Below are positions 1 through 64,000 of a stretch of 64,000 bases of DNA, piece by piece (the stretch's first letter is position 1; each line of letters opens with the position of its first letter). Source of the DNA: Pirellulales bacterium. Its GTDB lineage: Bacteria; Planctomycetota; Planctomycetia; Pirellulales; Lacipirellulaceae. The translations under genes and the position numbers were made by a program. Below the pieces are notes generated by a model that saw only the letters and a list, made by a program, of their open reading frames with translations, was not told the DNA's origin and made no database searches. Location of the stretch: NCBI GenBank assembly GCA_022448345.1, contig JAKVCB010000005.1:29328-93327 (forward strand). The letters run 5' to 3'.

Positions 1-132
1 TGATGCGTTGCGGGTTACGCTCGTTGGTGTATACAAGAACGTATCCGTCGCTTCGTAGAGCGGGTAGAGTTTGGACAGCCGCCCTCCCTCCTGAAAGAGG
101 GGTTCCACCTTATCAAGCCATTTTCGCAACAC
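1..132 (-). CDS. nqrB: NADH:ubiquinone reductase (Na+-transporting) subunit B, N-terminal part, truncated by window edge
   Basis: Reverse-strand translation from a GTG at 132 gives VLRKWLDKVEPLFQEGGRLSKLYPLYEATDTFLYTPTSVTRNAS, resembling the NqrB N-terminus; immediately downstream of nqrA. Confidence 0.75.
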   Translation of the reverse strand, partial: MLRKWLDKVEPLFQEGGRLSKLYPLYEATDTFLYTPTSVTRNAS

Positions 133-152
133 GCGAATCTCTCCCCGGCCTA

Positions 153-1523
153 TTAGCCCTCTGCTTCAATGCGGTTTAAACTGCCACGGAGCAACGGTCC
201 GTATTCATGCTTCCCTGGGCAGACGAATGTGCAAAGAGCCAGATCTTCTTCGTCCAATTCCAATACACCTAGTTTTTGCGCATACTCGGCATCCTCAGTC
301 AGCAATGCCCTCAGTAAGGGAGTTGCCACAATGTCGAGCGGCATTACATCTTCATACATTCCAATTGGCACCATTGCGCGCGGACTGCCGTTGGTGTTTG
401 TATTCATGGCAAAGTGACGGTTTCGCAGTGGATGCCACCGCGACGCAAAAACGCGGCGGAGGGAGAATTTGTTCTCTCCCGGCATCAACCAACCAAGAAA
501 TTCGCGACGACTTGCTTCTTCCAAACACGCCACTTGATTGTGGTAGCGACCTAAAAAATCGACCGGCGGCACTGCTTTTCTTCCCGCCAAAATAGATCCG
601 GAAATGATTCGCAGTGGTTCCTCTGTGATAGTTTCCTCCGCTGCCAGCAACTCCGTCAATGAAGCACCAATTTGAGTTCGCACGAGACGCGGTTTTGCAA
701 GGGGCGGACCTCCGATCGCAATGACTCGCTCGGTCAATATTTCGCCAGTTCGGAACAAGTGCCCGATCGCAATCACGTCCTGATACCCAAGATGCCAAGC
801 CGTGTTGCCGTCACCGATCGGAGATAGGAAGTGAATATGCGTTCCAACGAGACCAGCAGGATGAGGGCCGGCAAAGGCATGGAAGGTTGCAGGGGAACGT
901 TCTTCTCCCGGGAGCGTAACCCCGGGTGCGTGGCAAACCCGTACCGGTGCCTCTGTGAGTGTGCTGAGAACTTCCAAACCCGCAATGAACTCTGCTGGTC
1001 GTAACTGAATGACCACAGCAGGGTCCGCCGCCAACGGGTTGGTATCGATAGCTGTTACAAAAATAGATTGGGGTGTTGCATCAATTGCGGGAATACGACT
1101 GAAGGGACGCTGGCGCAGAGCCGTCCAGAGTCCCGATTGAACCAGTTGCTGGCGAACCCGTGCAACGTCTAACCGTTGGAGATTGTCTTGTTCGAAAACA
1201 TCAAACGTCTTCTGCGCCTGTGAATCCTGATCGACCTCGATCACAATCGATTCGAATTTTCTTTTTGCCCCACGCTCGACAGCTTTAACCGTGCCAGTTG
1301 CTGGCGAGGTGAATTGGACTCCCCGGTTATTTTTATCCTCGAACAAAAGTTGACCCTTCTGAACCGGGTCTCCGATTTTGGCGTGCATGGTCGGTTTCAG
1401 ACCGATATAGTCGTCACCCATGAGAGCCACGTGGCGTGGCGCTCTGACACTGGAAATCTGCTGCAGCGGTAAGCCGGATACGGGAACCTGCAGGCCGCGT
1501 CGTATTTGGATGGTTTTTTTCAT
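153..1523 (-). CDS. nqrA: Na+-translocating NADH:quinone reductase subunit A
   Basis: MKKTIQIRRGLQVPVSG...GDDYIGLKPTMHAKIGDPVQKGQLLFEDKNNRGVQFTSPATGTV; start trimmed from the ORF-track start (1661) to the MKKT start. Confidence 0.93.
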   Translation of the reverse strand: MKKTIQIRRGLQVPVSGLPLQQISSVRAPRHVALMGDDYIGLKPTMHAKIGDPVQKGQLLFEDKNNRGVQFTSPATGTVKAVERGAKRKFESIVIEVDQDSQAQKTFDVFEQDNLQRLDVARVRQQLVQSGLWTALRQRPFSRIPAIDATPQSIFVTAIDTNPLAADPAVVIQLRPAEFIAGLEVLSTLTEAPVRVCHAPGVTLPGEERSPATFHAFAGPHPAGLVGTHIHFLSPIGDGNTAWHLGYQDVIAIGHLFRTGEILTERVIAIGGPPLAKPRLVRTQIGASLTELLAAEETITEEPLRIISGSILAGRKAVPPVDFLGRYHNQVACLEEASRREFLGWLMPGENKFSLRRVFASRWHPLRNRHFAMNTNTNGSPRAMVPIGMYEDVMPLDIVATPLLRALLTEDAEYAQKLGVLELDEEDLALCTFVCPGKHEYGPLLRGSLNRIEAEG

Positions 1524-1611
1524 CGATCCAGGAACCGTGGGCATAAAAACGAACGCCAATCTTTCCGGCGGAAAGGAGGGAGCTGGAGATCTTCGCCGCA
1601 GAGTAAAATCG

Positions 1612-1637
1612 GACTTTGTGAAATTTATCACAAAGTC
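1612..1637. promoter_or_regulatory. CRP/FNR-family type operator dyad upstream of nqrA
   Basis: gactttgtga-aattta-tcacaaagtc: 10-bp perfect arms containing TGTGA-N6-TCACA. Confidence 0.55.
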
Positions 1638-1744
1638 GGGTGAAAAGAAAACCCAACCCACGGAATTGCCCTCAAAAAGGCCGCCAAGGGGATCGCTAAC
1701 ATGCCCCTTGTACCGTTTGAGGAGTAAAAGCGGCCTGGCAAAGG

Positions 1745-1762
1745 TTTGCGGTTAACCGCAAA
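1745..1762. repeat. 18-bp perfect palindrome TTTGCGGTTAACCGCAAA
   Basis: Read directly; reverse complement is identical. Confidence 0.7.
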
Positions 1763-1769
1763 ATGGCTT

Positions 1770-2600
1770 TTACGCGCAGTTTTGACCGTCGGCAACTTGC
1801 TCACAAACAATTTCATGGCCCGCAAAGCATTTCCCGGTACGAGGCAAACGTCTTCTTGACCACCGCGCCTCCCTGGAAAACTTATTATTTCCCCAAAAAA
1901 GTCTAGCGTTGTCACCAAGTCTTCGCCTGTCGGCACTGTTTCCTGGTAACCACAGAACCAATTTTGCCAAGGCATCTGCACCGCCAACAGGCGCTAGCAG
2001 GCCAGTTTCTCCGTGACGGACCATTTTAGGAGTGCCGCCTGCTTCGGTGGCTACCACAGGCAAGCAGCTGGCAAAGGTGTCCAGCAGTCCTGCTTGCCGG
2101 CCTTTCGGTTTGCGAGGGCATCAAGAAGAGGGCCGTCTCAGGCGAGGATTTCGGGAGTGTGCTGTCGGAACCCAGGCGGGGCCTCACCAAACCCTTCTGC
2201 TCGATTCTATGTTTTGATCACCCCACGGTGTCGGCCCTCTCGGACGAGAAAAAATATTGCCTTACCTCCGGGGTTCAAAACTTTTTCAGTGGGGCGGTAC
2301 AAAAGTGCAGGCAGTTTTTTTCGTGGCTGAGCGCCGAAATATTTGGTGGTGATCAAGTGGTTGTTGGGAACGTCAAACTCTCGGCGCAGGGGTCGTGACT
2401 TCTTTGTTTGTGAAAGACATGCGACGTCAACGGCTTGCAGGGACCCAGGCGTAACACCGACGGGCACGTGCCAACCCGAGTTGTCAGGCGACACCTCAAC
2501 CGCTCGTCGGTCTGTCGGTAGTTGACGGCTTGAGCAAGCGGCCCAACCCTGAAATGGCGAGAATCAATGGCCGCTGCCTTTCGGGGCTGGACATTGGCAG
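1770..2600 (-). pseudogene. Degenerate family-4-type glycosyltransferase remnant
   Basis: Frame ending near 1770 reads LLDTFASCLPVVATEAGGTPKMVRHGETGLLAPVGGADALAKLV...RRRLGDNARLF (GT4 C-terminal signature), but no full-length ORF exists; other GT-like pieces (e.g. SQTKKSRPLRREFDVPNNHLITT, 2207-2494) are in another frame. Upstream boundary is approximate. Confidence 0.6.
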
Positions 2601-2779
2601 CTTCCATACGCTAGAAGTGCTGCAGTGACTTAGTCGAGCGCCAAAGTGTTGGCGAATCTAAAGTGGCAGCCGGGATGTCCCCGGAAAGCGAAGGGGCGTG
2701 GTAGACCGTTGAGAAAGAGTACGCCGCCTACCGTTGTCCAACTCGACCCTTGACTTCCAACACCGCGGAGCTTTCTTTC

Positions 2780-3688
2780 ATGAAACTGGCACTGGTCATT
2801 CTTGCTGCTGGGAGCGGACGCCGCTACGGAGGTCTAAAGCAACTGGCGCCGATTGGCCCAGATGGCTCTACCCTGATGGAGTATTCATTGTACGACGCCA
2901 GGCAGGCTGGATTTAACAAAGTCGTCTTTGTCGTTCGACAAGAAACGCGTGAGCTGATACGAGCTCACGCCGACCAGCGGTTTGGGCGGCACATGGACAC
3001 GCACTTTGCGGTGCAACGAATGGATGTCGATGGTGTTGATCGAGCAGTTGCACAGCGCAGGACAAAGCCATGGGGCACTGGCCAGGCCGTGTTGGCCGCA
3101 GCCGAGTTCATCGATGAACCATTTGCCGTCATCAACGCGGACGACTTTTTTGGTGCAAACGCCTTTAATGCGCTGGGTGCTTTCCTGAATGAAACGACAA
3201 GAGTAGATCCTACGACCTATGCCATGGTGGGCTACAAGCTCCACAATACCCTGTCGGAGCACGGCGCCGTATCAAGAGGCGTATGTCGGTGCACACCGGA
3301 CGGATGGCTCAATCAAATCGTCGAAACTTGCAGGATCGTTCGCCGTGGCGACGCCGCTGTGGGTGTCGGCGAGTCTGGAGCCGAGGAGCGACTCAGCGGT
3401 GACGAAATAGTCTCCATGAACCTGTGGGGATTTTCGACCTCGGTTTTTGACACGCTAGAAAAGAATTTCGGCCGGTTTTTGCAAAGAACCCCGTGTCTCG
3501 AAGAGGATGAATTTTACCTGCCCGCAGCGATTCAACACTCAGTGGAGCAACACGAAGTGCAGGTGAAAGTCCTCCCCTCTACCGACAAGTGGTGTGGTGT
3601 TACGTATGCGGAAGACACACCCGATGTTGTGCGGCGGATTGGCGAACTTGTTAACCATGCCAGCTACCCGGAAAGCCTTTGGGGTTAG
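2780..3688 (+). CDS. Sugar nucleotidyltransferase (NTP_transferase family)
   Basis: MKLALVILAAGSGRRYGGLKQLAPIGPDGSTLMEYSLYDA (LAAGxGxR..K pyrophosphorylase motif) and INADDFFG. Confidence 0.85.
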   Translation: MKLALVILAAGSGRRYGGLKQLAPIGPDGSTLMEYSLYDARQAGFNKVVFVVRQETRELIRAHADQRFGRHMDTHFAVQRMDVDGVDRAVAQRRTKPWGTGQAVLAAAEFIDEPFAVINADDFFGANAFNALGAFLNETTRVDPTTYAMVGYKLHNTLSEHGAVSRGVCRCTPDGWLNQIVETCRIVRRGDAAVGVGESGAEERLSGDEIVSMNLWGFSTSVFDTLEKNFGRFLQRTPCLEEDEFYLPAAIQHSVEQHEVQVKVLPSTDKWCGVTYAEDTPDVVRRIGELVNHASYPESLWG

Positions 3689-4788
3689 CCATGTCGGCCG
3701 ATGTGCAAACGATCGCCAAAATCTTTGCTGTCGGAGGAACCATCGAGTCCGTGGTGGACTTTGGTAGCGGCAACATCAACGACTCGTATCTTGTCACTTG
3801 CCATCAAGGTCTGTCGACAGTCCGCTATCTCCTCCAGCGGATCAACGACCTGGTTTTCCGTAAACCGGTCGAAGTCATGGAAAACATAACCCGCGTGACA
3901 CAACACACTACTGCAGTCCTCTGCAACCGTGGGGTAAGTGGGGTGGAGCGACGTACCTTGACGATCGTACCCACACGTGAGGGCCGGGAATTCTACAACG
4001 GACCCGACGAGGCGTGTTGGCGAATGTACCACTATATCGAGGGAACTCGGACCCATGAAAATGCCACGACGCCGCATCAAGCCCACCAGGCAGCCCAGGC
4101 GATTGGCCTACTGCAGAGCCTGCTTATCAGTCTTCCGGAACCGCCGCTTCACGAGACGATTCCGCATTTCCACGACACGCCGCTCCGGTACCGGCAACTC
4201 GAGGAAGCCGTTCAAAAGGATCCCTGTAACCGGCTTGAGCAAGTGAAGCAGGAGGTCGACTTCGCGGATTCTAACAGGGAGTTTGCTGGTTTACTTCAGG
4301 ATTTGCGCGCACGTGGCAAACTGCCCCTCAGGACGGTCCACAATGATGCCAAGATCAGTAATGTCCTTTTCGATGGTGACACGGATCAGGCCATTTGCGT
4401 TGTCGATCTCGACACGATCATGCCGGGTCTTGCCCTTGATGACTTTGGCGATATGGTACGAACCATGGATGTGACGGCCTCCGAAGACGAGACAGATCTT
4501 TCCCGGGTCGAGATCAGCTTGTCTCTCTTTGAAGGTCTTGCCAGCGGGTATGTCAGTGCAGCTGAATCTTTTCTTACGCCTTGTGAACGCGAACATCTGG
4601 TTGCGTCTGGCCAGATCCTCACGCTGGAACAAGGGGTACGTTTCCTGACGGACTTTCTGCTCGGAGACACGTACTACAAAACGAGTTCGCCTAATCACAA
4701 CCTCGATCGCTGCCGCAACCAGTTTAAGCTCTTACGGTCACTTATGGAGAACGAGTCGGCAATGCGCCGGTTTGTCGAGACGCTTTGA
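3679..4788 (+). CDS. Aminoglycoside phosphotransferase-fold sugar kinase, NahK-like
   Basis: GSGNINDSYLV..., VHNDAKISNVLFD, CVVDLDTIMPGLALDDFGDMVR kinase motifs; overlaps the preceding gene. Confidence 0.8.
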   Translation: MGLAMSADVQTIAKIFAVGGTIESVVDFGSGNINDSYLVTCHQGLSTVRYLLQRINDLVFRKPVEVMENITRVTQHTTAVLCNRGVSGVERRTLTIVPTREGREFYNGPDEACWRMYHYIEGTRTHENATTPHQAHQAAQAIGLLQSLLISLPEPPLHETIPHFHDTPLRYRQLEEAVQKDPCNRLEQVKQEVDFADSNREFAGLLQDLRARGKLPLRTVHNDAKISNVLFDGDTDQAICVVDLDTIMPGLALDDFGDMVRTMDVTASEDETDLSRVEISLSLFEGLASGYVSAAESFLTPCEREHLVASGQILTLEQGVRFLTDFLLGDTYYKTSSPNHNLDRCRNQFKLLRSLMENESAMRRFVETL

Positions 4789-4953
4789 CACGGTATCGTT
4801 GGTAAGCTTTGAATCCGCAACCAGGTTGCGAAAACCAATGCAGGTGGAGGATCAACATCGTTTGTACAATAGTTGAGAAAGCCATAACCGCCTGTTAGAT
4901 TTCTAGTAGGAAAATAATCTTCATTCAGACGTTTTCTCCAAAGGCATACGGCC

Positions 4954-6309
4954 ATGAGCGAACCATCGACAAGAAGGCAATTTCTGGAGTTGGCTGCCGC
5001 AGTTGGGACAACCACGGCGCTGGGGGCTGCAACGGCACCGGGAGAAGAAGTCTCAAGGGCAGTTGGTCGTCAAGAGAATCAGTTTAAACCGCTTGACGAG
5101 GTTCGCATCGGACTGGTCGGAATCGGTAGCCGTGGATCCAATTTGCTTCCTCTTCTCCTCGATTTGGAGGGAGTGAAAATTCAGGCGGTTGGTGACCTGG
5201 TGGAATCGCGAGTCGACTGGGCTCAGAACCAGGTGGAGGCTGCCGGACAGCGTCGCCCGACCGGTTACAGTCGTGGCGAATATGATTTCCGAAGAATGTG
5301 TAATGAGGAAGATCTTGATCTGGTTATGGTTGTGACACCATGGCGCTGGCATGTGCCGATGTGCGTGGCGGCCATGGAGGCGGGCAAGCATGCCGCTACG
5401 GAGGTGCCAGCGGCGACAACGGTGGATGAATGTTGGCAAATGGTGGAGACCGCCGAAAAGACAAAACGCCATTGTGTGATGCTGGAGAACTGTTGCTACG
5501 GCAGGCCGGAAATGATGATTTTTAACATGGTGAGACAAGGGCTGTTCGGAGAACTGGTCCATGCTCGAGCCGGTTATATGCACGACCTTCGTATGGATGG
5601 CGAACTCATTTCGCCAGATGGCGGTGAAGTGCGATGGCGGCTGGATAACATGATTCGTCACAATGGGAACATCTACCCAACCCACGGCTTGGGACCAGTG
5701 GCGCAATGCATGGACATCGACCGTGGAGATCGGTTTGACTACCTGGTGTCGATGAGCAGCAAATCAGCAGGGTTGAACGCTTTTTACGCTGAACGGTTTG
5801 GGGACGATCAACCGCTGGCCACGCAGCAGTATGCGTTAGGCGATGTCAACTTCACCTTGATCCGTACCGTCGGTGGAAAAACAATCACATTGGGTCATGA
5901 TACCCAGTTACCTCGACCCTATAGCCGCATGTCGATGGTTCAGGGCACCAAGGGTATTTATCAAGGTTACCCCGATCGAATTCATCTCGAGGATCGGAGT
6001 CCCGCCCACGAGTGGGAAAAGTTGGAAGTGTACCAACAGGAATATGATCATCCGCTGTGGCAGCAATTAGTCGATCGGGCCGAGGGAAGAGGTCACGGCG
6101 GGATGGATTTTCTGGAACTCTATCGATTGGTCAAGGCCCTCCGCAGTGGGACCCCGACCGATTGGAATGTTTACGATGCAGCCTCCTGGAGTGTTATTTT
6201 TGAACTCAGTCAGCGGTCCGTCGCCAACAAAAGTCGTCCGGTGGACTTCCCCGACTTTACACGTGGCAGGTGGAAGACCAACCCGCCTCTGGGAATCGTA
6301 ACTGCTTGA
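4954..6309 (+). CDS. Gfo/Idh/MocA family oxidoreductase with Tat-like signal
   Basis: STRRQFLELAAAVGTTTALGAA leader; RIGLVGIGSRGSNLLPLL Rossmann motif; TEVPAATTVDECWQMVE. Confidence 0.88.
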   Translation: MSEPSTRRQFLELAAAVGTTTALGAATAPGEEVSRAVGRQENQFKPLDEVRIGLVGIGSRGSNLLPLLLDLEGVKIQAVGDLVESRVDWAQNQVEAAGQRRPTGYSRGEYDFRRMCNEEDLDLVMVVTPWRWHVPMCVAAMEAGKHAATEVPAATTVDECWQMVETAEKTKRHCVMLENCCYGRPEMMIFNMVRQGLFGELVHARAGYMHDLRMDGELISPDGGEVRWRLDNMIRHNGNIYPTHGLGPVAQCMDIDRGDRFDYLVSMSSKSAGLNAFYAERFGDDQPLATQQYALGDVNFTLIRTVGGKTITLGHDTQLPRPYSRMSMVQGTKGIYQGYPDRIHLEDRSPAHEWEKLEVYQQEYDHPLWQQLVDRAEGRGHGGMDFLELYRLVKALRSGTPTDWNVYDAASWSVIFELSQRSVANKSRPVDFPDFTRGRWKTNPPLGIVTA

Positions 6310-6318
6310 AAGAGTCGG

Positions 6319-8616
6319 TTAGTCGGCAAATGACTCCGCAATCCAGTGACAATTGATCACTTTCTCCGCCAGGTCGAGAGGGACATAAAAGTAGTGGTTT
6401 GACGCTTCAAATCCGATACGCGAGTCTTGCTTGGCCAGCACATAGAGTTCCTGGGCGTTGGAGATTTCGTCAGCAAGAATACGGCGGATGGATGCTTGTT
6501 TTTCTTTGCGTGCAGTGGGTGTGAGGTCGTCTGCGGCCAGCGCATCACGGGCGAGGATGAAGTCGACGTGATTTGCTGCGCTGGCGAAATGAAGCTGGCA
6601 TGTCTTTGCCAGTCGCAGGTCGCCATGTGCCGTTGCCTGTTGGCGAGGGGTGGCTTGCTGAATGGCCCTTTCCATCGAGTCCAGTCCCAGCGACCACCCG
6701 TCAGCGACCTTGTGGAACTGGTCGGCAAGCACCTCGGGAGGATACGAGCCATGCCAACGGGCCAGGTCGTCGTAGGGCAAGCCAACCATTGTGGCCGAAT
6801 AGCCAGTCGGTTGTGCGTAGAACAGGTTGGCTGGACCTGTCAAATGGGGGCTAAAGTAGAGAGTTTGCATGCCAAAGGGGTACTCGCGAAATGCCGTGCT
6901 GAAGGCACTCCATGCCTGCCGGGCATGGGGTGCAGCTTGGGGGCTGTACCGCTCGGCGGCGATCTGGTTCAAGACAGAATCGATCGAGGCCCCGGGATCT
7001 TCGGCAAACCGCTGCGCCACCTGAAGGTTGGGCGAGGGATATCCCCCCAGCGACCAGCTAAGTAGTTGGCCATCAATCGATACCTCCGCCAGGTTGGCAC
7101 AGTGTTCGGCAACAAGGTCCATTACAGGTACAAACGGTACGGCAGCCATTTCCCAGGTGTTGTTCATTTGCAACTTGGCAACCGTTTTCAGGCCTCTTTT
7201 GCGGGCGACCTCCCAGTGTCGCAGGGCTCGCGGACCCGGGCCGCCTGCCGACATGGAATATTCCCCGACGTGCGTGTTGACACCACCCCGTGTGATCGGC
7301 TTGGACCATTCGCTGACTGACATTAACCAAACCGACTTGGGCAATTTTTCGATGAACTCTGACGCATCTCCGTCACCGTTCCAGCTCCAGTCCCAGGCAA
7401 TGACGCGGGCGTCGGGGGCCGCAGCGTGTACTCCTTCGGCGATGGTTGCGTTGACCTCAGCGATAATCTCTGGCGCTGTGCGGTGGCAGCAGCGGGAGCA
7501 AGCAGCGTGATTTTCCAGGAAGGCACAATTGGTGGGATTCTCCGAAGCGGTGATCGTAAAGACTCCAGCCAGGTCGGGGATTTCCTCAAAGACATGCGAC
7601 AGCGCATCGGCCATCCACTGGCGGACGCGCGGGTCGGACGTACACATGGTGACCAGACCACGACTCGAGATGCCAGCCATGTCAGGTCGATTCTGAAAAA
7701 AATCAGGCGGCATAGCCCGCGGCTCGTTCATGTAAAGATAAACGCCAATACCATAACGTTTTGCCCGCTCGACAAGGCGGCGCAAGGTGGCCAGCCTCGT
7801 TTGGTGACCTTCTCCGAACTCGGGAAAATATTCCCCACCTGGCGCGAGCTGCCGCAATACGACATGCAGCCAGACACCGTTTACGCCTACGTCGGCCAAC
7901 TTTGACAGCAGCCCTTCCGGAAAAGGATCAGCCTGGTCGTTCAGCAGTGGATCTCCAAAAGGTGCAAAATAGGAATAGATGAATCGCAAACCCCGTTTCA
8001 ACCGTTCGGGGTCGACTGGTTTGCGTACTTCGTTGGGGTCGATTTGCGACAGCTGCTCGACAAAATGGAACCGTGGTTCACCAGGCTCTGTTAGCTGATT
8101 TCCGAAATACTGTTGCAGGAGCTGTTTGATTTGGGCTGCTCGCCGGCTCGTTTCTGCAGTAGGCGGAATGTAGCGCAGTATTGCGCACTTTGGCTTGAGA
8201 CTGCCAAGCTTGATAAAGAGAAAGTCATCTTCATGCAGCGAGAAAGCAAGTTCCTCCGCCGATAGATCCAACAGTTGTAGCAGTTGTTCGTAAGGCAGGA
8301 GGTGCCAGTTGCGGCGCAGGATCGTGATGTAGGCCCGTGTGGTGGTTTCCGGGGAAAGAGGTTGTGACTGGGGGAGCCCCATCGATGTGGCAATGGCGAC
8401 TAAATTCTCAACGGGCGTATCGAGGACCTCGGCCAGGCGCTTTGCCTCGACAAGCGACCAGTTCCTCCAGACGAAGGCATGGACTCGATCGGGAAAGTGC
8501 GGAAAGGAAAGCGCATCCGGATGGGCCCCAATCGGCAACTTCGCCTCGGCAGCCAGCAGAGGAGAACTCGCAAGCATACAGATGCCAACACACATAGCAT
8601 GAATCGTTTTAGACAT
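6319..8616 (-). CDS. Secreted glycosidase-like protein of uncertain family
   Basis: 765 aa; signal peptide MSKTIHAMCVGICMLASSPLLAAEA; TIM-barrel-like segments (GVNGVWLHVVLRQLAPGG, YGIGVYLYMNEPRAMP, VIAWDWSWNGDGD). Confidence 0.55.
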   Translation of the reverse strand: MSKTIHAMCVGICMLASSPLLAAEAKLPIGAHPDALSFPHFPDRVHAFVWRNWSLVEAKRLAEVLDTPVENLVAIATSMGLPQSQPLSPETTTRAYITILRRNWHLLPYEQLLQLLDLSAEELAFSLHEDDFLFIKLGSLKPKCAILRYIPPTAETSRRAAQIKQLLQQYFGNQLTEPGEPRFHFVEQLSQIDPNEVRKPVDPERLKRGLRFIYSYFAPFGDPLLNDQADPFPEGLLSKLADVGVNGVWLHVVLRQLAPGGEYFPEFGEGHQTRLATLRRLVERAKRYGIGVYLYMNEPRAMPPDFFQNRPDMAGISSRGLVTMCTSDPRVRQWMADALSHVFEEIPDLAGVFTITASENPTNCAFLENHAACSRCCHRTAPEIIAEVNATIAEGVHAAAPDARVIAWDWSWNGDGDASEFIEKLPKSVWLMSVSEWSKPITRGGVNTHVGEYSMSAGGPGPRALRHWEVARKRGLKTVAKLQMNNTWEMAAVPFVPVMDLVAEHCANLAEVSIDGQLLSWSLGGYPSPNLQVAQRFAEDPGASIDSVLNQIAAERYSPQAAPHARQAWSAFSTAFREYPFGMQTLYFSPHLTGPANLFYAQPTGYSATMVGLPYDDLARWHGSYPPEVLADQFHKVADGWSLGLDSMERAIQQATPRQQATAHGDLRLAKTCQLHFASAANHVDFILARDALAADDLTPTARKEKQASIRRILADEISNAQELYVLAKQDSRIGFEASNHYFYVPLDLAEKVINCHWIAESFAD

Positions 8617-8677
8617 ACACGTGTTCCCAGGTTGGATGAGATGCCAGGTTCAGCAGCCACCGAAGGGACGTCGGCCG

Positions 8678-9799
8678 TTACAGCACATTTTGCAGGACAT
8701 CCAGAAATCGTTCCACATCGTCCCCCGTATTATAGCCGTGGATGGCGATCCTTAGGCGCCCTGCATGGGACATCACGTGAATCTGGTTTTCGTCTAGCGC
8801 GCGATGAATCCGCCCGGCGTCGGGATGGCGAAAGGCCACAATTCCAGCAACCGCATCAGGTTCATCGGGAGTGATTAATTCGACAGGCAATTTTTTGAGA
8901 CCATCCAGACACGCACGCACCAGGGGCCGCGCGTGCGCATCGATCGCCGGTACGCCAATCGAGTGGAGGTAGCCCAGCGCCGCATTGATGGCATAGACGG
9001 CCGGGTAGTTGGGCATGCCAACGGTAAAACTGGCGGCCCCCGGTTTGCTCACAGCCCGCTCGAACCGATCGTTTTCGAAGGCATTTTGTAGATGGAACCA
9101 TCCTCCGGCCGGTACGGTCCACTCCCGGGCACGCGGTGCCGGCACGCCTACCAATCCACCGCCATGTGTGGCAAGTATCCACTTATGGGTCGAACTGACC
9201 ACCAGATCAACGCCTGTCAGATCGAGGGGAATTCGGCCCAGAGCCTGCGTTACGTCGAGCGCCAATAAGGCATCGGAATGGTCTCGGACCGCTTCGACAA
9301 CGCTGGGTAAGGGGATTTTGTAGCCGTTGAAAAAACTCACAAGCGACACCGTGAGCAGTCGCGTTTTTGGTCCCAACAACGGGACCAGATCCTCAACCCG
9401 CAGGGCGCCTTCCCGAGATTGCCACACTTTCACCTTGGCCGGACAGGTTGGTTGTAACCAGGGAGTTGCTCCGGCGGGAAAGTCGAGATCATTGATCACG
9501 ACCTCGTCCCCTTCTCGCAATCTCATTGCCAAGGCAGCCAAGTTGTACGCTTCGGAAGAACAGGAACAAATACTGACCTCGTCAGCAGTCAAGTTGTAGG
9601 ATTTCGCGACTTGCTCCTTGGCCTGCTGCCACTGCACTTCGTGGCGCTGGCGACCGTCCATGCCGAGCAGCTTGTCTTGCGCGTATTGGGCGAGGGCGTC
9701 GGTAACTGCCCGGGGAGGAATGCCTTCGGCAGCCGTGTTGAGATACACTTTGCTGGCGAGTGAGGGGAAATCCGTATCACGTGTGGACGGCGAGAACAT
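8678..9799 (-). CDS. Class V aminotransferase (cysteine desulfurase-like fold)
   Basis: KVYLNTAAEGIPPRAV, LLALDVTQALGRIPLDLTGVDLVVSSTHKWILATHGGGLVG (PLP-Lys region). Confidence 0.85.
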   Translation of the reverse strand: MFSPSTRDTDFPSLASKVYLNTAAEGIPPRAVTDALAQYAQDKLLGMDGRQRHEVQWQQAKEQVAKSYNLTADEVSICSCSSEAYNLAALAMRLREGDEVVINDLDFPAGATPWLQPTCPAKVKVWQSREGALRVEDLVPLLGPKTRLLTVSLVSFFNGYKIPLPSVVEAVRDHSDALLALDVTQALGRIPLDLTGVDLVVSSTHKWILATHGGGLVGVPAPRAREWTVPAGGWFHLQNAFENDRFERAVSKPGAASFTVGMPNYPAVYAINAALGYLHSIGVPAIDAHARPLVRACLDGLKKLPVELITPDEPDAVAGIVAFRHPDAGRIHRALDENQIHVMSHAGRLRIAIHGYNTGDDVERFLDVLQNVL

Positions 9800-10003
9800 T
9801 TTTGTGCCCTGGACCTTTTCCTTTAGAGCCAACCAAACTCACGGTCGTTCGTTCTGGTAGGAATCGCCACCGCGAACTGAAGATTCCTGGTCCACCGACA
9901 GGGGGATTGAAAGCTTTGTCTCGACTACGGTGAGGCAGGAATTTTCGGGCTTGGTTACCATCGCCGGCAACGTTGAGGACCAAAACCGCCTCATGCGCAA
10001 AGC

Positions 10004-11011
10004 TCAATCAACCTCTTTTTCGTCGATCCAGCTCATGAGTTTGCGAAGTTCGCGGCCCACCTGTTCCACGCCATGGTCATGATCGGCTTTACGCATGGCC
10101 TTGAAGTTTTCAGCACCAGCTCGGTATTCACCAAGCCATTCCTTGGCGAATTGCCCGCTTTTGATTTCGGCAAGGATCTTCTGCATCTCGGCCTTGGTTT
10201 CGTCAGTCACAATCCGGGGTCCCCGGCTATAGTCGCCAAACTCTGCAGTATTGCTGATGCTATACCGCATGTAGGAGAGACCACCCTGGTAAAACAGGTC
10301 GACAATCAGCTTCACTTCGTGCATGCACTCAAAATAAGCCATTTCAGGCTGGTAGCCGGCTTCGACGAGCGTTTCAAAACCTGCCTTGATGAGGGCACTC
10401 AGGCCGCCACAAAGGACCACTTGCTCGCCGAACAGATCGGTTTCGGTCTCTTCGGCAAAGGTGGTGTGGATAACCCCAGCCCGGCCACCACCGATGCCTT
10501 TGGCGTAAGCCAGGCCAATTTTAAACGTTTCATCACTGGCGCCTTCGTTGGTCGCGATCAGGCAAGGGACTCCTCCACCCTGCTCAAACTCGGATCGAAC
10601 CAGGTGGCCGGGACCCTTGGGCGCCACCAAAAGCAGGTCAACTCCCTCGGGGGCTTGGACTTCTCCGAAGTGGACATTGAACCCGTGGGAACACATCAGC
10701 ACATTGCCCGGCTGGAGGTTGTCGCGGATGTGTTCCCGATAAATTTCGCCTTGTACTTCATCGGGCAGCAAAATGTTGACGACGTCGCCCTGTGCGGCGG
10801 CCTCGGACGCACTTACGGGTTCGAAGCCATGGCTGACGGCCAGATCATAGTTCTTGCTTCCTGGTCGCTGGCCAACCAGAACCTTCGCGCCGCTGTCGCG
10901 CAAGTTTTGTGCGTGGGCATGTCCCTGGGACCCGTAACCGATGATCGCAACTGTTTTGTCAGAAAGTACGGAAGAGTCGGCGTCGCTGTCGTAGTAGATC
11001 TTTGCTGGCAT
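10004..11011 (-). CDS. ilvC: Ketol-acid reductoisomerase
   Basis: [58 protein letters not shown]. Confidence 0.96.
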
Positions 11012-11151
11012 GGTAGAATCTTGTAGTTCAATAGGGGAAAGGGGTCGTAGTGAAAAGCACTAAGAAAATTGGTGATGGGAATAAGGGCAACGTGGTTGGT
11101 TTGATTCGTGGCTGCCACGAGATGGATTGCAAATCCCGTCGAGCAGGCTGT

Positions 11152-11676
11152 TTAATCGGCAGCAGCGTACTTCTTTAGTCCCGTGGAACCGGCTGGTCGG
11201 TTCACGCTGCGAACCATGGCGATTCGACCTGTTCGCACCAACTCGGTAATTCCAAACGGACGCATCAATTCAATAAAGGATTCAATCTTTCGTTCCTGTC
11301 CTGAGATTTCGATCGTGACTTCCTCTGCGGAAACATCGACAACTCGGCCACGAAACACATCGGCTAATTCGCGAACTTCACTCCGCTTTCCGGGAGGCGC
11401 TTTTACCTTGATGAGCATCAGGTCGCGTTCGACATGATCTCGAGCACTCACATCCTCAACACGAACGACAGTGACGATTTTTTCAAGTTGCTTGCGGACT
11501 TGTTCGAGCACGCTAACGTCACCAACGACGACGAAAGTCATGCGAGACAGTTCCGGTTCTTCCGTTTCACCGACGGCAAGACTATCGATGTTGTAGCCCC
11601 GCGAGGCGAGCATGCCCGCTACGTGGGCGAGAACTCCCGGTACGTTTTGGACAGTGGCTGATAAGACGTGACGCAT
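11152..11676 (-). CDS. ilvN: Acetolactate synthase small subunit
   Basis: MRHVLSATVQNVPGVLAHVAGMLASRGYNIDSLAVGETE (ACT domain). Confidence 0.93.
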   Translation of the reverse strand: MRHVLSATVQNVPGVLAHVAGMLASRGYNIDSLAVGETEEPELSRMTFVVVGDVSVLEQVRKQLEKIVTVVRVEDVSARDHVERDLMLIKVKAPPGKRSEVRELADVFRGRVVDVSAEEVTIEISGQERKIESFIELMRPFGITELVRTGRIAMVRSVNRPAGSTGLKKYAAAD

Positions 11677-12238
11677 TGGTGGCACCGATTCCCCTCAAAA
11701 ACCGCAAAACCCCGATCATATCTCCCCCCGAGACACCCCGCAACGGGTCGAAGTTCGGCTTTAAAAATATCCAGCCTTTTCGTTTTCGGTGAAGATTAGG
11801 GAAGAATGGCAGGTCCGTTCCACAAGTTTGCACCCTCGGTAAGGATTCAAGCTGTAGCGAAATGGAATGTTGGGACTGTCGTTCTTGCTTACAATCGACA
11901 GCGATTGGTCAGGCTGATAAATCGTTGGCGGTGGTTCAAGTAAGCAGAATCTTCGGCGACCTGTTCCAAATCGGGTTCTTCGCGGACCTCCAGGTACGGA
12001 TTGGCAGGTTGAATGCTGGCTCCCCGTCCTTTGGGTAACGATCGGTTTTGCTTCAAGTTCCCCACAGAAGGAGAGTTTATAAAAGGTGAACAAATGTTCA
12101 ATTCCGAGGCGGATTCAATCCTGTCGCGGCCAGGTACTGAAAACTGGTTGTGTTCGATCTCACCAAATTGACCGTTGATTGAGAGACTGTTTTGCCTCTT
12201 GATTTGCACCGACGTATAATTCTCCGATCCAAGAATGC

Positions 12239-14560
12239 ATGAAAACTGCGAGGTTCACAGGCATGGAATCCGATTTGCCTACGCGACACTTGAATACCGC
12301 CGATCACAGGTTGCCATCCTTTTCGCTGGCTTTGGTAGCTTGCTTGTTATGTGCAAACGGGGTGCGGGCCGATGCCATTGAACCCAAATCGACCAACGAT
12401 TTAGTTGGCTTGGACGCGAATCGCGGGTCTGATCCTTCAGACGCGCCCGAGTCGCTATCGGAAGCCGAGCAACTGGGTCAATTAATTCGCGTACCTCTCC
12501 CGCTGACAGGCAATGCCGACTCCTACATCAAAAACGCGATTGAGCGCGCCATTGACACGTTGACAAGTTCCCCCCTGCCGGATGGTCGGCGGCCGGTCTT
12601 GTTGCTGGAGCTTTCTCCAGCGCGTCGCTCCGACGGACTGGGGATTGGCAGTGACTTCGAACGGGCTCAGTCACTGGCCCGCTATCTCTCAACCCACCGC
12701 AATTTGGCGGCAGTCAAGACGGTAGCCTACGTTCCGCGGACGATTCAGGGACACGGTGTACTGGTTGCCATGGCGTGTGAGGAAATTGTCATGCATCCCA
12801 AAGCGGAATTGGGAGCGGCGGGTGCTGACGAAGATATGCGCGGGCCACTCGAACCGGTCATCCTCAGTTTGTATCAGCAGATCGCCGCCGCTCGACGTAC
12901 CATTCCCAAAGCGATAGCCCTGGCCATGCTCGACCCCCGTCTCGAGCTTCACAAAGTCGAGACCGAAGAGGCGACTGAGTTTGTATTAGCCGACGGCGTG
13001 TCCCCGCTTGAGGAACACAAAACCGTGATTGCCGATGATATCCTGGTGCCAACCGGGGCGCTGGCTTCATTCACGGGGAGCGAAGGCCGGCAATATGGAT
13101 TCGTAAAGTACATTGTGGAAAACCGTGCCGCTTTGGCTCGCGTACTCGATCTCCCGGCGGAGGCGGTCAGAGAGGACATGTCCCTCGCCGGCGATTGGCG
13201 CCCGGTGATGATCAATATCGAGGGTCCGATCACGCCACGTTTGGTTGGCCAGGTTCAGACGTTGATCGCGATGGAAAAAGATCAGCGAGACGTCAATTGG
13301 ATAGGTTTTCGTATTGATAGCGGGGGAGGTGCGTTGGAAGACTGCCTGGAATTGGCCGATACCATCGCATCGCAGGATGCCACCGAGACCCGTACCGTAG
13401 CCTACGTACCTGTCGAAGCCAGTGGTGGGGCAGCGCTGGTTGCCTTAGCTTGCGATCAGGTGGTGGTTCAACCAGCCGCCAGTCTGGGGCGTGTGGGGGC
13501 GGATCCGATCGACCGTGAGACGCTTGACGCCGCCGAGGCTCCCATCAGGGTGCTGGCCGAAGAGACCGATCAAACCTGGTCGTTGTTAAGGGCATTCATC
13601 GATCCTCAGTTGGAAATCAACATTTACACCAACAAAAAGACAGGAGAGGCCGTTTTTTTTTCACCCCAGCAGGTCAAAGCCTTGCCCGATGCCAAGGATT
13701 GGCGAAAGGGGAATACGCTAACTCCCGCAGGAGAGCCTCTAACGCTAACGAGCCAGCGACTTCAGCAGTTAGGACTGGTGGGTCAGGTGGTAGACAACTT
13801 TGATGAATTTAAAAAACTCTATCGACTGACGGAAGATCCCCGTGTTGCCAAACCGAACTGGGCGCTGGAATTGGTTGAAGCACTTGCTTCGCCTGGCCTG
13901 GCAATCATGTTGTTGGTTGTCGGTTTCTTGGGTATTTATTTAGAATTGCATTCTCCCGGTTTTGGGATTGGAGGCTTTGTTGCGGCGGTAGCTTTCATGC
14001 TATTTTTCTGGAGCAAATTTTTGCATGGTACTGCAACCTGGCTTGAGATATTGCTTTTCACGTGCGGCCTGTTCTTTTTGTTGCTGGAATTTTTTGTGTT
14101 GCCAGGCTTAGGTATTTTCGGAATTGGAGGTGCAGTGATGGTCATATTGTCCCTGCTTCTGGCCAGTCAAACTTTTGTCCTGCCACACAGCCAGGCCGAC
14201 CTGGTTGAACTTCGTAATTCGCTGGCTGTCTTAGTTGGGGCTGGCGCAGGAATCCTGGTGCTCGTATTCACCTTGCGGTATTGGTTGCCTCGTGCGCCAA
14301 TTCTCAACAAACTATTGCTCAATCCGCCGGAGAATGAAGAACTGACAGACCTCCAAAACCGTGAAAGCGTCGCCAACTTTTCCCATCTGGTGGGACAGAA
14401 GGGAACAGCAGCAACCGATCTTCTCCCGGCTGGCAAGGCCCAAATAGGCGATCAACTAGTCGACGTAATTGCCGATGGTGACATCATGGATCGAGGCCAG
14501 GCGGTCATGGTGACAATGGCTCGCGGAAATCGGATCATGGTTCGGGCCGTTGATTCTTAG
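12239..14560 (+). CDS. NfeD-type membrane protein with two ClpP/crotonase-like domains
   Basis: Two repeated domains (TVAYVPRTIQGHGVLVAMACEEIVMHP / TVAYVPVEASGGAALVALACDQVVVQP), multi-TM NfeD region and C-terminal OB-like domain (VGQKGTAATDLLPAGKAQIGDQLVDVIADGD). Confidence 0.85.
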   Translation: MKTARFTGMESDLPTRHLNTADHRLPSFSLALVACLLCANGVRADAIEPKSTNDLVGLDANRGSDPSDAPESLSEAEQLGQLIRVPLPLTGNADSYIKNAIERAIDTLTSSPLPDGRRPVLLLELSPARRSDGLGIGSDFERAQSLARYLSTHRNLAAVKTVAYVPRTIQGHGVLVAMACEEIVMHPKAELGAAGADEDMRGPLEPVILSLYQQIAAARRTIPKAIALAMLDPRLELHKVETEEATEFVLADGVSPLEEHKTVIADDILVPTGALASFTGSEGRQYGFVKYIVENRAALARVLDLPAEAVREDMSLAGDWRPVMINIEGPITPRLVGQVQTLIAMEKDQRDVNWIGFRIDSGGGALEDCLELADTIASQDATETRTVAYVPVEASGGAALVALACDQVVVQPAASLGRVGADPIDRETLDAAEAPIRVLAEETDQTWSLLRAFIDPQLEINIYTNKKTGEAVFFSPQQVKALPDAKDWRKGNTLTPAGEPLTLTSQRLQQLGLVGQVVDNFDEFKKLYRLTEDPRVAKPNWALELVEALASPGLAIMLLVVGFLGIYLELHSPGFGIGGFVAAVAFMLFFWSKFLHGTATWLEILLFTCGLFFLLLEFFVLPGLGIFGIGGAVMVILSLLLASQTFVLPHSQADLVELRNSLAVLVGAGAGILVLVFTLRYWLPRAPILNKLLLNPPENEELTDLQNRESVANFSHLVGQKGTAATDLLPAGKAQIGDQLVDVIADGDIMDRGQAVMVTMARGNRIMVRAVDS

Positions 14561-14753
14561 CGGGCATTAGCGACCAGCCTCGGTCAATGAACAGGGATTC
14601 TTCTCGTAGCTGCTACGGGTTCCCGTCTGCAGGGGTAAAGATAGCCAGATTCCGAATTTAGCGGGCATGGCACATTCAGCGGGCATGGCACCAAGTCTGA
14701 AGGTACGCGTATAATGGGGTTGCAGAGACCACTATTTGCACCTTCGTACGAAT

Positions 14754-15350
14754 ATGAACGCGTTAGATCCCATCGTCTGGTCAATTTTGCTGCTGGCTGC
14801 TGGCTGCGCTTTGGTCGTTTTGGAGGTATTCTTTCCTTCAGGAGGCTTTTTGGGCGTACTTTCATGCGCGGCCTTTGTGGCCGCCATCGGCATGGCATTT
14901 TATTACCACGGTACGATGGCCGGGATGGCGCTGCTATTGTTTTCTTCGATACTTGTACCGGTGGTTTTAGCTGTAGCTATTAAGTACTGGCCGATAACAC
15001 CGATGGGAAGAGCTTTTCTGGGAGAGCCTCCCACCGAAGAGGAAGTGACACCAGAAGATCCGCGTCGCTCGCTAATCGGCCGCGTGGGAATTGCCCATTC
15101 AAAAATGCTTCCGGCCGGGGCGGTTCTTATCGAGAACCAATTGGTGGATGCCGTCAGTCAGGGGATGGCTATTGATCCCGATCAGTACGTTGTAGTGACC
15201 GAAGTGCGCGCCAACCGGGTGGTTGTCCGCCCGGCAAACGACCATGAGCGACCTGTTCATGAGGACCCTGATTCCTTGCTGTCGCGTCCAATTGAAGAAC
15301 TGGGGATTGAAGAGCTTGATATCGATGGGCTGAACAATTCCCAAACATGA
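14754..15350 (+). CDS. NfeD-family membrane protein
   Basis: Multi-TM protein with IGRVGIAHSKMLPAGAVLIENQLVDAVSQG OB-fold; follows the long NfeD gene. Confidence 0.82.
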   Translation: MNALDPIVWSILLLAAGCALVVLEVFFPSGGFLGVLSCAAFVAAIGMAFYYHGTMAGMALLLFSSILVPVVLAVAIKYWPITPMGRAFLGEPPTEEEVTPEDPRRSLIGRVGIAHSKMLPAGAVLIENQLVDAVSQGMAIDPDQYVVVTEVRANRVVVRPANDHERPVHEDPDSLLSRPIEELGIEELDIDGLNNSQT

Positions 15351-15457
15351 CATAGCCAAAACTTGAATTGCGCGAAGATTTGAGGTACAAGAGTTAGGGT
15401 ATCTGGTATTCGCCCGAATCGTTTTCGATGAGGTTGCAGCCGCAAGGTGAAATTCCC

Positions 15458-16483
15458 ATGTTTGAGCAACACATGATCGCCATTGTTTTTGGATCACTGT
15501 TCATCATTTTTTGTTTGGTGATCCTGATTGTGTTTTCGCGATACTTCAGTTTGCTGGTTCAGTCCTGGACGACCGGGGCAGGAATCGGAATTGCTGATTT
15601 GCTTCGCATGACGTTTCGCAAAGTCAATCCGACGCTGATCACCCGAAGTAAGATCATGGCCGTTCAAGCTGGTTTGCAAACCGACGAAGGGCTCACCACC
15701 AGGGCAATCGAGGCGCACTACTTGTCTGGGGGCAATGTTCCCCTGGTCATTCGTTCAATGATTGCGGCCCGCAAGGCAAAAATCATCGCCTTGACATTCA
15801 AACAGGCAGCGGCGATTGACCTGGCCGGTCGTAATATCCTCGAGGCCGTACAAACAAGTGTTTACCCCCGCGTAATCGATTGTCCGGCAAAAGAGGGCAA
15901 GCGACCATCGCTCGACGCAGTTGCCAAAGATGGAATTCAGCTCAAAGTGAAAGCTCGCGTCACCGTGCGGGCCAATCTTGACCAGCTGATTGGCGGGGCA
16001 ACTGAAGAAACAATCATCGCTCGCGTTGGCGAGGGAATCGTCAGTGCCATTGGTTCCTCGACGACCCATGCCGATGTACTGGAGAACCCGGATCGGATTT
16101 CGAAAGCTGTTTTGGCTCGTCGGCTCGACTCGCAAACCGCCTTCGAGATTGTATCGATCGATATCGCGGACATTGACGTGGGAGACAACATTGGGGCGCG
16201 ACTGCTGGCAGATCAGGCCGAGGCGGATACACGCGTCGCACGTGCCAAAGCCGAAGGGCGGCGGGCCATGGCCGTTTCGAAAGAGCAAGAAAACATTGCC
16301 GCGATCGAAGAGAATCGCGCAAAGTTGGTGGAAGCCGAAGCCGAGGTTCCCAAGGCAATGGCCGATGCATTTCGAGCTGGCAAACTCGGCATCCTCGATT
16401 ACTACCGATTGCAGAATGTACAGGCCGATACTGAAATGCGCGGTGCAATTGCTGGCTCCAGTAATACGGCCAATACCAAGTAA
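15458..16483 (+). CDS. floA: Flotillin-like protein
   Basis: [51 protein letters not shown]... [38 protein letters not shown]. Confidence 0.93.
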
Positions 16484-16600
16484 ACCGTCGGATAAGGGTC
16501 AACGGTTTACTCCGACCCGGGTCACCGCTGGAAAACAGCAATCGAGGGTGGCAAGCAGGCATGGAAGTCACTCAAGAGAAACGTTAGCGATTACACGACG

Positions 16601-17365
16601 ATGCCCAACATTGTTTGCTTACCCCCATTGGCCGCGCTAGACAACATCCTTAGTGTGGTGGTCCCACTACTTTTTCTGGTCTTTTGGGTCTTGGGACAAA
16701 TGGGTGAGGCCAAGAAGAAGGCAGCTGCGAAGGCCGAAGCCCGCAAACGTCACCACCAACCTGTCGCGCCTGGCCAGGAGGTTCAGCTGCCGAAAAAGAC
16801 TGGGCCGGCACATGCCGATCAAGCCGATTCGCTTCGACAACAGGTCGAAGCGATGCTCCACGAGGCTAGTTTTGGTCCTGCCGAACGGCCAGGCGATTCG
16901 CCCCTTGCTCCACCGGCGGCCCCCGTTTCGGCTGGTCGCGATTCCACCATTGAAGTGCTGGTTGATGAGGATCCAGCAACGATTGCAGTGGCTCCGTTTG
17001 ATTCAGCTCGTCGAAAGGCAGATACCCGATTGTCTCGGATTGAGCCAATCGTTGATCCAGAAAATCCTGAACCGCTTGCTGAACAAGTGGCGCAATCGGT
17101 CAATACGGAACGGTTGGCCGAACAGGCTTCACGCGTGGGAGACGAGATCGTCCTCGCCGAGAATAAATTTGAATCAAGAGTTGAGGAAAAATTTGCCCAA
17201 GATTTGGGAACTTTGAAGGATACGCATCGCGAGGGTGCTTACGAGCAACGTACCTACGAGAATCTTGTAGCAGGTCGCCTGGCTTCGCTGTTGACGAGTC
17301 CGGAAGGCATTCGCGAGGCGATGATTCTGAGTGAGATTCTCAACCGGCCGGTCGACCGATGGTAA
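16601..17365 (+). CDS. Hypothetical membrane-anchored protein
   Basis: N-terminal TM helix followed by charged/Ala-rich region; collinear with NfeD/floA block. Confidence 0.6.
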   Translation: MPNIVCLPPLAALDNILSVVVPLLFLVFWVLGQMGEAKKKAAAKAEARKRHHQPVAPGQEVQLPKKTGPAHADQADSLRQQVEAMLHEASFGPAERPGDSPLAPPAAPVSAGRDSTIEVLVDEDPATIAVAPFDSARRKADTRLSRIEPIVDPENPEPLAEQVAQSVNTERLAEQASRVGDEIVLAENKFESRVEEKFAQDLGTLKDTHREGAYEQRTYENLVAGRLASLLTSPEGIREAMILSEILNRPVDRW

Positions 17366-17469
17366 ACGGAGTGCAATGACCGTTGCGGTATCACACGTTG
17401 GGGAAACATGTCCGCAAGCTTGGCGCTGAATAGCACCAGATCACCAAGAAAATTTGGGGAAGGTCATCC

Positions 17470-17688
17470 ATGCCGTTGTACGAATACCATTGTTCAGGAT
17501 GTGATCAGACGTTGGAGTTGTTGGTGCGTACTACCGAACCCCCAAAATGTTCCAAGTGCGGCGGAGAGCAGCTGATACGACTTTTAAGCGTGGTTGCTGC
17601 GCCTACCAGAAGTTCTGCCGGCCCGTGCGAAATAGAGCCTCCCCGCGGATCGTGCGGTACGGGCTGTGGGTGCTTTCCGGACGGCTGA
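17470..17688 (+). CDS. FmdB-family zinc ribbon protein
   Basis: MPLYEYHCSGCDQTLELLVRTTEPPKCSKCGGEQLIRLLS. Confidence 0.88.
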   Translation: MPLYEYHCSGCDQTLELLVRTTEPPKCSKCGGEQLIRLLSVVAAPTRSSAGPCEIEPPRGSCGTGCGCFPDG

Positions 17689-17979
17689 TATTCGTCAAAA
17701 CATGGCAACTTGGTGCGATCCCTACCAACAGCCTGTTAAGACCCCTACAACTGGACTTTCTGGCTCGTGAGGAGTCGCAAAATTGACGCTTTGCGTTAGC
17801 TTTGCGTATACTAAAGAGACCCTTGTCAGGAATGTGGATTTCGTTGGTTTGATGCGTGTTTTGGATGAAGCGGCTCGCCGGCAGTCTTCGCTGTCGAAGG
17901 GATCCCAACGTGAAATCAGCGAGAGTTGTCCTGAAGCGAATTATCTTTCCGATTGTGTGTGATTATCCCCGCGTGAGCC

Positions 17980-18501
17980 ATGAGTTTTTTCGGCAAGCTG
18001 TTGATATCAATCGTGCTGTTCATGAGCATCCTGCTGATGACCTTGGGTCTTGTCGTGAACCGTACCCATCACAATTTGAAGGATGAGAGAGACGATTTGA
18101 AGACACAAGTCGATGCTGCCCGGAACACCTATGAGGAACTGGTGGCAGAACATAAACAGCTGGACAATGAATTGCAGCGGGAGCAGGTGGCAGTTGTAAA
18201 CCAGTTACGCAAACTGGAGCATGAGCGAGTTACCCTGATCGGTCGGAATGAGGCCCTGGAGCAAAATCTGCAGGCCTTGACCGATGTGCGCCGCGAGAAG
18301 ACTGCCGAGGTATTGGCAGTGCAAGAGAGAAACAATCGTCTGGCTGATCAAGTCGACGATTTGCGAAGCGAAATCAAGACCAATCAACAGGCCCGCGATC
18401 AGGCGTTTATCGCCGTTGTACAAACAACCGAGGAGTTGCACCAGTTGCAGGGACAACTGGAGCACACCTTGGAACGAAATAGTGACCTTAACGAGGACTA
18501 A
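17980..18501 (+). CDS. Membrane-anchored coiled-coil protein A
   Basis: MSFFGKLLISIVLFMSILLMTLGLVV TM helix then heptad-like coiled coil. Confidence 0.7.
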   Translation: MSFFGKLLISIVLFMSILLMTLGLVVNRTHHNLKDERDDLKTQVDAARNTYEELVAEHKQLDNELQREQVAVVNQLRKLEHERVTLIGRNEALEQNLQALTDVRREKTAEVLAVQERNNRLADQVDDLRSEIKTNQQARDQAFIAVVQTTEELHQLQGQLEHTLERNSDLNED

Positions 18502-18524
18502 CCCGCAACCCGCGGAGGCAATCC

Positions 18525-19364
18525 ATGAATCTCATCGGCAAAATCCTGGTACTCCTCATTGTGATCATGTGCATTGTGTTCATGGGGCTGGCGATGACAG
18601 TTTATTCATCACACCAGAACTGGAAAAACGAAGCAAACATCTTTGAAGACAAGTTCAACGAAAAACTGTCGCAGCTTAATAAGGCCCAAGCTGCTTTTGA
18701 TCGCAAAGAGAGTGAGTTGAGCGCCAATTTGGAGGCAGTCCAACAGCAAATTCGCAAGCTCGAAAGTGAGCGGACCATGCTTGTTGATCGTAATGTTGGT
18801 ATTCAGGCTGAACTTGATCAACTCAAGCAGCAGAGCCGCGATCGCATTGCCGCCGTGGCCGCAACGCAACAAAACAACGATCGCCTGATCAAAGAAGTGA
18901 CTGGGCAACGCAAGACACTTCGTGACAATCAGCAGGCCCGCGACAAAGATTTTGGGGTGATGCTCGATGCCAAGGAGTCTCAGGATCAAACCCAAGGCGA
19001 ACTGAACATTGTACGAGCCCAAAATCAAGCGATCACCAGACAAGTCGCAAGAATGTCCAAATTATTACGTGCCAATGGCCTTGATCCGGGCCTCGACCCC
19101 GATTTCTTGATGGAGCCTTCTGATGGGGTTGTATCTGCGGTGCGTCGCAAGGGCCCCACACAGTTAATCGAGGTGACAATCGGAGCCGACGATGGACTGC
19201 AGGCAGGCCACACGGTCGAGGTCTTTCGTGGATCCAAATACCTGGGCCGCGCTGAAATTATCAGTACCTCGCCAGACCGGGCGATTGGTAAACTTGACCG
19301 ACGTTTTCTTCAAGGACAGATTCAGGAGGGGGACCGTGTCGCAACCCGACTTAAGCTCAGCTAA
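18525..19364 (+). CDS. Membrane-anchored coiled-coil protein B (paralogue of A)
   Basis: MNLIGKILVLLIVIMCIVFMGLAMTVYSSHQNW; shares IRKLESERTMLVDRN / NQQARDKDF blocks with A; C-terminal beta-rich domain. Confidence 0.72.
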   Translation: MNLIGKILVLLIVIMCIVFMGLAMTVYSSHQNWKNEANIFEDKFNEKLSQLNKAQAAFDRKESELSANLEAVQQQIRKLESERTMLVDRNVGIQAELDQLKQQSRDRIAAVAATQQNNDRLIKEVTGQRKTLRDNQQARDKDFGVMLDAKESQDQTQGELNIVRAQNQAITRQVARMSKLLRANGLDPGLDPDFLMEPSDGVVSAVRRKGPTQLIEVTIGADDGLQAGHTVEVFRGSKYLGRAEIISTSPDRAIGKLDRRFLQGQIQEGDRVATRLKLS

Positions 19365-19560
19365 TCCACCCGGTGTTTTAAGGTCAAAACCAAAGACATC
19401 CATCTACACCATGTTGCTGTTGTTGGCATTGCTGGCGCTGCTTTTGGGTTGTCTCTTCCTGTATCTGGAGATCAACCAATATGGTGGTTTTGGGGCGGTA
19501 AAAGGAAAAGTTTCGAGCTTGATCCCCCCCGTCACACACGTCGTTGATTTCCTGGTATAA
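19336..19560 (+). CDS. Small single-TM protein
   Basis: GTG start preceded by aggaggggg; VSQPDLSSANPPGVLRSKPKTSIYTMLLLLALLALLLGCLFLYLEINQYGG...; overlaps the 3' end of coiled-coil B. Confidence 0.55.
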   Translation: MSQPDLSSANPPGVLRSKPKTSIYTMLLLLALLALLLGCLFLYLEINQYGGFGAVKGKVSSLIPPVTHVVDFLV

Positions 19561-19610
19561 ACTGCGGGAAGCTTTCGGTGTGCTGCGACATGCCTTGTCC
19601 AAGCGGCTAA

Positions 19611-20114
19611 TCATTCAGCATCAGAAGCGTCGCGTGCCCCGAGTTCCCGATCTAGATCCAATAAGGCAGCGGGATCTTCCTTGATCATTTCGAACTTATG
19701 GACGATGTCACGGGCAGCCTTTTCCTCATCGACCTGCTCTTGAACAAACCATTCCAGCTCGACGAGTGCAGCAAATGCCTTCTCTTTAAACGCGAGTTCG
19801 TAGAGCGCGTCAATCTGGTTGGTAACAACCTTCTCCTGTTCAAGCGCTTGGACGAAAACATTAGGGATGGAATCGAAATCAATGGCAGGTTGTGCAATCG
19901 GGCTTAATTCAACGCGGCCGTTACGAGCAATTAAAAAGTCGTACAAACGCATTGCGTGGTTGTACTCCTCCTGGCTCTGAATTCGCATCCATGATGCAGC
20001 TCCTGCGAATTGTTTGTGCTCACAATAAGCCGACATGCTGAGGTAACTGTACGAAGAGTAGAGTTCGTTGTTAATTTGCTCGTTAATGGCATCTTGTATT
20101 ATCTGGTTAAGCAT
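19611..20114 (-). CDS. Ferritin
   Basis: MLNQIIQDAINEQINNELYSSYSYLSMSAYCEHKQFAGAASWMRIQSQEEYNHAMRLYDFL; WFVQEQVDEE. Confidence 0.94.
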   Translation of the reverse strand: MLNQIIQDAINEQINNELYSSYSYLSMSAYCEHKQFAGAASWMRIQSQEEYNHAMRLYDFLIARNGRVELSPIAQPAIDFDSIPNVFVQALEQEKVVTNQIDALYELAFKEKAFAALVELEWFVQEQVDEEKAARDIVHKFEMIKEDPAALLDLDRELGARDASDAE

Positions 20115-20267
20115 GGTGTTGGTTCCTTTTTTGGGCGATGCAACAAATCAAGAAAGCGGAACCACTGCAGGGTTCCTTTCATAAAGTATAGTCGACAGGA
20201 ATTGTCTGACACCTAATGGTTTGTCCACACAAAAGAAAGACTCGCGAATAGTGGTCACGAGTCCCAA

Positions 20268-20309
20268 TCTCAACTCAATCTCAAGAGATCTCTCGAGATT
20301 GAGTTGAGA
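20268..20309. terminator. Perfect 15-bp-arm inverted repeat, possible bidirectional terminator
   Basis: tctcaactcaatctc-aagagatctctc-gagattgagttgaga; loop contains GAGATCTC palindrome; lies between ferritin and tRNA-Leu. Confidence 0.5.
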
Positions 20310-20375
20310 GGGATTCAACCTCACCTTGCTCTCGCCTGACGAATCAACTCGATATCCGACAGGTCAGCTTTCCAG

Positions 20376-20459
20376 TGGGCCCGACTGGAGTCGAACCAGC
20401 ACGCCCTTACGGGCACATGCCCCTCAAGCATGCGCGTCTGCCTATTCCGCCACGGGCCC
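20376..20459 (-). tRNA. tRNA-Leu (anticodon GAG)
   Basis: Reverse strand GGGCCCGTGGCGGAATAGGCAGACGCGCATGCTTGAGGGGCATGTGCCCGTAAGGGCGTGCTGGTTCGACTCCAGTCGGGCCCA: 7-bp acceptor, long variable arm, TTCGA T-loop, CCA not encoded. Confidence 0.95.
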
Positions 20460-20700
20460 AGTTGGAATGGTCCTGGGGGGTGATAGGTGGACACACTTCC
20501 CCAGAACCGTCATTTTGACGGTCATCTGCGGCTCGTCAACTGGCTATTTGCTTTCGAGAATGGTTCTCGATAGTCTCCTCACTCAGAGCAGGCCTGCCGA
20601 GGGTGACGGGACACTTCCCTGAAAACCAGGATCAGGGGATGATAGGCAAAGGCATAGCCCTGAAATTAAGTGGATTGCCAGATTGTTTGAGGATCGGAGT

Positions 20701-21585
20701 ATGGGACCAAATTCAGGCCAGATACGCATCGCCGCAGTCGACATTGGAAACAGTCGCGTCCAATGTGGATTCTTCGATTCGTTCCGTGGATGCGTGGCAG
20801 AGGCCCAAAGTCGGGTGTTACCGATTGCAGCCTCTGGATTGCTTCAGCCAGCCAGCAGCCTGGAACTGACCCTTTCGTCGCAGAACAGGTTTGCCGAAGA
20901 CAAACTCCGGCACTGGTATGAGGAATTGTGCCTGGAGCCCTTTGATTGGTTCGTTGCCAGTGTAAATCGTCCTGCGGATGATTATTTTCAGCGGGTCATT
21001 GCCGAATTGGGGGATCAAAGTGGTGGCCGACACCGAATTCACGACGTCTCACATCGCGACATTACGATTCCGCTCAAGGTGCCATTCCCCGAGCGAGTCG
21101 GTATCGACCGCTTACTTGCAGCGACGGCGGCTAACCAATTGCGGACCGATGACGGACCGATTGTAGTTGTTGACCACGGCACCGCGATGACGGTCGATTT
21201 GGTCGACGCGACAGGGGCATTTGTGGGAGGAGCGATTTTGCCAGGTATCGCAATGGGTGCCCATGCCCTTGCGGAGGGGACGGATGCTTTGCCGTTGGTG
21301 TCTTCCGCCAAAACTTCTGAGGTTCCCCCGCCGATCGGAACCGAAACCGAATCCGCTATTCAGTCAGGTTTGTACTGGGCTGCAGTTGGCGCTATCCGCT
21401 CAATTGTCGAGCAGATTGCGCAGAGTCAAACCAAACCCCCCATGGTTTGTCTCACTGGCGGCATTCACGTTCCACTGGCAGAAAACTTGACTCAGATGAC
21501 GGGACTTGAAGTACGGTACGTACCCCAGATGGTACTGGCGGGTATTGCGCTAGTAGCGGGCGACCGACATGGTGGGATCAAGTGA
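20701..21585 (+). CDS. coaX: Type III pantothenate kinase
   Basis: IRIAAVDIGNSRVQCGFFD, VGIDRLLAATAAN, IVVVDHGTAMTVDLVDATGAFVGGAILPGIAMGAHALAEGTDALP. Confidence 0.92.
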   Translation: MGPNSGQIRIAAVDIGNSRVQCGFFDSFRGCVAEAQSRVLPIAASGLLQPASSLELTLSSQNRFAEDKLRHWYEELCLEPFDWFVASVNRPADDYFQRVIAELGDQSGGRHRIHDVSHRDITIPLKVPFPERVGIDRLLAATAANQLRTDDGPIVVVDHGTAMTVDLVDATGAFVGGAILPGIAMGAHALAEGTDALPLVSSAKTSEVPPPIGTETESAIQSGLYWAAVGAIRSIVEQIAQSQTKPPMVCLTGGIHVPLAENLTQMTGLEVRYVPQMVLAGIALVAGDRHGGIK

Positions 21586-21632
21586 TCAGGGGATTGCTTC
21601 GCTGGAAATGGCGACTTGATGTCGAGTACTGA

Positions 21633-22802
21633 ATGGGATCAGACTTTCCAACCTGTGCAGTTCAGCTAACGCCTGTGGGGCGGGCGGCGGTGGCGGTTGT
21701 CCGCGTCGTTGGCTCAGGAGCCCTTGATATCGTGCAGCAATCCTTTCACTCTGCCAGCGGGAAAGACCTTGCCGAATTTCCTGCAGGAAGGATTTGCTAC
21801 GGTCGCTGGGCGGGTATGGCTGGTGAGGACGTGATTGTGACGCGCCTGATAGATTCGGCCCAGGTCGACATCCACTGCCATGGTGGATCGGCGGCCGTCA
21901 AGGCCATCCTCAGGCGACTCGCTGATAGCGGCTGCGAACTGATCGATTGGCAAGATTCGTTGTCAACGACCCATCCGGATCCATTTCAAGCTGCGGCTGC
22001 GAGGGCACTGGCCGTTGCAGCAACGACGAAGACCGCACGTATTCTGCTCGACCAGTTCCACGATGCCTTGGGCAGGTCGGTGCAAGCGATACTTATGGCC
22101 CTCGAGAAGCATGCGACCTCAGTGGCCCTTGAGCAGCTTAAACAGCTACTTCGTTTCAGTGATTTGGGCCTGCATCTCACGACACCGTGGCGGGTCGTCC
22201 TGACGGGTCTCCCGAATGTCGGCAAGAGCAGTTTAATCAATGCGCTGGTTGGATTTGAGCGGGCGATCGTTGGTGCGAAGCCGGGGACAACCCGTGATGT
22301 TGTGACAGCAGAGACTGCCGTCAATGGCTGGCCAATTGAGTTGGCAGATACCGCAGGGGTGCGATACTTCGTCGACCCGCTTGAGAGGGAGGGAGTTCGC
22401 AGGGCAAAACGTTCACGGCAACATGCCGACCTGGTCGTAGCGGTTACCGACGCCACGGAAAATGTCGTGCCTGAGGATTTGCTTGAGGGAAACCGTGGCG
22501 AACGAGATGTTTTGGTTGTCGTCAACAAAATCGACCTGCTCACCCCTGAGCGTAGATCCGTGGTCGAGGAGGCGACGCCAGACCGCTATGTAACCAGTGC
22601 TGTGACGGGAGTCGGTATTGAAGCATTGCTGGTTGCGATTCAAACATCACTGGTACCCATTGAACCGACTCCTGGTGCGGCGGTCCCTTTTGCGACCGAT
22701 CAGGTCCAACAGTTGCTATCTGCTGAGCAGTTGGTACTGGGTGGTCAAAGTGCAGAAGCAAGCAAACTTCTTCGCTCGATGCTGTCGGCTAAAGAATCGT
22801 AG
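21633..22802 (+). CDS. MnmE/TrmE-like GTPase, divergent and shortened
   Basis: TrmE-N-like GRAAVAVVRVVG...VDIHCHGGSAAV; G-domain GLPNVGKSSLINALVG, GTTRDVV, DTAGVR, NKID; no C-terminal CxGK. Confidence 0.82.
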   Translation: MGSDFPTCAVQLTPVGRAAVAVVRVVGSGALDIVQQSFHSASGKDLAEFPAGRICYGRWAGMAGEDVIVTRLIDSAQVDIHCHGGSAAVKAILRRLADSGCELIDWQDSLSTTHPDPFQAAAARALAVAATTKTARILLDQFHDALGRSVQAILMALEKHATSVALEQLKQLLRFSDLGLHLTTPWRVVLTGLPNVGKSSLINALVGFERAIVGAKPGTTRDVVTAETAVNGWPIELADTAGVRYFVDPLEREGVRRAKRSRQHADLVVAVTDATENVVPEDLLEGNRGERDVLVVVNKIDLLTPERRSVVEEATPDRYVTSAVTGVGIEALLVAIQTSLVPIEPTPGAAVPFATDQVQQLLSAEQLVLGGQSAEASKLLRSMLSAKES

Positions 22803-23184
22803 CACTGATAGCAAACGGGATCGTTCTTTGGGGGAGATTTCCAGCTGGCAGCATTCGATCACTGATCAAACTGAAGGAGATTTAGACAAATCGCACCAGA
22901 TTTCACCAATTTGACTCACATAGGCTGTTAGTTTGCATGAAGAGTTGCCGATGGTAATGGTTGTAGTAGTGAATGCAACAAAACAGGAAGGGTTCTATTG
23001 GTTGTCCTGTGATGTGAGCGCGGCCCTTGGTGGAAGGATGTCAGGCGGTGCCCGCTCGATGAAACAGGGACTCTAGAGAGCAGCCCGGTTTTGCCGAGCT
23101 GAAAGAAGAAATAGGACGCGATCCCTAGGGAATTTTACACGCTGTGGCTGGCATTGTCGGTCATGTGTTCAGGAGGAGCACGCC

Positions 23185-25479
23185 ATGCGAACGAAAAAAC
23201 AAATGCGTTGGTTGGTTCGACCACAAGCCACTTACTGGGGGTTTGGGGACCGTTTTGTGGTCATGGTGGCATTTTGTGGCCTCGTCTTGTTAGCGATTCC
23301 CGTGTCCGCTGAAGAGCCAGTTACTCCCAAGGTCAAAGATTCAACCGCCAGATTCCAAGAGGACGGTGCCTCGGTTTTGGTCAAAAACCGGCAGGCGACG
23401 GAGTCAGATTCGGTTGCGTCTGAGTCGATCGCTGATTCTGAGGAGCAGGAACCGCTGGAGCCAATTTCCCAAGATTCAGATCACGAGCCAGAATTAGCGG
23501 TAAGCGTACTTCCGCTGGACGAGAACCGTAGAATTATTGCCGATGGCACCGACCCAGCGGACAAGGAGGCCGAAGAATTTGGGGCTGCTTTGACGAGAGC
23601 TGCCAGTTTGGCCAATTCTCGCCGCAAGGACCGTGTTGCCCAGCACAGCAAAACGGTCAATAAATCGCCAGCCCTGCCAACGAAGCTGATGATCCATACG
23701 AAGGTTGCCAAGTTCAATGGTGTTCAACCTGGCACCTCGTCTCCTGAGGAAGTACGCACTCTTTGGGGTGAACCGGGTGAAGAGCGGGACCTTGAAGACG
23801 GCGAAATCCTGGTCTACGAGACGGCTCCCTTTCAGAGAATAGACGTTGTCGTTACCGATGATACCGTGAAGATGATCAAAGTTGAACTCGACGAATTGCT
23901 ACCCGTCGAAAATTTGGTCAAGCAGTTGCGGCTCGAAAAGTTTGAACCAGCCAATATCCTGGACGATGCGGGTGAAATGCTTGGACAAATTTTTCCCGAA
24001 CGTGGCGTACTGTTCATGTTTGAGGAGGCGCAAGATACGGAAGATTCCAAGCGACTGGTTTCGCATATTGTGATCGAGGCAGTCGATTCGGCGGCGTTTG
24101 CACTTCGGGCGGAAAATCACCTCCATGGTCCTTACGAGAAAAATATTTGCGATTTGCAGTTCGCCTTGTCAATTGATCCCCAGATGGCCCAGGCGCATTG
24201 GTTGTTGGCTGATATCTATCTGGCAACCGGCCAGGCCGATCTGGCCGAATTTTCAGCGGCTGAGGCATTTAAGCTTGATCCGAGCAACGACGCGTATCGA
24301 CTTCGATGGGCCAGGGCGCTAGAGCAGTTGGCGCGTTACGACGATGCGGTTCGCGAGACACGAGCTGTATTGGACAGCAGTAACACACCCACGATTATTC
24401 AAGCCCAGGCGCTGCAACAAATGGGCCGGTTGGCAAGCTTGGGTGGCTTGGACATTCGTTCGCGTGCCATACCGTTTCAAACCAAAGCGATTGAAATGGC
24501 CGACTCGGTTGCCACAAGCAAGCATATTGCCGATCGAAGGGCTGCCAAACAAGTCCTTGTTGATGCCCATCTGGCGATAGGTCGTGAGATTGCAGGCCAG
24601 GAGTATCGCAATAAATTCAAAACAGTTTCCAAGTGGATTGGTCGGGCGTCGGGCCTTGCTGAAGATGCAATCAAAAAGGGTGACGCTGGCTTGGAGTTGC
24701 GACTCCACGTTGCCGAGGAGGCCCTTGCGACCCTGGCTGAGTTCAAGCCAAGCGTCGACCCGGAACTCTGGATTGAAGAAGCCCAAACCGCTGCTGATTC
24801 GCTGGTCCAAGAGGTTGACGATCTGCTTTGGCAACAACACATCCAGTGGCGTCTGGGCGTTGCTTACTTCCAGGCGGTACGTATTGAACATGCTCGCCGC
24901 AGGTCGACGAATGCTTTACGCTATTCTCAGAAGGCGATCGATAACCTTACTGAAGGTGCGAAGAACCGGCAGTCGGTCCCCCATTTTGAACATCTGGTGG
25001 GGCGTCTTTATTTTCATATTGGTGCAGTGTACGCAGTCCACCAAAAGAACCATGAAAAGGCAATCCGCTGGTACGATAAGGCAGTTCCAATGCTGACAAC
25101 CAACGTGCCTGTTACCAAGCTTGCCTTACCGCACCGACACGGCGAAGCACTCGTGAGCATGGGAGTCAGCTATTGGAAAATAGGCGCAAGGTCCAAAGGT
25201 CTTGAACTTACTCAGGGGGGCGCCGACCTTGTTGAGGCAGAAGTTTCCAGTGGTTTGATTGACAAGGAGGCACTTGCAGTTCCCTATGGTAATCTGGCCA
25301 CGATGCACAAGGGGATGGGCAACAAAGATCAAAGTGCTCATTATGCCGACTTGACACGCGACGCCAAGTCTCGCAAATCAGATGCATCCGTTGGCATTGC
25401 GGGAAATTCCGACCGCACGCTACGGATATCGCGCCGCCAGCAATCGCGGACTTCTGGTGGAAGTGCCAAGGTGCGATAA
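23185..25479 (+). CDS. Exported TPR-repeat protein
   Basis: Signal peptide (VVMVAFCGLVLLAIPVSAEE); TPR-like helices (MAQAHWLLADIYLATGQADLAEFSAAEAFKLDPSNDAYRLRWARALEQLARYDDAV). Confidence 0.78.
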   Translation: MRTKKQMRWLVRPQATYWGFGDRFVVMVAFCGLVLLAIPVSAEEPVTPKVKDSTARFQEDGASVLVKNRQATESDSVASESIADSEEQEPLEPISQDSDHEPELAVSVLPLDENRRIIADGTDPADKEAEEFGAALTRAASLANSRRKDRVAQHSKTVNKSPALPTKLMIHTKVAKFNGVQPGTSSPEEVRTLWGEPGEERDLEDGEILVYETAPFQRIDVVVTDDTVKMIKVELDELLPVENLVKQLRLEKFEPANILDDAGEMLGQIFPERGVLFMFEEAQDTEDSKRLVSHIVIEAVDSAAFALRAENHLHGPYEKNICDLQFALSIDPQMAQAHWLLADIYLATGQADLAEFSAAEAFKLDPSNDAYRLRWARALEQLARYDDAVRETRAVLDSSNTPTIIQAQALQQMGRLASLGGLDIRSRAIPFQTKAIEMADSVATSKHIADRRAAKQVLVDAHLAIGREIAGQEYRNKFKTVSKWIGRASGLAEDAIKKGDAGLELRLHVAEEALATLAEFKPSVDPELWIEEAQTAADSLVQEVDDLLWQQHIQWRLGVAYFQAVRIEHARRRSTNALRYSQKAIDNLTEGAKNRQSVPHFEHLVGRLYFHIGAVYAVHQKNHEKAIRWYDKAVPMLTTNVPVTKLALPHRHGEALVSMGVSYWKIGARSKGLELTQGGADLVEAEVSSGLIDKEALAVPYGNLATMHKGMGNKDQSAHYADLTRDAKSRKSDASVGIAGNSDRTLRISRRQQSRTSGGSAKVR

Positions 25480-25515
25480 GCGTCTGTGAGGTGGGTCCAA
25501 TTTAAAAGTAGCGAG

Positions 25516-25550
25516 AGCCCAACGGAAATTTTCCCTTGGGCTTTCTTTCT
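25516..25550 (+). terminator. Intrinsic terminator after TPR-protein gene
   Basis: agcccaa-c-ggaaa-t-tttcc-c-ttgggct hairpin followed by ttctttctt. Confidence 0.7.
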
Positions 25551-25714
25551 TGCGGGGCCCATTTTCAGCTGCTTTTCGAAGGTGGGCGAGTCTCTTGTCA
25601 GGTATTGAGGTTCCCGCTTGGCATTTTCTCGCAAACCGCAATAATTGACACCAGGCGTGCAGTTTTTATCGACTGCCGGAGAACCGATTCCTATGTTCCA
25701 TTCTGGAGTTTAGA

Positions 25715-26290
25715 TTGTCTGATTTCTCTCCTGCGGACTATGGCCCCATATTTGCTGCTTGGCTGGATAGAAACCGCTGTCGTCCGCTGGACGACAGCCA
25801 GGCTGAAGAGGGTGGACATCACGGTCTGCCTGAACTGAGTCTTGAGGCTGCTTTTGCGAATTCGCCAATCGCCGATCGAAAAATGGCCGAGTGTTGTCTG
25901 GCTGGAGTGTGGCTGCTTTACGATTGCCTTGGAGAATCCCATACCATCAGTCAGAACATACCAACCGATTCGGGCAGTTTTTGGCATGGGATCATGCACC
26001 GTCGCGAAGGCGATTTTTCGAATGCCAAATATTGGTTTCGCCGTGTAGGAAAACACGCCATATTCGATCCTTTGGCGGAACAAGCAAGCGAGATTGGGCA
26101 GCAGTCGGGCCAAATAGGTGGTGCTGTTGAGCTGCTTTGCAGTGGACCCTGGGATCCCGTTGCCTTTGTCGATGGTTGTCGCAGCGCAGTTCGTGGCGGG
26201 AAAGATGCCCAACTCCTTTGTGGTCGAATTCAGCAGGCCGAGTGGGAACTCCTGTTTGACCACTGTTATCAAAGCGCGACGGCCACTTGA
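25715..26290 (+). CDS. Conserved hypothetical protein
   Basis: 191-aa ORF with plausible composition: MSDFSPADYGPIFAAWLDRNRCRPLDD...GDFSNAKYWFRRVGKH. Confidence 0.62.
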   Translation: MSDFSPADYGPIFAAWLDRNRCRPLDDSQAEEGGHHGLPELSLEAAFANSPIADRKMAECCLAGVWLLYDCLGESHTISQNIPTDSGSFWHGIMHRREGDFSNAKYWFRRVGKHAIFDPLAEQASEIGQQSGQIGGAVELLCSGPWDPVAFVDGCRSAVRGGKDAQLLCGRIQQAEWELLFDHCYQSATAT

Positions 26291-26455
26291 AATGTTGGCC
26301 CAGGCGCAGATACTAGGGGAGATTTGGGTTTTGCAACCGGGCCCGTCACGCTTACCCCTGTAGAATAGCCGGTTGCAATCATCGGCATTCCGACCTCACG
26401 ACGATCCGTCCGGGGCCAAACCCCCCGCTGTTTGCTTTAGCTAAAGGAACAAATC

Positions 26456-26974
26456 ATGTCACGCTCTGGTGCAATTACCTTTAAGGGAAATCCAATGACC
26501 TTGGCCGGTGAGGCCGTTACCGCTGGCGGGGCAGCCCCTGATTTTACACTGCACTATTTTGAAGGCGGAATGCAAACCCTCACGCTTGAGGATCTGAAAG
26601 GCAAGCCGTCTCTGTTAAGCGTGGTCCCGTCGCTTGATACGCCCGTTTGTGCTACTCAAACCAAGAAATTCAATGAGTCCCTGGGTGAATTAGGGGATCG
26701 CATCAACGCGGTCACGGTCAGCCTCGATTTGCCCTTTGCCATGAACCGATTTTGTGGTGCCGAGAACATTACCAATATTCGTTCAGCAAGCGATTATCAG
26801 GAACGCAACTTTGGTCAAGACTGGGGAACCTTGATTGAGGAACTCAAAATACTTTGCCGTGCAATCTTTGTTTTGGATGCCGATGGAAAAGTGGTTCACG
26901 CCCAGTACGTTGGTGAGGTAGCCGAAGAGCCAGACTACGATGCTGCCCTGGACGCATTAAAATCGCAGCTCTAA
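26456..26974 (+). CDS. tpx: Thiol peroxidase
   Basis: FKGNPMTLAGEAVTAGGAAPDFTL; SVVPSLDTPVCATQTKKFNESL. Confidence 0.94.
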   Translation: MSRSGAITFKGNPMTLAGEAVTAGGAAPDFTLHYFEGGMQTLTLEDLKGKPSLLSVVPSLDTPVCATQTKKFNESLGELGDRINAVTVSLDLPFAMNRFCGAENITNIRSASDYQERNFGQDWGTLIEELKILCRAIFVLDADGKVVHAQYVGEVAEEPDYDAALDALKSQL

Positions 26975-27213
26975 AGAAGCGAATGGTTTCCGATTCCAGG
27001 AATTTACCGGAAACAATGGCCAACGATTTGGAACGGGCAGGTGGATCGACAGGAGGCGAAAAATAGTAGCCGAAGCACCCGGAGCTTTTTTTGAGCATCG
27101 CGTGTGGTGTTGCCGTTTTAAGCCCGCCGGCGCCCATCAACAGTAGGACTGGATTGTTCCAATTGAGGGGACGATTGTCATTGCTCTGATTTATCAATAC
27201 TTCTTGCTTAAGG

Positions 27214-28854
27214 ATGAAAACAATGGGTAGATTCTTGATCATTGTTGTTGTGTTGGTTGTCATTGCCTTTGCCATTAACGAGTTGACACGCGAAAAAAGA
27301 GACGACCTCAAGCAGGTAGAGAAACCGGCCACTTCTCCATCAACCACCGATCCAGTGGTCCCACCACTGGATACCGAGGTTGCCAAGCCAAGTGACGATT
27401 CAACATCGGAGGAGGCCAAGCCGACTGCCGAATCGACCGTCTCCACGCCTGTTTCCCCTGCAGAATCCGCCACGTCGGCCACGGAAAAACCAGCGCCCCC
27501 AGTTCCTCCTGAGGCCAAACCTGAGGCCAAACCCGAGGCTAAACCACCGGCCTCCGAAGGATCTTCTTCAGAGCCAACCACGGACACTAGCAGCAAGCCG
27601 AGCGAGACTGGCAGCAAACCGACTGAAAACAACGACAAAACTGCTGCCGGTAATGACCAAGGTAGTGAAGGTAATGACCAAGGTCCTGAAACAGACATTC
27701 TACTCGGCACGGCCGAATTAACCGGGGGTTTGCCTGGTGAAGGCCCCCTCGCGATCGAAGAGATCAGCGCATGGGTCGAAGACCCTGCCAACCATGCGGT
27801 GCTCAATCCCCAACTGCCCAAAGGACTGGCTGCCGGAAAGTCGCAAATCTCCGGGCTCGAGAAAAATCCGTTGACTCGGGCGAAAATCGAACTTGGACGA
27901 CAGCTCTACTTCGATCCGCGGCTTTCGAGTGACAGTACGATCAGCTGTGCCAGTTGCCATGATCCCCAATTCGGGTATGCCAAAAATACCCAGTTTGGTG
28001 TGGGTGTCGGCGGTCAACAGGGAGGCCGTAATTCACCCGTGGCTTACAATCGCATTCTGAGTGGTGAGCAGTTCTGGGATGGGCGGGCCGATTCGCTTGA
28101 AGCCCAGGCCGTCGGGCCCATTGCCAACCCCATTGAAATGGGAAACACCCATGAGGATGTCGTCAACACCCTCAAAGGTATTGAGGGTTACGAGCGGCAG
28201 TTTGACAAAATCTTTCCCGATGGGGTGACGATCGACAATGTTGGCAACGCGCTTGCCAGTTTTGAGCGGGCCATCGTGACCGGACCAACCCCTTGGGACT
28301 ACCACGTTGACCTGATCAATTTTGAACAGGCTTACGAAGCCGATCTTGAAGACCTTGAGGAACTCAAAGAAGAGGATCCGGAACTCTATGACCAGTACAT
28401 GGCACTAAAGCAAACCAGTGAAGCCCATCCGCTTGATGAATCGGCACAACGGGGGGGCGAACTCTTTTTCAGTGAAAGGGTAGGGTGTACTGCGTGCCAC
28501 GCGGGTGCAAACTTCACGGACGAGAAGCACCACAACATTGGCGTCGGTATGGAGGCCGAGGAACCCGATGCGGGCCGATTTTCGGTGACCCAGGACGAGA
28601 GTCACCGCGGGGCCTTCAAGACTCCCACGGTGCGCAATGTGGTGCTAACAGCCCCCTATATGCACGATGGATCGCAAGCAACCCTAGAAGAGGTGGTTGA
28701 CTGGTACGACAAGGGCGGACACCCCAACGCGCAGCTTGACGAAAAAATTAAAAAGCTGAATCTCACCGACCAGGAGAAGGCGGACCTGGTAGCGTTTATG
28801 AAATCCCTCACCGGGGATTTTCCCCAGGTCGAGCGCGGGAGGTTGCCCCAGTAG
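27214..28854 (+). CDS. Di-heme cytochrome c peroxidase/MauG-family protein, membrane-anchored with long Pro/Glu/Lys/Ser linker
   Basis: N-terminal TM; CASCH (CASCHDPQFGYA) and CTACH haem motifs; NSPVAYNRILSGEQFWDGRADSLEAQAVGPI. Confidence 0.9.
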   Translation: MKTMGRFLIIVVVLVVIAFAINELTREKRDDLKQVEKPATSPSTTDPVVPPLDTEVAKPSDDSTSEEAKPTAESTVSTPVSPAESATSATEKPAPPVPPEAKPEAKPEAKPPASEGSSSEPTTDTSSKPSETGSKPTENNDKTAAGNDQGSEGNDQGPETDILLGTAELTGGLPGEGPLAIEEISAWVEDPANHAVLNPQLPKGLAAGKSQISGLEKNPLTRAKIELGRQLYFDPRLSSDSTISCASCHDPQFGYAKNTQFGVGVGGQQGGRNSPVAYNRILSGEQFWDGRADSLEAQAVGPIANPIEMGNTHEDVVNTLKGIEGYERQFDKIFPDGVTIDNVGNALASFERAIVTGPTPWDYHVDLINFEQAYEADLEDLEELKEEDPELYDQYMALKQTSEAHPLDESAQRGGELFFSERVGCTACHAGANFTDEKHHNIGVGMEAEEPDAGRFSVTQDESHRGAFKTPTVRNVVLTAPYMHDGSQATLEEVVDWYDKGGHPNAQLDEKIKKLNLTDQEKADLVAFMKSLTGDFPQVERGRLPQ

Positions 28855-28884
28855 AACAACGCGGAAGGTCCTGGATCCAGATCC

Positions 28885-29379
28885 TTAAGGGGATTGGTTC
28901 TCCGGGTCGACCACGTGGGTTTCGATCACTTTTGCGTCGACAATCCGATCCCCAGCCGATCCAGTCGTAAAATCGGGTTGAGGTCCAAAACCGGAACGGT
29001 AGTGGACCTGTTGCACCCGTGCGTTCCGCTGGATCCAGTTCAATGCAGTTCGCTTGAAAACGTGGCGAATCACCGGGATCAAAAGCGCAAACCCCAAAGC
29101 GTCGGTCAGAATTCCTGGCGTCAACAGCACAGCCCCGGCAACCAGAATCAGGGCACCATCGACCAGCGCTTCGCCAGGGACCTTACCCTGGGCCATTTCT
29201 TGCCGGATTCGCAAAGTCGTGCGCAAGCCTTGCCAGCGGGCTAGGCTGGCGCCGAGCACCCCGGTGAACACGATCAGGAGTAATGTGTTACCCCAGCCCA
29301 CTTTTCCCGCCAACCACAACAAGAGTGTGAGTTCGACAAATGGAACCACGGTGAACAGCAGTAGTAGGTAGAAAAACAT
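28885..29379 (-). CDS. FxsA-family membrane protein
   Basis: FFYLLLLFTVVPFVELTLLLWLAGKVGWGNTLLLIVFTGVLGASLARWQGLRT. Confidence 0.88.
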   Translation of the reverse strand: MFFYLLLLFTVVPFVELTLLLWLAGKVGWGNTLLLIVFTGVLGASLARWQGLRTTLRIRQEMAQGKVPGEALVDGALILVAGAVLLTPGILTDALGFALLIPVIRHVFKRTALNWIQRNARVQQVHYRSGFGPQPDFTTGSAGDRIVDAKVIETHVVDPENQSP

Positions 29380-29447
29380 GGTGGTCTTGCCGTGACTGGA
29401 TTGTTAACAGCGGTTAGTCCGTTTTCTGAGGGGTGGCTTTTGGAAGT

Positions 29448-31010
29448 TCAGAATAACTCGGTCAGTGCATTCCACGCGGCCCATACGGCAAAAGAGCCAA
29501 AGAAGGCCACCGACCAAACCATGATCACAGTTCGAACCGGAGTCATCCTTAATGGCCCAGGCAGCAGGCGGCGATTGATCCAAAGCAAGGTTGCCGAGTA
29601 AACGCACATAATCCCACCATTGAGGCTGGCTGTCATCTTGAACAATCCAAGCGTACTCGCCTGGAATTGTTCAACACCGATCAGCAGGACCAAACTTCCC
29701 ACAGCAATTTCACCCCATAAAAAAGCGAAATAAAGCCGGCTTTCAGTCCACCACTTGTGGTTCATCAACCAGTTTACCTTGACGATATCCGATGAAATAC
29801 GGCTGGTGGCGTCAAGCACGGCCAGTTCTGTGGTGAACAGGATCACGATTCCCATGACCAAAAACAGCAATGGACCGGCCGCCCCGACGGTGGCCCGCAG
29901 CTGTTCTGCCTCGGCATAGATAAATGCCAATCCTTTGCCATATTCGCCCATCCCTTCCCGCAGTACGCCTGCGGAATCATAAAACAGGCTGTAGCTGATC
30001 AAGGTCAACACGACCAGACAAAAGATACAGGTCAAAAAGAAGCTAATAAACTGTTCTCGACTGGCCCTGGTCCACCAGATGTTCCAGCGGGCCATATTCT
30101 CTGGTGTATGGGGAAAGTGATACCCGATTTCCGAAACGGCCTCTTCCTGGCCGGAAATGGGGCTGGTAATCCTTCCGACGTGAGCCCCCATTCCAAATCC
30201 CTTGTCTTTGATGTAGTTGCTTTGCCCAAGATTGAGCGTTCCCCCACAGCCGGCAAAGGCGAGTGCCCCCAGCAGAAGGACCTCGTCAAGATTGGGAAAG
30301 TCGCTTCCCAGGGGAATGAACGTTGGCGCACCAAAAGTCGCCGTTTGTTGAACCAGTGTGGCGACCGCATCGGGACGAATCACCAGCACACCGACAACCA
30401 GGACCAGGATCAACGCCAGGAGAACGAGAATAAATTGGGTGGCTTCAATCGTTTTGTAGACCACCGGGCCGGTGGTAAGGAGAATTCCACAGCCAACCAT
30501 TCCAAGGATTGCCAGCGTGGCGAGGTAGGGAGTGCCGGCGCTGATGATCTGGGACGATCCGTCAGCGAGCAGCACTGTTTCGGGAGTCCAAACAAGCCAA
30601 ATGAAAAGTTCCGCGGCACCGGTTGCCCAGGCCGGGATAACGTAAGGGATTGTGTTTGCCACCAGGAATATCCAAACCCAATGGCGGCTCAGGCGGGCGA
30701 ATCCGGTGATGGCCGATTCCCCCGTGGCGAGGGTCCAACGGGTCACTTCCATATTGATGAAGTACTGGGTAGTGACACCAAGTAAACAGGCCCAGAAGAA
30801 GATGAATTGACTCTGGTAAGTGATATAGGGCCAGAGAATAAACTCGCCGCTGCCCAGCGACAGCCCGGCAAGAATGATGCTCGGACCCACCATGCGGCGG
30901 AGGAGTATCGGTTTGGGCATTTCCCGATAACGCAACGGCGGCAAGTTGCCGTGTGGAATGACGGTATCTGGAACAATCTCATCAACGGGTGATTTTTCAG
31001 AAGTGTCCAT
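29448..31010 (-). CDS. NRAMP-family divalent metal transporter-like protein
   Basis: Multi-TM; MVGPSIILAGLSLGSGEFILWPYITYQ; FAGCGGTLNLGQSNYIKDKGFGMG. Confidence 0.78.
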   Translation of the reverse strand: MDTSEKSPVDEIVPDTVIPHGNLPPLRYREMPKPILLRRMVGPSIILAGLSLGSGEFILWPYITYQSQFIFFWACLLGVTTQYFINMEVTRWTLATGESAITGFARLSRHWVWIFLVANTIPYVIPAWATGAAELFIWLVWTPETVLLADGSSQIISAGTPYLATLAILGMVGCGILLTTGPVVYKTIEATQFILVLLALILVLVVGVLVIRPDAVATLVQQTATFGAPTFIPLGSDFPNLDEVLLLGALAFAGCGGTLNLGQSNYIKDKGFGMGAHVGRITSPISGQEEAVSEIGYHFPHTPENMARWNIWWTRASREQFISFFLTCIFCLVVLTLISYSLFYDSAGVLREGMGEYGKGLAFIYAEAEQLRATVGAAGPLLFLVMGIVILFTTELAVLDATSRISSDIVKVNWLMNHKWWTESRLYFAFLWGEIAVGSLVLLIGVEQFQASTLGLFKMTASLNGGIMCVYSATLLWINRRLLPGPLRMTPVRTVIMVWSVAFFGSFAVWAAWNALTELF

Positions 31011-31177
31011 CGGCTGCTATGTGTGTCACCAAACCTGGAAAAACAGATGTGCGAATTCTAACAGAAGGTCACCCCAAAGAGAACGAGACTCTGCCGAATT
31101 GTCTTGGTGTTGTAGGGAGTCGTCAAACTGGAGATACTTGACCTCCAGCTAACACACGACGAGTCGATGAGCAATTT

Positions 31178-32149
31178 ATGAGTTATCACACTACGGTGCG
31201 CGACGTCTATCGTGAAGCAGCGACCCAGCCCGCTGCAAACCTCTGCTGTGTGCCCCAGGCGCCACGTTATCTTCCGGGCCTCAACATCCCCCCCATCATG
31301 GTCGAGATGAATTATGGGTGTGGGACGACCATACATTTGCAAGATATGACCTCCAACCAACGGGTGCTTTATGTTGGTGTTGGCGGTGGTTTAGAGGTTC
31401 TGCAGTTGGCTTATTTCGCGCGGCGACCCGGTGGTGTGATTGCAGTCGATCCTGTTCGTGAAATGCGCCAAAAGGCGCGTGCGAACCTGGAACTCGCAGC
31501 CGAAACCAACGACTGGTTTGATCCCTCTTTTGTCACGTTGATCGATGGCGACGCGCTCCATTTGCCCGTGGAACGTAATTCGGTCGATCTGGCAGCACAG
31601 AATTGCCTCTTTAATATTTTTAAAACGGGTGGAGACCTGGAGCAGGCACTCGCGGAAATGCATCGTGTGCTCGACGATGGGGGCCGCCTGGTTATGTCGG
31701 ATCCGATTGCATCGCGCCCCCTTCCGCTTGCCCTGAGACAAGACGAAGTTCTCCGTGCGCAATGCATTTCGGGGTGTCTTCTGCTGGAGGAGTATCTTCA
31801 GAAGATCAGCGATGCGGGGTTTGGTGCGATTGAGGTTCGCTCTCGCAGGCCCTACCGCATGCTCGATGCGGTTACTTACGACCTCGAGGACGACTTGTTG
31901 TTAGAAACGGTGGAGGTCACAGCTTTTCAGGTGACAATGCCTGAAGACGGGGTTTGTGTTTTTACTGGCCGCATGGCGGTTTATCTTGGGCCTGACGAAG
32001 AATTTGACGATGGTCGAGGTCATTATTTCCCCAAAAATATCCCGCTCCCGGTTTGTGACAAGACGGCTGATGCTTTGCAGGCACTCGGCCGTGCCGATAT
32101 TCAGGTGACGCCAACAACATGGCACTCCGAGGGAGGTGGTTGTTGTTGA
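31178..32149 (+). CDS. arsM: ArsM-type arsenite methyltransferase (arsenosugar-associated variant)
   Basis: SAM motif VLYVGVGGGLEVLQLAYFA; AQNCLFNIFKTGGDLEQALAEMHRVLDDGGRLVMSD; ISGCLLLEEYLQKISDAGF; C-terminal GGGCC; followed by an arsS-like gene. Confidence 0.78.
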   Translation: MSYHTTVRDVYREAATQPAANLCCVPQAPRYLPGLNIPPIMVEMNYGCGTTIHLQDMTSNQRVLYVGVGGGLEVLQLAYFARRPGGVIAVDPVREMRQKARANLELAAETNDWFDPSFVTLIDGDALHLPVERNSVDLAAQNCLFNIFKTGGDLEQALAEMHRVLDDGGRLVMSDPIASRPLPLALRQDEVLRAQCISGCLLLEEYLQKISDAGFGAIEVRSRRPYRMLDAVTYDLEDDLLLETVEVTAFQVTMPEDGVCVFTGRMAVYLGPDEEFDDGRGHYFPKNIPLPVCDKTADALQALGRADIQVTPTTWHSEGGGCC

Positions 32150-32181
32150 GATTTGAAAAACCACTCGATGATTGAATCTTT

Positions 32182-33189
32182 ATGACCGCACTTGTCCCAC
32201 TTCCGATTCTTTCGGCGAACTCGTTTCGTCAACAGGGTGTTCGGGAGTTGCGTGCGGCGGGGAAGATCCAGACGTTGCAGATCAACTTGGGCCTCGTCTG
32301 CAATCTGGCATGCCACCATTGTCATGTGGAATCTTCGCCGAAACGGGACAGTCCCCAAGAAAACATGTCTGCCGACACTGCACGGCGTGTTATCGATTGG
32401 ATTGCCAGCAATCATCAGATCGAGCGTGTTGACCTGACCGGGGGGAGCCCCGAGATGAACCCTAACTTTCGCTCGCTGGTACGACGGGTTCGAGATTTGG
32501 GGCGGCATGTCATGGATCGTTGCAACCCAACCATTATTCCATACACAGATCACGAAAATAGAGAACCGTATGCATGGATTCCTCACTTCCTGGCTGAGCA
32601 CCAGGTCGAGGTCGTTGCCTCTTTGCCATGTTACCTGGAAGACAATGTCGATCAGCAGCGGGGTCGTGGGGCCTACAATGCGTCGATTGAAGGTTTGCGG
32701 CGACTTAACGATGCAGGTTATGGGCGGGATCCACGGTTGCGACTCAACCTCGTTTACAATCCCAACGGCCCCCATCTGCCACCACCACAAGCGTCACTTT
32801 TTGCCGACTATCAGCGTGAATTGAAAAATCGATTCGGTTTAGTCTTCAACGACTTGTGGACGATCACCAACATGCCCATTAAGAGATGGCGGCATGAACT
32901 TGAACGGTCGGGTCAGCTTTCCGACTACATGAAAATGCTCGCCAAGGCGTACAACCCATTGACCCTTGATGGTCTTATGTGTCGGCATCAAATTCACATT
33001 GATTCGGCAGGACGCCTCTACGACTGCGATTTCAATTATGCGTTAGATTTACGCACGTCGGGCTCTCCCGAACAGTTTCTTTGGAATACGACCGCCGACG
33101 AACTGGCGGGTCGTGCAATATCGACCGGTGACCACTGTTATGGGTGCACGGCGGGTGCCGGAAGTAGTTGCGGCGGCGCCTTGATTTGA
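32182..33189 (+). CDS. arsS: Radical SAM protein ArsS (arsenosugar biosynthesis)
   Basis: LQINLGLVCNLACHHCHVESSPKR (CxxxCxxC); DLTGGSPEMNPNFR; C-terminal CYGCTAGAGSSCGG. Confidence 0.88.
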   Translation: MTALVPLPILSANSFRQQGVRELRAAGKIQTLQINLGLVCNLACHHCHVESSPKRDSPQENMSADTARRVIDWIASNHQIERVDLTGGSPEMNPNFRSLVRRVRDLGRHVMDRCNPTIIPYTDHENREPYAWIPHFLAEHQVEVVASLPCYLEDNVDQQRGRGAYNASIEGLRRLNDAGYGRDPRLRLNLVYNPNGPHLPPPQASLFADYQRELKNRFGLVFNDLWTITNMPIKRWRHELERSGQLSDYMKMLAKAYNPLTLDGLMCRHQIHIDSAGRLYDCDFNYALDLRTSGSPEQFLWNTTADELAGRAISTGDHCYGCTAGAGSSCGGALI

Positions 33190-33261
33190 GCGTGCGGTCG
33201 CTGTTTGGTCATTCGGGAACAGTTGCCACGGGCTTCGGAAGTCAGAGCACCTTTTTGCCAG

Positions 33262-34188
33262 TTAGTCGACCTCCTGATAGCGTGACTCAAGCGAGATGTG
33301 GAGGCGTCCTGTCCCGGTCATATGGAAGGTCGCACCCGCATCGAGCATTGATTTTGCCACTCCGATCGGTCCCTCCAAGTCAGACGACACCAGGCGACAG
33401 CCGTCAATTTCGACAGCAAACAGACCTTCCAGTTGCACTCGCATTTGGCCTTCGTTGTGATCGGTTGCTTCCAGGAACGCGTCAAAAGCAGCACACCGGA
33501 CCTGTCCAATGGTCCTGATTTCGGTCAGTGTTAGATGGAACGACTCGACGGTACCTAGCGACTGACCAAGGGCAAACAGTCGCTCGGCGACTTCACGTGG
33601 TAGCGAAATCTTCTGGCCGACAACCACTGTTTTTCCAACCAGAAATTCTGCAAGTGGACTCGCCTCACCAAGACTGTTCATGTTGCCAGCAACAATTTTG
33701 TATTCGGCAAGGGTGGGCAGTTGTCCTTGGTCGTCGGTCACCATCAACACGGTTCCATTTCGAAAACAGTGGTATTTACGACCTTCCACCGGGTCCTTTT
33801 CGGTCTTGTGGGAATCTGTTTCAGCGGTGAGTTGCCGCTCAGAAACCAGGTATCGCACATCGGCCTCAGTCATGCGATTGTGCGCAATGTCCACAGCCGT
33901 GATCACCCGGTGTTGGCGTTGCGTGAGTACGCTTTGCCTTTGTTCAACGATTTGCTTTTTCCGCCGGCCGATCGTCTTCATACTCGATTCGAACAGGAGT
34001 TTTTGTTCAACCTGGTCTCCCACGTGTGCGGAGCGACCTGTGAAGATTGCAGATGCAAGGTTTTGCGGATCGCCAGCGGTCGTTTCGAACGTTGCCTGAG
34101 TCAGGTTCCCCTGCTGTGCCAATGTTGTCGGACCGGAGATGATCCAAAGAGCAAGGGTTGCCAGGCGAATCGCGAGCTGGGTTTTCAT
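33262..34188 (-). CDS. Exported hypothetical protein
   Basis: Signal peptide (MKTQLAIRLATLALWIISGPTTLAQQ), 308 aa, no motif recognised. Confidence 0.65.
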   Translation of the reverse strand: MKTQLAIRLATLALWIISGPTTLAQQGNLTQATFETTAGDPQNLASAIFTGRSAHVGDQVEQKLLFESSMKTIGRRKKQIVEQRQSVLTQRQHRVITAVDIAHNRMTEADVRYLVSERQLTAETDSHKTEKDPVEGRKYHCFRNGTVLMVTDDQGQLPTLAEYKIVAGNMNSLGEASPLAEFLVGKTVVVGQKISLPREVAERLFALGQSLGTVESFHLTLTEIRTIGQVRCAAFDAFLEATDHNEGQMRVQLEGLFAVEIDGCRLVSSDLEGPIGVAKSMLDAGATFHMTGTGRLHISLESRYQEVD

Positions 34189-34591
34189 CTGAAAATCTCC
34201 AAGACCTGTTTCGACAGGGTCATGTCCGGTTTCTACGGAAAGTGTGGCGTCTGCCCACGGCGGTCAGGTTCATTCTCGGGCAGGTCGACGGCGGATGATC
34301 GCGTGCGTTTCGGGGGACCGTCAACACCGGTTAGGGGCGAGTTTCTCGACAGTAGCGCCGAATGGTTCGATTCAACCATTTGCAAGCACTAACGGTCGCA
34401 AGGAGTGCTTGCTAGCTTAAGCAGTTTGTCCGCTTTCGAGACCGATCTCGTCAAAATGCTTCTGCCTCGTCAAAAAGGACTCTGCTCAAGCGATACCGGC
34501 CTAGGTACAGGATCTGCGGGTTGCTATAGTTCGCAGCCCTTCCGGCGGGGTTCCCATTCCTCGTTTCCGCAGATCCCACCAAGAGAATCTT

Positions 34592-35485
34592 GTGATGCAC
34601 TACGGTCACTTTTCGTCGTTCGTATCTTCGTTGCTTCTTGTTGTGCTGTTGACCTCGGCTGTGCCTGGCCAGCAGCAACCACCGGTTCAGCCACAAGCGC
34701 CCTTCCAGCTGAACCAGATTGAAAGCGCATTTTTAGATCAGGTGTTGCTGAATTGGGAAAACCAGAGTGGAAAGATTGAAACATTTCGATGTCCCTTTGA
34801 GCGATGGGAGTACAACCCGGTATTTGGTCCGAGCATGCAGATTCCTTTCAGTAAGGATTTTGGCGAGATCAGCTTCCAGAAACCGGACAAGGCGAGCTTC
34901 CAAATTACCCACGTGAATCGTCTGGAAAACCCGCCTGCCGCCAACCAGGGACAACCGGTTACGCCGCAGCAAGCGAAGTGGATTCCACAATCCAATATTG
35001 TGGGTGAGCACTACGTGTGTGATGGTAAAAACGTCTATGAGTATCGGCATGACCAGAAACAATTGATGGTGCGGCCGATTCCACAGGACATGCAGGGCCA
35101 GGCGATTGTCGATGGGCCGCTGCCGTTTTTGTTTGGTGCCAAGGCGGAAAAGCTGAAACAGCGCTATTGGTTAAAGGTTCAGGACCAGCCTGATACAACG
35201 CAGATTTGGCTGCTTGCTTTTCCGAAATTTCAGTCCGACAAGGCCAATTACAACCAGGTACGGTTGAGTTTGGATCGGGCGTCTATGATGCCGCGTGCAA
35301 TGGAGATGCACCTGCCTGACAAAAGCCGGCAGACTTACATCTTCGATCTGGGGAAAGTTTCGGTCAACGCACCCTTTCAGAAACTCAAGAATCTCTTTCA
35401 GGCTCCACGCACCCCTTTTGGTTGGAAGCGTATTGTGGAAAACAACGTCCGCCAGGCAAGCCAGAATCAGCCAACCTCTCGTTAG
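34592..35485 (+). CDS. TIGR03009-like exported protein typical of Planctomycetes
   Basis: Signal peptide; LLNWENQSGKIETFRCPFERWEYNPVFG; late FQKLKNLFQAPRTPFGWKRIVE. Confidence 0.75.
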   Translation: MMHYGHFSSFVSSLLLVVLLTSAVPGQQQPPVQPQAPFQLNQIESAFLDQVLLNWENQSGKIETFRCPFERWEYNPVFGPSMQIPFSKDFGEISFQKPDKASFQITHVNRLENPPAANQGQPVTPQQAKWIPQSNIVGEHYVCDGKNVYEYRHDQKQLMVRPIPQDMQGQAIVDGPLPFLFGAKAEKLKQRYWLKVQDQPDTTQIWLLAFPKFQSDKANYNQVRLSLDRASMMPRAMEMHLPDKSRQTYIFDLGKVSVNAPFQKLKNLFQAPRTPFGWKRIVENNVRQASQNQPTSR

Positions 35486-35610
35486 GCCCGTTTGTGATCC
35501 AGCCAAACCGGGTGGCAAGTTCATGGATAGTCCATCCTGTCGAGACTACTTGCCATCGCACAACTTACTATCCATGGAGTTGTTGGTCTAAACCCCGAGT
35601 GTAATCCGCT

Positions 35611-35943
35611 TTGCCTGCAAGTGAATTTTGCCAGATTACCACGACCACCGAGACGCAAGCCGAGGCACGGAAGATTGCCGCTGCACTTGTTGGGCAGAGG
35701 CTGGCTGCATGCGCGCATGTCACCGGTCCGGTGGAGAGCACTTATCGTTGGGAGGGGGCCGTCGAGTGTACCTCGGAATGGATTTGTGAGGCCAAGGTGC
35801 GGAGCGACCACACTGCCGCGGTAACCTCGGTCATTACGGAACTGCATTCCTACGAGGTTCCAGCCGTGGTTGTTTTGCCAGTTGTGGAGGCAAGTCCTGC
35901 CTATCTTCAGTGGCTTCGCAGTGAAACAAAAAGCGATGCTTGA
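35611..35943 (+). CDS. cutA: Divalent-cation tolerance protein CutA
   Basis: FCQITTTTETQAEARKIAAALVGQRLAACAHVTGPVESTYRWEGAVECTSEWICEAKV. Confidence 0.93.
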   Translation: MPASEFCQITTTTETQAEARKIAAALVGQRLAACAHVTGPVESTYRWEGAVECTSEWICEAKVRSDHTAAVTSVITELHSYEVPAVVVLPVVEASPAYLQWLRSETKSDA

Positions 35944-36002
35944 GCGAATTTCGTCCACTCACGGCCCATCCAGTGCCGAGATTGCCATGCCTGCCTGGCG
36001 GA

Positions 36003-36965
36003 TCAAAACAGCCTTTTCTGCTTTGGGGGTTTGAGCGGGCGGGCATTGAAGCCAAGCTCGCACAGGTGGTCTGCAAACTCGGCTGGCCCGTGGGTACAAA
36101 TCACCTCTTGGGGTTCGGCGCGGCGGACGGTGTCGACAAGTTGATCGAAGTCGGCATGGTCGCTCAGCGGAATCGCCACATCGACATCCCAACGGTATTT
36201 TGTGCTTGGGTCCACGGCCCAACCGGTCGTTGCAATCGAAAGGGTCCGCTCGAGTCCGGGCAAGCGAAACTTGCGCATACTGCGAGGTAAAGTGATCACG
36301 ACATGGCCAGCAGGCGCGGTTTCGACATATTCAGCCACGTTTCCCAGGTCGACCCCTAGTTCGAGGTAGAGTTGGCTTGTGGCATAAATGAGCGGGTGTT
36401 GGAGTACGGCAAAACCGTGGTTGGTGAGTAATTTGGTGACCTCCTGGGCCTTGCCTAGTGCATAGGCATGAATGACGGGGGTTTTTTCCGCGGCCAGTGC
36501 ACCGGTGATCGTTTCTAACAGCTGGTCAATGACATGTTCCCGTGGTGGCAATCGATATTGGGGACGACCAAACGTTGACTCCATGACCAAAATGTCGGCC
36601 TTGGGAACCTCGGCTGGTTCGGACGTTGCCGAGGGGCCGAGTTTAAAGTCACCCGTGTACAGCAAGGATTGCTGGTCGTTCCTGGCCAATAGCATGGCCG
36701 AACCCAAGCAGTGACCTGCCGGGTAAGCGGTGAGCTGGAGCCCTCCAAATTCGACCGGTTGCCCAAATACCATTTCCCGCACACGGTGTTGGTTTCCCAG
36801 GCGGTGATGATAGAACCGGGCGGTAGCTCGGGTTGCCAAGGCCAATTCGTGTCGGGCAATATGGTCGGCATGCGCATGGGAGATGAAGGCCCGGGGCTGC
36901 CGGCGGCGGACGTCCACAGCCAGTTGTGCGTCCGTCAGAAAAAGCCCATTGTTATCGTGGAACAT
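36003..36965 (-). CDS. MBL-fold exonuclease / mRNA 3'-end processing factor-like
   Basis: AFISHAHADHIARHELALATRAT; LLYTGDFKLGPSATSEPAEVPKADILVMESTFGRPQY; PLSDHADFDQLVDTV. Confidence 0.82.
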   Translation of the reverse strand: MFHDNNGLFLTDAQLAVDVRRRQPRAFISHAHADHIARHELALATRATARFYHHRLGNQHRVREMVFGQPVEFGGLQLTAYPAGHCLGSAMLLARNDQQSLLYTGDFKLGPSATSEPAEVPKADILVMESTFGRPQYRLPPREHVIDQLLETITGALAAEKTPVIHAYALGKAQEVTKLLTNHGFAVLQHPLIYATSQLYLELGVDLGNVAEYVETAPAGHVVITLPRSMRKFRLPGLERTLSIATTGWAVDPSTKYRWDVDVAIPLSDHADFDQLVDTVRRAEPQEVICTHGPAEFADHLCELGFNARPLKPPKQKRLF

Positions 36966-37114
36966 TTGGATCGTGTGGTCGGCTTGTGACTATTTCTTGC
37001 GACTATTTGTGGTGAAGACCGGTGGAACGCCTACCTGCCCGCAACCCACCCTGGTGCTTGCTGAGGATAGGCGTATAGTATCACGGTTTGTCTCAATTTC
37101 GGAGTTGCAATCGC

Positions 37115-37915
37115 GTGGACTACCTTCAAGTCATCATCCTGGCAATTGTGCAGGGGCTTACTGAGTTCCTGCCAGTCAGTTCCTCCGGACATTTGGTGGT
37201 GGGTAGTGCAATCATGGAAGCCCTTGGATATGCACATCCACCCGATTTGCTGGCGGTGAATATTGTCTTGCATGTCGGGACCCTTGGGTCGATTCTAATT
37301 TTCTATGCTCAGGAAGTCCGCCGCTTATTTACGGAAGACAGGCAGTTGATTCCCAGATTGATTGTGGGAACGATACCAGCGGCAGTTATTGGGATACCGT
37401 TGAAGGAATTCGCAGAGAAATTTCTGGAAAGCCCGCTTTTGGCGGGATTGATGTTTCCGGTCACCGCATTGATCTTGCTGTGGGCGACACGGCATCCGGT
37501 GGGCAAAGCGTCGTATCGCAATTTGAGTTACGCCGGCACGGTTCGTATTGGTTTCATGCAGGCTTTGGCGTTATTGCCGGGCATTTCGCGAAGTGGGACA
37601 ACGATTGCCGCCGGACTGCATGAAGGGCTCGATCGGGGGAGCGCAGGTACGTTTGCCTTCTTGTTGGCGATTCCAGCGATTGGTGGCGCCGGCTTGATTG
37701 AAATCGCCAAATTGGCCAGGCAGGTACAACAACCGGGTATGACCGAATCCACATCTCCCTTGATGCTTGTGGTGGGCGGCCTTGTTGCGATGTTCGTCGG
37801 TTGGCTTGCGCTTGGGTGGTTAGTCCGCTGGATTCAGGCAGGTCGGTTGGGACGTTTTGCCTGGTATCTCATCCCGCTAGGGATAGCGGTCGTCGCCTGG
37901 CAATTGTGGAACTAA
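37115..37915 (+). CDS. uppP: Undecaprenyl-diphosphatase
   Basis: LAIVQGLTEFLPVSSSGHLVVGS; LLPGISRSGTTIAAGL; probable GTG start. Confidence 0.95.
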   Translation: MDYLQVIILAIVQGLTEFLPVSSSGHLVVGSAIMEALGYAHPPDLLAVNIVLHVGTLGSILIFYAQEVRRLFTEDRQLIPRLIVGTIPAAVIGIPLKEFAEKFLESPLLAGLMFPVTALILLWATRHPVGKASYRNLSYAGTVRIGFMQALALLPGISRSGTTIAAGLHEGLDRGSAGTFAFLLAIPAIGGAGLIEIAKLARQVQQPGMTESTSPLMLVVGGLVAMFVGWLALGWLVRWIQAGRLGRFAWYLIPLGIAVVAWQLWN

Positions 37916-37928
37916 ATGGAGCCGTTGG

Positions 37929-38648
37929 TTACTGCTGGAAGAATCCGCTGTAAAATTGCCCCGTGTTCAAGAAGTACGTACGGTGACCCGTAGCCGCCTT
38001 GGCTTGGTCGGTCGATCCCTGCGTCTCCATAGTGGTGACCTGCTGAACTTGACGTCCAAGGCGGTGAAGTTCGGCCTCCTGGCGGCGATTCGTTTCATTT
38101 TGCCGAAGCCGCGGCCGTACGAAGGTAAAATAATTGGGTGTTGGCTCATTCATGTTATTTCCCCGGTCAAGCTGCAGATAGGGGCTGAGCGTTGGGGTAT
38201 ACCCGATTTGGGAGAATGGTTTGTGGATGGTTCTCGGTGGGCTGGTTCCTCGAGAACGGCCCGTAAAGGTTGGACGTGGAGGCATCGCGGTTTGAAGTTT
38301 GGGGTTCGACGGACTGTTGAGAGATCTCGTCGGCTGACCTGCTCCCCGGAGGATCTGTCCCATGGTGGGTGGCGGAACGGGTGGTTGGGTTGCTGAAGGT
38401 AGAGATGGACTCACTGCCGGCGGCAGTGGCACCGCAGGTAGTGGATCGGACATTGGAGTCGCTGTTTGGGGATAGCTGGGTGGGAGCGTCAGGCTGGGGG
38501 TTTGTTCCGCAGGTAGAGTTCGCGGAGATTGCTGAGCAACTGCCCACGGAGCACTCGAAAACAAAACTCCCAATAGCAACCACCAACCCAACCCGAATGT
38601 CTGATGACGCATAGCCTGTTCCTCTGTCCCAATGTCGACCCCCGTCAA
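37929..38648 (-). CDS. Exported Pro/Ser/Thr-rich hypothetical protein
   Basis: Signal peptide (GWWLLLGVLFSSAPWAVAQQ) followed by Pro-rich low-complexity. Confidence 0.6.
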   Translation of the reverse strand: MTGVDIGTEEQAMRHQTFGLGWWLLLGVLFSSAPWAVAQQSPRTLPAEQTPSLTLPPSYPQTATPMSDPLPAVPLPPAVSPSLPSATQPPVPPPTMGQILRGAGQPTRSLNSPSNPKLQTAMPPRPTFTGRSRGTSPPRTIHKPFSQIGYTPTLSPYLQLDRGNNMNEPTPNYFTFVRPRLRQNETNRRQEAELHRLGRQVQQVTTMETQGSTDQAKAATGHRTYFLNTGQFYSGFFQQ

Positions 38649-38810
38649 AAACCCCTACATTCAATATAATCGTCAAATTCGCATGGATAACTTGCGTGCA
38701 AATGGCGGGAGGCCACCACAGCAAGCAGCGTCCTTGAAGAAAGCCCTGAGGCCATTTGGAGACGCCTGCTGACGATCTGTGCAGAAAGAAAGCACTGGAT
38801 GAGGACGCTA

Positions 38811-41228
38811 TCAATGCCGCCTGATCAAGCAAACTGCCCCCGCCAGGGCCAGCCAGGCCAGCACCGCAGTGGCCGGTTCGGGAATGACAGCAGTTGTGCT
38901 GCCAAGTGGCATTCCAGGACCTCCAAATTGCGTTTGGATAATTTGCAAATCAAGGCCGTTGACCATGTTATCCATGTTAACGTCACCCAGACCGCCAGGG
39001 TGTCCGGCGTTCGCTTGCCAGATGATGATATCGTCAAAGTCGACGATCCCATCGCCATTGAGATCTCCACCGACGGCAAGGATAGAAGATTGGACGACGA
39101 GCTTGTAAATGTCAGCGTCGAGGTCAGCGACTGGAACAAAACTGCTTTCTGTACCAAGGAAGGGGAGATCCCACTCGGAAAAATCACCGGAGAGTTCTCC
39201 TCCGGCTCTCATAATCAAGTACTCGTCGCCCACCTGCGGGGACATTGGATTGGCACCAGATTGGTTGAGGGTTACCTCCAGGGTGCCACCCTGCAAATCA
39301 ATGTCTCCCATAGATAAAACACTGCTGAATTCGTTGCCGGATTCACCGCCACCCAAAACAAGGCTTAGCGTTCCACTATTTGTAAACTCACTTGCCGTAT
39401 AGCCGAGCGCATTTGGCCCTACATGTACACTACCATCATTAGTCAGGTGATCGTTGAAAACGACAAACGTATCATCACCCACGATGGCAATCAGCCCCTC
39501 TTCGATTTCTGGCGTACCGGCTTGATTGATAATGTTGCCATAAAACCGGTTAGTGCCGCCGACGAAGTTGACCAATCCTTGATTGAGAACCCCGGTTTGA
39601 AAACGCAAGGTGCCATCGTGAGACTCGATTTGCCCATAGCCACGGGATGGCATCTGGGTCGTTTGTGCATTATCGAGGCGAAGGTTACTGAATGCCTGAT
39701 AGGTAGCTTCGGCACTTCCAGCGATATCATCTTCGCCACGTGTCAGTTCCAGTTCACTGTCGTGAACCTGAATTAATCCATAGTTTACCAACGGCGCGTT
39801 TTGTGGACCCGTGTCAGCGTCACCAAGATTACTTGTAGAGTTGATCAGCAGGACATCTTCACTTTTGACCCTTATTTCACCAAGATGTCGATTGCGAAAT
39901 AGTCCGGTATCAATTCGGCCACTTCCGGAAATAATTCCGTCGTTGATTAAAATTACGTTTTCATCATTTTCGCCAGAGTCACTGCCAGTAACAGCAGCAA
40001 GTCCCACTTCGACCCGACCCCCAGTTTCTAAATTCAGACGACCAGAACGACCAATTAAAAGCTGCGTTTTAAGTTGGTTTGAAGTGATCGAACCACCAGA
40101 GTTGAGATTTTGGACCGAAAGGCGCCCTTGATTACGGACAGTTACTGTGGCGTCACCGACGTCTGCCCCGTAGCGAGCGTTGGTACCCGTGATTGCGGCG
40201 TTTCCGTTGTCATTGATCTCACTTAGGTCTGCAAATCCACCTAATTGCAGCCCCCCATCAACTGCCCATCGCGAACCGGAACCGTCAATCACCACGGTCC
40301 CTGAACCACCCCGTTCTGGTGACTCATCGTTGCTATTGCTTGCATTGAGAAAGAATGGGTTGCCACCAACTACTGCGCCGAGAATTTTATCAGAATTCAG
40401 CAAATTGAAACTTGTTGCCGAGTAGACGTTGGCACCGTTAGTAATATTGAGCACTCCAGTCCCTTGACGTCCAATCACCGTCATTTGTGGATCAGCGTCA
40501 GAAGGGGTGGTGCCGGCAAAAGTGCCACCACCCAGGTAAGAGCTGAACCCGTCAATGGTGATTTGTCCATAAGAGCCTACCTTGTCACCAGCGACAATTG
40601 AGTCGTGAATCTCAGCACGGCCTCCCGAAGAAATGAAAAGGGTGCCAGTTCCCGTTTCACCAACGATGAGGTCAAATCCAGAGTCGGCGCCAGCGGCGGT
40701 ACTTCGCTTTGTACCAGTAATTCCCAAGGGAGTGAGTACAGTATCAAGAGTTGTAAAATCATTATTGAAAGTAGCGCCGAGACCAGAAATTTCGACAATA
40801 CCATTTCCTCGTAACCCATTGTCAACCGAACCGATAACAAGGTCTGTAAAATTTAACTGTGAGGGTGAGAGGATGCGTAATATTCCATGGGCGTATTGTC
40901 CGACAGTAATTGTTGGGAATGAGTTCGTATCATCTTCCAGATCTCCCCAGTCATTGTTTTGGAGAATACCTTCAAGAGTAACTTGATTGGCTGGATCGCG
41001 GGTATCATCAATAAAATTTCCATTCGATGGTAAGCCTTCGTTATCCAGAAAGGTAAAGGGATTGTCGATGGGAGTTACATTGCCGGATACGTTGATTGCA
41101 CAAACCGCAAGTTGCGACTGACCAAGCAGTAGTAGGCCGACAGACAAAGGAAAAAATACCCACCGAACCACGCAACGCGTTGAGTGTAGGACACCAGGTT
41201 GCAAGGCATCAGTTGACATGCGGTACAT
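38811..41228 (-). CDS. PEP-CTERM protein with autotransporter-like beta repeats and a dockerin-like segment
   Basis: Repeats such as GTGTLFISSGGRAEIHDSIVAGD, GTGVLNITNGANVYS; GDLNGDGIVDFDDIIIWQANAG...GDVNMDNMVNGLDLQIIQTQFG; terminal VIPEPATAVLAWLALAGAVCLIRRH. Confidence 0.88.
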   Translation of the reverse strand: MYRMSTDALQPGVLHSTRCVVRWVFFPLSVGLLLLGQSQLAVCAINVSGNVTPIDNPFTFLDNEGLPSNGNFIDDTRDPANQVTLEGILQNNDWGDLEDDTNSFPTITVGQYAHGILRILSPSQLNFTDLVIGSVDNGLRGNGIVEISGLGATFNNDFTTLDTVLTPLGITGTKRSTAAGADSGFDLIVGETGTGTLFISSGGRAEIHDSIVAGDKVGSYGQITIDGFSSYLGGGTFAGTTPSDADPQMTVIGRQGTGVLNITNGANVYSATSFNLLNSDKILGAVVGGNPFFLNASNSNDESPERGGSGTVVIDGSGSRWAVDGGLQLGGFADLSEINDNGNAAITGTNARYGADVGDATVTVRNQGRLSVQNLNSGGSITSNQLKTQLLIGRSGRLNLETGGRVEVGLAAVTGSDSGENDENVILINDGIISGSGRIDTGLFRNRHLGEIRVKSEDVLLINSTSNLGDADTGPQNAPLVNYGLIQVHDSELELTRGEDDIAGSAEATYQAFSNLRLDNAQTTQMPSRGYGQIESHDGTLRFQTGVLNQGLVNFVGGTNRFYGNIINQAGTPEIEEGLIAIVGDDTFVVFNDHLTNDGSVHVGPNALGYTASEFTNSGTLSLVLGGGESGNEFSSVLSMGDIDLQGGTLEVTLNQSGANPMSPQVGDEYLIMRAGGELSGDFSEWDLPFLGTESSFVPVADLDADIYKLVVQSSILAVGGDLNGDGIVDFDDIIIWQANAGHPGGLGDVNMDNMVNGLDLQIIQTQFGGPGMPLGSTTAVIPEPATAVLAWLALAGAVCLIRRH

Positions 41229-41750
41229 AGACTCTTCTCCTGCATTCCGTAGGTGAAACGAAATGGAAGTTTCACCAGTGGGCCGTTGGTCACAAAGGCA
41301 TTTATTACCGAGTTTTGGTGGTTAAACCCCAAAGTTCCGCGTCCACTAGCGCGGCTAATGGAAAACAAGTGTTTTTCAAGATCCGCTTTCAGCGAATTGG
41401 AATCAGAACGGTTAGGGGTAATGCTGGTGCGACCTGCCTTTTGTGGCCCAGGTACTAAAGGCCCGCACGATGGCCATTATTGGCCATTGAACGAGGGGCT
41501 CTTTGGTTGCTGGAAGCTGTTCCGGCTTCTCCTCCTTATTTTCGTTAAGAATAACCCATTTTGCAACTATTTTGCCGGCAATCGTTGGCCCCGGCAGATG
41601 CCAAATGCAAGGAATAACGGGTTTTTTGCGCCGGTGCGATTCGGACCAGAGGTGGGCTGGGAGTTTCTGGCGACCAACCGCCCGGAGCATCCAGGGCTTG
41701 TCAGGCCACCGCTTACCAGGATGTTGCCCACGAGAACGGCAGCCGGCTGG

Positions 41751-42947
41751 TTAAATCAGGAGAATCGATACAACACTTCCGGTGTCGAGTTCAAGGGGCT
41801 GGGCCGGCAGAGCGACCAGGCAGTTGGCAGACGCCAGGGCCGCCAGGTCGGCGGAATTTTGCCACGGCACGATTTCCACCACAGGATCGTGCTGATTTTC
41901 CCAGTATGCGGGCCGATAGGTTGCCCGGCCACCCCGGTGAGAGAGGGGGCTGCTGAGCCGTGCTTCCTGCTGGTACAGGCCGTGAAAACCGCGCCCAGCG
42001 AGCTGACCGAGGGCCGGACGCACAAACAGTTCGAAACAAACAAAACTGCTCACCGGGTTGCCTGGCAGGCCAAACACGAGCGTTTGTTGTGATTGGCCTT
42101 CCAATACACCAAACCAGAGCGGTTTGCCAGGTCGGAGGGAGATTCGGTGAAACACGTTCTGCACACCCATGTTGGAGAGCGTCTCTGGCACCAGGTCAAA
42201 GTCACCTGCGGAAACTCCACCCGACAAGAGTAGTACGTCCGCCTCCAAGCCGGTCGAGATGAGTCGCCGAAGTTCGTCGGGGTCGTCGCGACCAATCCCC
42301 AAATCGCTCGCTACGCCACCGACCGCCTGAACCGCAGCGGTGAGCAGTGGTCCATTACTGTTACGAATTTGTCCGGCTGCGACCGTTTGCCCCACTGCGA
42401 CCAATTCGTTGCCGGTCGGAAGGATCGCGACTTTGGGTTGTGGGATGACTTGGATCCGATTTCGGCCTGCCTCGGCCAGGATACCGATTTCAACGGGACG
42501 CAGCATGGTACCCTGACGCAGAATCGTCTGACCTGCCCGCACCGAGTGACCCAGTGGGAATACGTGATCACCAGGTTGGATGGGAGTTTGGGACAACTCG
42601 ATCAGGTGGTCTCCCACGTTTTTTGTGTTCTCGAAGGGGACTACGGCATCGGCTCCTTCGGGTATGGGGGCACCGGTCATGATGCGGATTGCTGTGCCTG
42701 GCGTCACGGCGCGGCGAGGGAGATCTCCGGCCGCAACGGTTTCGATGACCTGCCGCTGGGGAACCTGGTCGTGACTGGCGACCGCATACCCGTCCATTTG
42801 AGCTTTGTCGTAGGGAGGCGAATTCAACTCGCTCGTTACGTCGTCGGCCAGGATCAATCCGGAGCAGTCTGCCAGATCAGCTCGCCCGGGAGCGAGCGGC
42901 CTGGCGTGCTTTGCGACCAACCGGAGGGCTTCTTCAACCGATATCAT
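41751..42947 (-). CDS. moeA: Molybdopterin molybdenumtransferase
   Basis: MISVEEALRLVAKHARPL; PPYDKAQMDGYAV; IMTGAPIPEGADAVVPFE; FGLPGNPVSSFVCFELFVRP. Confidence 0.93.
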   Translation of the reverse strand: MISVEEALRLVAKHARPLAPGRADLADCSGLILADDVTSELNSPPYDKAQMDGYAVASHDQVPQRQVIETVAAGDLPRRAVTPGTAIRIMTGAPIPEGADAVVPFENTKNVGDHLIELSQTPIQPGDHVFPLGHSVRAGQTILRQGTMLRPVEIGILAEAGRNRIQVIPQPKVAILPTGNELVAVGQTVAAGQIRNSNGPLLTAAVQAVGGVASDLGIGRDDPDELRRLISTGLEADVLLLSGGVSAGDFDLVPETLSNMGVQNVFHRISLRPGKPLWFGVLEGQSQQTLVFGLPGNPVSSFVCFELFVRPALGQLAGRGFHGLYQQEARLSSPLSHRGGRATYRPAYWENQHDPVVEIVPWQNSADLAALASANCLVALPAQPLELDTGSVVSILLI

Positions 42948-43018
42948 TTTGATGGCCAAGTCCTCTCTTTGATTCTCCGGTTGAGGACTGCGTCGGCGAA
43001 ATTGCTCCCCAAAGGATG

Positions 43019-43600
43019 TCACACTTCGAGAAACCGCTTAAGCAGCTCGATACCGCAATGGGTCAGAAAGCTCTCGGGATGGAATTGCAGACCGAAGAGT
43101 GGATATTTTTTGTGGGTAATGCCCATGATTTCCCGGTATCCGTCAGGTTCTTCGCTCCAGGCGGAGACTTCAAATTCGTCGGGTAACGAATCAGGTTGAA
43201 TGACCAGGCTATGATACCGAGTTGCCTGAAACGGATTTTCAAGATCCCTTAGCAGGGATCCGCCTTGATGGTGAATCAAATCGGTTTTCCCATGCATCAG
43301 GTTCTGGGCACGTACGATCTTTGCTCCAAATGCCTGGCCAATCGATTGATGTCCCAGGCAAACGCCGAGCAGGGGAATTTTACCGGCAAGCCGCTTGGCG
43401 CATGGTACCGAAATGCCGGCTTCGCTCGGGGTGCAGGGCCCTGGGGAGATGATCACGCGATCTGGTTTCCGGTCAACGACCTCCTCGACGGAGATCTGAT
43501 CGTTGCGAACCACCTCGATCTGAAGCGAAGCATCGATCTCCCCCAGTCGCTGCACCAGGTTATACGTAAACGAGTCGTAATTATCGATCAGCAGAATCAT
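43019..43600 (-). CDS. Anthranilate/para-aminobenzoate synthase glutamine amidotransferase component
   Basis: MILLIDNYDSFTYNLVQRLGE; ISPGPCTPSEAG; LLGVCLGHQSIGQAFGA; GLQFHPESFLT. Confidence 0.93.
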   Translation of the reverse strand: MILLIDNYDSFTYNLVQRLGEIDASLQIEVVRNDQISVEEVVDRKPDRVIISPGPCTPSEAGISVPCAKRLAGKIPLLGVCLGHQSIGQAFGAKIVRAQNLMHGKTDLIHHQGGSLLRDLENPFQATRYHSLVIQPDSLPDEFEVSAWSEEPDGYREIMGITHKKYPLFGLQFHPESFLTHCGIELLKRFLEV

Positions 43601-43682
43601 GCTGCAAATAAGTGTATCGATTTTGGTCGAAACGAGCCACTCTTCCTCCCACTACGGTCGATGATTAGGTAACATATTACCA

Positions 43683-44855
43683 ATGACTGATTCTGAAGCA
43701 ATCCGGCTTGTAATGCAGTTGATGGCAATTTCTGGCCAAAGTGGGCAGGAACAATCGATTGTGAAACTCATTTGTTCACGTCTCCGGCAGGCGGGCGTGC
43801 CAGAGTCGAGTTTCGTAACCGACCGTTGTCACCGCCGTTCCCCCTTCAAGGGGGAACAGGGCAATTTAGCGATCAAGCTGCCTGGGACCGTGCGGCGACC
43901 CCGTCGCCTGTTTTCTGCCCATACGGACACTGTCCCCATTTGTGTCGGTTCGCAGCCGATCCGGAAAGGAAACCGGATTTACGCGGCGGATTCGTCCACT
44001 GGGCTCGGGGGCGATGACCGTGCCGGCGTGGCCGTGTTGTTGTCGACCGTCATCGATTTGCTCAAACGCAAGTTGCCCCATCCGCCATTGACCTTTCTTT
44101 GGACCGTGCAGGAAGAAGTAGGGTTGCAAGGTGCGCGAAATCTCCGTGTGGGAATGCTGGGTCGTCCCCAGTTCGGGTTCAATTTCGATGGAGGTTCGCC
44201 GACCAAGCTGACGATTGGTGCCACTGGTGGGTACCGTATGGAGATTGAAGTACTCGGTACCGCGAGCCATGCCGGAAACACTCCTGAAGAGGGAGTGAGT
44301 GCCATCGTCATTGCGTCTCTGGCCATTAGCGATTTGGTCAATAATGGATGGCATGGCAAAATCGTCAAAGGCCGGAATTCGGGAACCAGCAACGTTGGCG
44401 TGATTCATGGAGGAGCGGCTACCAATGTAGTCACCGATCGCGTGGTGATTCGGGCCGAAGCGCGCAGTCACAATCCAAAGTTTCGTGAGAGAATTGTGAC
44501 AAAAATTAACCAAGCATTTCAGCGTGCCGCTCGGAACGTGCGTAATCACCGGGGGCAACACGGTGAGATTCGCGTGCGTGGCCGCCTTGATTACGAAGCG
44601 TACCAGCTGTCGCCCCGTGAGCCATGTATTGCTGCGGCCGTGAACGCCGTTGTTCAAGAAGGTTGGGAACCCAAATTGGCAATTGCCAATGGAGGACTCG
44701 ATGCGAATTGGCTGATGGTACACGGAATTCCGACCGTTTCACTTGGCTGCGGCCAGAAGAACATTCACACAACTAGTGAGCAGCTCGATATCAAGGAGTT
44801 CCTCGCCGCCCGCCGGATTGCGCTCCGTATAGCCACGGATACAGAATCGCGTTAG
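43683..44855 (+). CDS. M20-family peptidase (PepT-like)
   Basis: LFSAHTDTVPICVG; AADSSTGLGGDDRAGVAVLL; FLWTVQEEVGLQGAR; GTASHAGNTPEEGVSA. Confidence 0.88.
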   Translation: MTDSEAIRLVMQLMAISGQSGQEQSIVKLICSRLRQAGVPESSFVTDRCHRRSPFKGEQGNLAIKLPGTVRRPRRLFSAHTDTVPICVGSQPIRKGNRIYAADSSTGLGGDDRAGVAVLLSTVIDLLKRKLPHPPLTFLWTVQEEVGLQGARNLRVGMLGRPQFGFNFDGGSPTKLTIGATGGYRMEIEVLGTASHAGNTPEEGVSAIVIASLAISDLVNNGWHGKIVKGRNSGTSNVGVIHGGAATNVVTDRVVIRAEARSHNPKFRERIVTKINQAFQRAARNVRNHRGQHGEIRVRGRLDYEAYQLSPREPCIAAAVNAVVQEGWEPKLAIANGGLDANWLMVHGIPTVSLGCGQKNIHTTSEQLDIKEFLAARRIALRIATDTESR

Positions 44856-44998
44856 GGTACGCTCCGCCACATGGCGATTTTAGCAAAACCAGAAGAAGCC
44901 AGGTCACCGCCGCCACTGGTGGGTGTCCATGTTGGGCGCCGTCTTGCGGAAGAAAATTAAGATCACCCCGTGTTTGATCAGTCAGTAGATAGATTGAA

Positions 44999-46822
44999 AT
45001 GACTCAGCCCACCTTGATCCGGAATTTTTCGATTGTAGCTCACATTGATCATGGCAAGAGTACGTTGGCCGATCGTTTGATGGAGCGGACCGGTACCGTG
45101 ACAGTCCGTGAAATGAAGGACCAACTCCTGGACGACATGGAACTGGAGCGACAGCGGGGGATTACCATCAAGGCACGGACGGTATCGATGAATTACGCGC
45201 TGAACGGCTGTACGTACGAACTCAATTTGATCGATACGCCTGGACATGTCGACTTTCAGTATGAGGTTTCTCGTTCGCTTGCGTGCTGTGAAGGGGCCGT
45301 GTTGTTGGTAGACGCGTTTCAAGGGGTTGAAGCTCAAACAATGGCCAATGCCTATGGCGCCATCGAACATGAGCTGGTCGTGGTACCCGTGCTGAATAAG
45401 ATCGATTTGACACATGCCCGACCGGATGAAGTTCGTGAAGAGATGGAACAAACATTAGGAATCGATCCGGATGAGGTGTTGAGTTGTAGTGGGAAAACGG
45501 GGTTGGGTGCGAAAGAGTTGCTGGAGGCGATCATCGATCGTGTGCCACCCCCGACAGGTGACCCCAAGGCAACCCTGCAGGCGATGGTTTTCGACAGCGT
45601 GTATGACGAATATCGTGGCGCGGTGACCTATGTTCGCATCATGCAGGGAACCGTCTGCAAAGGGCAAAAAATCAAGTTCCTGCAGGCTGGCACCGTGCAT
45701 GAAGTAGTGGAGCTTGGCCAGTTCGCTCCACAACGCAAGGCATGCGACAATCTGGGTGCCGGTCAGGTGGGCTATTTGATCTGCAACATCAAGTCGCTGG
45801 GCCAGGTTCACATTGGCGACACAGTGAGCACGGCCAATGATAATCCCGCCAGCGCGTTGCCCGGATATCAGGAGCCAAAGCGGATGGTATTTTGCGGGCT
45901 CTACCCTTCCGATGGCCAGGATTTTGAGCAGCTGCGAGAGGCACTTGCCAAGCTTGCGATCAATGATCCCAGTTTTGAGTTTGAACCCGAAACGAGTGAT
46001 GCACTCGGTTTTGGTTTTCGCTGTGGATTTCTGGGGTTGCTACACATGGAAATTGTGCAGCAGCGTCTTGAACAGGAGGCAAATATTGACCTGGTGCAAA
46101 CGGCACCCAACGTAACGTACGAAATTACGACGACCACTGGCGAACAACTTGAGGTTCACACTCCACAGCGAATCCCCGATCTGGGGGATATTGAAGAATT
46201 TCGCCAGCCCATTGTGCGGGTAAACTTTGTACTGCCGACTGAATACATTGGTGGTGTGATGAAGATTTGCACGGATCGTCGAGGTACGTATGTGCGAACC
46301 GAATATCTCTCACCCACGCGGGCCATGGTGGTTTACGATCTGGCCTTAGCCGAAGTCATTTACGACATGCACGACCGGCTGAAAAGCATGACCCGCGGCT
46401 ATGGAACGATGGATTACGAACTCAAGGATTATGAGGCAGGTGACCTGGTGCGACTGGATATCCTGGTCAAGGGTGACCGTGTGGACGCGCTCTCGATCGT
46501 TTGTGATCGCCGCGACGCAGAAGTTCGCGGCCGCGCCGTCATCAAAAAACTCAAGAAAGAAATTCCCCGTCACATGTTTGAGGTTCCTTTGCAGGCAGCG
46601 GTTGGCAGTCGGGTTATTGCCCGAGAAACCATTTCGGCCATGCGGAAAAATGTGACTGCGAAATGTTATGGAGGCGATATCAGCCGCAAGCGCAAGCTTT
46701 GGGAAAAGCAAAAGGAAGGTAAGAAGCGGATGAAGTCGATCGGGCAAGTCGACATCCCGCAAAAAGCCTTCCTGGCCGTCCTCGAAACGGGAGAGGAAGA
46801 AGGTAAGAAAAAGCAGGGATGA
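44999..46822 (+). CDS. lepA: Elongation factor 4 (LepA)
   Basis: IRNFSIVAHIDHGKSTLADRLMERTGTV; GFRCGFLGLLHMEIVQQRLEQE; KNVTAKCYGGDISRKRKLWEKQKEGKKRMKSIG. Confidence 0.97.
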   Translation: MTQPTLIRNFSIVAHIDHGKSTLADRLMERTGTVTVREMKDQLLDDMELERQRGITIKARTVSMNYALNGCTYELNLIDTPGHVDFQYEVSRSLACCEGAVLLVDAFQGVEAQTMANAYGAIEHELVVVPVLNKIDLTHARPDEVREEMEQTLGIDPDEVLSCSGKTGLGAKELLEAIIDRVPPPTGDPKATLQAMVFDSVYDEYRGAVTYVRIMQGTVCKGQKIKFLQAGTVHEVVELGQFAPQRKACDNLGAGQVGYLICNIKSLGQVHIGDTVSTANDNPASALPGYQEPKRMVFCGLYPSDGQDFEQLREALAKLAINDPSFEFEPETSDALGFGFRCGFLGLLHMEIVQQRLEQEANIDLVQTAPNVTYEITTTTGEQLEVHTPQRIPDLGDIEEFRQPIVRVNFVLPTEYIGGVMKICTDRRGTYVRTEYLSPTRAMVVYDLALAEVIYDMHDRLKSMTRGYGTMDYELKDYEAGDLVRLDILVKGDRVDALSIVCDRRDAEVRGRAVIKKLKKEIPRHMFEVPLQAAVGSRVIARETISAMRKNVTAKCYGGDISRKRKLWEKQKEGKKRMKSIGQVDIPQKAFLAVLETGEEEGKKKQG

Positions 46823-47104
46823 GTGTGACGGCCACGCAAGTCACCACGAATAGCTGGCGTCCTGCGGCCCACACGGTGGTTCCTCCAGAGGTGGCCTCCA
46901 CCGGTCCGCTGCAGAGTCACTAAGAGGCCATTGTGGAGTTTTCTTGCAGAGGCAACGCTCAGTTCCCCCGGCAGTAACTTCAGAGACGTGGTTTCTCGAC
47001 CTTGTGCTCTAAAGCTTTCCTGCCAGGTCCGGCAAACAGGGATCCGAGAGTCTTATCCTGAAAGCTGCGGTGCTTCGGCGGTTCTCACCCATTGGCTCAG
47101 CTGT

Positions 47105-47338
47105 CTAAGGTGTGTAGGCACCAACGCCTAGCGGAGTTCCATAGGTTACAGGGGCCGAACCGTAGGACACTCCTCCTTCTGAGCAACAAGGGCCGCAGGC
47201 TGGTCCACAGGCTGGGGCATACTGGGTGACGACGGGCGTGCAGACTGGTTCTGGTTCCGGGCACATCCAGCTGCAACATCCGCAACCACTAAAACCAATC
47301 ATTGCCGTAACTGCAACCGCTAAGATGACGATCCTTTT
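47105..47338 (-). CDS. Small Cys-rich lipoprotein-like protein
   Basis: MKRIVILAVAVTAMIGFSGCGCCSWMCPEPEPVCTPVVTQYAPACGPACGPCC; lipobox-like FSGC. Confidence 0.55.
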   Translation of the reverse strand, partial: KRIVILAVAVTAMIGFSGCGCCSWMCPEPEPVCTPVVTQYAPACGPACGPCCSEGGVSYGSAPVTYGTPLGVGAYTP

Positions 47339-47771
47339 CATCGGTCCTGGGTCCCAGGGGATGGGACTCTCCATGGGTGGGAGGTGTGGGCAGACGAGCT
47401 GGGAGGTGAGAAACTACGCCTGCAGGTGGGTACTAAACAAAAGACCGCTCAACCATACCTGCCATGCAATGATGTGCAAACGCAACAGTTGAGTTTTGAC
47501 CATATTTGCCGAGCACGACAGTGTTAGAACCCGCGCAAACGGTGCAATTGGGATGACGATTTTTATTGGGGAAGTGGCCAATGGGTTCGTTGTTACAAAC
47601 CAAAACCCTGAAATTTAATTCAAGGTGACATCACTGATTTATGCACCCATGTCTTGCGCAAAGAGCCAATTTGTGGTGTAGGTTTGGCTGTAAAAAAATG
47701 ACCATGGCATTGGAGGCGAACGGATTTTCCCTGTCTTTACGCGTTGGACGCGGCCGCACTTGGAGTCTCAC

Positions 47772-48161
47772 ATGAAGTTTTTTCTCCCCCTCTCGGTTCT
47801 GATTGCGATCGCCCTGACGCATTCATTGTTAGCCAACCAGGAGTTTGTTGTGCCTGATGAGGCGATTCCTCACCAAGGTGTCACTGCAGCTGAAGCGGAG
47901 AGTTATATCATGGAGTCCGAAACCAGTGCCGTGACAACCTCTCAAAATGGAGGTTCCCAGCGCAAAGTTTATCGTTATGTCGACAGCCGGCGTTGTATGC
48001 GGCAATATCCCTATTCGAGCTATGGGCCAAGAGGTATCGATCATTACTACATGCCATCCATGCCCTATTATGACCCCCAGTATGGCTACAATTCTTTTCG
48101 ACCACTGCATCCTCGGCGGCGGTGTCGTAACAGCCGCGGATACAACGGCTGGGATAATTGA
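47772..48161 (+). CDS. Small exported Tyr/Pro-rich hypothetical protein
   Basis: MKFFLPLSVLIAIALTHSLLANQEF signal peptide; YYMPSMPYYDPQYGYNSFRP. Confidence 0.55.
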   Translation: MKFFLPLSVLIAIALTHSLLANQEFVVPDEAIPHQGVTAAEAESYIMESETSAVTTSQNGGSQRKVYRYVDSRRCMRQYPYSSYGPRGIDHYYMPSMPYYDPQYGYNSFRPLHPRRRCRNSRGYNGWDN

Positions 48162-48531
48162 GCGGCACTCCCCACCCGCCAAAGTGTACGAGCAATAGGT
48201 TACCTTCGGTTGGACTTAAACCAGCCGTGTTTGCCACTGCCTTGTGGTAGTTTGTTGACCACTCGGATACCGCGTTACCATCATTCTACCGAGCCGGGCC
48301 TCAGCGGTTGTCACCATTGCTGGTATGGTAAAGAATGGGGCCAGAGATTGGTCGGCCCGCACGGGGTGTTGCAGTCACTCATCCTGGCCTGCCAGGCTGG
48401 CCTTCCGGTTCGGTGCAACGAGTAGTCCGGTTGTGGATGTTGTCTGGCGGTCCTCGCAATGCAAACAGTTCTTCCAGCCGGTCGATGCAACCAGCAGGCA
48501 ATCACTCCACGCGGATGATGCATACTTAGCG

Positions 48532-49119
48532 ATGAATAATCGTCGGCAGGGAACATTTCGAAGTCTGCTCCACGCCATGGTTGGGGGTGTCGTGCTTGCC
48601 CTGTTCCTGCATACCTGGGCGGTGATGGGGCTTGTATTTCCGGTCGCAATTCATGGTGACTCGATGGAGCCGACCCTTCCCCGTGGGAGTCGCGTAATCG
48701 TGGACCGTGCTGCGTATCTTTGGCACAAACCGCAGCGGTGGGACGTGGTCGTTTTCCGCTGTCCAACCAAGGCAAACGAGTTGTGTGTCAAACGGATCGT
48801 TGGCTTGCCTGGCGAAACAGTTTCACTTGCTGGTGGACACATCCAGGTCGATGGAGAATCACTTTGCGGAAATGTCCAGCACGAATTGAGATATCAGGAT
48901 TTGGTCGCATTCAGAGCCCGCCACGGGAATTTTTCCCCGCAAGATGTCAAATGGCAGTTGGGCGAAAGCGAATATTTCGTCTTGGGTGATCACAGTTCAG
49001 TTTCGGAGGATAGCCGAAGCTGGTGGCATGGTCCCAGTCTTCCAGCCGCCTTGTTGGTGGGTAAGGTATTAGGAGTCCGGCGCACAGGCAGGGAAGTTCC
49101 AGGCGAGCCGACATATTGA
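48532..49119 (+). CDS. lepB: Signal peptidase I (short paralogue)
   Basis: IHGDSMEPTLPRGSRVIVDR; ELCVKRIVGLPGETVSL; YFVLGDHSSVSEDSRSW. Confidence 0.88.
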   Translation: MNNRRQGTFRSLLHAMVGGVVLALFLHTWAVMGLVFPVAIHGDSMEPTLPRGSRVIVDRAAYLWHKPQRWDVVVFRCPTKANELCVKRIVGLPGETVSLAGGHIQVDGESLCGNVQHELRYQDLVAFRARHGNFSPQDVKWQLGESEYFVLGDHSSVSEDSRSWWHGPSLPAALLVGKVLGVRRTGREVPGEPTY

Positions 49120-49181
49120 AGCCATTGGAAATCGGTTATATTTGTCCACCAGTCTGCGAATAATTCCACAGGCCGACCTTT

Positions 49182-49205
49182 TAATCCCGATTTGTAACGG
49201 GATTA
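49182..49205. repeat. Inverted repeat TAATCCCG-N8-CGGGATTA between the two signal peptidase genes
   Basis: Perfect 8-bp arms, 8-nt loop; no clear T-tract. Confidence 0.5.
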
Positions 49206-49268
49206 GGTCACCCAAGCAAAGTTTTACATAAATAGCATTCCTCTTTTTGCACAATCGAGCTGAAAGCC

Positions 49269-51161
49269 ATGGCCAAACGCAAGAACCAACACCACCGCGC
49301 ACAAGCGGTGCCCAAGCTTCCCAGCCAAACGGAACGGCCTGCCAAAACCAAGAACCCGCAAGCGTTTCGTGAGACGGTTGAGTCAATTGTGATTGCGTTT
49401 GTACTGGCTTTTCTGTTCCGTACTTTTGAGGCCGAAGCTTTTGTCATTCCGACCGGGTCCATGGCCCCCACTCTTATGGGTCGACACAAAGATGTCTTTT
49501 GTACCGACTGTGGTCAGCGGTTTCAGGTGAATGCCAGTGGCGAGGATAAGGACACGGTTTTAGCCTTGTTGCAGAACAGACAGATTCGCTCATCTGGGGA
49601 GGCAAAGTGTGTTGCAGGCAAGTGCCCTGAGTGTCGATACAACATGCCGATGCAGCCCAACCTGCCTCACGATCTGCGCCAAGATTCGCTGACCCAACCC
49701 ATCGAGAAGCAAGCTTCCTACAATGGCGATCGGATCCTGGTCAACAAGTATATTTACGCGTTTTCTGAACCGGAGCGGTGGGATGTCGTGGTCTTTAAAT
49801 ATCCCGGCAATGGACAGATGAACTATATCAAGCGTTTGGTTGGTTTGCCTGAGGAAACGTTACGTATCTACCAAGGGGATTTATTAATTGGTCCGGAAAA
49901 TGCGACTCGTGACGCGGAGTTTGTGATCGAGCACAAGCCTCCGGAAAAAGTGCAGGCCATGCGACAATTTGTCCATAGCACCAATGACGATCCAGCTGTT
50001 TTGTACGATCTTGGATGGCCTTTGCGGTGGAGTATTTGGCCGGAGGAGGAAGCGCAATCGAGCGCATGGAACATTGAGCGTGAGGCCGATGGCGAGACGG
50101 TTAGGCAACGATTCATTGCCAACCCGACGAATACCAAGACAAGTTGGATTCGGTATCAGCACTTTGTCCCCACTTATGCTGCGTGGCAACGCGCTCTGGA
50201 TTTACAACGGAATGGCGGAAAGTTTTCAGCAACCAACGACCCGGATGTGCGGCCGCAGCTGATCACCGATTTCAACAGTTACAACACGACAGTTCATTAT
50301 TGGGAAGCAAGAAATAATAACAGTTTGCAGCCGAATCCCAGGCATTTTGATTACCATTGGGTCGGTGATCTGTTAATCGAAGCAAATGTCGATATCAAGG
50401 CACCGCAGGGTGAACTCATTCTTGATCTGGTTGAAGCAGGGCAACATTTTAGCTGTCAGATTGATCTTTCCAGTGGCATTGCGACACTGGCGATTGAGGG
50501 GCAGGCTGATTTTTCGCCCCAGGCTAGTACTCAACTCAAAGGGACTGGGAAACACAAGCTTCTGTTTGCGAATGTCGACGACCAATTGCTGCTCTGGATT
50601 GATCAGAAGCTGGTGCAATTCGATGCCAGTTCTCAGTACGATGCAGATGCTGTTTTTGGTAACCGGCGCGAAATGCGGCCACAGACCAGCGCCAACGATC
50701 CCGGGGATCTTGCACCCGCGGGTGTTGGCGTCGTTGATGCAGACCTCGAAATCACACACCTCGAATTGTCACGAGATATTTACTACATCGCTTCTAGTCA
50801 TCGCTACAGTAGCGCACAGGTGACCGATGCGCCTGAGATGGAGTCCTACAATCGCAGCCAATATCTCCACGACCCCTCGACCTGGGATGTCTTTCTCAAA
50901 CGCAGATCTGTCGATTTCCCACTTGGCAAGGACCAGTTCTTCGTGATGGGGGATAACAGTTCCGAGAGCCTCGATGCCCGGCTTTGGCGAGGGGGGAATG
51001 CTCGCAACTCTGGGCACCCTGGGGGATCCTATCTGGAACGAAGACTTCTGATCGGCAAGGCCTTGTGTGTTTATTGGCCCCATTCCTGGAACCGGATTCC
51101 GGGCACTCGGATCCCATTTCCGCTGTTTCCGAACTTTAGAGACATGCGGCTGGTGCGTTGA
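49269..51161 (+). CDS. lepB: Signal peptidase I with large internal insertion (630 aa)
   Basis: IPTGSMAPTLMG (catalytic Ser), CTDCG...CPEC Cys pairs, NYIKRLVGLPEETLRIYQGDL (catalytic Lys), then insertion before FFVMGDNSSESLDARLW. Confidence 0.9.
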   Translation: MAKRKNQHHRAQAVPKLPSQTERPAKTKNPQAFRETVESIVIAFVLAFLFRTFEAEAFVIPTGSMAPTLMGRHKDVFCTDCGQRFQVNASGEDKDTVLALLQNRQIRSSGEAKCVAGKCPECRYNMPMQPNLPHDLRQDSLTQPIEKQASYNGDRILVNKYIYAFSEPERWDVVVFKYPGNGQMNYIKRLVGLPEETLRIYQGDLLIGPENATRDAEFVIEHKPPEKVQAMRQFVHSTNDDPAVLYDLGWPLRWSIWPEEEAQSSAWNIEREADGETVRQRFIANPTNTKTSWIRYQHFVPTYAAWQRALDLQRNGGKFSATNDPDVRPQLITDFNSYNTTVHYWEARNNNSLQPNPRHFDYHWVGDLLIEANVDIKAPQGELILDLVEAGQHFSCQIDLSSGIATLAIEGQADFSPQASTQLKGTGKHKLLFANVDDQLLLWIDQKLVQFDASSQYDADAVFGNRREMRPQTSANDPGDLAPAGVGVVDADLEITHLELSRDIYYIASSHRYSSAQVTDAPEMESYNRSQYLHDPSTWDVFLKRRSVDFPLGKDQFFVMGDNSSESLDARLWRGGNARNSGHPGGSYLERRLLIGKALCVYWPHSWNRIPGTRIPFPLFPNFRDMRLVR

Positions 51162-51332
51162 ACGCTACCGCGACTCAGCTATCACTCTTGGTGGACAAGA
51201 GACCTGTTGGCCAGTTTCCCCGGAGAGATTACCATCCACGGGTTAAGGCGACGGCTAAGGGAAGCTGCCGATGGTCGTAAGAGGTGGAATGCTGCTGATT
51301 GCATGTTATGAATGCATGTCGTGGAGGAGAAA

Positions 51333-52073
51333 ATGGCCCTGCTTGAAGTTTCCGGACTTGTCAAAACATATGGTCGTCGTCGCGTCGTCGATGGTGTCGA
51401 TTTCGAAGTTTATGCCGGGGAGATAGTAGGCCTCTTGGGCCCCAACGGTGCGGGAAAAACGACTTCGTTTCGGATGACCTGTGGAATGGTTGATCCTGAC
51501 GCTGGTCAAGTGCGACTCGGGGACCAGGATGTCACGAATTGGCCCATGTTTCGGCGTTGTCGGGACGGTGGTATGGGATACCTGGCACAGGAGTCCAGCG
51601 TATTCCGTAAGCTCTCTGTACAAAATAATCTGCTTGCGGTGATGGAAATGCTGGGTATCAAGCGACGTGCTCGATACCGTCGGTGTGAAGAATTGATGGA
51701 ACAGTTTGGCATCACGAAATTGCGGCGGAGCCGAGCAATATCGCTCTCTGGTGGTGAACGCAGGAGACTTGAAATTGCTCGCGCGCTCGTTTCGAACCCT
51801 AAAATTATCCTGCTCGATGAGCCCTTTACCGGGATTGATCCGGTCACGATCGATAACATCCAAGCCATTATCCGCGATTTGCAGAAACAGGGAATTTCGA
51901 TTCTAATTACGGACCATCAGGTTCGAGAAACGCTTGAAATTACCGACCGCAGCTACGTGATGCGAAATGGACAGGTGTTGTGCCACGGCCAACCACGCGA
52001 TGTGCTCAAAAATCCTGAAGCCCGCCGCTATTATTTTGGGGAGGATATGGATTTAGGATTGGGGGCTGCTTAG
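51333..52073 (+). CDS. lptB: LptB-like ABC transporter ATP-binding protein
   Basis: Walker A GLLGPNGAGKTTSFRMTCG; LSGGERRRLEIARAL; LLDEPFTGIDPVTI; SILITDHQVRETLEI. Confidence 0.9.
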   Translation: MALLEVSGLVKTYGRRRVVDGVDFEVYAGEIVGLLGPNGAGKTTSFRMTCGMVDPDAGQVRLGDQDVTNWPMFRRCRDGGMGYLAQESSVFRKLSVQNNLLAVMEMLGIKRRARYRRCEELMEQFGITKLRRSRAISLSGGERRRLEIARALVSNPKIILLDEPFTGIDPVTIDNIQAIIRDLQKQGISILITDHQVRETLEITDRSYVMRNGQVLCHGQPRDVLKNPEARRYYFGEDMDLGLGAA

Positions 52074-52094
52074 TCGCGCACTCCAGTCCACCGG

Positions 52095-52544
52095 ATGAGG
52101 GCCTATTTCAAGGAATCATTTTGTGCAAGATTCGGTCTATGTTGTAACCTCGGCGGAGAGTTTGTCGTGCTGATCTTTGCTACCCAACATTGGCCAGATT
52201 CTTTGGACCTGCTGATAACTACGCTTTGGCTTGCCATCGTTATCGGTGTGCCTTTCACGGGTTACCTGTTGATGGTTGTCGATTACCGTAGGTATCTGCG
52301 ATCGTTACGACGGACAATGGTGTTTGTTGGAGGTTATCTTCCCGTATTACCCGAATGGGTTCTCCAAGATACACCCTATTGTTTTTACGTGTTAAACCTC
52401 TCATTACCCTGCTCTGCTGAGGATGTGCTAGCAGCTTATCGTGGTAAAGTGAAGTCGATGCACCCAGACCGTGGTGGTGACCGTAAAGCGTTTCTGGTTC
52501 TCCAGCGTCATTTCGAGCAAGCAATGGCTTTCGTAGAAAAATAG
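52095..52544 (+). CDS. Membrane-associated J-domain-like protein
   Basis: TM segment (LITTLWLAIVIGVPFTGYLLMVV); C-terminal SAEDVLAAYRGKVKSMHPDRGGDRKAFLVLQRHFEQA with HPD. Confidence 0.68.
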   Translation: MRAYFKESFCARFGLCCNLGGEFVVLIFATQHWPDSLDLLITTLWLAIVIGVPFTGYLLMVVDYRRYLRSLRRTMVFVGGYLPVLPEWVLQDTPYCFYVLNLSLPCSAEDVLAAYRGKVKSMHPDRGGDRKAFLVLQRHFEQAMAFVEK

Positions 52545-52756
52545 AAGTTTCGCAAGGGTCAGGGAATAAATTCACGGCCTATTCACCACGGCTTGTCAAA
52601 GCTAGCAGGAGTGCCCTCTGGCTGACCTTGCTTGCAGCCAATGCTCACCGTAATATCCATCCGCGTCAGGTGTCAGGATGGGTCGAATCGCCGGGTTTTC
52701 CAAGGCGAGACCAATGCGCATCTGGTTCAGGCTCTTTTGGAAAGGACACCCGCGAT

Positions 52757-53827
52757 ATGGACAGCCCGGATGGAGTTCTACTTTCAAAGCTTGCTGAACT
52801 TGTGGGAGGGAGTGCAACGGGTGATCAAAAAGTGCTCATCACCGGTGCAGCCCCGATCGGAGATATTCTTGCAGGCCAGATAACTTTTGTCGACGATCCC
52901 CAAAGGCTTAAACAACTTGTTGATACAGCCGCAGTGGCTGTTGTTGTTCCGTCTGGCGTCACCTGTGAGAGACTTCCTTCGATTGAGGTCGAGGATGTCC
53001 ATGCAGCTTTCACCCGGATTGTTGAGTATTTCCGACCTGCCTGTCAGGAGAAGCAAACCGAGATCAATCCATTGGCTGTGATTAGCCCAACTGCCACCTT
53101 GGGTGACCATGTCGATGTGCACCCAGGCGTCACCATTGGGGAGGGTGTGTTGATTGGTGACAACTGCCGCGTGCTGGCGGGGGCCCAGTTGTTGTCGGGT
53201 TGCTGTTTGGGTGAAGGTGTAATTATCGGTCCTAATGTCGTTCTGTATGAGAATACCATGGTTGGTGCCCGGTCAAGGATCCATGCCGGGACGGTTATTG
53301 GAACGCACGGATTCGGTTATCGGCAGGTCGATGGTCGACATGTTCCCACCGCCCAACTTGGTCATGTCGCCATTGGGGAGGATGTGGAGATTGGCGCCAA
53401 TGTGACTGTGGACCGGGGGACCTACGGCACAACCCGCATTGGTGATGGCACGAAAATTGATAACCTGGTACAGATTGCCCACAATTGCAAAATTGGACGG
53501 CATAATCTGATTTGTTCCCAGGTTGGAATTGCTGGGAGCACGACCACCGGAGACTATGTTGTGGTGGGTGGACAAGCCGGGATTCGCGATCACGTTCACG
53601 TGGGAACGGGCGCGATTTTGAGCGCCATGGCGGGCATTTCAAACGACGTCGCTGCTGGCGCTGAGATGATGGGGATTCCCGCTACGACAGCGCGCGAGCA
53701 AAGAAAAAAACAAGCGGCTCTTGCCAAGCTGCCTGCCATGCGGAAAGAATTCAAAACCATTTGCCGCAGCCTCTCCCGGTTAGAGAGTGATGGCGCGCCA
53801 AACAGCAGCGTGAAAAAGGTGGCATGA
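52757..53827 (+). CDS. lpxD: UDP-3-O-acylglucosamine N-acyltransferase
   Basis: Left-handed beta-helix hexapeptides (GDHVDVHPGVTIGEGVLIGDNCRVLAGAQL...); HGFGYRQVDGRHVPTAQLGHVAIGEDVEIGANVTVDRGTYGTTRIGDGTKIDNLVQIAHN. Confidence 0.96.
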   Translation: MDSPDGVLLSKLAELVGGSATGDQKVLITGAAPIGDILAGQITFVDDPQRLKQLVDTAAVAVVVPSGVTCERLPSIEVEDVHAAFTRIVEYFRPACQEKQTEINPLAVISPTATLGDHVDVHPGVTIGEGVLIGDNCRVLAGAQLLSGCCLGEGVIIGPNVVLYENTMVGARSRIHAGTVIGTHGFGYRQVDGRHVPTAQLGHVAIGEDVEIGANVTVDRGTYGTTRIGDGTKIDNLVQIAHNCKIGRHNLICSQVGIAGSTTTGDYVVVGGQAGIRDHVHVGTGAILSAMAGISNDVAAGAEMMGIPATTAREQRKKQAALAKLPAMRKEFKTICRSLSRLESDGAPNSSVKKVA

Positions 53828-54717
53828 CTCAGGTTCGCATCCAACAAGGTTCCGCAACTCCGATTGGGCTGGTTGCAGCGTGGGGTCGGTTTCCCATCCT
53901 GGTAGCCGAAGCACTTAAACGAAATGGCTACCGTGTTTGCTGCCTGGCTGTCAAATACCACGCGGATCCAGCCCTGAGAGAAATCTGCGATGACTTTCAC
54001 TGGGTGGGGATGGCGCGCCTTGGTGAAGCAACTCGCTGGTTTCGGAAACGTGGCGTGAAGCAGGCAACGATGGCCGGGAAATTCCACAAGGTGTTTCTGT
54101 ATCGTCCCTGGTTGTGGCCACGGTTTATTCCCGATTGGACCACGGTCAAGGTCTTTTGGCCCCACTTCGTTTCTCGCAAAGGTGATCGCAAAGACGATAC
54201 TTTGTTGGGCGTTTTGACAGATGCTTTTGCTCAAAAAGGTGTCGTGTTTCATCCTGCTACCGACTTCGTTCCCGATTTGCTTGTGCCACCTGGAACTGTG
54301 GCTGGTAAGCCTCCCACGCGGGCACAACAGACCGATATCGATTTCGGCTGGAAAGTTGCCAAGGAAATGGGCCGGCTTGACATTGGGCAAAGCATATGTG
54401 TCAAAGAGCGTGCAGTCTTGGCTGTCGAAGCGATCGAGGGTACAGACCTCTGTATCGAGCGTGCGGGTCAACTCTGCCCCCAGGGTAGTTTCGTCGTTGT
54501 CAAGGTGGCCAAGCCACAGCAAGATATGAGGTTTGATGTGCCCACGGTGGGTGTGGGGACTTTGCAAACAATGGTTGCAGCAGGGGCAAGTGTGCTGGCC
54601 ATTGAGGGCGGCCGTACCATTCTCCTCGATGATGCCAAATTTCGCGAGTTTGCGCACAAACACCGTCTCTCGATATTGGCGATACCTGATCGAACCAATG
54701 CTCGTGTTGCGGCGTAA
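53824..54717 (+). CDS. lpxI: UDP-2,3-diacylglucosamine diphosphatase LpxI
   Basis: IGLVAAWGRFPILVAEALKRNGYRVCCLAV; RGVKQATMAGKFHKV; DDTLLGVLTDAF; AGQLCPQGSFVVVKVAKPQQDMRFDVPTVGVGTLQTMVAAGASVLAIEGGRTILLD. Confidence 0.93.
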   Translation: MTQVRIQQGSATPIGLVAAWGRFPILVAEALKRNGYRVCCLAVKYHADPALREICDDFHWVGMARLGEATRWFRKRGVKQATMAGKFHKVFLYRPWLWPRFIPDWTTVKVFWPHFVSRKGDRKDDTLLGVLTDAFAQKGVVFHPATDFVPDLLVPPGTVAGKPPTRAQQTDIDFGWKVAKEMGRLDIGQSICVKERAVLAVEAIEGTDLCIERAGQLCPQGSFVVVKVAKPQQDMRFDVPTVGVGTLQTMVAAGASVLAIEGGRTILLDDAKFREFAHKHRLSILAIPDRTNARVAA

Positions 54718-54807
54718 ATCGCTCGGGGGGGGGTGCAGTTCTTGTGTGCCCCGGGCAAACGAAGGTTTCCGATTCTGCTTCAGGTGGGTTTCGCCGGTAT
54801 TGGCTCC

Positions 54808-55863
54808 ATGGATCACGAAGACCAATCAGGCAAAGGGTTACAGCGGCCCTCAGGTGCCACTAGCCAATTCGCTGCACGATGCCACAGTTTGTTACTTGGG
54901 GTAGGGCATGCCGCCGCCTGGAGTGTGGCACTCTTCCTGGTAGCCATGGTCTTTTTGCGAATCTTCTGGTTCGACGGCACGATCCTTCTTGTTTATTTCA
55001 ACACGTTCACATTGTATTTCTACCTGCCTGCCTATGCCTGCTTGCTGTGGGCCTGGAAATTTCGACGGCCGATGTTAGCGGCGATCAGCCTGGTGCCTAT
55101 CTTCTGTCAGGCTTGGCTCATTATTTCCGTGTTGTTCTTGCCAGCGGATGGTCTACAGCAGACCACGGTAGCTGGCCAGGCGGCCAACACCGCAGACCAG
55201 GTAAGAGTCCGGATTTTTTTTGCCAACGTCTGCTCGGTGAACAGGCAGATTGACCCGATGTTGGAAGAAATTGCTGCCGCTGACCCAGACATCGTCCTGC
55301 TTGCCGAATTTTCCCATCCGTGGCAGCAGGCTATGGGGCGGGCTGAGTTCATGGAGAAGTATCCTTACTCCTACAAGACTGCGAACTACGGGGGAAACGC
55401 GAACGGCATCTTTTCTCGATTTCCGATCAAGCTTCGAAAATCAGTCAGTGCCCAGTTATCCCGGTCAATCACGGTTGGTGTGGACGTTGATGGCAAGATC
55501 CTGCACGTGTTGGAGTTGCACGCGCCTCACCTGGTTTTTTCGCGAACAGAACCTTATTTTAAGTTCTGGCGTCGTTGCCAGAAAGTTGTCTCAGAACTTC
55601 CTCGACCCCTTGTGGTTATTGGAGATTTTAATGCAACACAATTCTCTGCAGCCTACGAACAGATGACGTCGGGTGATTTGCGGGGAGCCCATGTGGACCG
55701 TGGGCGGGGCATGGCAACCACTTGGCCAAACGGAAAGTTCTGGATTCCTCCCATTCGCATCGATCACGCTTTACTCTCGCCTCAGGTACAATGTCTTTCA
55801 ATTGTTGAGGGCCGCGGTGAAGGTTCCGATCACCGACCCCTCATCCTAGACATTGGTTTTTAA
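54808..55863 (+). CDS. Membrane endonuclease/exonuclease/phosphatase-family protein
   Basis: Three TM helices then RIFFANVCSVNRQIDPMLEEIAAADPDIVLLAEFS...VVIGDFNATQFSAAYEQM...IDHALLSP...GSDHRPLILDI. Confidence 0.87.
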   Translation: MDHEDQSGKGLQRPSGATSQFAARCHSLLLGVGHAAAWSVALFLVAMVFLRIFWFDGTILLVYFNTFTLYFYLPAYACLLWAWKFRRPMLAAISLVPIFCQAWLIISVLFLPADGLQQTTVAGQAANTADQVRVRIFFANVCSVNRQIDPMLEEIAAADPDIVLLAEFSHPWQQAMGRAEFMEKYPYSYKTANYGGNANGIFSRFPIKLRKSVSAQLSRSITVGVDVDGKILHVLELHAPHLVFSRTEPYFKFWRRCQKVVSELPRPLVVIGDFNATQFSAAYEQMTSGDLRGAHVDRGRGMATTWPNGKFWIPPIRIDHALLSPQVQCLSIVEGRGEGSDHRPLILDIGF

Positions 55864-55866
55864 TAT

Positions 55867-56802
55867 GTGTCCAACAAGGCGACATTTTCCAAACCTCGGA
55901 TGACCAGCATGACTTGCTTCATCAATGCAGTACCAATCAGCGTGAACTTGCAGAATCGCCCTCGGCACGTTCGTCCAGGAGAAGCAGCCAAAACAAACAG
56001 AACCCGTACCGGGGTATTCCTGGCTGGTTGTTCTTGCTGGTTACTTATTCTGGTTGGGTTCGCTGGAGAGCTTGCCCCTGCGCGGGGCGACTCCCCTTTG
56101 GCTCGCCCCACAGACACTTCCAGGCCTGATGAGGCCCCACAATTACCCGAACCAAAAACGCACTACATGGGCCGGGAGATTGCCCAAACCATGCACTTTC
56201 TGGGTGCTCCGTGGCTTGTCCGTGAGTCACGGGAACGCGAAGAGGATTGCAAAAAACTGCTCACGGCGTTGCCGCTCAAGCTGGGCGATTCGGTTTGTGA
56301 TATCGGTTGCGGGAACGGGTTTTACACTTTGCGTCTGGCTGGGCGGGTGGGACCCAATGGTAAAGTGTACGCCAGCGATATTCAGCAAGAAATGCTCAAC
56401 ATGTTGGTGGAACGGGCCAAGTCGCGACAGGTCACCAACGTTCTTCCTGTCTTGGGAACGCTTGTCGATCCCGACTTGCCGAGTGCCTCGATGGATCTGA
56501 TTCTAGCCGTGGACGTCTATCACGAATTTTCCTATCCCCAGGAGATGTTGGCTGCTCTTCGGACCTCACTCAAACCAACCGGACGTCTGGTCCTGGTCGA
56601 GTTTCGAAGCGAAGATCCAGCCGTGCCGATTAAGCCTCTGCACAAGATGAGTCAGGCCCAAATCATGCGCGAGTTACCAGAGAACGGGTTCAAATTAGTA
56701 GGCCAATTCCACGAACTTCCCTGGCAACACGTTTTGACCTTTGCCCGCGATGATTCGCCCTTGCCCGAAGTACCGCTGCAAGCGTGGAATCTCCCAGACT
56801 AG
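55867..56802 (+). CDS. Predicted exported/anchored SAM-dependent methyltransferase
   Basis: Hydrophobic leader TGVFLAGCSCWLLILVGFAGELAPARGDS; class I motif GDSVCDIGCGNGFYTLRLAGRVGPNGKVYASDIQQEML. Start uncertain. Confidence 0.82.
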   Translation: MSNKATFSKPRMTSMTCFINAVPISVNLQNRPRHVRPGEAAKTNRTRTGVFLAGCSCWLLILVGFAGELAPARGDSPLARPTDTSRPDEAPQLPEPKTHYMGREIAQTMHFLGAPWLVRESREREEDCKKLLTALPLKLGDSVCDIGCGNGFYTLRLAGRVGPNGKVYASDIQQEMLNMLVERAKSRQVTNVLPVLGTLVDPDLPSASMDLILAVDVYHEFSYPQEMLAALRTSLKPTGRLVLVEFRSEDPAVPIKPLHKMSQAQIMRELPENGFKLVGQFHELPWQHVLTFARDDSPLPEVPLQAWNLPD

Positions 56803-57345
56803 AGGCAGATGCCTGGCGATCCAGGTCGAAGCAACCGTAGTTCCCTACGGGGGTTGCCCCAATTCGACTGGCGTTTCATGGTTGGAACCTATCCATACAT
56901 AATGGGCCTAACTATTGCTCAATTTATCACGTAAACCGTTGTTCAGTAACGATTTATGTCTTTTTTTGCTGTGCGACGGTGGCGTTTGGGGATTGCTGCA
57001 ACCAGCACAATCAGACAACTTTCTCCATAAACCCGCGTTCTCCCAACGAGAATCGTTGTATGATCCTCGAATCTGACTAGAATAAACAGCATGGAGTCTC
57101 GTTAGGTAATGAGACGGTGAGGCGGTGATCGAACCAGTTTTGCTTTGGCCCCCGTCCCGTTCCCAGCAAATGGCTGGAGCAGTCTCCATCAGAAGTCGCA
57201 ACTGCCTCACTAGCTTTGTGACCAAGGTTTTGTTTGAGAGTTGTGTTGTCCAACGGGCATTCAAGGACTGTGTGGCCTAACTGGGCGCAGGTATCGGCGG
57301 AAAAGGACGCGCTGGTCTACTGCCAAGCTAACTTTCTGAGAAAGT

Positions 57346-58344
57346 ATGACCGAGCAAACCGCTCCTTCCCTAGAAACTCTGCTTGATCGGCGTCCTGAAG
57401 AGGCCAATAGCTGGGTGCTAGGCAATAATCCACAAGTCGGGCGTATTGCCCGTCACGCCGAGCGTGCTGCGCAAGTGCAATGTACCGTACTTGTAACCGG
57501 TGAAACGGGAACAGGTAAGGAAATTTGGGCACGTTTGCTGCATGAGCTCAGTCCAAGACGCAACAAACCGTTTGTGCCGGTTAACTGTGCTGCGTTGACG
57601 GCAACCCTGGCCGAAAGCCAGTTGTTTGGTCACGAGAAGGGCGCATTCACCGGTGCTGCTGGGCGGAGTTTAGGTGTGTTCCGTGCCGCCCAGGGTGGTG
57701 TGGTGTTTCTGGACGAAGTCGGCGAAATGCCAATAGAATTGCAGCCCAAACTGCTTCGCGCGTTGCAGGAATCGGAAGTAACACCGGTTGGTTCTTCGCA
57801 TCCGGAGCAGTTCGATGTGATGGTGATTGCCGCGACAAACCGTAAGTTGGACGTGGAGGTGGACAAAGGCCGCTTCCGTGAAGATCTTTACTATCGGCTC
57901 AACATGGTTGAACTGGAGATTCCGGCGCTCCGAAATCGGATCGATGACATTCCCTTGTTTGTCGAGTTCTTTTCGCGCCGATTTGCGGCCAAGTACAGTC
58001 GTGACATGTGGTGGCCCAGTGAGGAGTTGCTGGGACAGTTTTCCGCTTATCCCTGGCCTGGCAACGTACGCCAACTGGGACACGTAATTGAGCAGGCCTA
58101 TGTTTTGGATTGTGAACCACGACTACCCAATAAAGTAGCGGAACGGACCGAGGCAACGCTGCCTTACACCGATCTTAGCCAACTAAGGTCCGCCGCAGTC
58201 CGCCAGGCAATGCGTTCCACACAGGGTCACAAGGGTCGTGCCGCAAAGTTGCTGGGCGTGCATGCCAATACGATGACCCGCTTGTTGGCCCAGATTCGTG
58301 AAGAGCAAAAGAGTGAAGAAGCGGATCAAGCTGAGGGTCTCTAA
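57346..58344 (+). CDS. Stand-alone sigma-54-dependent activator (AAA+ plus Fis-type HTH, no receiver domain)
   Basis: VTGETGTGKEIWARLLHELS (Walker A); FGHEKGAFTGAAGRS (GAFTGA loop); GGVVFLDEVGEMP; WPGNVRQL; C-terminal GHKGRAAKLLGVHANTMTRLLAQI. Confidence 0.93.
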   Translation: MTEQTAPSLETLLDRRPEEANSWVLGNNPQVGRIARHAERAAQVQCTVLVTGETGTGKEIWARLLHELSPRRNKPFVPVNCAALTATLAESQLFGHEKGAFTGAAGRSLGVFRAAQGGVVFLDEVGEMPIELQPKLLRALQESEVTPVGSSHPEQFDVMVIAATNRKLDVEVDKGRFREDLYYRLNMVELEIPALRNRIDDIPLFVEFFSRRFAAKYSRDMWWPSEELLGQFSAYPWPGNVRQLGHVIEQAYVLDCEPRLPNKVAERTEATLPYTDLSQLRSAAVRQAMRSTQGHKGRAAKLLGVHANTMTRLLAQIREEQKSEEADQAEGL

Positions 58345-59120
58345 GGGCCCTTGTTGGGGTTGCCTCAAGTAACTCTGATCTCTCGTCGCCGCCAGCCATC
58401 TCTACAAGCGTTGATTCATCCTGGGCTGGAAAACATTGGAATCCCCGGTATGGTCCTGGTGCGAAAATTACCAACGATGCAGACGGTTTTGCGATAGGTC
58501 CTCTTGGCACGGCCGATGAAGCCCTGCTCGCGGTGCAACACGCGCGGCGTCGGCTAAAATTGACGGCCAATGAAACCAGGGCACGACTCGGCCCCATACT
58601 GGTCGGCACCGTACTGGACAGGCCGTTGGGCTTTGTGGGATATGCCATCGAGCCACGGTGACTCACCTGAGACGGGACGTGCATTTGGTGCTGATCCGGG
58701 CGAAGAAGATGTTGCCCGGACTTGTTGGGACGTCAGCGGTCAGCGGTGGTGATTGCTGCATTGTGAAGCCATCGTACAACAGACCAACCAGAAACTTGCC
58801 ATCAGGTCAAACTATTCCCGTTTCAGTCCAGTGAGAAACTCCTCCCCATCTGCGGATCGTTACGCTTGCGGTTGGCTTCGCAGGTCGTTGTGTGCAACGC
58901 ACAAGTTGCTCAGTTTGGGGCACCTCACGACATCCAGGTGACTATGCTGTCTTGGAGGTGGGCCTGATTCGACGAAGTACGAAAGGTTGCAACTTTCCGT
59001 GTGCAACCGCATACACCATTGTCCCAATCAGGTTCGAAAAAAATGCCCGCCACGCGTTGCCTCCATCGAACGGTTGATTGCCCCGGTAGCCGTCGAACAA
59101 AGCCACGTTTAGCAACGGTC

Positions 59121-59537
59121 TTATGCCGAAGGACGCTGCAGTTTTTGAACCGCTTTGCGGAGTTCCTCACTGGTCCAGCCACGATTTTCGGCCTCGCGCA
59201 GCATGTTTCGCTGTTGATCATGAGGAAGTCGGGCAACGACTGCGTGAGCTGACCAGGAAAGCGAAGTCGATCGGTTTCCCAACGGCACCCTTCGAGCCAC
59301 AGAAGCGTAACGGCTGAGTTGCTCGGTAGATACGATCCCTTCGCACATCTGTGAAAAGGATTCCCCAAAATGGTCTTCGCCGTGGTTTAGCAGATCGCCA
59401 ATCCACCATGGCCCGGCCCGCTGGCACCACAAGGCAAATTGCAGCGGCCCCTTCCATTGATCGAGTTGGGGTCGGCCGGAAAATTTCACACCCACCGACG
59501 TGAACTGAAACGGTCCGAGCGAGATAGTCGGAGGCAT
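59121..59537 (-). CDS. Hypothetical protein
   Basis: MPPTISLGPFQFTSVGVKFSGRPQLDQWKGPLQFALWCQRAGPWWIGDLLNHGEDHFGESFSQM...LPHDQQRNMLREAENRGWTSEELRKAVQKL; coherent composition and hydrophilic C-terminus. Confidence 0.6.
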   Translation of the reverse strand: MPPTISLGPFQFTSVGVKFSGRPQLDQWKGPLQFALWCQRAGPWWIGDLLNHGEDHFGESFSQMCEGIVSTEQLSRYASVARRVPLGNRSTSLSWSAHAVVARLPHDQQRNMLREAENRGWTSEELRKAVQKLQRPSA

Positions 59538-59829
59538 GGCGGACGATGAAATCAGGAAAAATGAACGACCAGACGATTACCAGATTCTAGAGGGATGACC
59601 AGAAGCAATGGAAGTCTATTCAGGAGGACTTTTGCTTAATCTGAACCAAAGCCCTTTTTTGGAGGTGCGGCAGGCAATTGTGGTTTTCAGCTAAACCTGC
59701 CTTTGATCTTCTTGCGCATACCTGCCTGGCGATGGAAACCCTCTGGCCCGGTTTAGTCCCTATTTTGGCTATATCCCCAAAAAGCAATGTGGGTTGGTAT
59801 TCCAGAAATCTTAGGCTGGCAAGTCTCTT

Positions 59830-60456
59830 TTAGAGATTTGCCAGCAACATTCCCGGAGTCGGTTTGTTGTGGTGGGTCAACTTCTGGAAGTCGACCGAGT
59901 GTGACTTCCATAACAACAAAATTGGTTTGTTATCGTCTTGGGGGGGATCGTAGGTGTCCAAGACTTTGAACCTCGAGACTCCACGACCTGATCGAAGCAA
60001 TATTTTGTAGTCCGTGTCACCCGATGTCATCCGGACGTTCGCTTCATGATCTTTTCCGGCCGTCGTGAAAAGAGGTTCCCCAGCCCGGGAGGCGATCTCG
60101 GCATGGATGGATGTTTTGCTGGGGAAGTCCACCTCGGGAAAAGCACTCGGTAATGTTGCAGCGACAACTTTAGGGCGGTTGGCCATCTCATAGACCTGGA
60201 GAAGGTTTTGCACGCGTCCTGGCTTTTTCGACACTTGGCTTGCCTCGAGGCGATTTGTCCCAGGCCGGCTGGAGTCTTGTTTGAGCCCATTGACCGGCTT
60301 GTTCGCACAGGGCTTACTGGGGCCGAAAGTGGCTACCCATTTGTCGTTGTTTGTAGGCATTTCAAGCGCAAAGAAAAACGACTCGCCTTGAAGGGTTCCA
60401 CTTACCAATAGGACCGCCGTTACAAACCCTGCTGTAATGTTGAATCCGCGTTGCAT
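59830..60456 (-). CDS. Exported hypothetical protein downstream of a sigma-54-type promoter
   Basis: MQRGFNITAGFVTAVLLVSGTLQGESFFFALEM leader, 208 aa; start chosen at the methionine preceding the hydrophobic leader. Confidence 0.6.
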   Translation of the reverse strand: MQRGFNITAGFVTAVLLVSGTLQGESFFFALEMPTNNDKWVATFGPSKPCANKPVNGLKQDSSRPGTNRLEASQVSKKPGRVQNLLQVYEMANRPKVVAATLPSAFPEVDFPSKTSIHAEIASRAGEPLFTTAGKDHEANVRMTSGDTDYKILLRSGRGVSRFKVLDTYDPPQDDNKPILLLWKSHSVDFQKLTHHNKPTPGMLLANL

Positions 60457-60576
60457 CGAATTTTCCCCCGCTTGGTTTTGGACTGCTGTGGTTGATCGGC
60501 TTTTTGCCATCGTTTGCCTGGTCGCACTGTTGGTGCGGACTGGCGATTGGTTTCTTCTATTTGCAATCTTTGTGTC

Positions 60577-60592
60577 GCAATCTTTGTGCCAA
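60577..60592 (-). promoter_or_regulatory. Sigma-54 (-24/-12) promoter, reverse strand
   Basis: Reverse strand TTGGCACAAAGATTGC: TGGCAC-N5-TTGC with GG-N10-GC spacing. Confidence 0.7.
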
Positions 60593-60894
60593 TTGTAGGG
60601 GCCCAGCTCTCGATGGATGCATAAACCGTTATATAGACTTGGTTTATGTAAACTCTAATTGCCAGCTCCACTTACAGAGTCAGATTTGCGGTGGGTCTGA
60701 GACTTTGGCTTCTCAGCCCTAAGTGCTTTCAATAGGTTTGTGGGCGCGACCCTTGAAGGGGTCAACATAAAACCATGCAACCTGTTTTTATCAAAGACAT
60801 TACAACGATAGATGGTTTGAACACCAGTGTGTGAGATAGAGATAATATGAGCTACTTCATATATTTATATGACAACAGAGAGTTTATCCAGGCG

Positions 60895-60911
60895 GTCACA
60901 TTCCTTGTGAC
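60895..60911. promoter_or_regulatory. Dyad gtcaca-ttcct-tgtgac, candidate activator binding site
   Basis: Perfect 6-bp arms in AT-rich DNA between the divergent sigma-54-type promoters. Confidence 0.35.
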
Positions 60912-61102
60912 AATTCATTAAGACAGTGAAAAGACACCATAAGATGTTGTTACATAACAGTTTACAAAATAAAAAATGATTGGGAGCTCACTGGATTGGT
61001 GACTGGGGCCATGGTGCCAGGCCTCTGCTTGAAATCTCAGGAAAGTTCATAACTACCTTTATGAAAACATCTTAGGTCGATTATAAAAAATACTTACACG
61101 TT

Positions 61103-61118
61103 TGGCACGGGAGTCGCA
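61103..61118 (+). promoter_or_regulatory. Near-consensus sigma-54 (-24/-12) promoter, forward strand
   Basis: TGGCACGGGAGTCGCA: TGGCACG-N4-TCGC (one mismatch to TTGC), GG-N10-GC spacing kept. Confidence 0.55.
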
Positions 61119-61232
61119 TTTAGTCCCCAGCGTGAGGCGTCGCTGGCGGATCCAGAGTCAACCAGCTGAATGCCTGGAAGGTTTGATCGAGGGGTCGAGC
61201 TTTCACCCTTATCCCGTGTTTTGGAGGAATTG

Positions 61233-61415
61233 ATGATGAGTCACAACCAGCGTTACCAGGCAGCGGAGCTTGAGTATGGCGGAGATGCGTTTCACCGAGA
61301 GGAACGCATCGTACCCAGTAGGACACGTCGGGCACCGGCAGGTCGTCGACGGAACAAAAGTCCCCAATCGTTTAACGGCATGCACCGGCGACGCAAACGC
61401 AAGATGAGCTGGTAG
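61233..61415 (+). CDS. Small basic protein A
   Basis: MMSHNQRYQAAELEYGGDAFHREERIVPSRTRRAPAGRRRNKSPQSFNGMHRRRKRKMSW; preceded by ttggaggaattg SD-like sequence. Confidence 0.62.
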   Translation: MMSHNQRYQAAELEYGGDAFHREERIVPSRTRRAPAGRRRNKSPQSFNGMHRRRKRKMSW

Positions 61416-61797
61416 ATCGCTGGGAGTCGCCAAATTCGTGCTGTAGTTCTGCAGACGTGCGGCGACAAGTCAAGGCGGACTTCGGTTTGCGTACAAACCT
61501 GTGCTGTGAATGGCAGGGTGTGGAAGATAACCAGGTGAAGTCGAGTTGGTGTTTTTCAGGATGCGTGTCGCGGCGAGGGTCTGCCCGAAGTGTGTAGGCA
61601 GATGTCGAGATAGACATAAACAACCAGGTTATGCGTACCCGGTTAATGACAAAACAGTAGAAGATCCAATAACGATCTCCTGCAATGCAATTAAAGAGCT
61701 TTGACTTAGATGCGGAGTGCAATGCTGTGTAAGTGTTGGGCGGTCAACGGCATCGACAAAGTTATATCGGTTTCAACATAGAGCGAGTTATCACACG

Positions 61798-62298
61798 ATG
61801 AACGAACATGAAACAACGTTATCAGCCATGGCAAATGTTGCGGGAACACGCCAGGTGGTTTCAAGAAAACCCGCACCTCCGACGGTGTACCAATGCATGG
61901 TGGTGTCCCCGAGCGAGGAGCGAGGAAAGTTTTTTCAGGATGCGGCTGTTGCACAGGGATGGGAGACGATCACGGTTTCCGATGTGGATACCGCAGCTCA
62001 AAAGGCGGTGAAGAATCGTATCGGACTTGCTGTGGTCGATCTTGAAGGAGTGGACAGTTCCAGTCAGGTACCTTACCGAGAGCTCGTCCAGGAGATGATC
62101 GACAATGCAGATGGAATTCCGTTGTTGGTCGTGTGTGGGCCAGAAGACGATCCCACGGGGGAGATTTGGTCGCGCCAGCTCGGTGTATGGATGTACCTGC
62201 CAGGTGTCGATGACCAAAGTGATGTGGCCATGTTATGCGGCGAAGCAAGGAATGTCGTTGAGAAACTTAAAGGCCAACCCGTGTCGAAAGAACGATAG
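61798..62298 (+). CDS. Response-regulator receiver-like protein
   Basis: PPTVYQCMVVSPSEERGKFFQDAAVAQGWETITVSDVDTAAQKAVKNRIGLAVVDLEGVDSSSQVPYRELVQEMIDNADGIPLLVVCGPEDD; receiver-like alternating strands/helices with VVDLEG at the phospho-acceptor region. Confidence 0.6.
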   Translation: MNEHETTLSAMANVAGTRQVVSRKPAPPTVYQCMVVSPSEERGKFFQDAAVAQGWETITVSDVDTAAQKAVKNRIGLAVVDLEGVDSSSQVPYRELVQEMIDNADGIPLLVVCGPEDDPTGEIWSRQLGVWMYLPGVDDQSDVAMLCGEARNVVEKLKGQPVSKER

Positions 62299-62341
62299 AG
62301 TTCACAACGAGTTGGGTGCGGTTACGAAAGCTAAAAAAACG

Positions 62342-62476
62342 ATGGACAAAAAGTCGTCGTACTACGGTTACTACAAAGACGGTTCTACGGAGATCTGTTC
62401 GAAGTGTAGAAGGTTGAAAAAACCAGGGTTGTTTGTCACCGAACGGGTCAAAGTGTTGAAAGGGGGAATTCGATGA
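62342..62476 (+). CDS. 44-aa Cys-pair microprotein
   Basis: MDKKSSYYGYYKDGSTEICSKCRRLKKPGLFVTERVKVLKGGIR; stop overlaps next start (ATGA). Confidence 0.5.
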   Translation: MDKKSSYYGYYKDGSTEICSKCRRLKKPGLFVTERVKVLKGGIR

Positions 62477-62661
62477 GGAGTTCGAATTATCGGGATGAAT
62501 CCGACGGGGAATACATCTCTGATCAAAAGCAGCGAACAATAAAGTACAGCGTCAGTAGGAAGCCACATAGTCGTACAAGATCCAAAGTGAAACGCCCTTC
62601 AACCGACCAGGTTGCGAAACGTGGCATTCACCAGCGGCGCAACAAACCGATGGGTTGGTAA
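62473..62661 (+). CDS. Small basic protein B, related to A
   Basis: MRSSNYRDESDGEYISDQKQRTIKYSVSRKPHSRTRSKVKRPSTDQVAKRGIHQRRNKPMGW; shares G[MI]Hx(R)RxxxM[SG]W ending with protein A. Confidence 0.58.
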   Translation: MRSSNYRDESDGEYISDQKQRTIKYSVSRKPHSRTRSKVKRPSTDQVAKRGIHQRRNKPMGW

Positions 62662-63179
62662 TAGGCAATCGTACAACGTGACAACAGCGAGAGCTGTATT
62701 GAAAAAAGTCGAGTTTAGGTTCGGGTGTCGTGCATACGGGTAACCGAGCCAGAAAATCTTTTCCCATTCTATTGAAGTTTGTCCCGATGTGTGGTCTGCG
62801 CTGGCGGTACGCGCAGAAAACCTAAGGGGCGTGAGAGGGTATGAACATCATGGTTTCGAGTTGGAAAAAATTCACTGGCTGGTCATTGGGGCGCCCTTGG
62901 CTCTGGGGGTATCCCGCCCGGCCAATGCCGATGCGATCAAAACGCAGTTGCCGGATCGAGGTGATACGTTCTCCCGGACCAGCTTTGGAAACGCATTTAT
63001 CGACCGTGAACGTTTATGGATTGTTCGCCCGCCAACACGTCAATCCACCAATGGCGTCTCTGTCCAGTACCGTTGCGGTGCTGTCGATGAGGGGTCTTCA
63101 GCAAACACACGACATACAAAAATTTAACAGTTTCAACGGTCGTTTTCCGATCAAGCACATTTCGCGAGGGAGTTTTATC

Positions 63180-63932
63180 ATGAACAGAATTTCTACCAAA
63201 AATACAATCGGGTTTATTACAGCGGCCTTTGCTTTTGGATTGGTAATGGCCAACTCGTCCGGAATCGTAATGGCTCAAGAGACGTTTAATTTGCAAGACC
63301 TCATCGACACGATGGGTAGTTTCGAAGTTGAAGACAAGCGATTTTCCAATTTTCAGTACAGCTGGACTGGAGATATGCCTCCGGCAAATAATGTTAATCT
63401 TGTGACTTTAATTGACAGTGGTGGAAATCCGGGTTTCAGAATGACGGGCTATTTTTCGGACACCGCTCTCACCACTGGTGGGACCACTGGTGGGTCGGAT
63501 GCCCTGCTGACTTACGAAGTGGATGTCACCAACCCGACAAGCAGAATCGTAGGTGCTTTTCTCGCAGGGAACCCAAATCTTCTGGGTGGAACGCAGGGGT
63601 CGATCAACGTATCGGAAACCTTTCTTCCACTTGGAGCTAGTGGAGAGTTCACAGGCGAAATTTTTGACGATACCCTTGCCGGGACTCAGTTAATAGACTC
63701 GGTCGACTTTGGGAGCGGTTACACGCATCTCTCTGTGCAGAAGGATATTGGTGCCATTGTGTTTGAAGGTAGCGGCACGATGTCCTTTGTGGACCAAACG
63801 TTTTCCCAAACCACAATTCCTGAGCCTAGCACGACACTGTTGTTGATTTTGGGACTTGCGATGTGTGGTGTGAGTCGACGGACCCTTGCTTCCTCGGACT
63901 ACGCTTCCCAGGCTGCTTTGATTTTTGGGTGA
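63180..63932 (+). CDS. PEP-CTERM protein
   Basis: Signal peptide (TIGFITAAFAFGLVMANSSGIVMAQE); terminal TIPEPSTTLLLILGLAMCGVSRRT. Confidence 0.88.
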   Translation: MNRISTKNTIGFITAAFAFGLVMANSSGIVMAQETFNLQDLIDTMGSFEVEDKRFSNFQYSWTGDMPPANNVNLVTLIDSGGNPGFRMTGYFSDTALTTGGTTGGSDALLTYEVDVTNPTSRIVGAFLAGNPNLLGGTQGSINVSETFLPLGASGEFTGEIFDDTLAGTQLIDSVDFGSGYTHLSVQKDIGAIVFEGSGTMSFVDQTFSQTTIPEPSTTLLLILGLAMCGVSRRTLASSDYASQAALIFG

Positions 63933-64000
63933 ACACCCTTAAACCCGTTTGCGACTTTAGTTTCTACACCCATGGACTTTCAAAATATATGAAATCGTAT

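Follow-up and report, generated by a model that had tools for sequence, protein, structure and literature searches.

A receiver-less sigma-54 activator, a stand-alone pseudo-receiver and a family of small Arg/Trp peptides at a conserved planctomycete locus

Results

Organization of the locus

The window, a 64,000-nucleotide stretch of contig JAKVCB010000005.1 (assembly GCA_022448345.1) from a Pirellulales bacterium, contains a plus-strand cluster of genes, putative regulatory sites and a gene for a secreted protein (Table 1). The initial annotation of this DNA had described two tiny basic proteins, here called A and B, on either side of a receiver-like protein, and all three are present where it placed them. 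In the window's family (named loci include Lacipirellula, Aeoliella and Bythopirellula) the usual gene order is sigma-54 activator, A, pseudo-receiver, B and PEP-CTERM protein. A same-strand peptide gene neighbours the pseudo-receiver in 74 of 76 non-redundant loci; those numbered L063-L102 were retrieved via peptide searches and are biased toward such neighbours, and those numbered L175-L226 were retrieved via the pseudo-receiver alone and likewise have the peptide association. The peptide copies number one to three at varying positions, and in many loci the peptide lies 3' of the pseudo-receiver, hence without an A-type gap.

A 44-aa ORF with a Cys pair (CSKC), located between the pseudo-receiver and B, had also been put forward as a member of the system. 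Searches of 40 related genomes returned no credible homologue (best E 0.06, with internal stop codons), so it is probably not part of the system, and its ATGA overlap with B, earlier read as translational coupling, is no evidence of conserved coupling.

Table 1. Features of the locus (positions in the window)
Feature	Position	Strand	Description
Receiver-less sigma-54 activator	57346-58344	+	AAA+ domain and Fis-type HTH
Enhancer-like palindrome	60988-61002	+	TCACTGGATTGGTGA; consensus TCACC-N5-GGTGA; 115 bp 5' of -24
-24/-12 sigma-54-type promoter (putative)	61103-61118	+	TGGCACGGGAGTCGCA; TGGCAC-N5-TCGC in the window
Peptide A	61233-61415	+	59-60 aa; conservation, dN/dS; start more likely 61236
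Non-coding gap, A to pseudo-receiver	61416-61797	+	Predicted RNA more folded than controls, family-wide
Stand-alone pseudo-receiver	61798-62298	+	166 aa; AlphaFold2 fold, Foldseek and profile matches; DD/T/K lost
44-aa CSKC ORF	62342-62476	+	Not conserved
Peptide B	62473-62661	+	62 aa; paralogue of A; homologues directly 3' of the pseudo-receiver in other genera
PEP-CTERM secreted protein	63180-63932	+	Pfam PEP-CTERM, NCBIfam TIGR02595

A family of small proteins

Because relatives of A begin MSHxQxY and a GGAGGA ribosome site sits in front of the second ATG, the true start of A is probably that codon. A and B both terminate in G[IM]HxRRxxxxxW, and a profile derived largely from B-type sequences matches A of the same genome (E = 2.2e-4), which together indicate that the two are homologous rather than look-alikes, as their earlier description as paralogues implied; the SRTR segment also attributed to both is not a feature of the family. 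Searches with B as query return relatives in other genera, where an A-like ORF precedes and a B-like ORF follows the receiver-like gene. Pairwise dN/dS among the relatives, a measure that the initial annotation had named beforehand as the one able to refute these ORFs as proteins, is mostly 0.04-0.33; judged by these ratios, the peptides are genuine conserved proteins under purifying selection.

Searched with a profile of A, 35 of 37 sampled genomes of the window's family yield a single copy each; elsewhere in the order the matches are weaker, and the total comes to 69 of 197 genomes. Two phylum-wide samples (294 and 392 genomes) yielded only single weak matches besides the window's own genome, and the relatives sought outside the order were only generic receivers or chance-level matches. 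This distribution suggests that the peptide family is limited to a single order of planctomycetes, most likely Pirellulales. The earlier impression that A and B match no known family holds for Pfam and NCBIfam models, none of which matches any of 37 family members; by this measure they belong to an undescribed small-protein family, without a name in the libraries searched.

The residues G49, H51, R52, R53 and W60 are invariant among 37 aligned members, which were chosen by a pattern demanding the final Trp. In a scan free of that demand, no A copy of the window's family lacks the Trp; certain B copies do (e.g. GGMHQRGDKRVLR), as do a locus with a single peptide (L200) and the copies next to the activator gene in L085 and L089. 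These last are extra copies, directly 5' of the sigma-54 activator gene (L085:5612-5812 and L089:15861-16100), and end NGMHRRRNKRYG or NGIHRRRNKRYS. The N-terminal half of the peptides is likewise conserved. It is acidic at its start and the C-terminus is Arg-rich, with mean net charges of about -3 over the first 20 residues and +9 over the last 25. A low-confidence structure prediction for A (mean pLDDT 62) gives no stable fold except a possible N-terminal helix, and the chain is accordingly predicted to be disordered.

The pseudo-receiver

An AlphaFold2 model of the receiver-like protein has the (beta-alpha)5 receiver fold, with most core blocks above pLDDT 94, and both Foldseek and profile searches return receiver domains. 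Among 39 such sequences the phosphorylatable Asp is retained in 38, and the first DD residue and the T and K positions, as assigned by alignment to the standard receiver pattern, are replaced. The protein is therefore a pseudo-receiver by the definition of PMC12632262 and, as far as this alignment tells, is without the residues that ordinary phosphotransfer requires. No output domain is present, and the most conserved stretch of the protein is E-x-W-x-R-Q-x-G-x-W.

Activator, promoter and enhancer

The activator matches Pfam Sigma54_activat (5.8e-66) and HTH_8 (3.3e-6), and its translation holds GETGTGKE and GAFTGA motifs, the features of a bacterial enhancer-binding protein. It has no receiver match, and its AAA+ domain starts at residue 25, with only about 24 residues before it; lacking a same-chain receiver domain, it is not an NtrC-type response regulator. 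The PrsR model TIGR02915 scores it at 266.4 bits, below the cut-off of 502.6. Co-occurrence of the peptides with the activator gene, which had been suggested as a check, is seen in the window's family: an activator homologue lies 5' of A in 17 of 21 loci, not always adjacent. The stretch between the activator and the A promoter region (58345-60987, about 2.6 kb) is longer in the window than in most relatives, and contains a minus-strand ORF (59830-60510, 226 aa) without a match to Pfam or NCBIfam.

A -24/-12 element, mostly TGGCAC-N5-TCGC[AT], precedes A by 80 to 217 nt in all 21 family loci, a few with one base changed. It has the -24 GG and -12 GC at sigma-54 spacing; the base before the GC is C in the window's family, and TTGC or GTGC forms are common in the pseudo-receiver-first loci of the order. 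We regard it as the putative conserved sigma-54 promoter of the peptide/pseudo-receiver operon, and an RpoN gene is present in the window's genome.

The palindrome TCACC-N5-GGTGA lies about 105 or 115 bp 5' of the promoter, in two classes one helical turn apart, and is degenerate in a few family loci. The 66 kb upstream of the operons hold 50 exact copies, as against 4 in 736 kb from elsewhere in these loci; when up to one mismatch is allowed, the palindrome is present in 66 of 74 loci. The pattern was picked after viewing the family's own loci, but it recurs in other families of the order that had no part in its choice. Its position suggests that it would be bound by the adjacent activator.

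PEP-CTERM proteins and a peptide fusion

The last gene of the cluster encodes a PEP-CTERM protein, recognized by Pfam (3.3e-5; 24.2 bits versus a cut-off of 20.7) and by TIGR02595 of NCBIfam (22 versus 16 bits). Most loci of the window's family have such a gene at the same place, 3' of the other genes, and in most B lies directly 5' of it. In some families (e.g. L088, L097 and L100) a simple pattern detected none near the operon; the detector is crude and missed the window's own gene, so these absences are soft.

One further family has the peptide in fused form: a secreted PEP-CTERM protein of about 400 aa starts with it and continues with a GSGRGAR-type linker, a hydrophobic signal-like segment, an FGE-sulfatase domain and the PEP-CTERM motif. 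The junction WTWGSGRGAR is conserved in about a dozen loci, which excludes a single assembly error. PEP-CTERM proteins with the fusion and the FGE-sulfatase domain occur in L083, L091, L102, L213, L216-L223 and L226; in the unfused relatives L195 and L198 the PEP-CTERM protein encoded 3' of the peptide gives no FGE match.

The gap after peptide A

The RNA predicted from the gap between A and the pseudo-receiver has a mean folding z of -1.96, versus -0.39 and -0.73 for controls, and alignment z-scores are strong in 2 of 11 genus groups (-5.4 and -3.9). An Rfam search of the gap gave no match, no common 7-mers rose above shuffles, and across genera no common sequence or structure was found. The folded gap may simply be an attenuator hairpin. 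In L068 and L081 it contains a long G+C-rich hairpin in which both arms of the stem carry changes; attenuation or processing is a conceivable role.

Discussion

A possible split sigma-54 switch

Reading function from an anatomy drawn by comparative sequence, we hypothesize, as the interpretation with most support but with a confidence that stops short of calling it probable, that the locus is a self-contained split sigma-54 switch, one that produces a PEP-CTERM surface protein along with small accessory proteins of its own. The activator would bind TCACC-N5-GGTGA and loop onto the sigma-54 RNA polymerase; activator, enhancer and promoter would then drive an operon whose products are the pseudo-receiver, between one and three peptides and, in many cases, a surface protein. 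The pseudo-receiver would provide in trans the regulatory domain that the activator is missing (a split NtrC-like arrangement). The peptides would remain on the cytoplasmic side, where the polybasic, Trp-ended tail may hold an anionic surface (the operon's RNA or DNA, or inner-membrane lipid) and another part of the peptide may contact the pseudo-receiver or the export route. Pseudo-receiver and peptides would serve as dedicated accessory or feedback factors, and surface-protein output would be coupled to, or feed back on, its own regulator.

This hypothesis draws on the domains of the activator, on RpoN, the promoter and an enhancer with two helical-turn spacing classes; on the near-constant peptide neighbours (74/76), the receiver fold with its lost active site and the purifying selection on the peptides; and on the PEP-CTERM neighbour, the peptide-PEP-CTERM fusion, the predicted disorder and the basic tail. 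Against it stand the families in which no PEP-CTERM gene was detected, and the activator that is not always adjacent. A more sweeping version, which we consider unlikely, would make it an order-wide module in which stand-alone pseudo-receiver and disordered Arg/Trp peptides act in trans on the receiver-less activator, the peptide having been fused to an exported protein in one lineage: a peptide-controlled descendant of a two-component system without phosphotransfer.

Other roles for the peptides have to be weighed against the split switch. The initial suggestion of nucleic-acid binding by A and B, a guess, is compatible with their composition and with the structured gap after A. It can be extended to RNA-binding regulators whose disordered, Arg-rich, Trp-ended motif recognizes a structured RNA from their own operon and controls downstream read-through or translation. 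Lambdoid-phage N peptides have a disordered Arg-rich motif with a nearby Trp, and act on boxB; A and B would be analogous in their predicted disorder, their Arg-rich motif and the Trp close by, but their motif is C-terminal and the likeness is no sign of sequence homology. The Arg-rich C-terminus, the disorder and a gap more folded than controls, with its strong alignment z in two of eleven genus groups, keep this reading in play. We nevertheless doubt it, for the gap has neither a common sequence or structure across genera nor an Rfam match, its fold signal could be that of a simple attenuator hairpin, many loci with the peptide 3' of the pseudo-receiver have no such gap, and the motif is kept when fused to an exported protein.

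That fusion favours a place for the peptide at the inner membrane near export, and the peptides might be export helpers: a polybasic tag, cytoplasmic or at the inner membrane, acting for the PEP-CTERM protein mostly in trans and, in one family, in cis before the signal peptide. Apart from the conserved junction, the place of B immediately before the PEP-CTERM gene in most family loci fits this role, and polybasic residues with Trp would suit a membrane surface. It seems to us no less questionable than RNA binding, as A lies far from the PEP-CTERM gene, some families have peptides but no detected PEP-CTERM neighbour, and the fusion partner, with its FGE domain, is unlike the unfused PEP-CTERM proteins. 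Far less credible is a leader-peptide role for A and B, in which the act of translation rather than the product would control the next gene through ribosome stalling at the conserved C-terminus. Conserved residues do continue as far as the stop codon, and A comes first among the ORFs, ahead of a structured gap; yet conservation extends to the N-terminal half, dN/dS is low across the entire ORF, the copies number one to three at various positions, and the motif is retained even within a 400-aa protein.

Comparison with known systems

In the PrsK/PrsR/PrsT system of Proteobacteria, sigma-54 sites precede PEP-CTERM genes (Haft 2006, PMC1569441). The present locus likewise ties PEP-CTERM genes to a -24/-12 site, an upstream activator site and a Fis-type sigma-54 activator. 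Unlike PrsR, which has its own receiver domain and a membrane kinase as partner, the activator here has no receiver; a stand-alone pseudo-receiver and small peptides are present instead, and the conserved site precedes the peptide/pseudo-receiver operon.

The activators PspF and HrpRS lack a regulatory domain. PspF/PspA (PMC3128695) and HrpR-HrpS/HrpV (PMC4145663) exemplify sigma-54 activators governed in trans by a distinct protein; we infer comparable trans control here, but the candidate partner, a pseudo-receiver, is unrelated to PspA or HrpV. It shares with bacterial pseudo-receivers, or atypical response regulators (PMC12632262), a receiver fold without the active-site residues, and differs from others in having no output domain, in being restricted to one order and in its near-obligate peptide gene neighbour. 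As a 2025 review calls the on/off switching mechanisms of bacterial pseudo-receivers a mystery (PMC12632262), a pseudo-receiver with such a neighbour offers a concrete candidate partner for switching. For planctomycetes, the locus adds a small-protein family absent from the searched libraries and a nearly complete regulatory anatomy, from activator, enhancer and promoter to pseudo-receiver, peptides and surface protein. It represents a variation on sigma-54 control, a well-defined regulatory module that includes a new family of small proteins.

Further observations

A wider regulon was sought with the -24/-12 element alone and this approach was abandoned: counts were close to the backward control, and inspection of eight loci brought no further clear operon to light. 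A composite pattern of UAS and -24 element recovered many A loci, and most of its other matches were coding-like as judged by eye. Genome-wide UAS counts exceeded the backward control, which was unmatched for codon use, in 6 of 6 genomes (from 9 vs 5 to 56 vs 4), and the site may have further targets. As to peptide copy number, L084 and L086 each have three peptide copies around a single pseudo-receiver gene.
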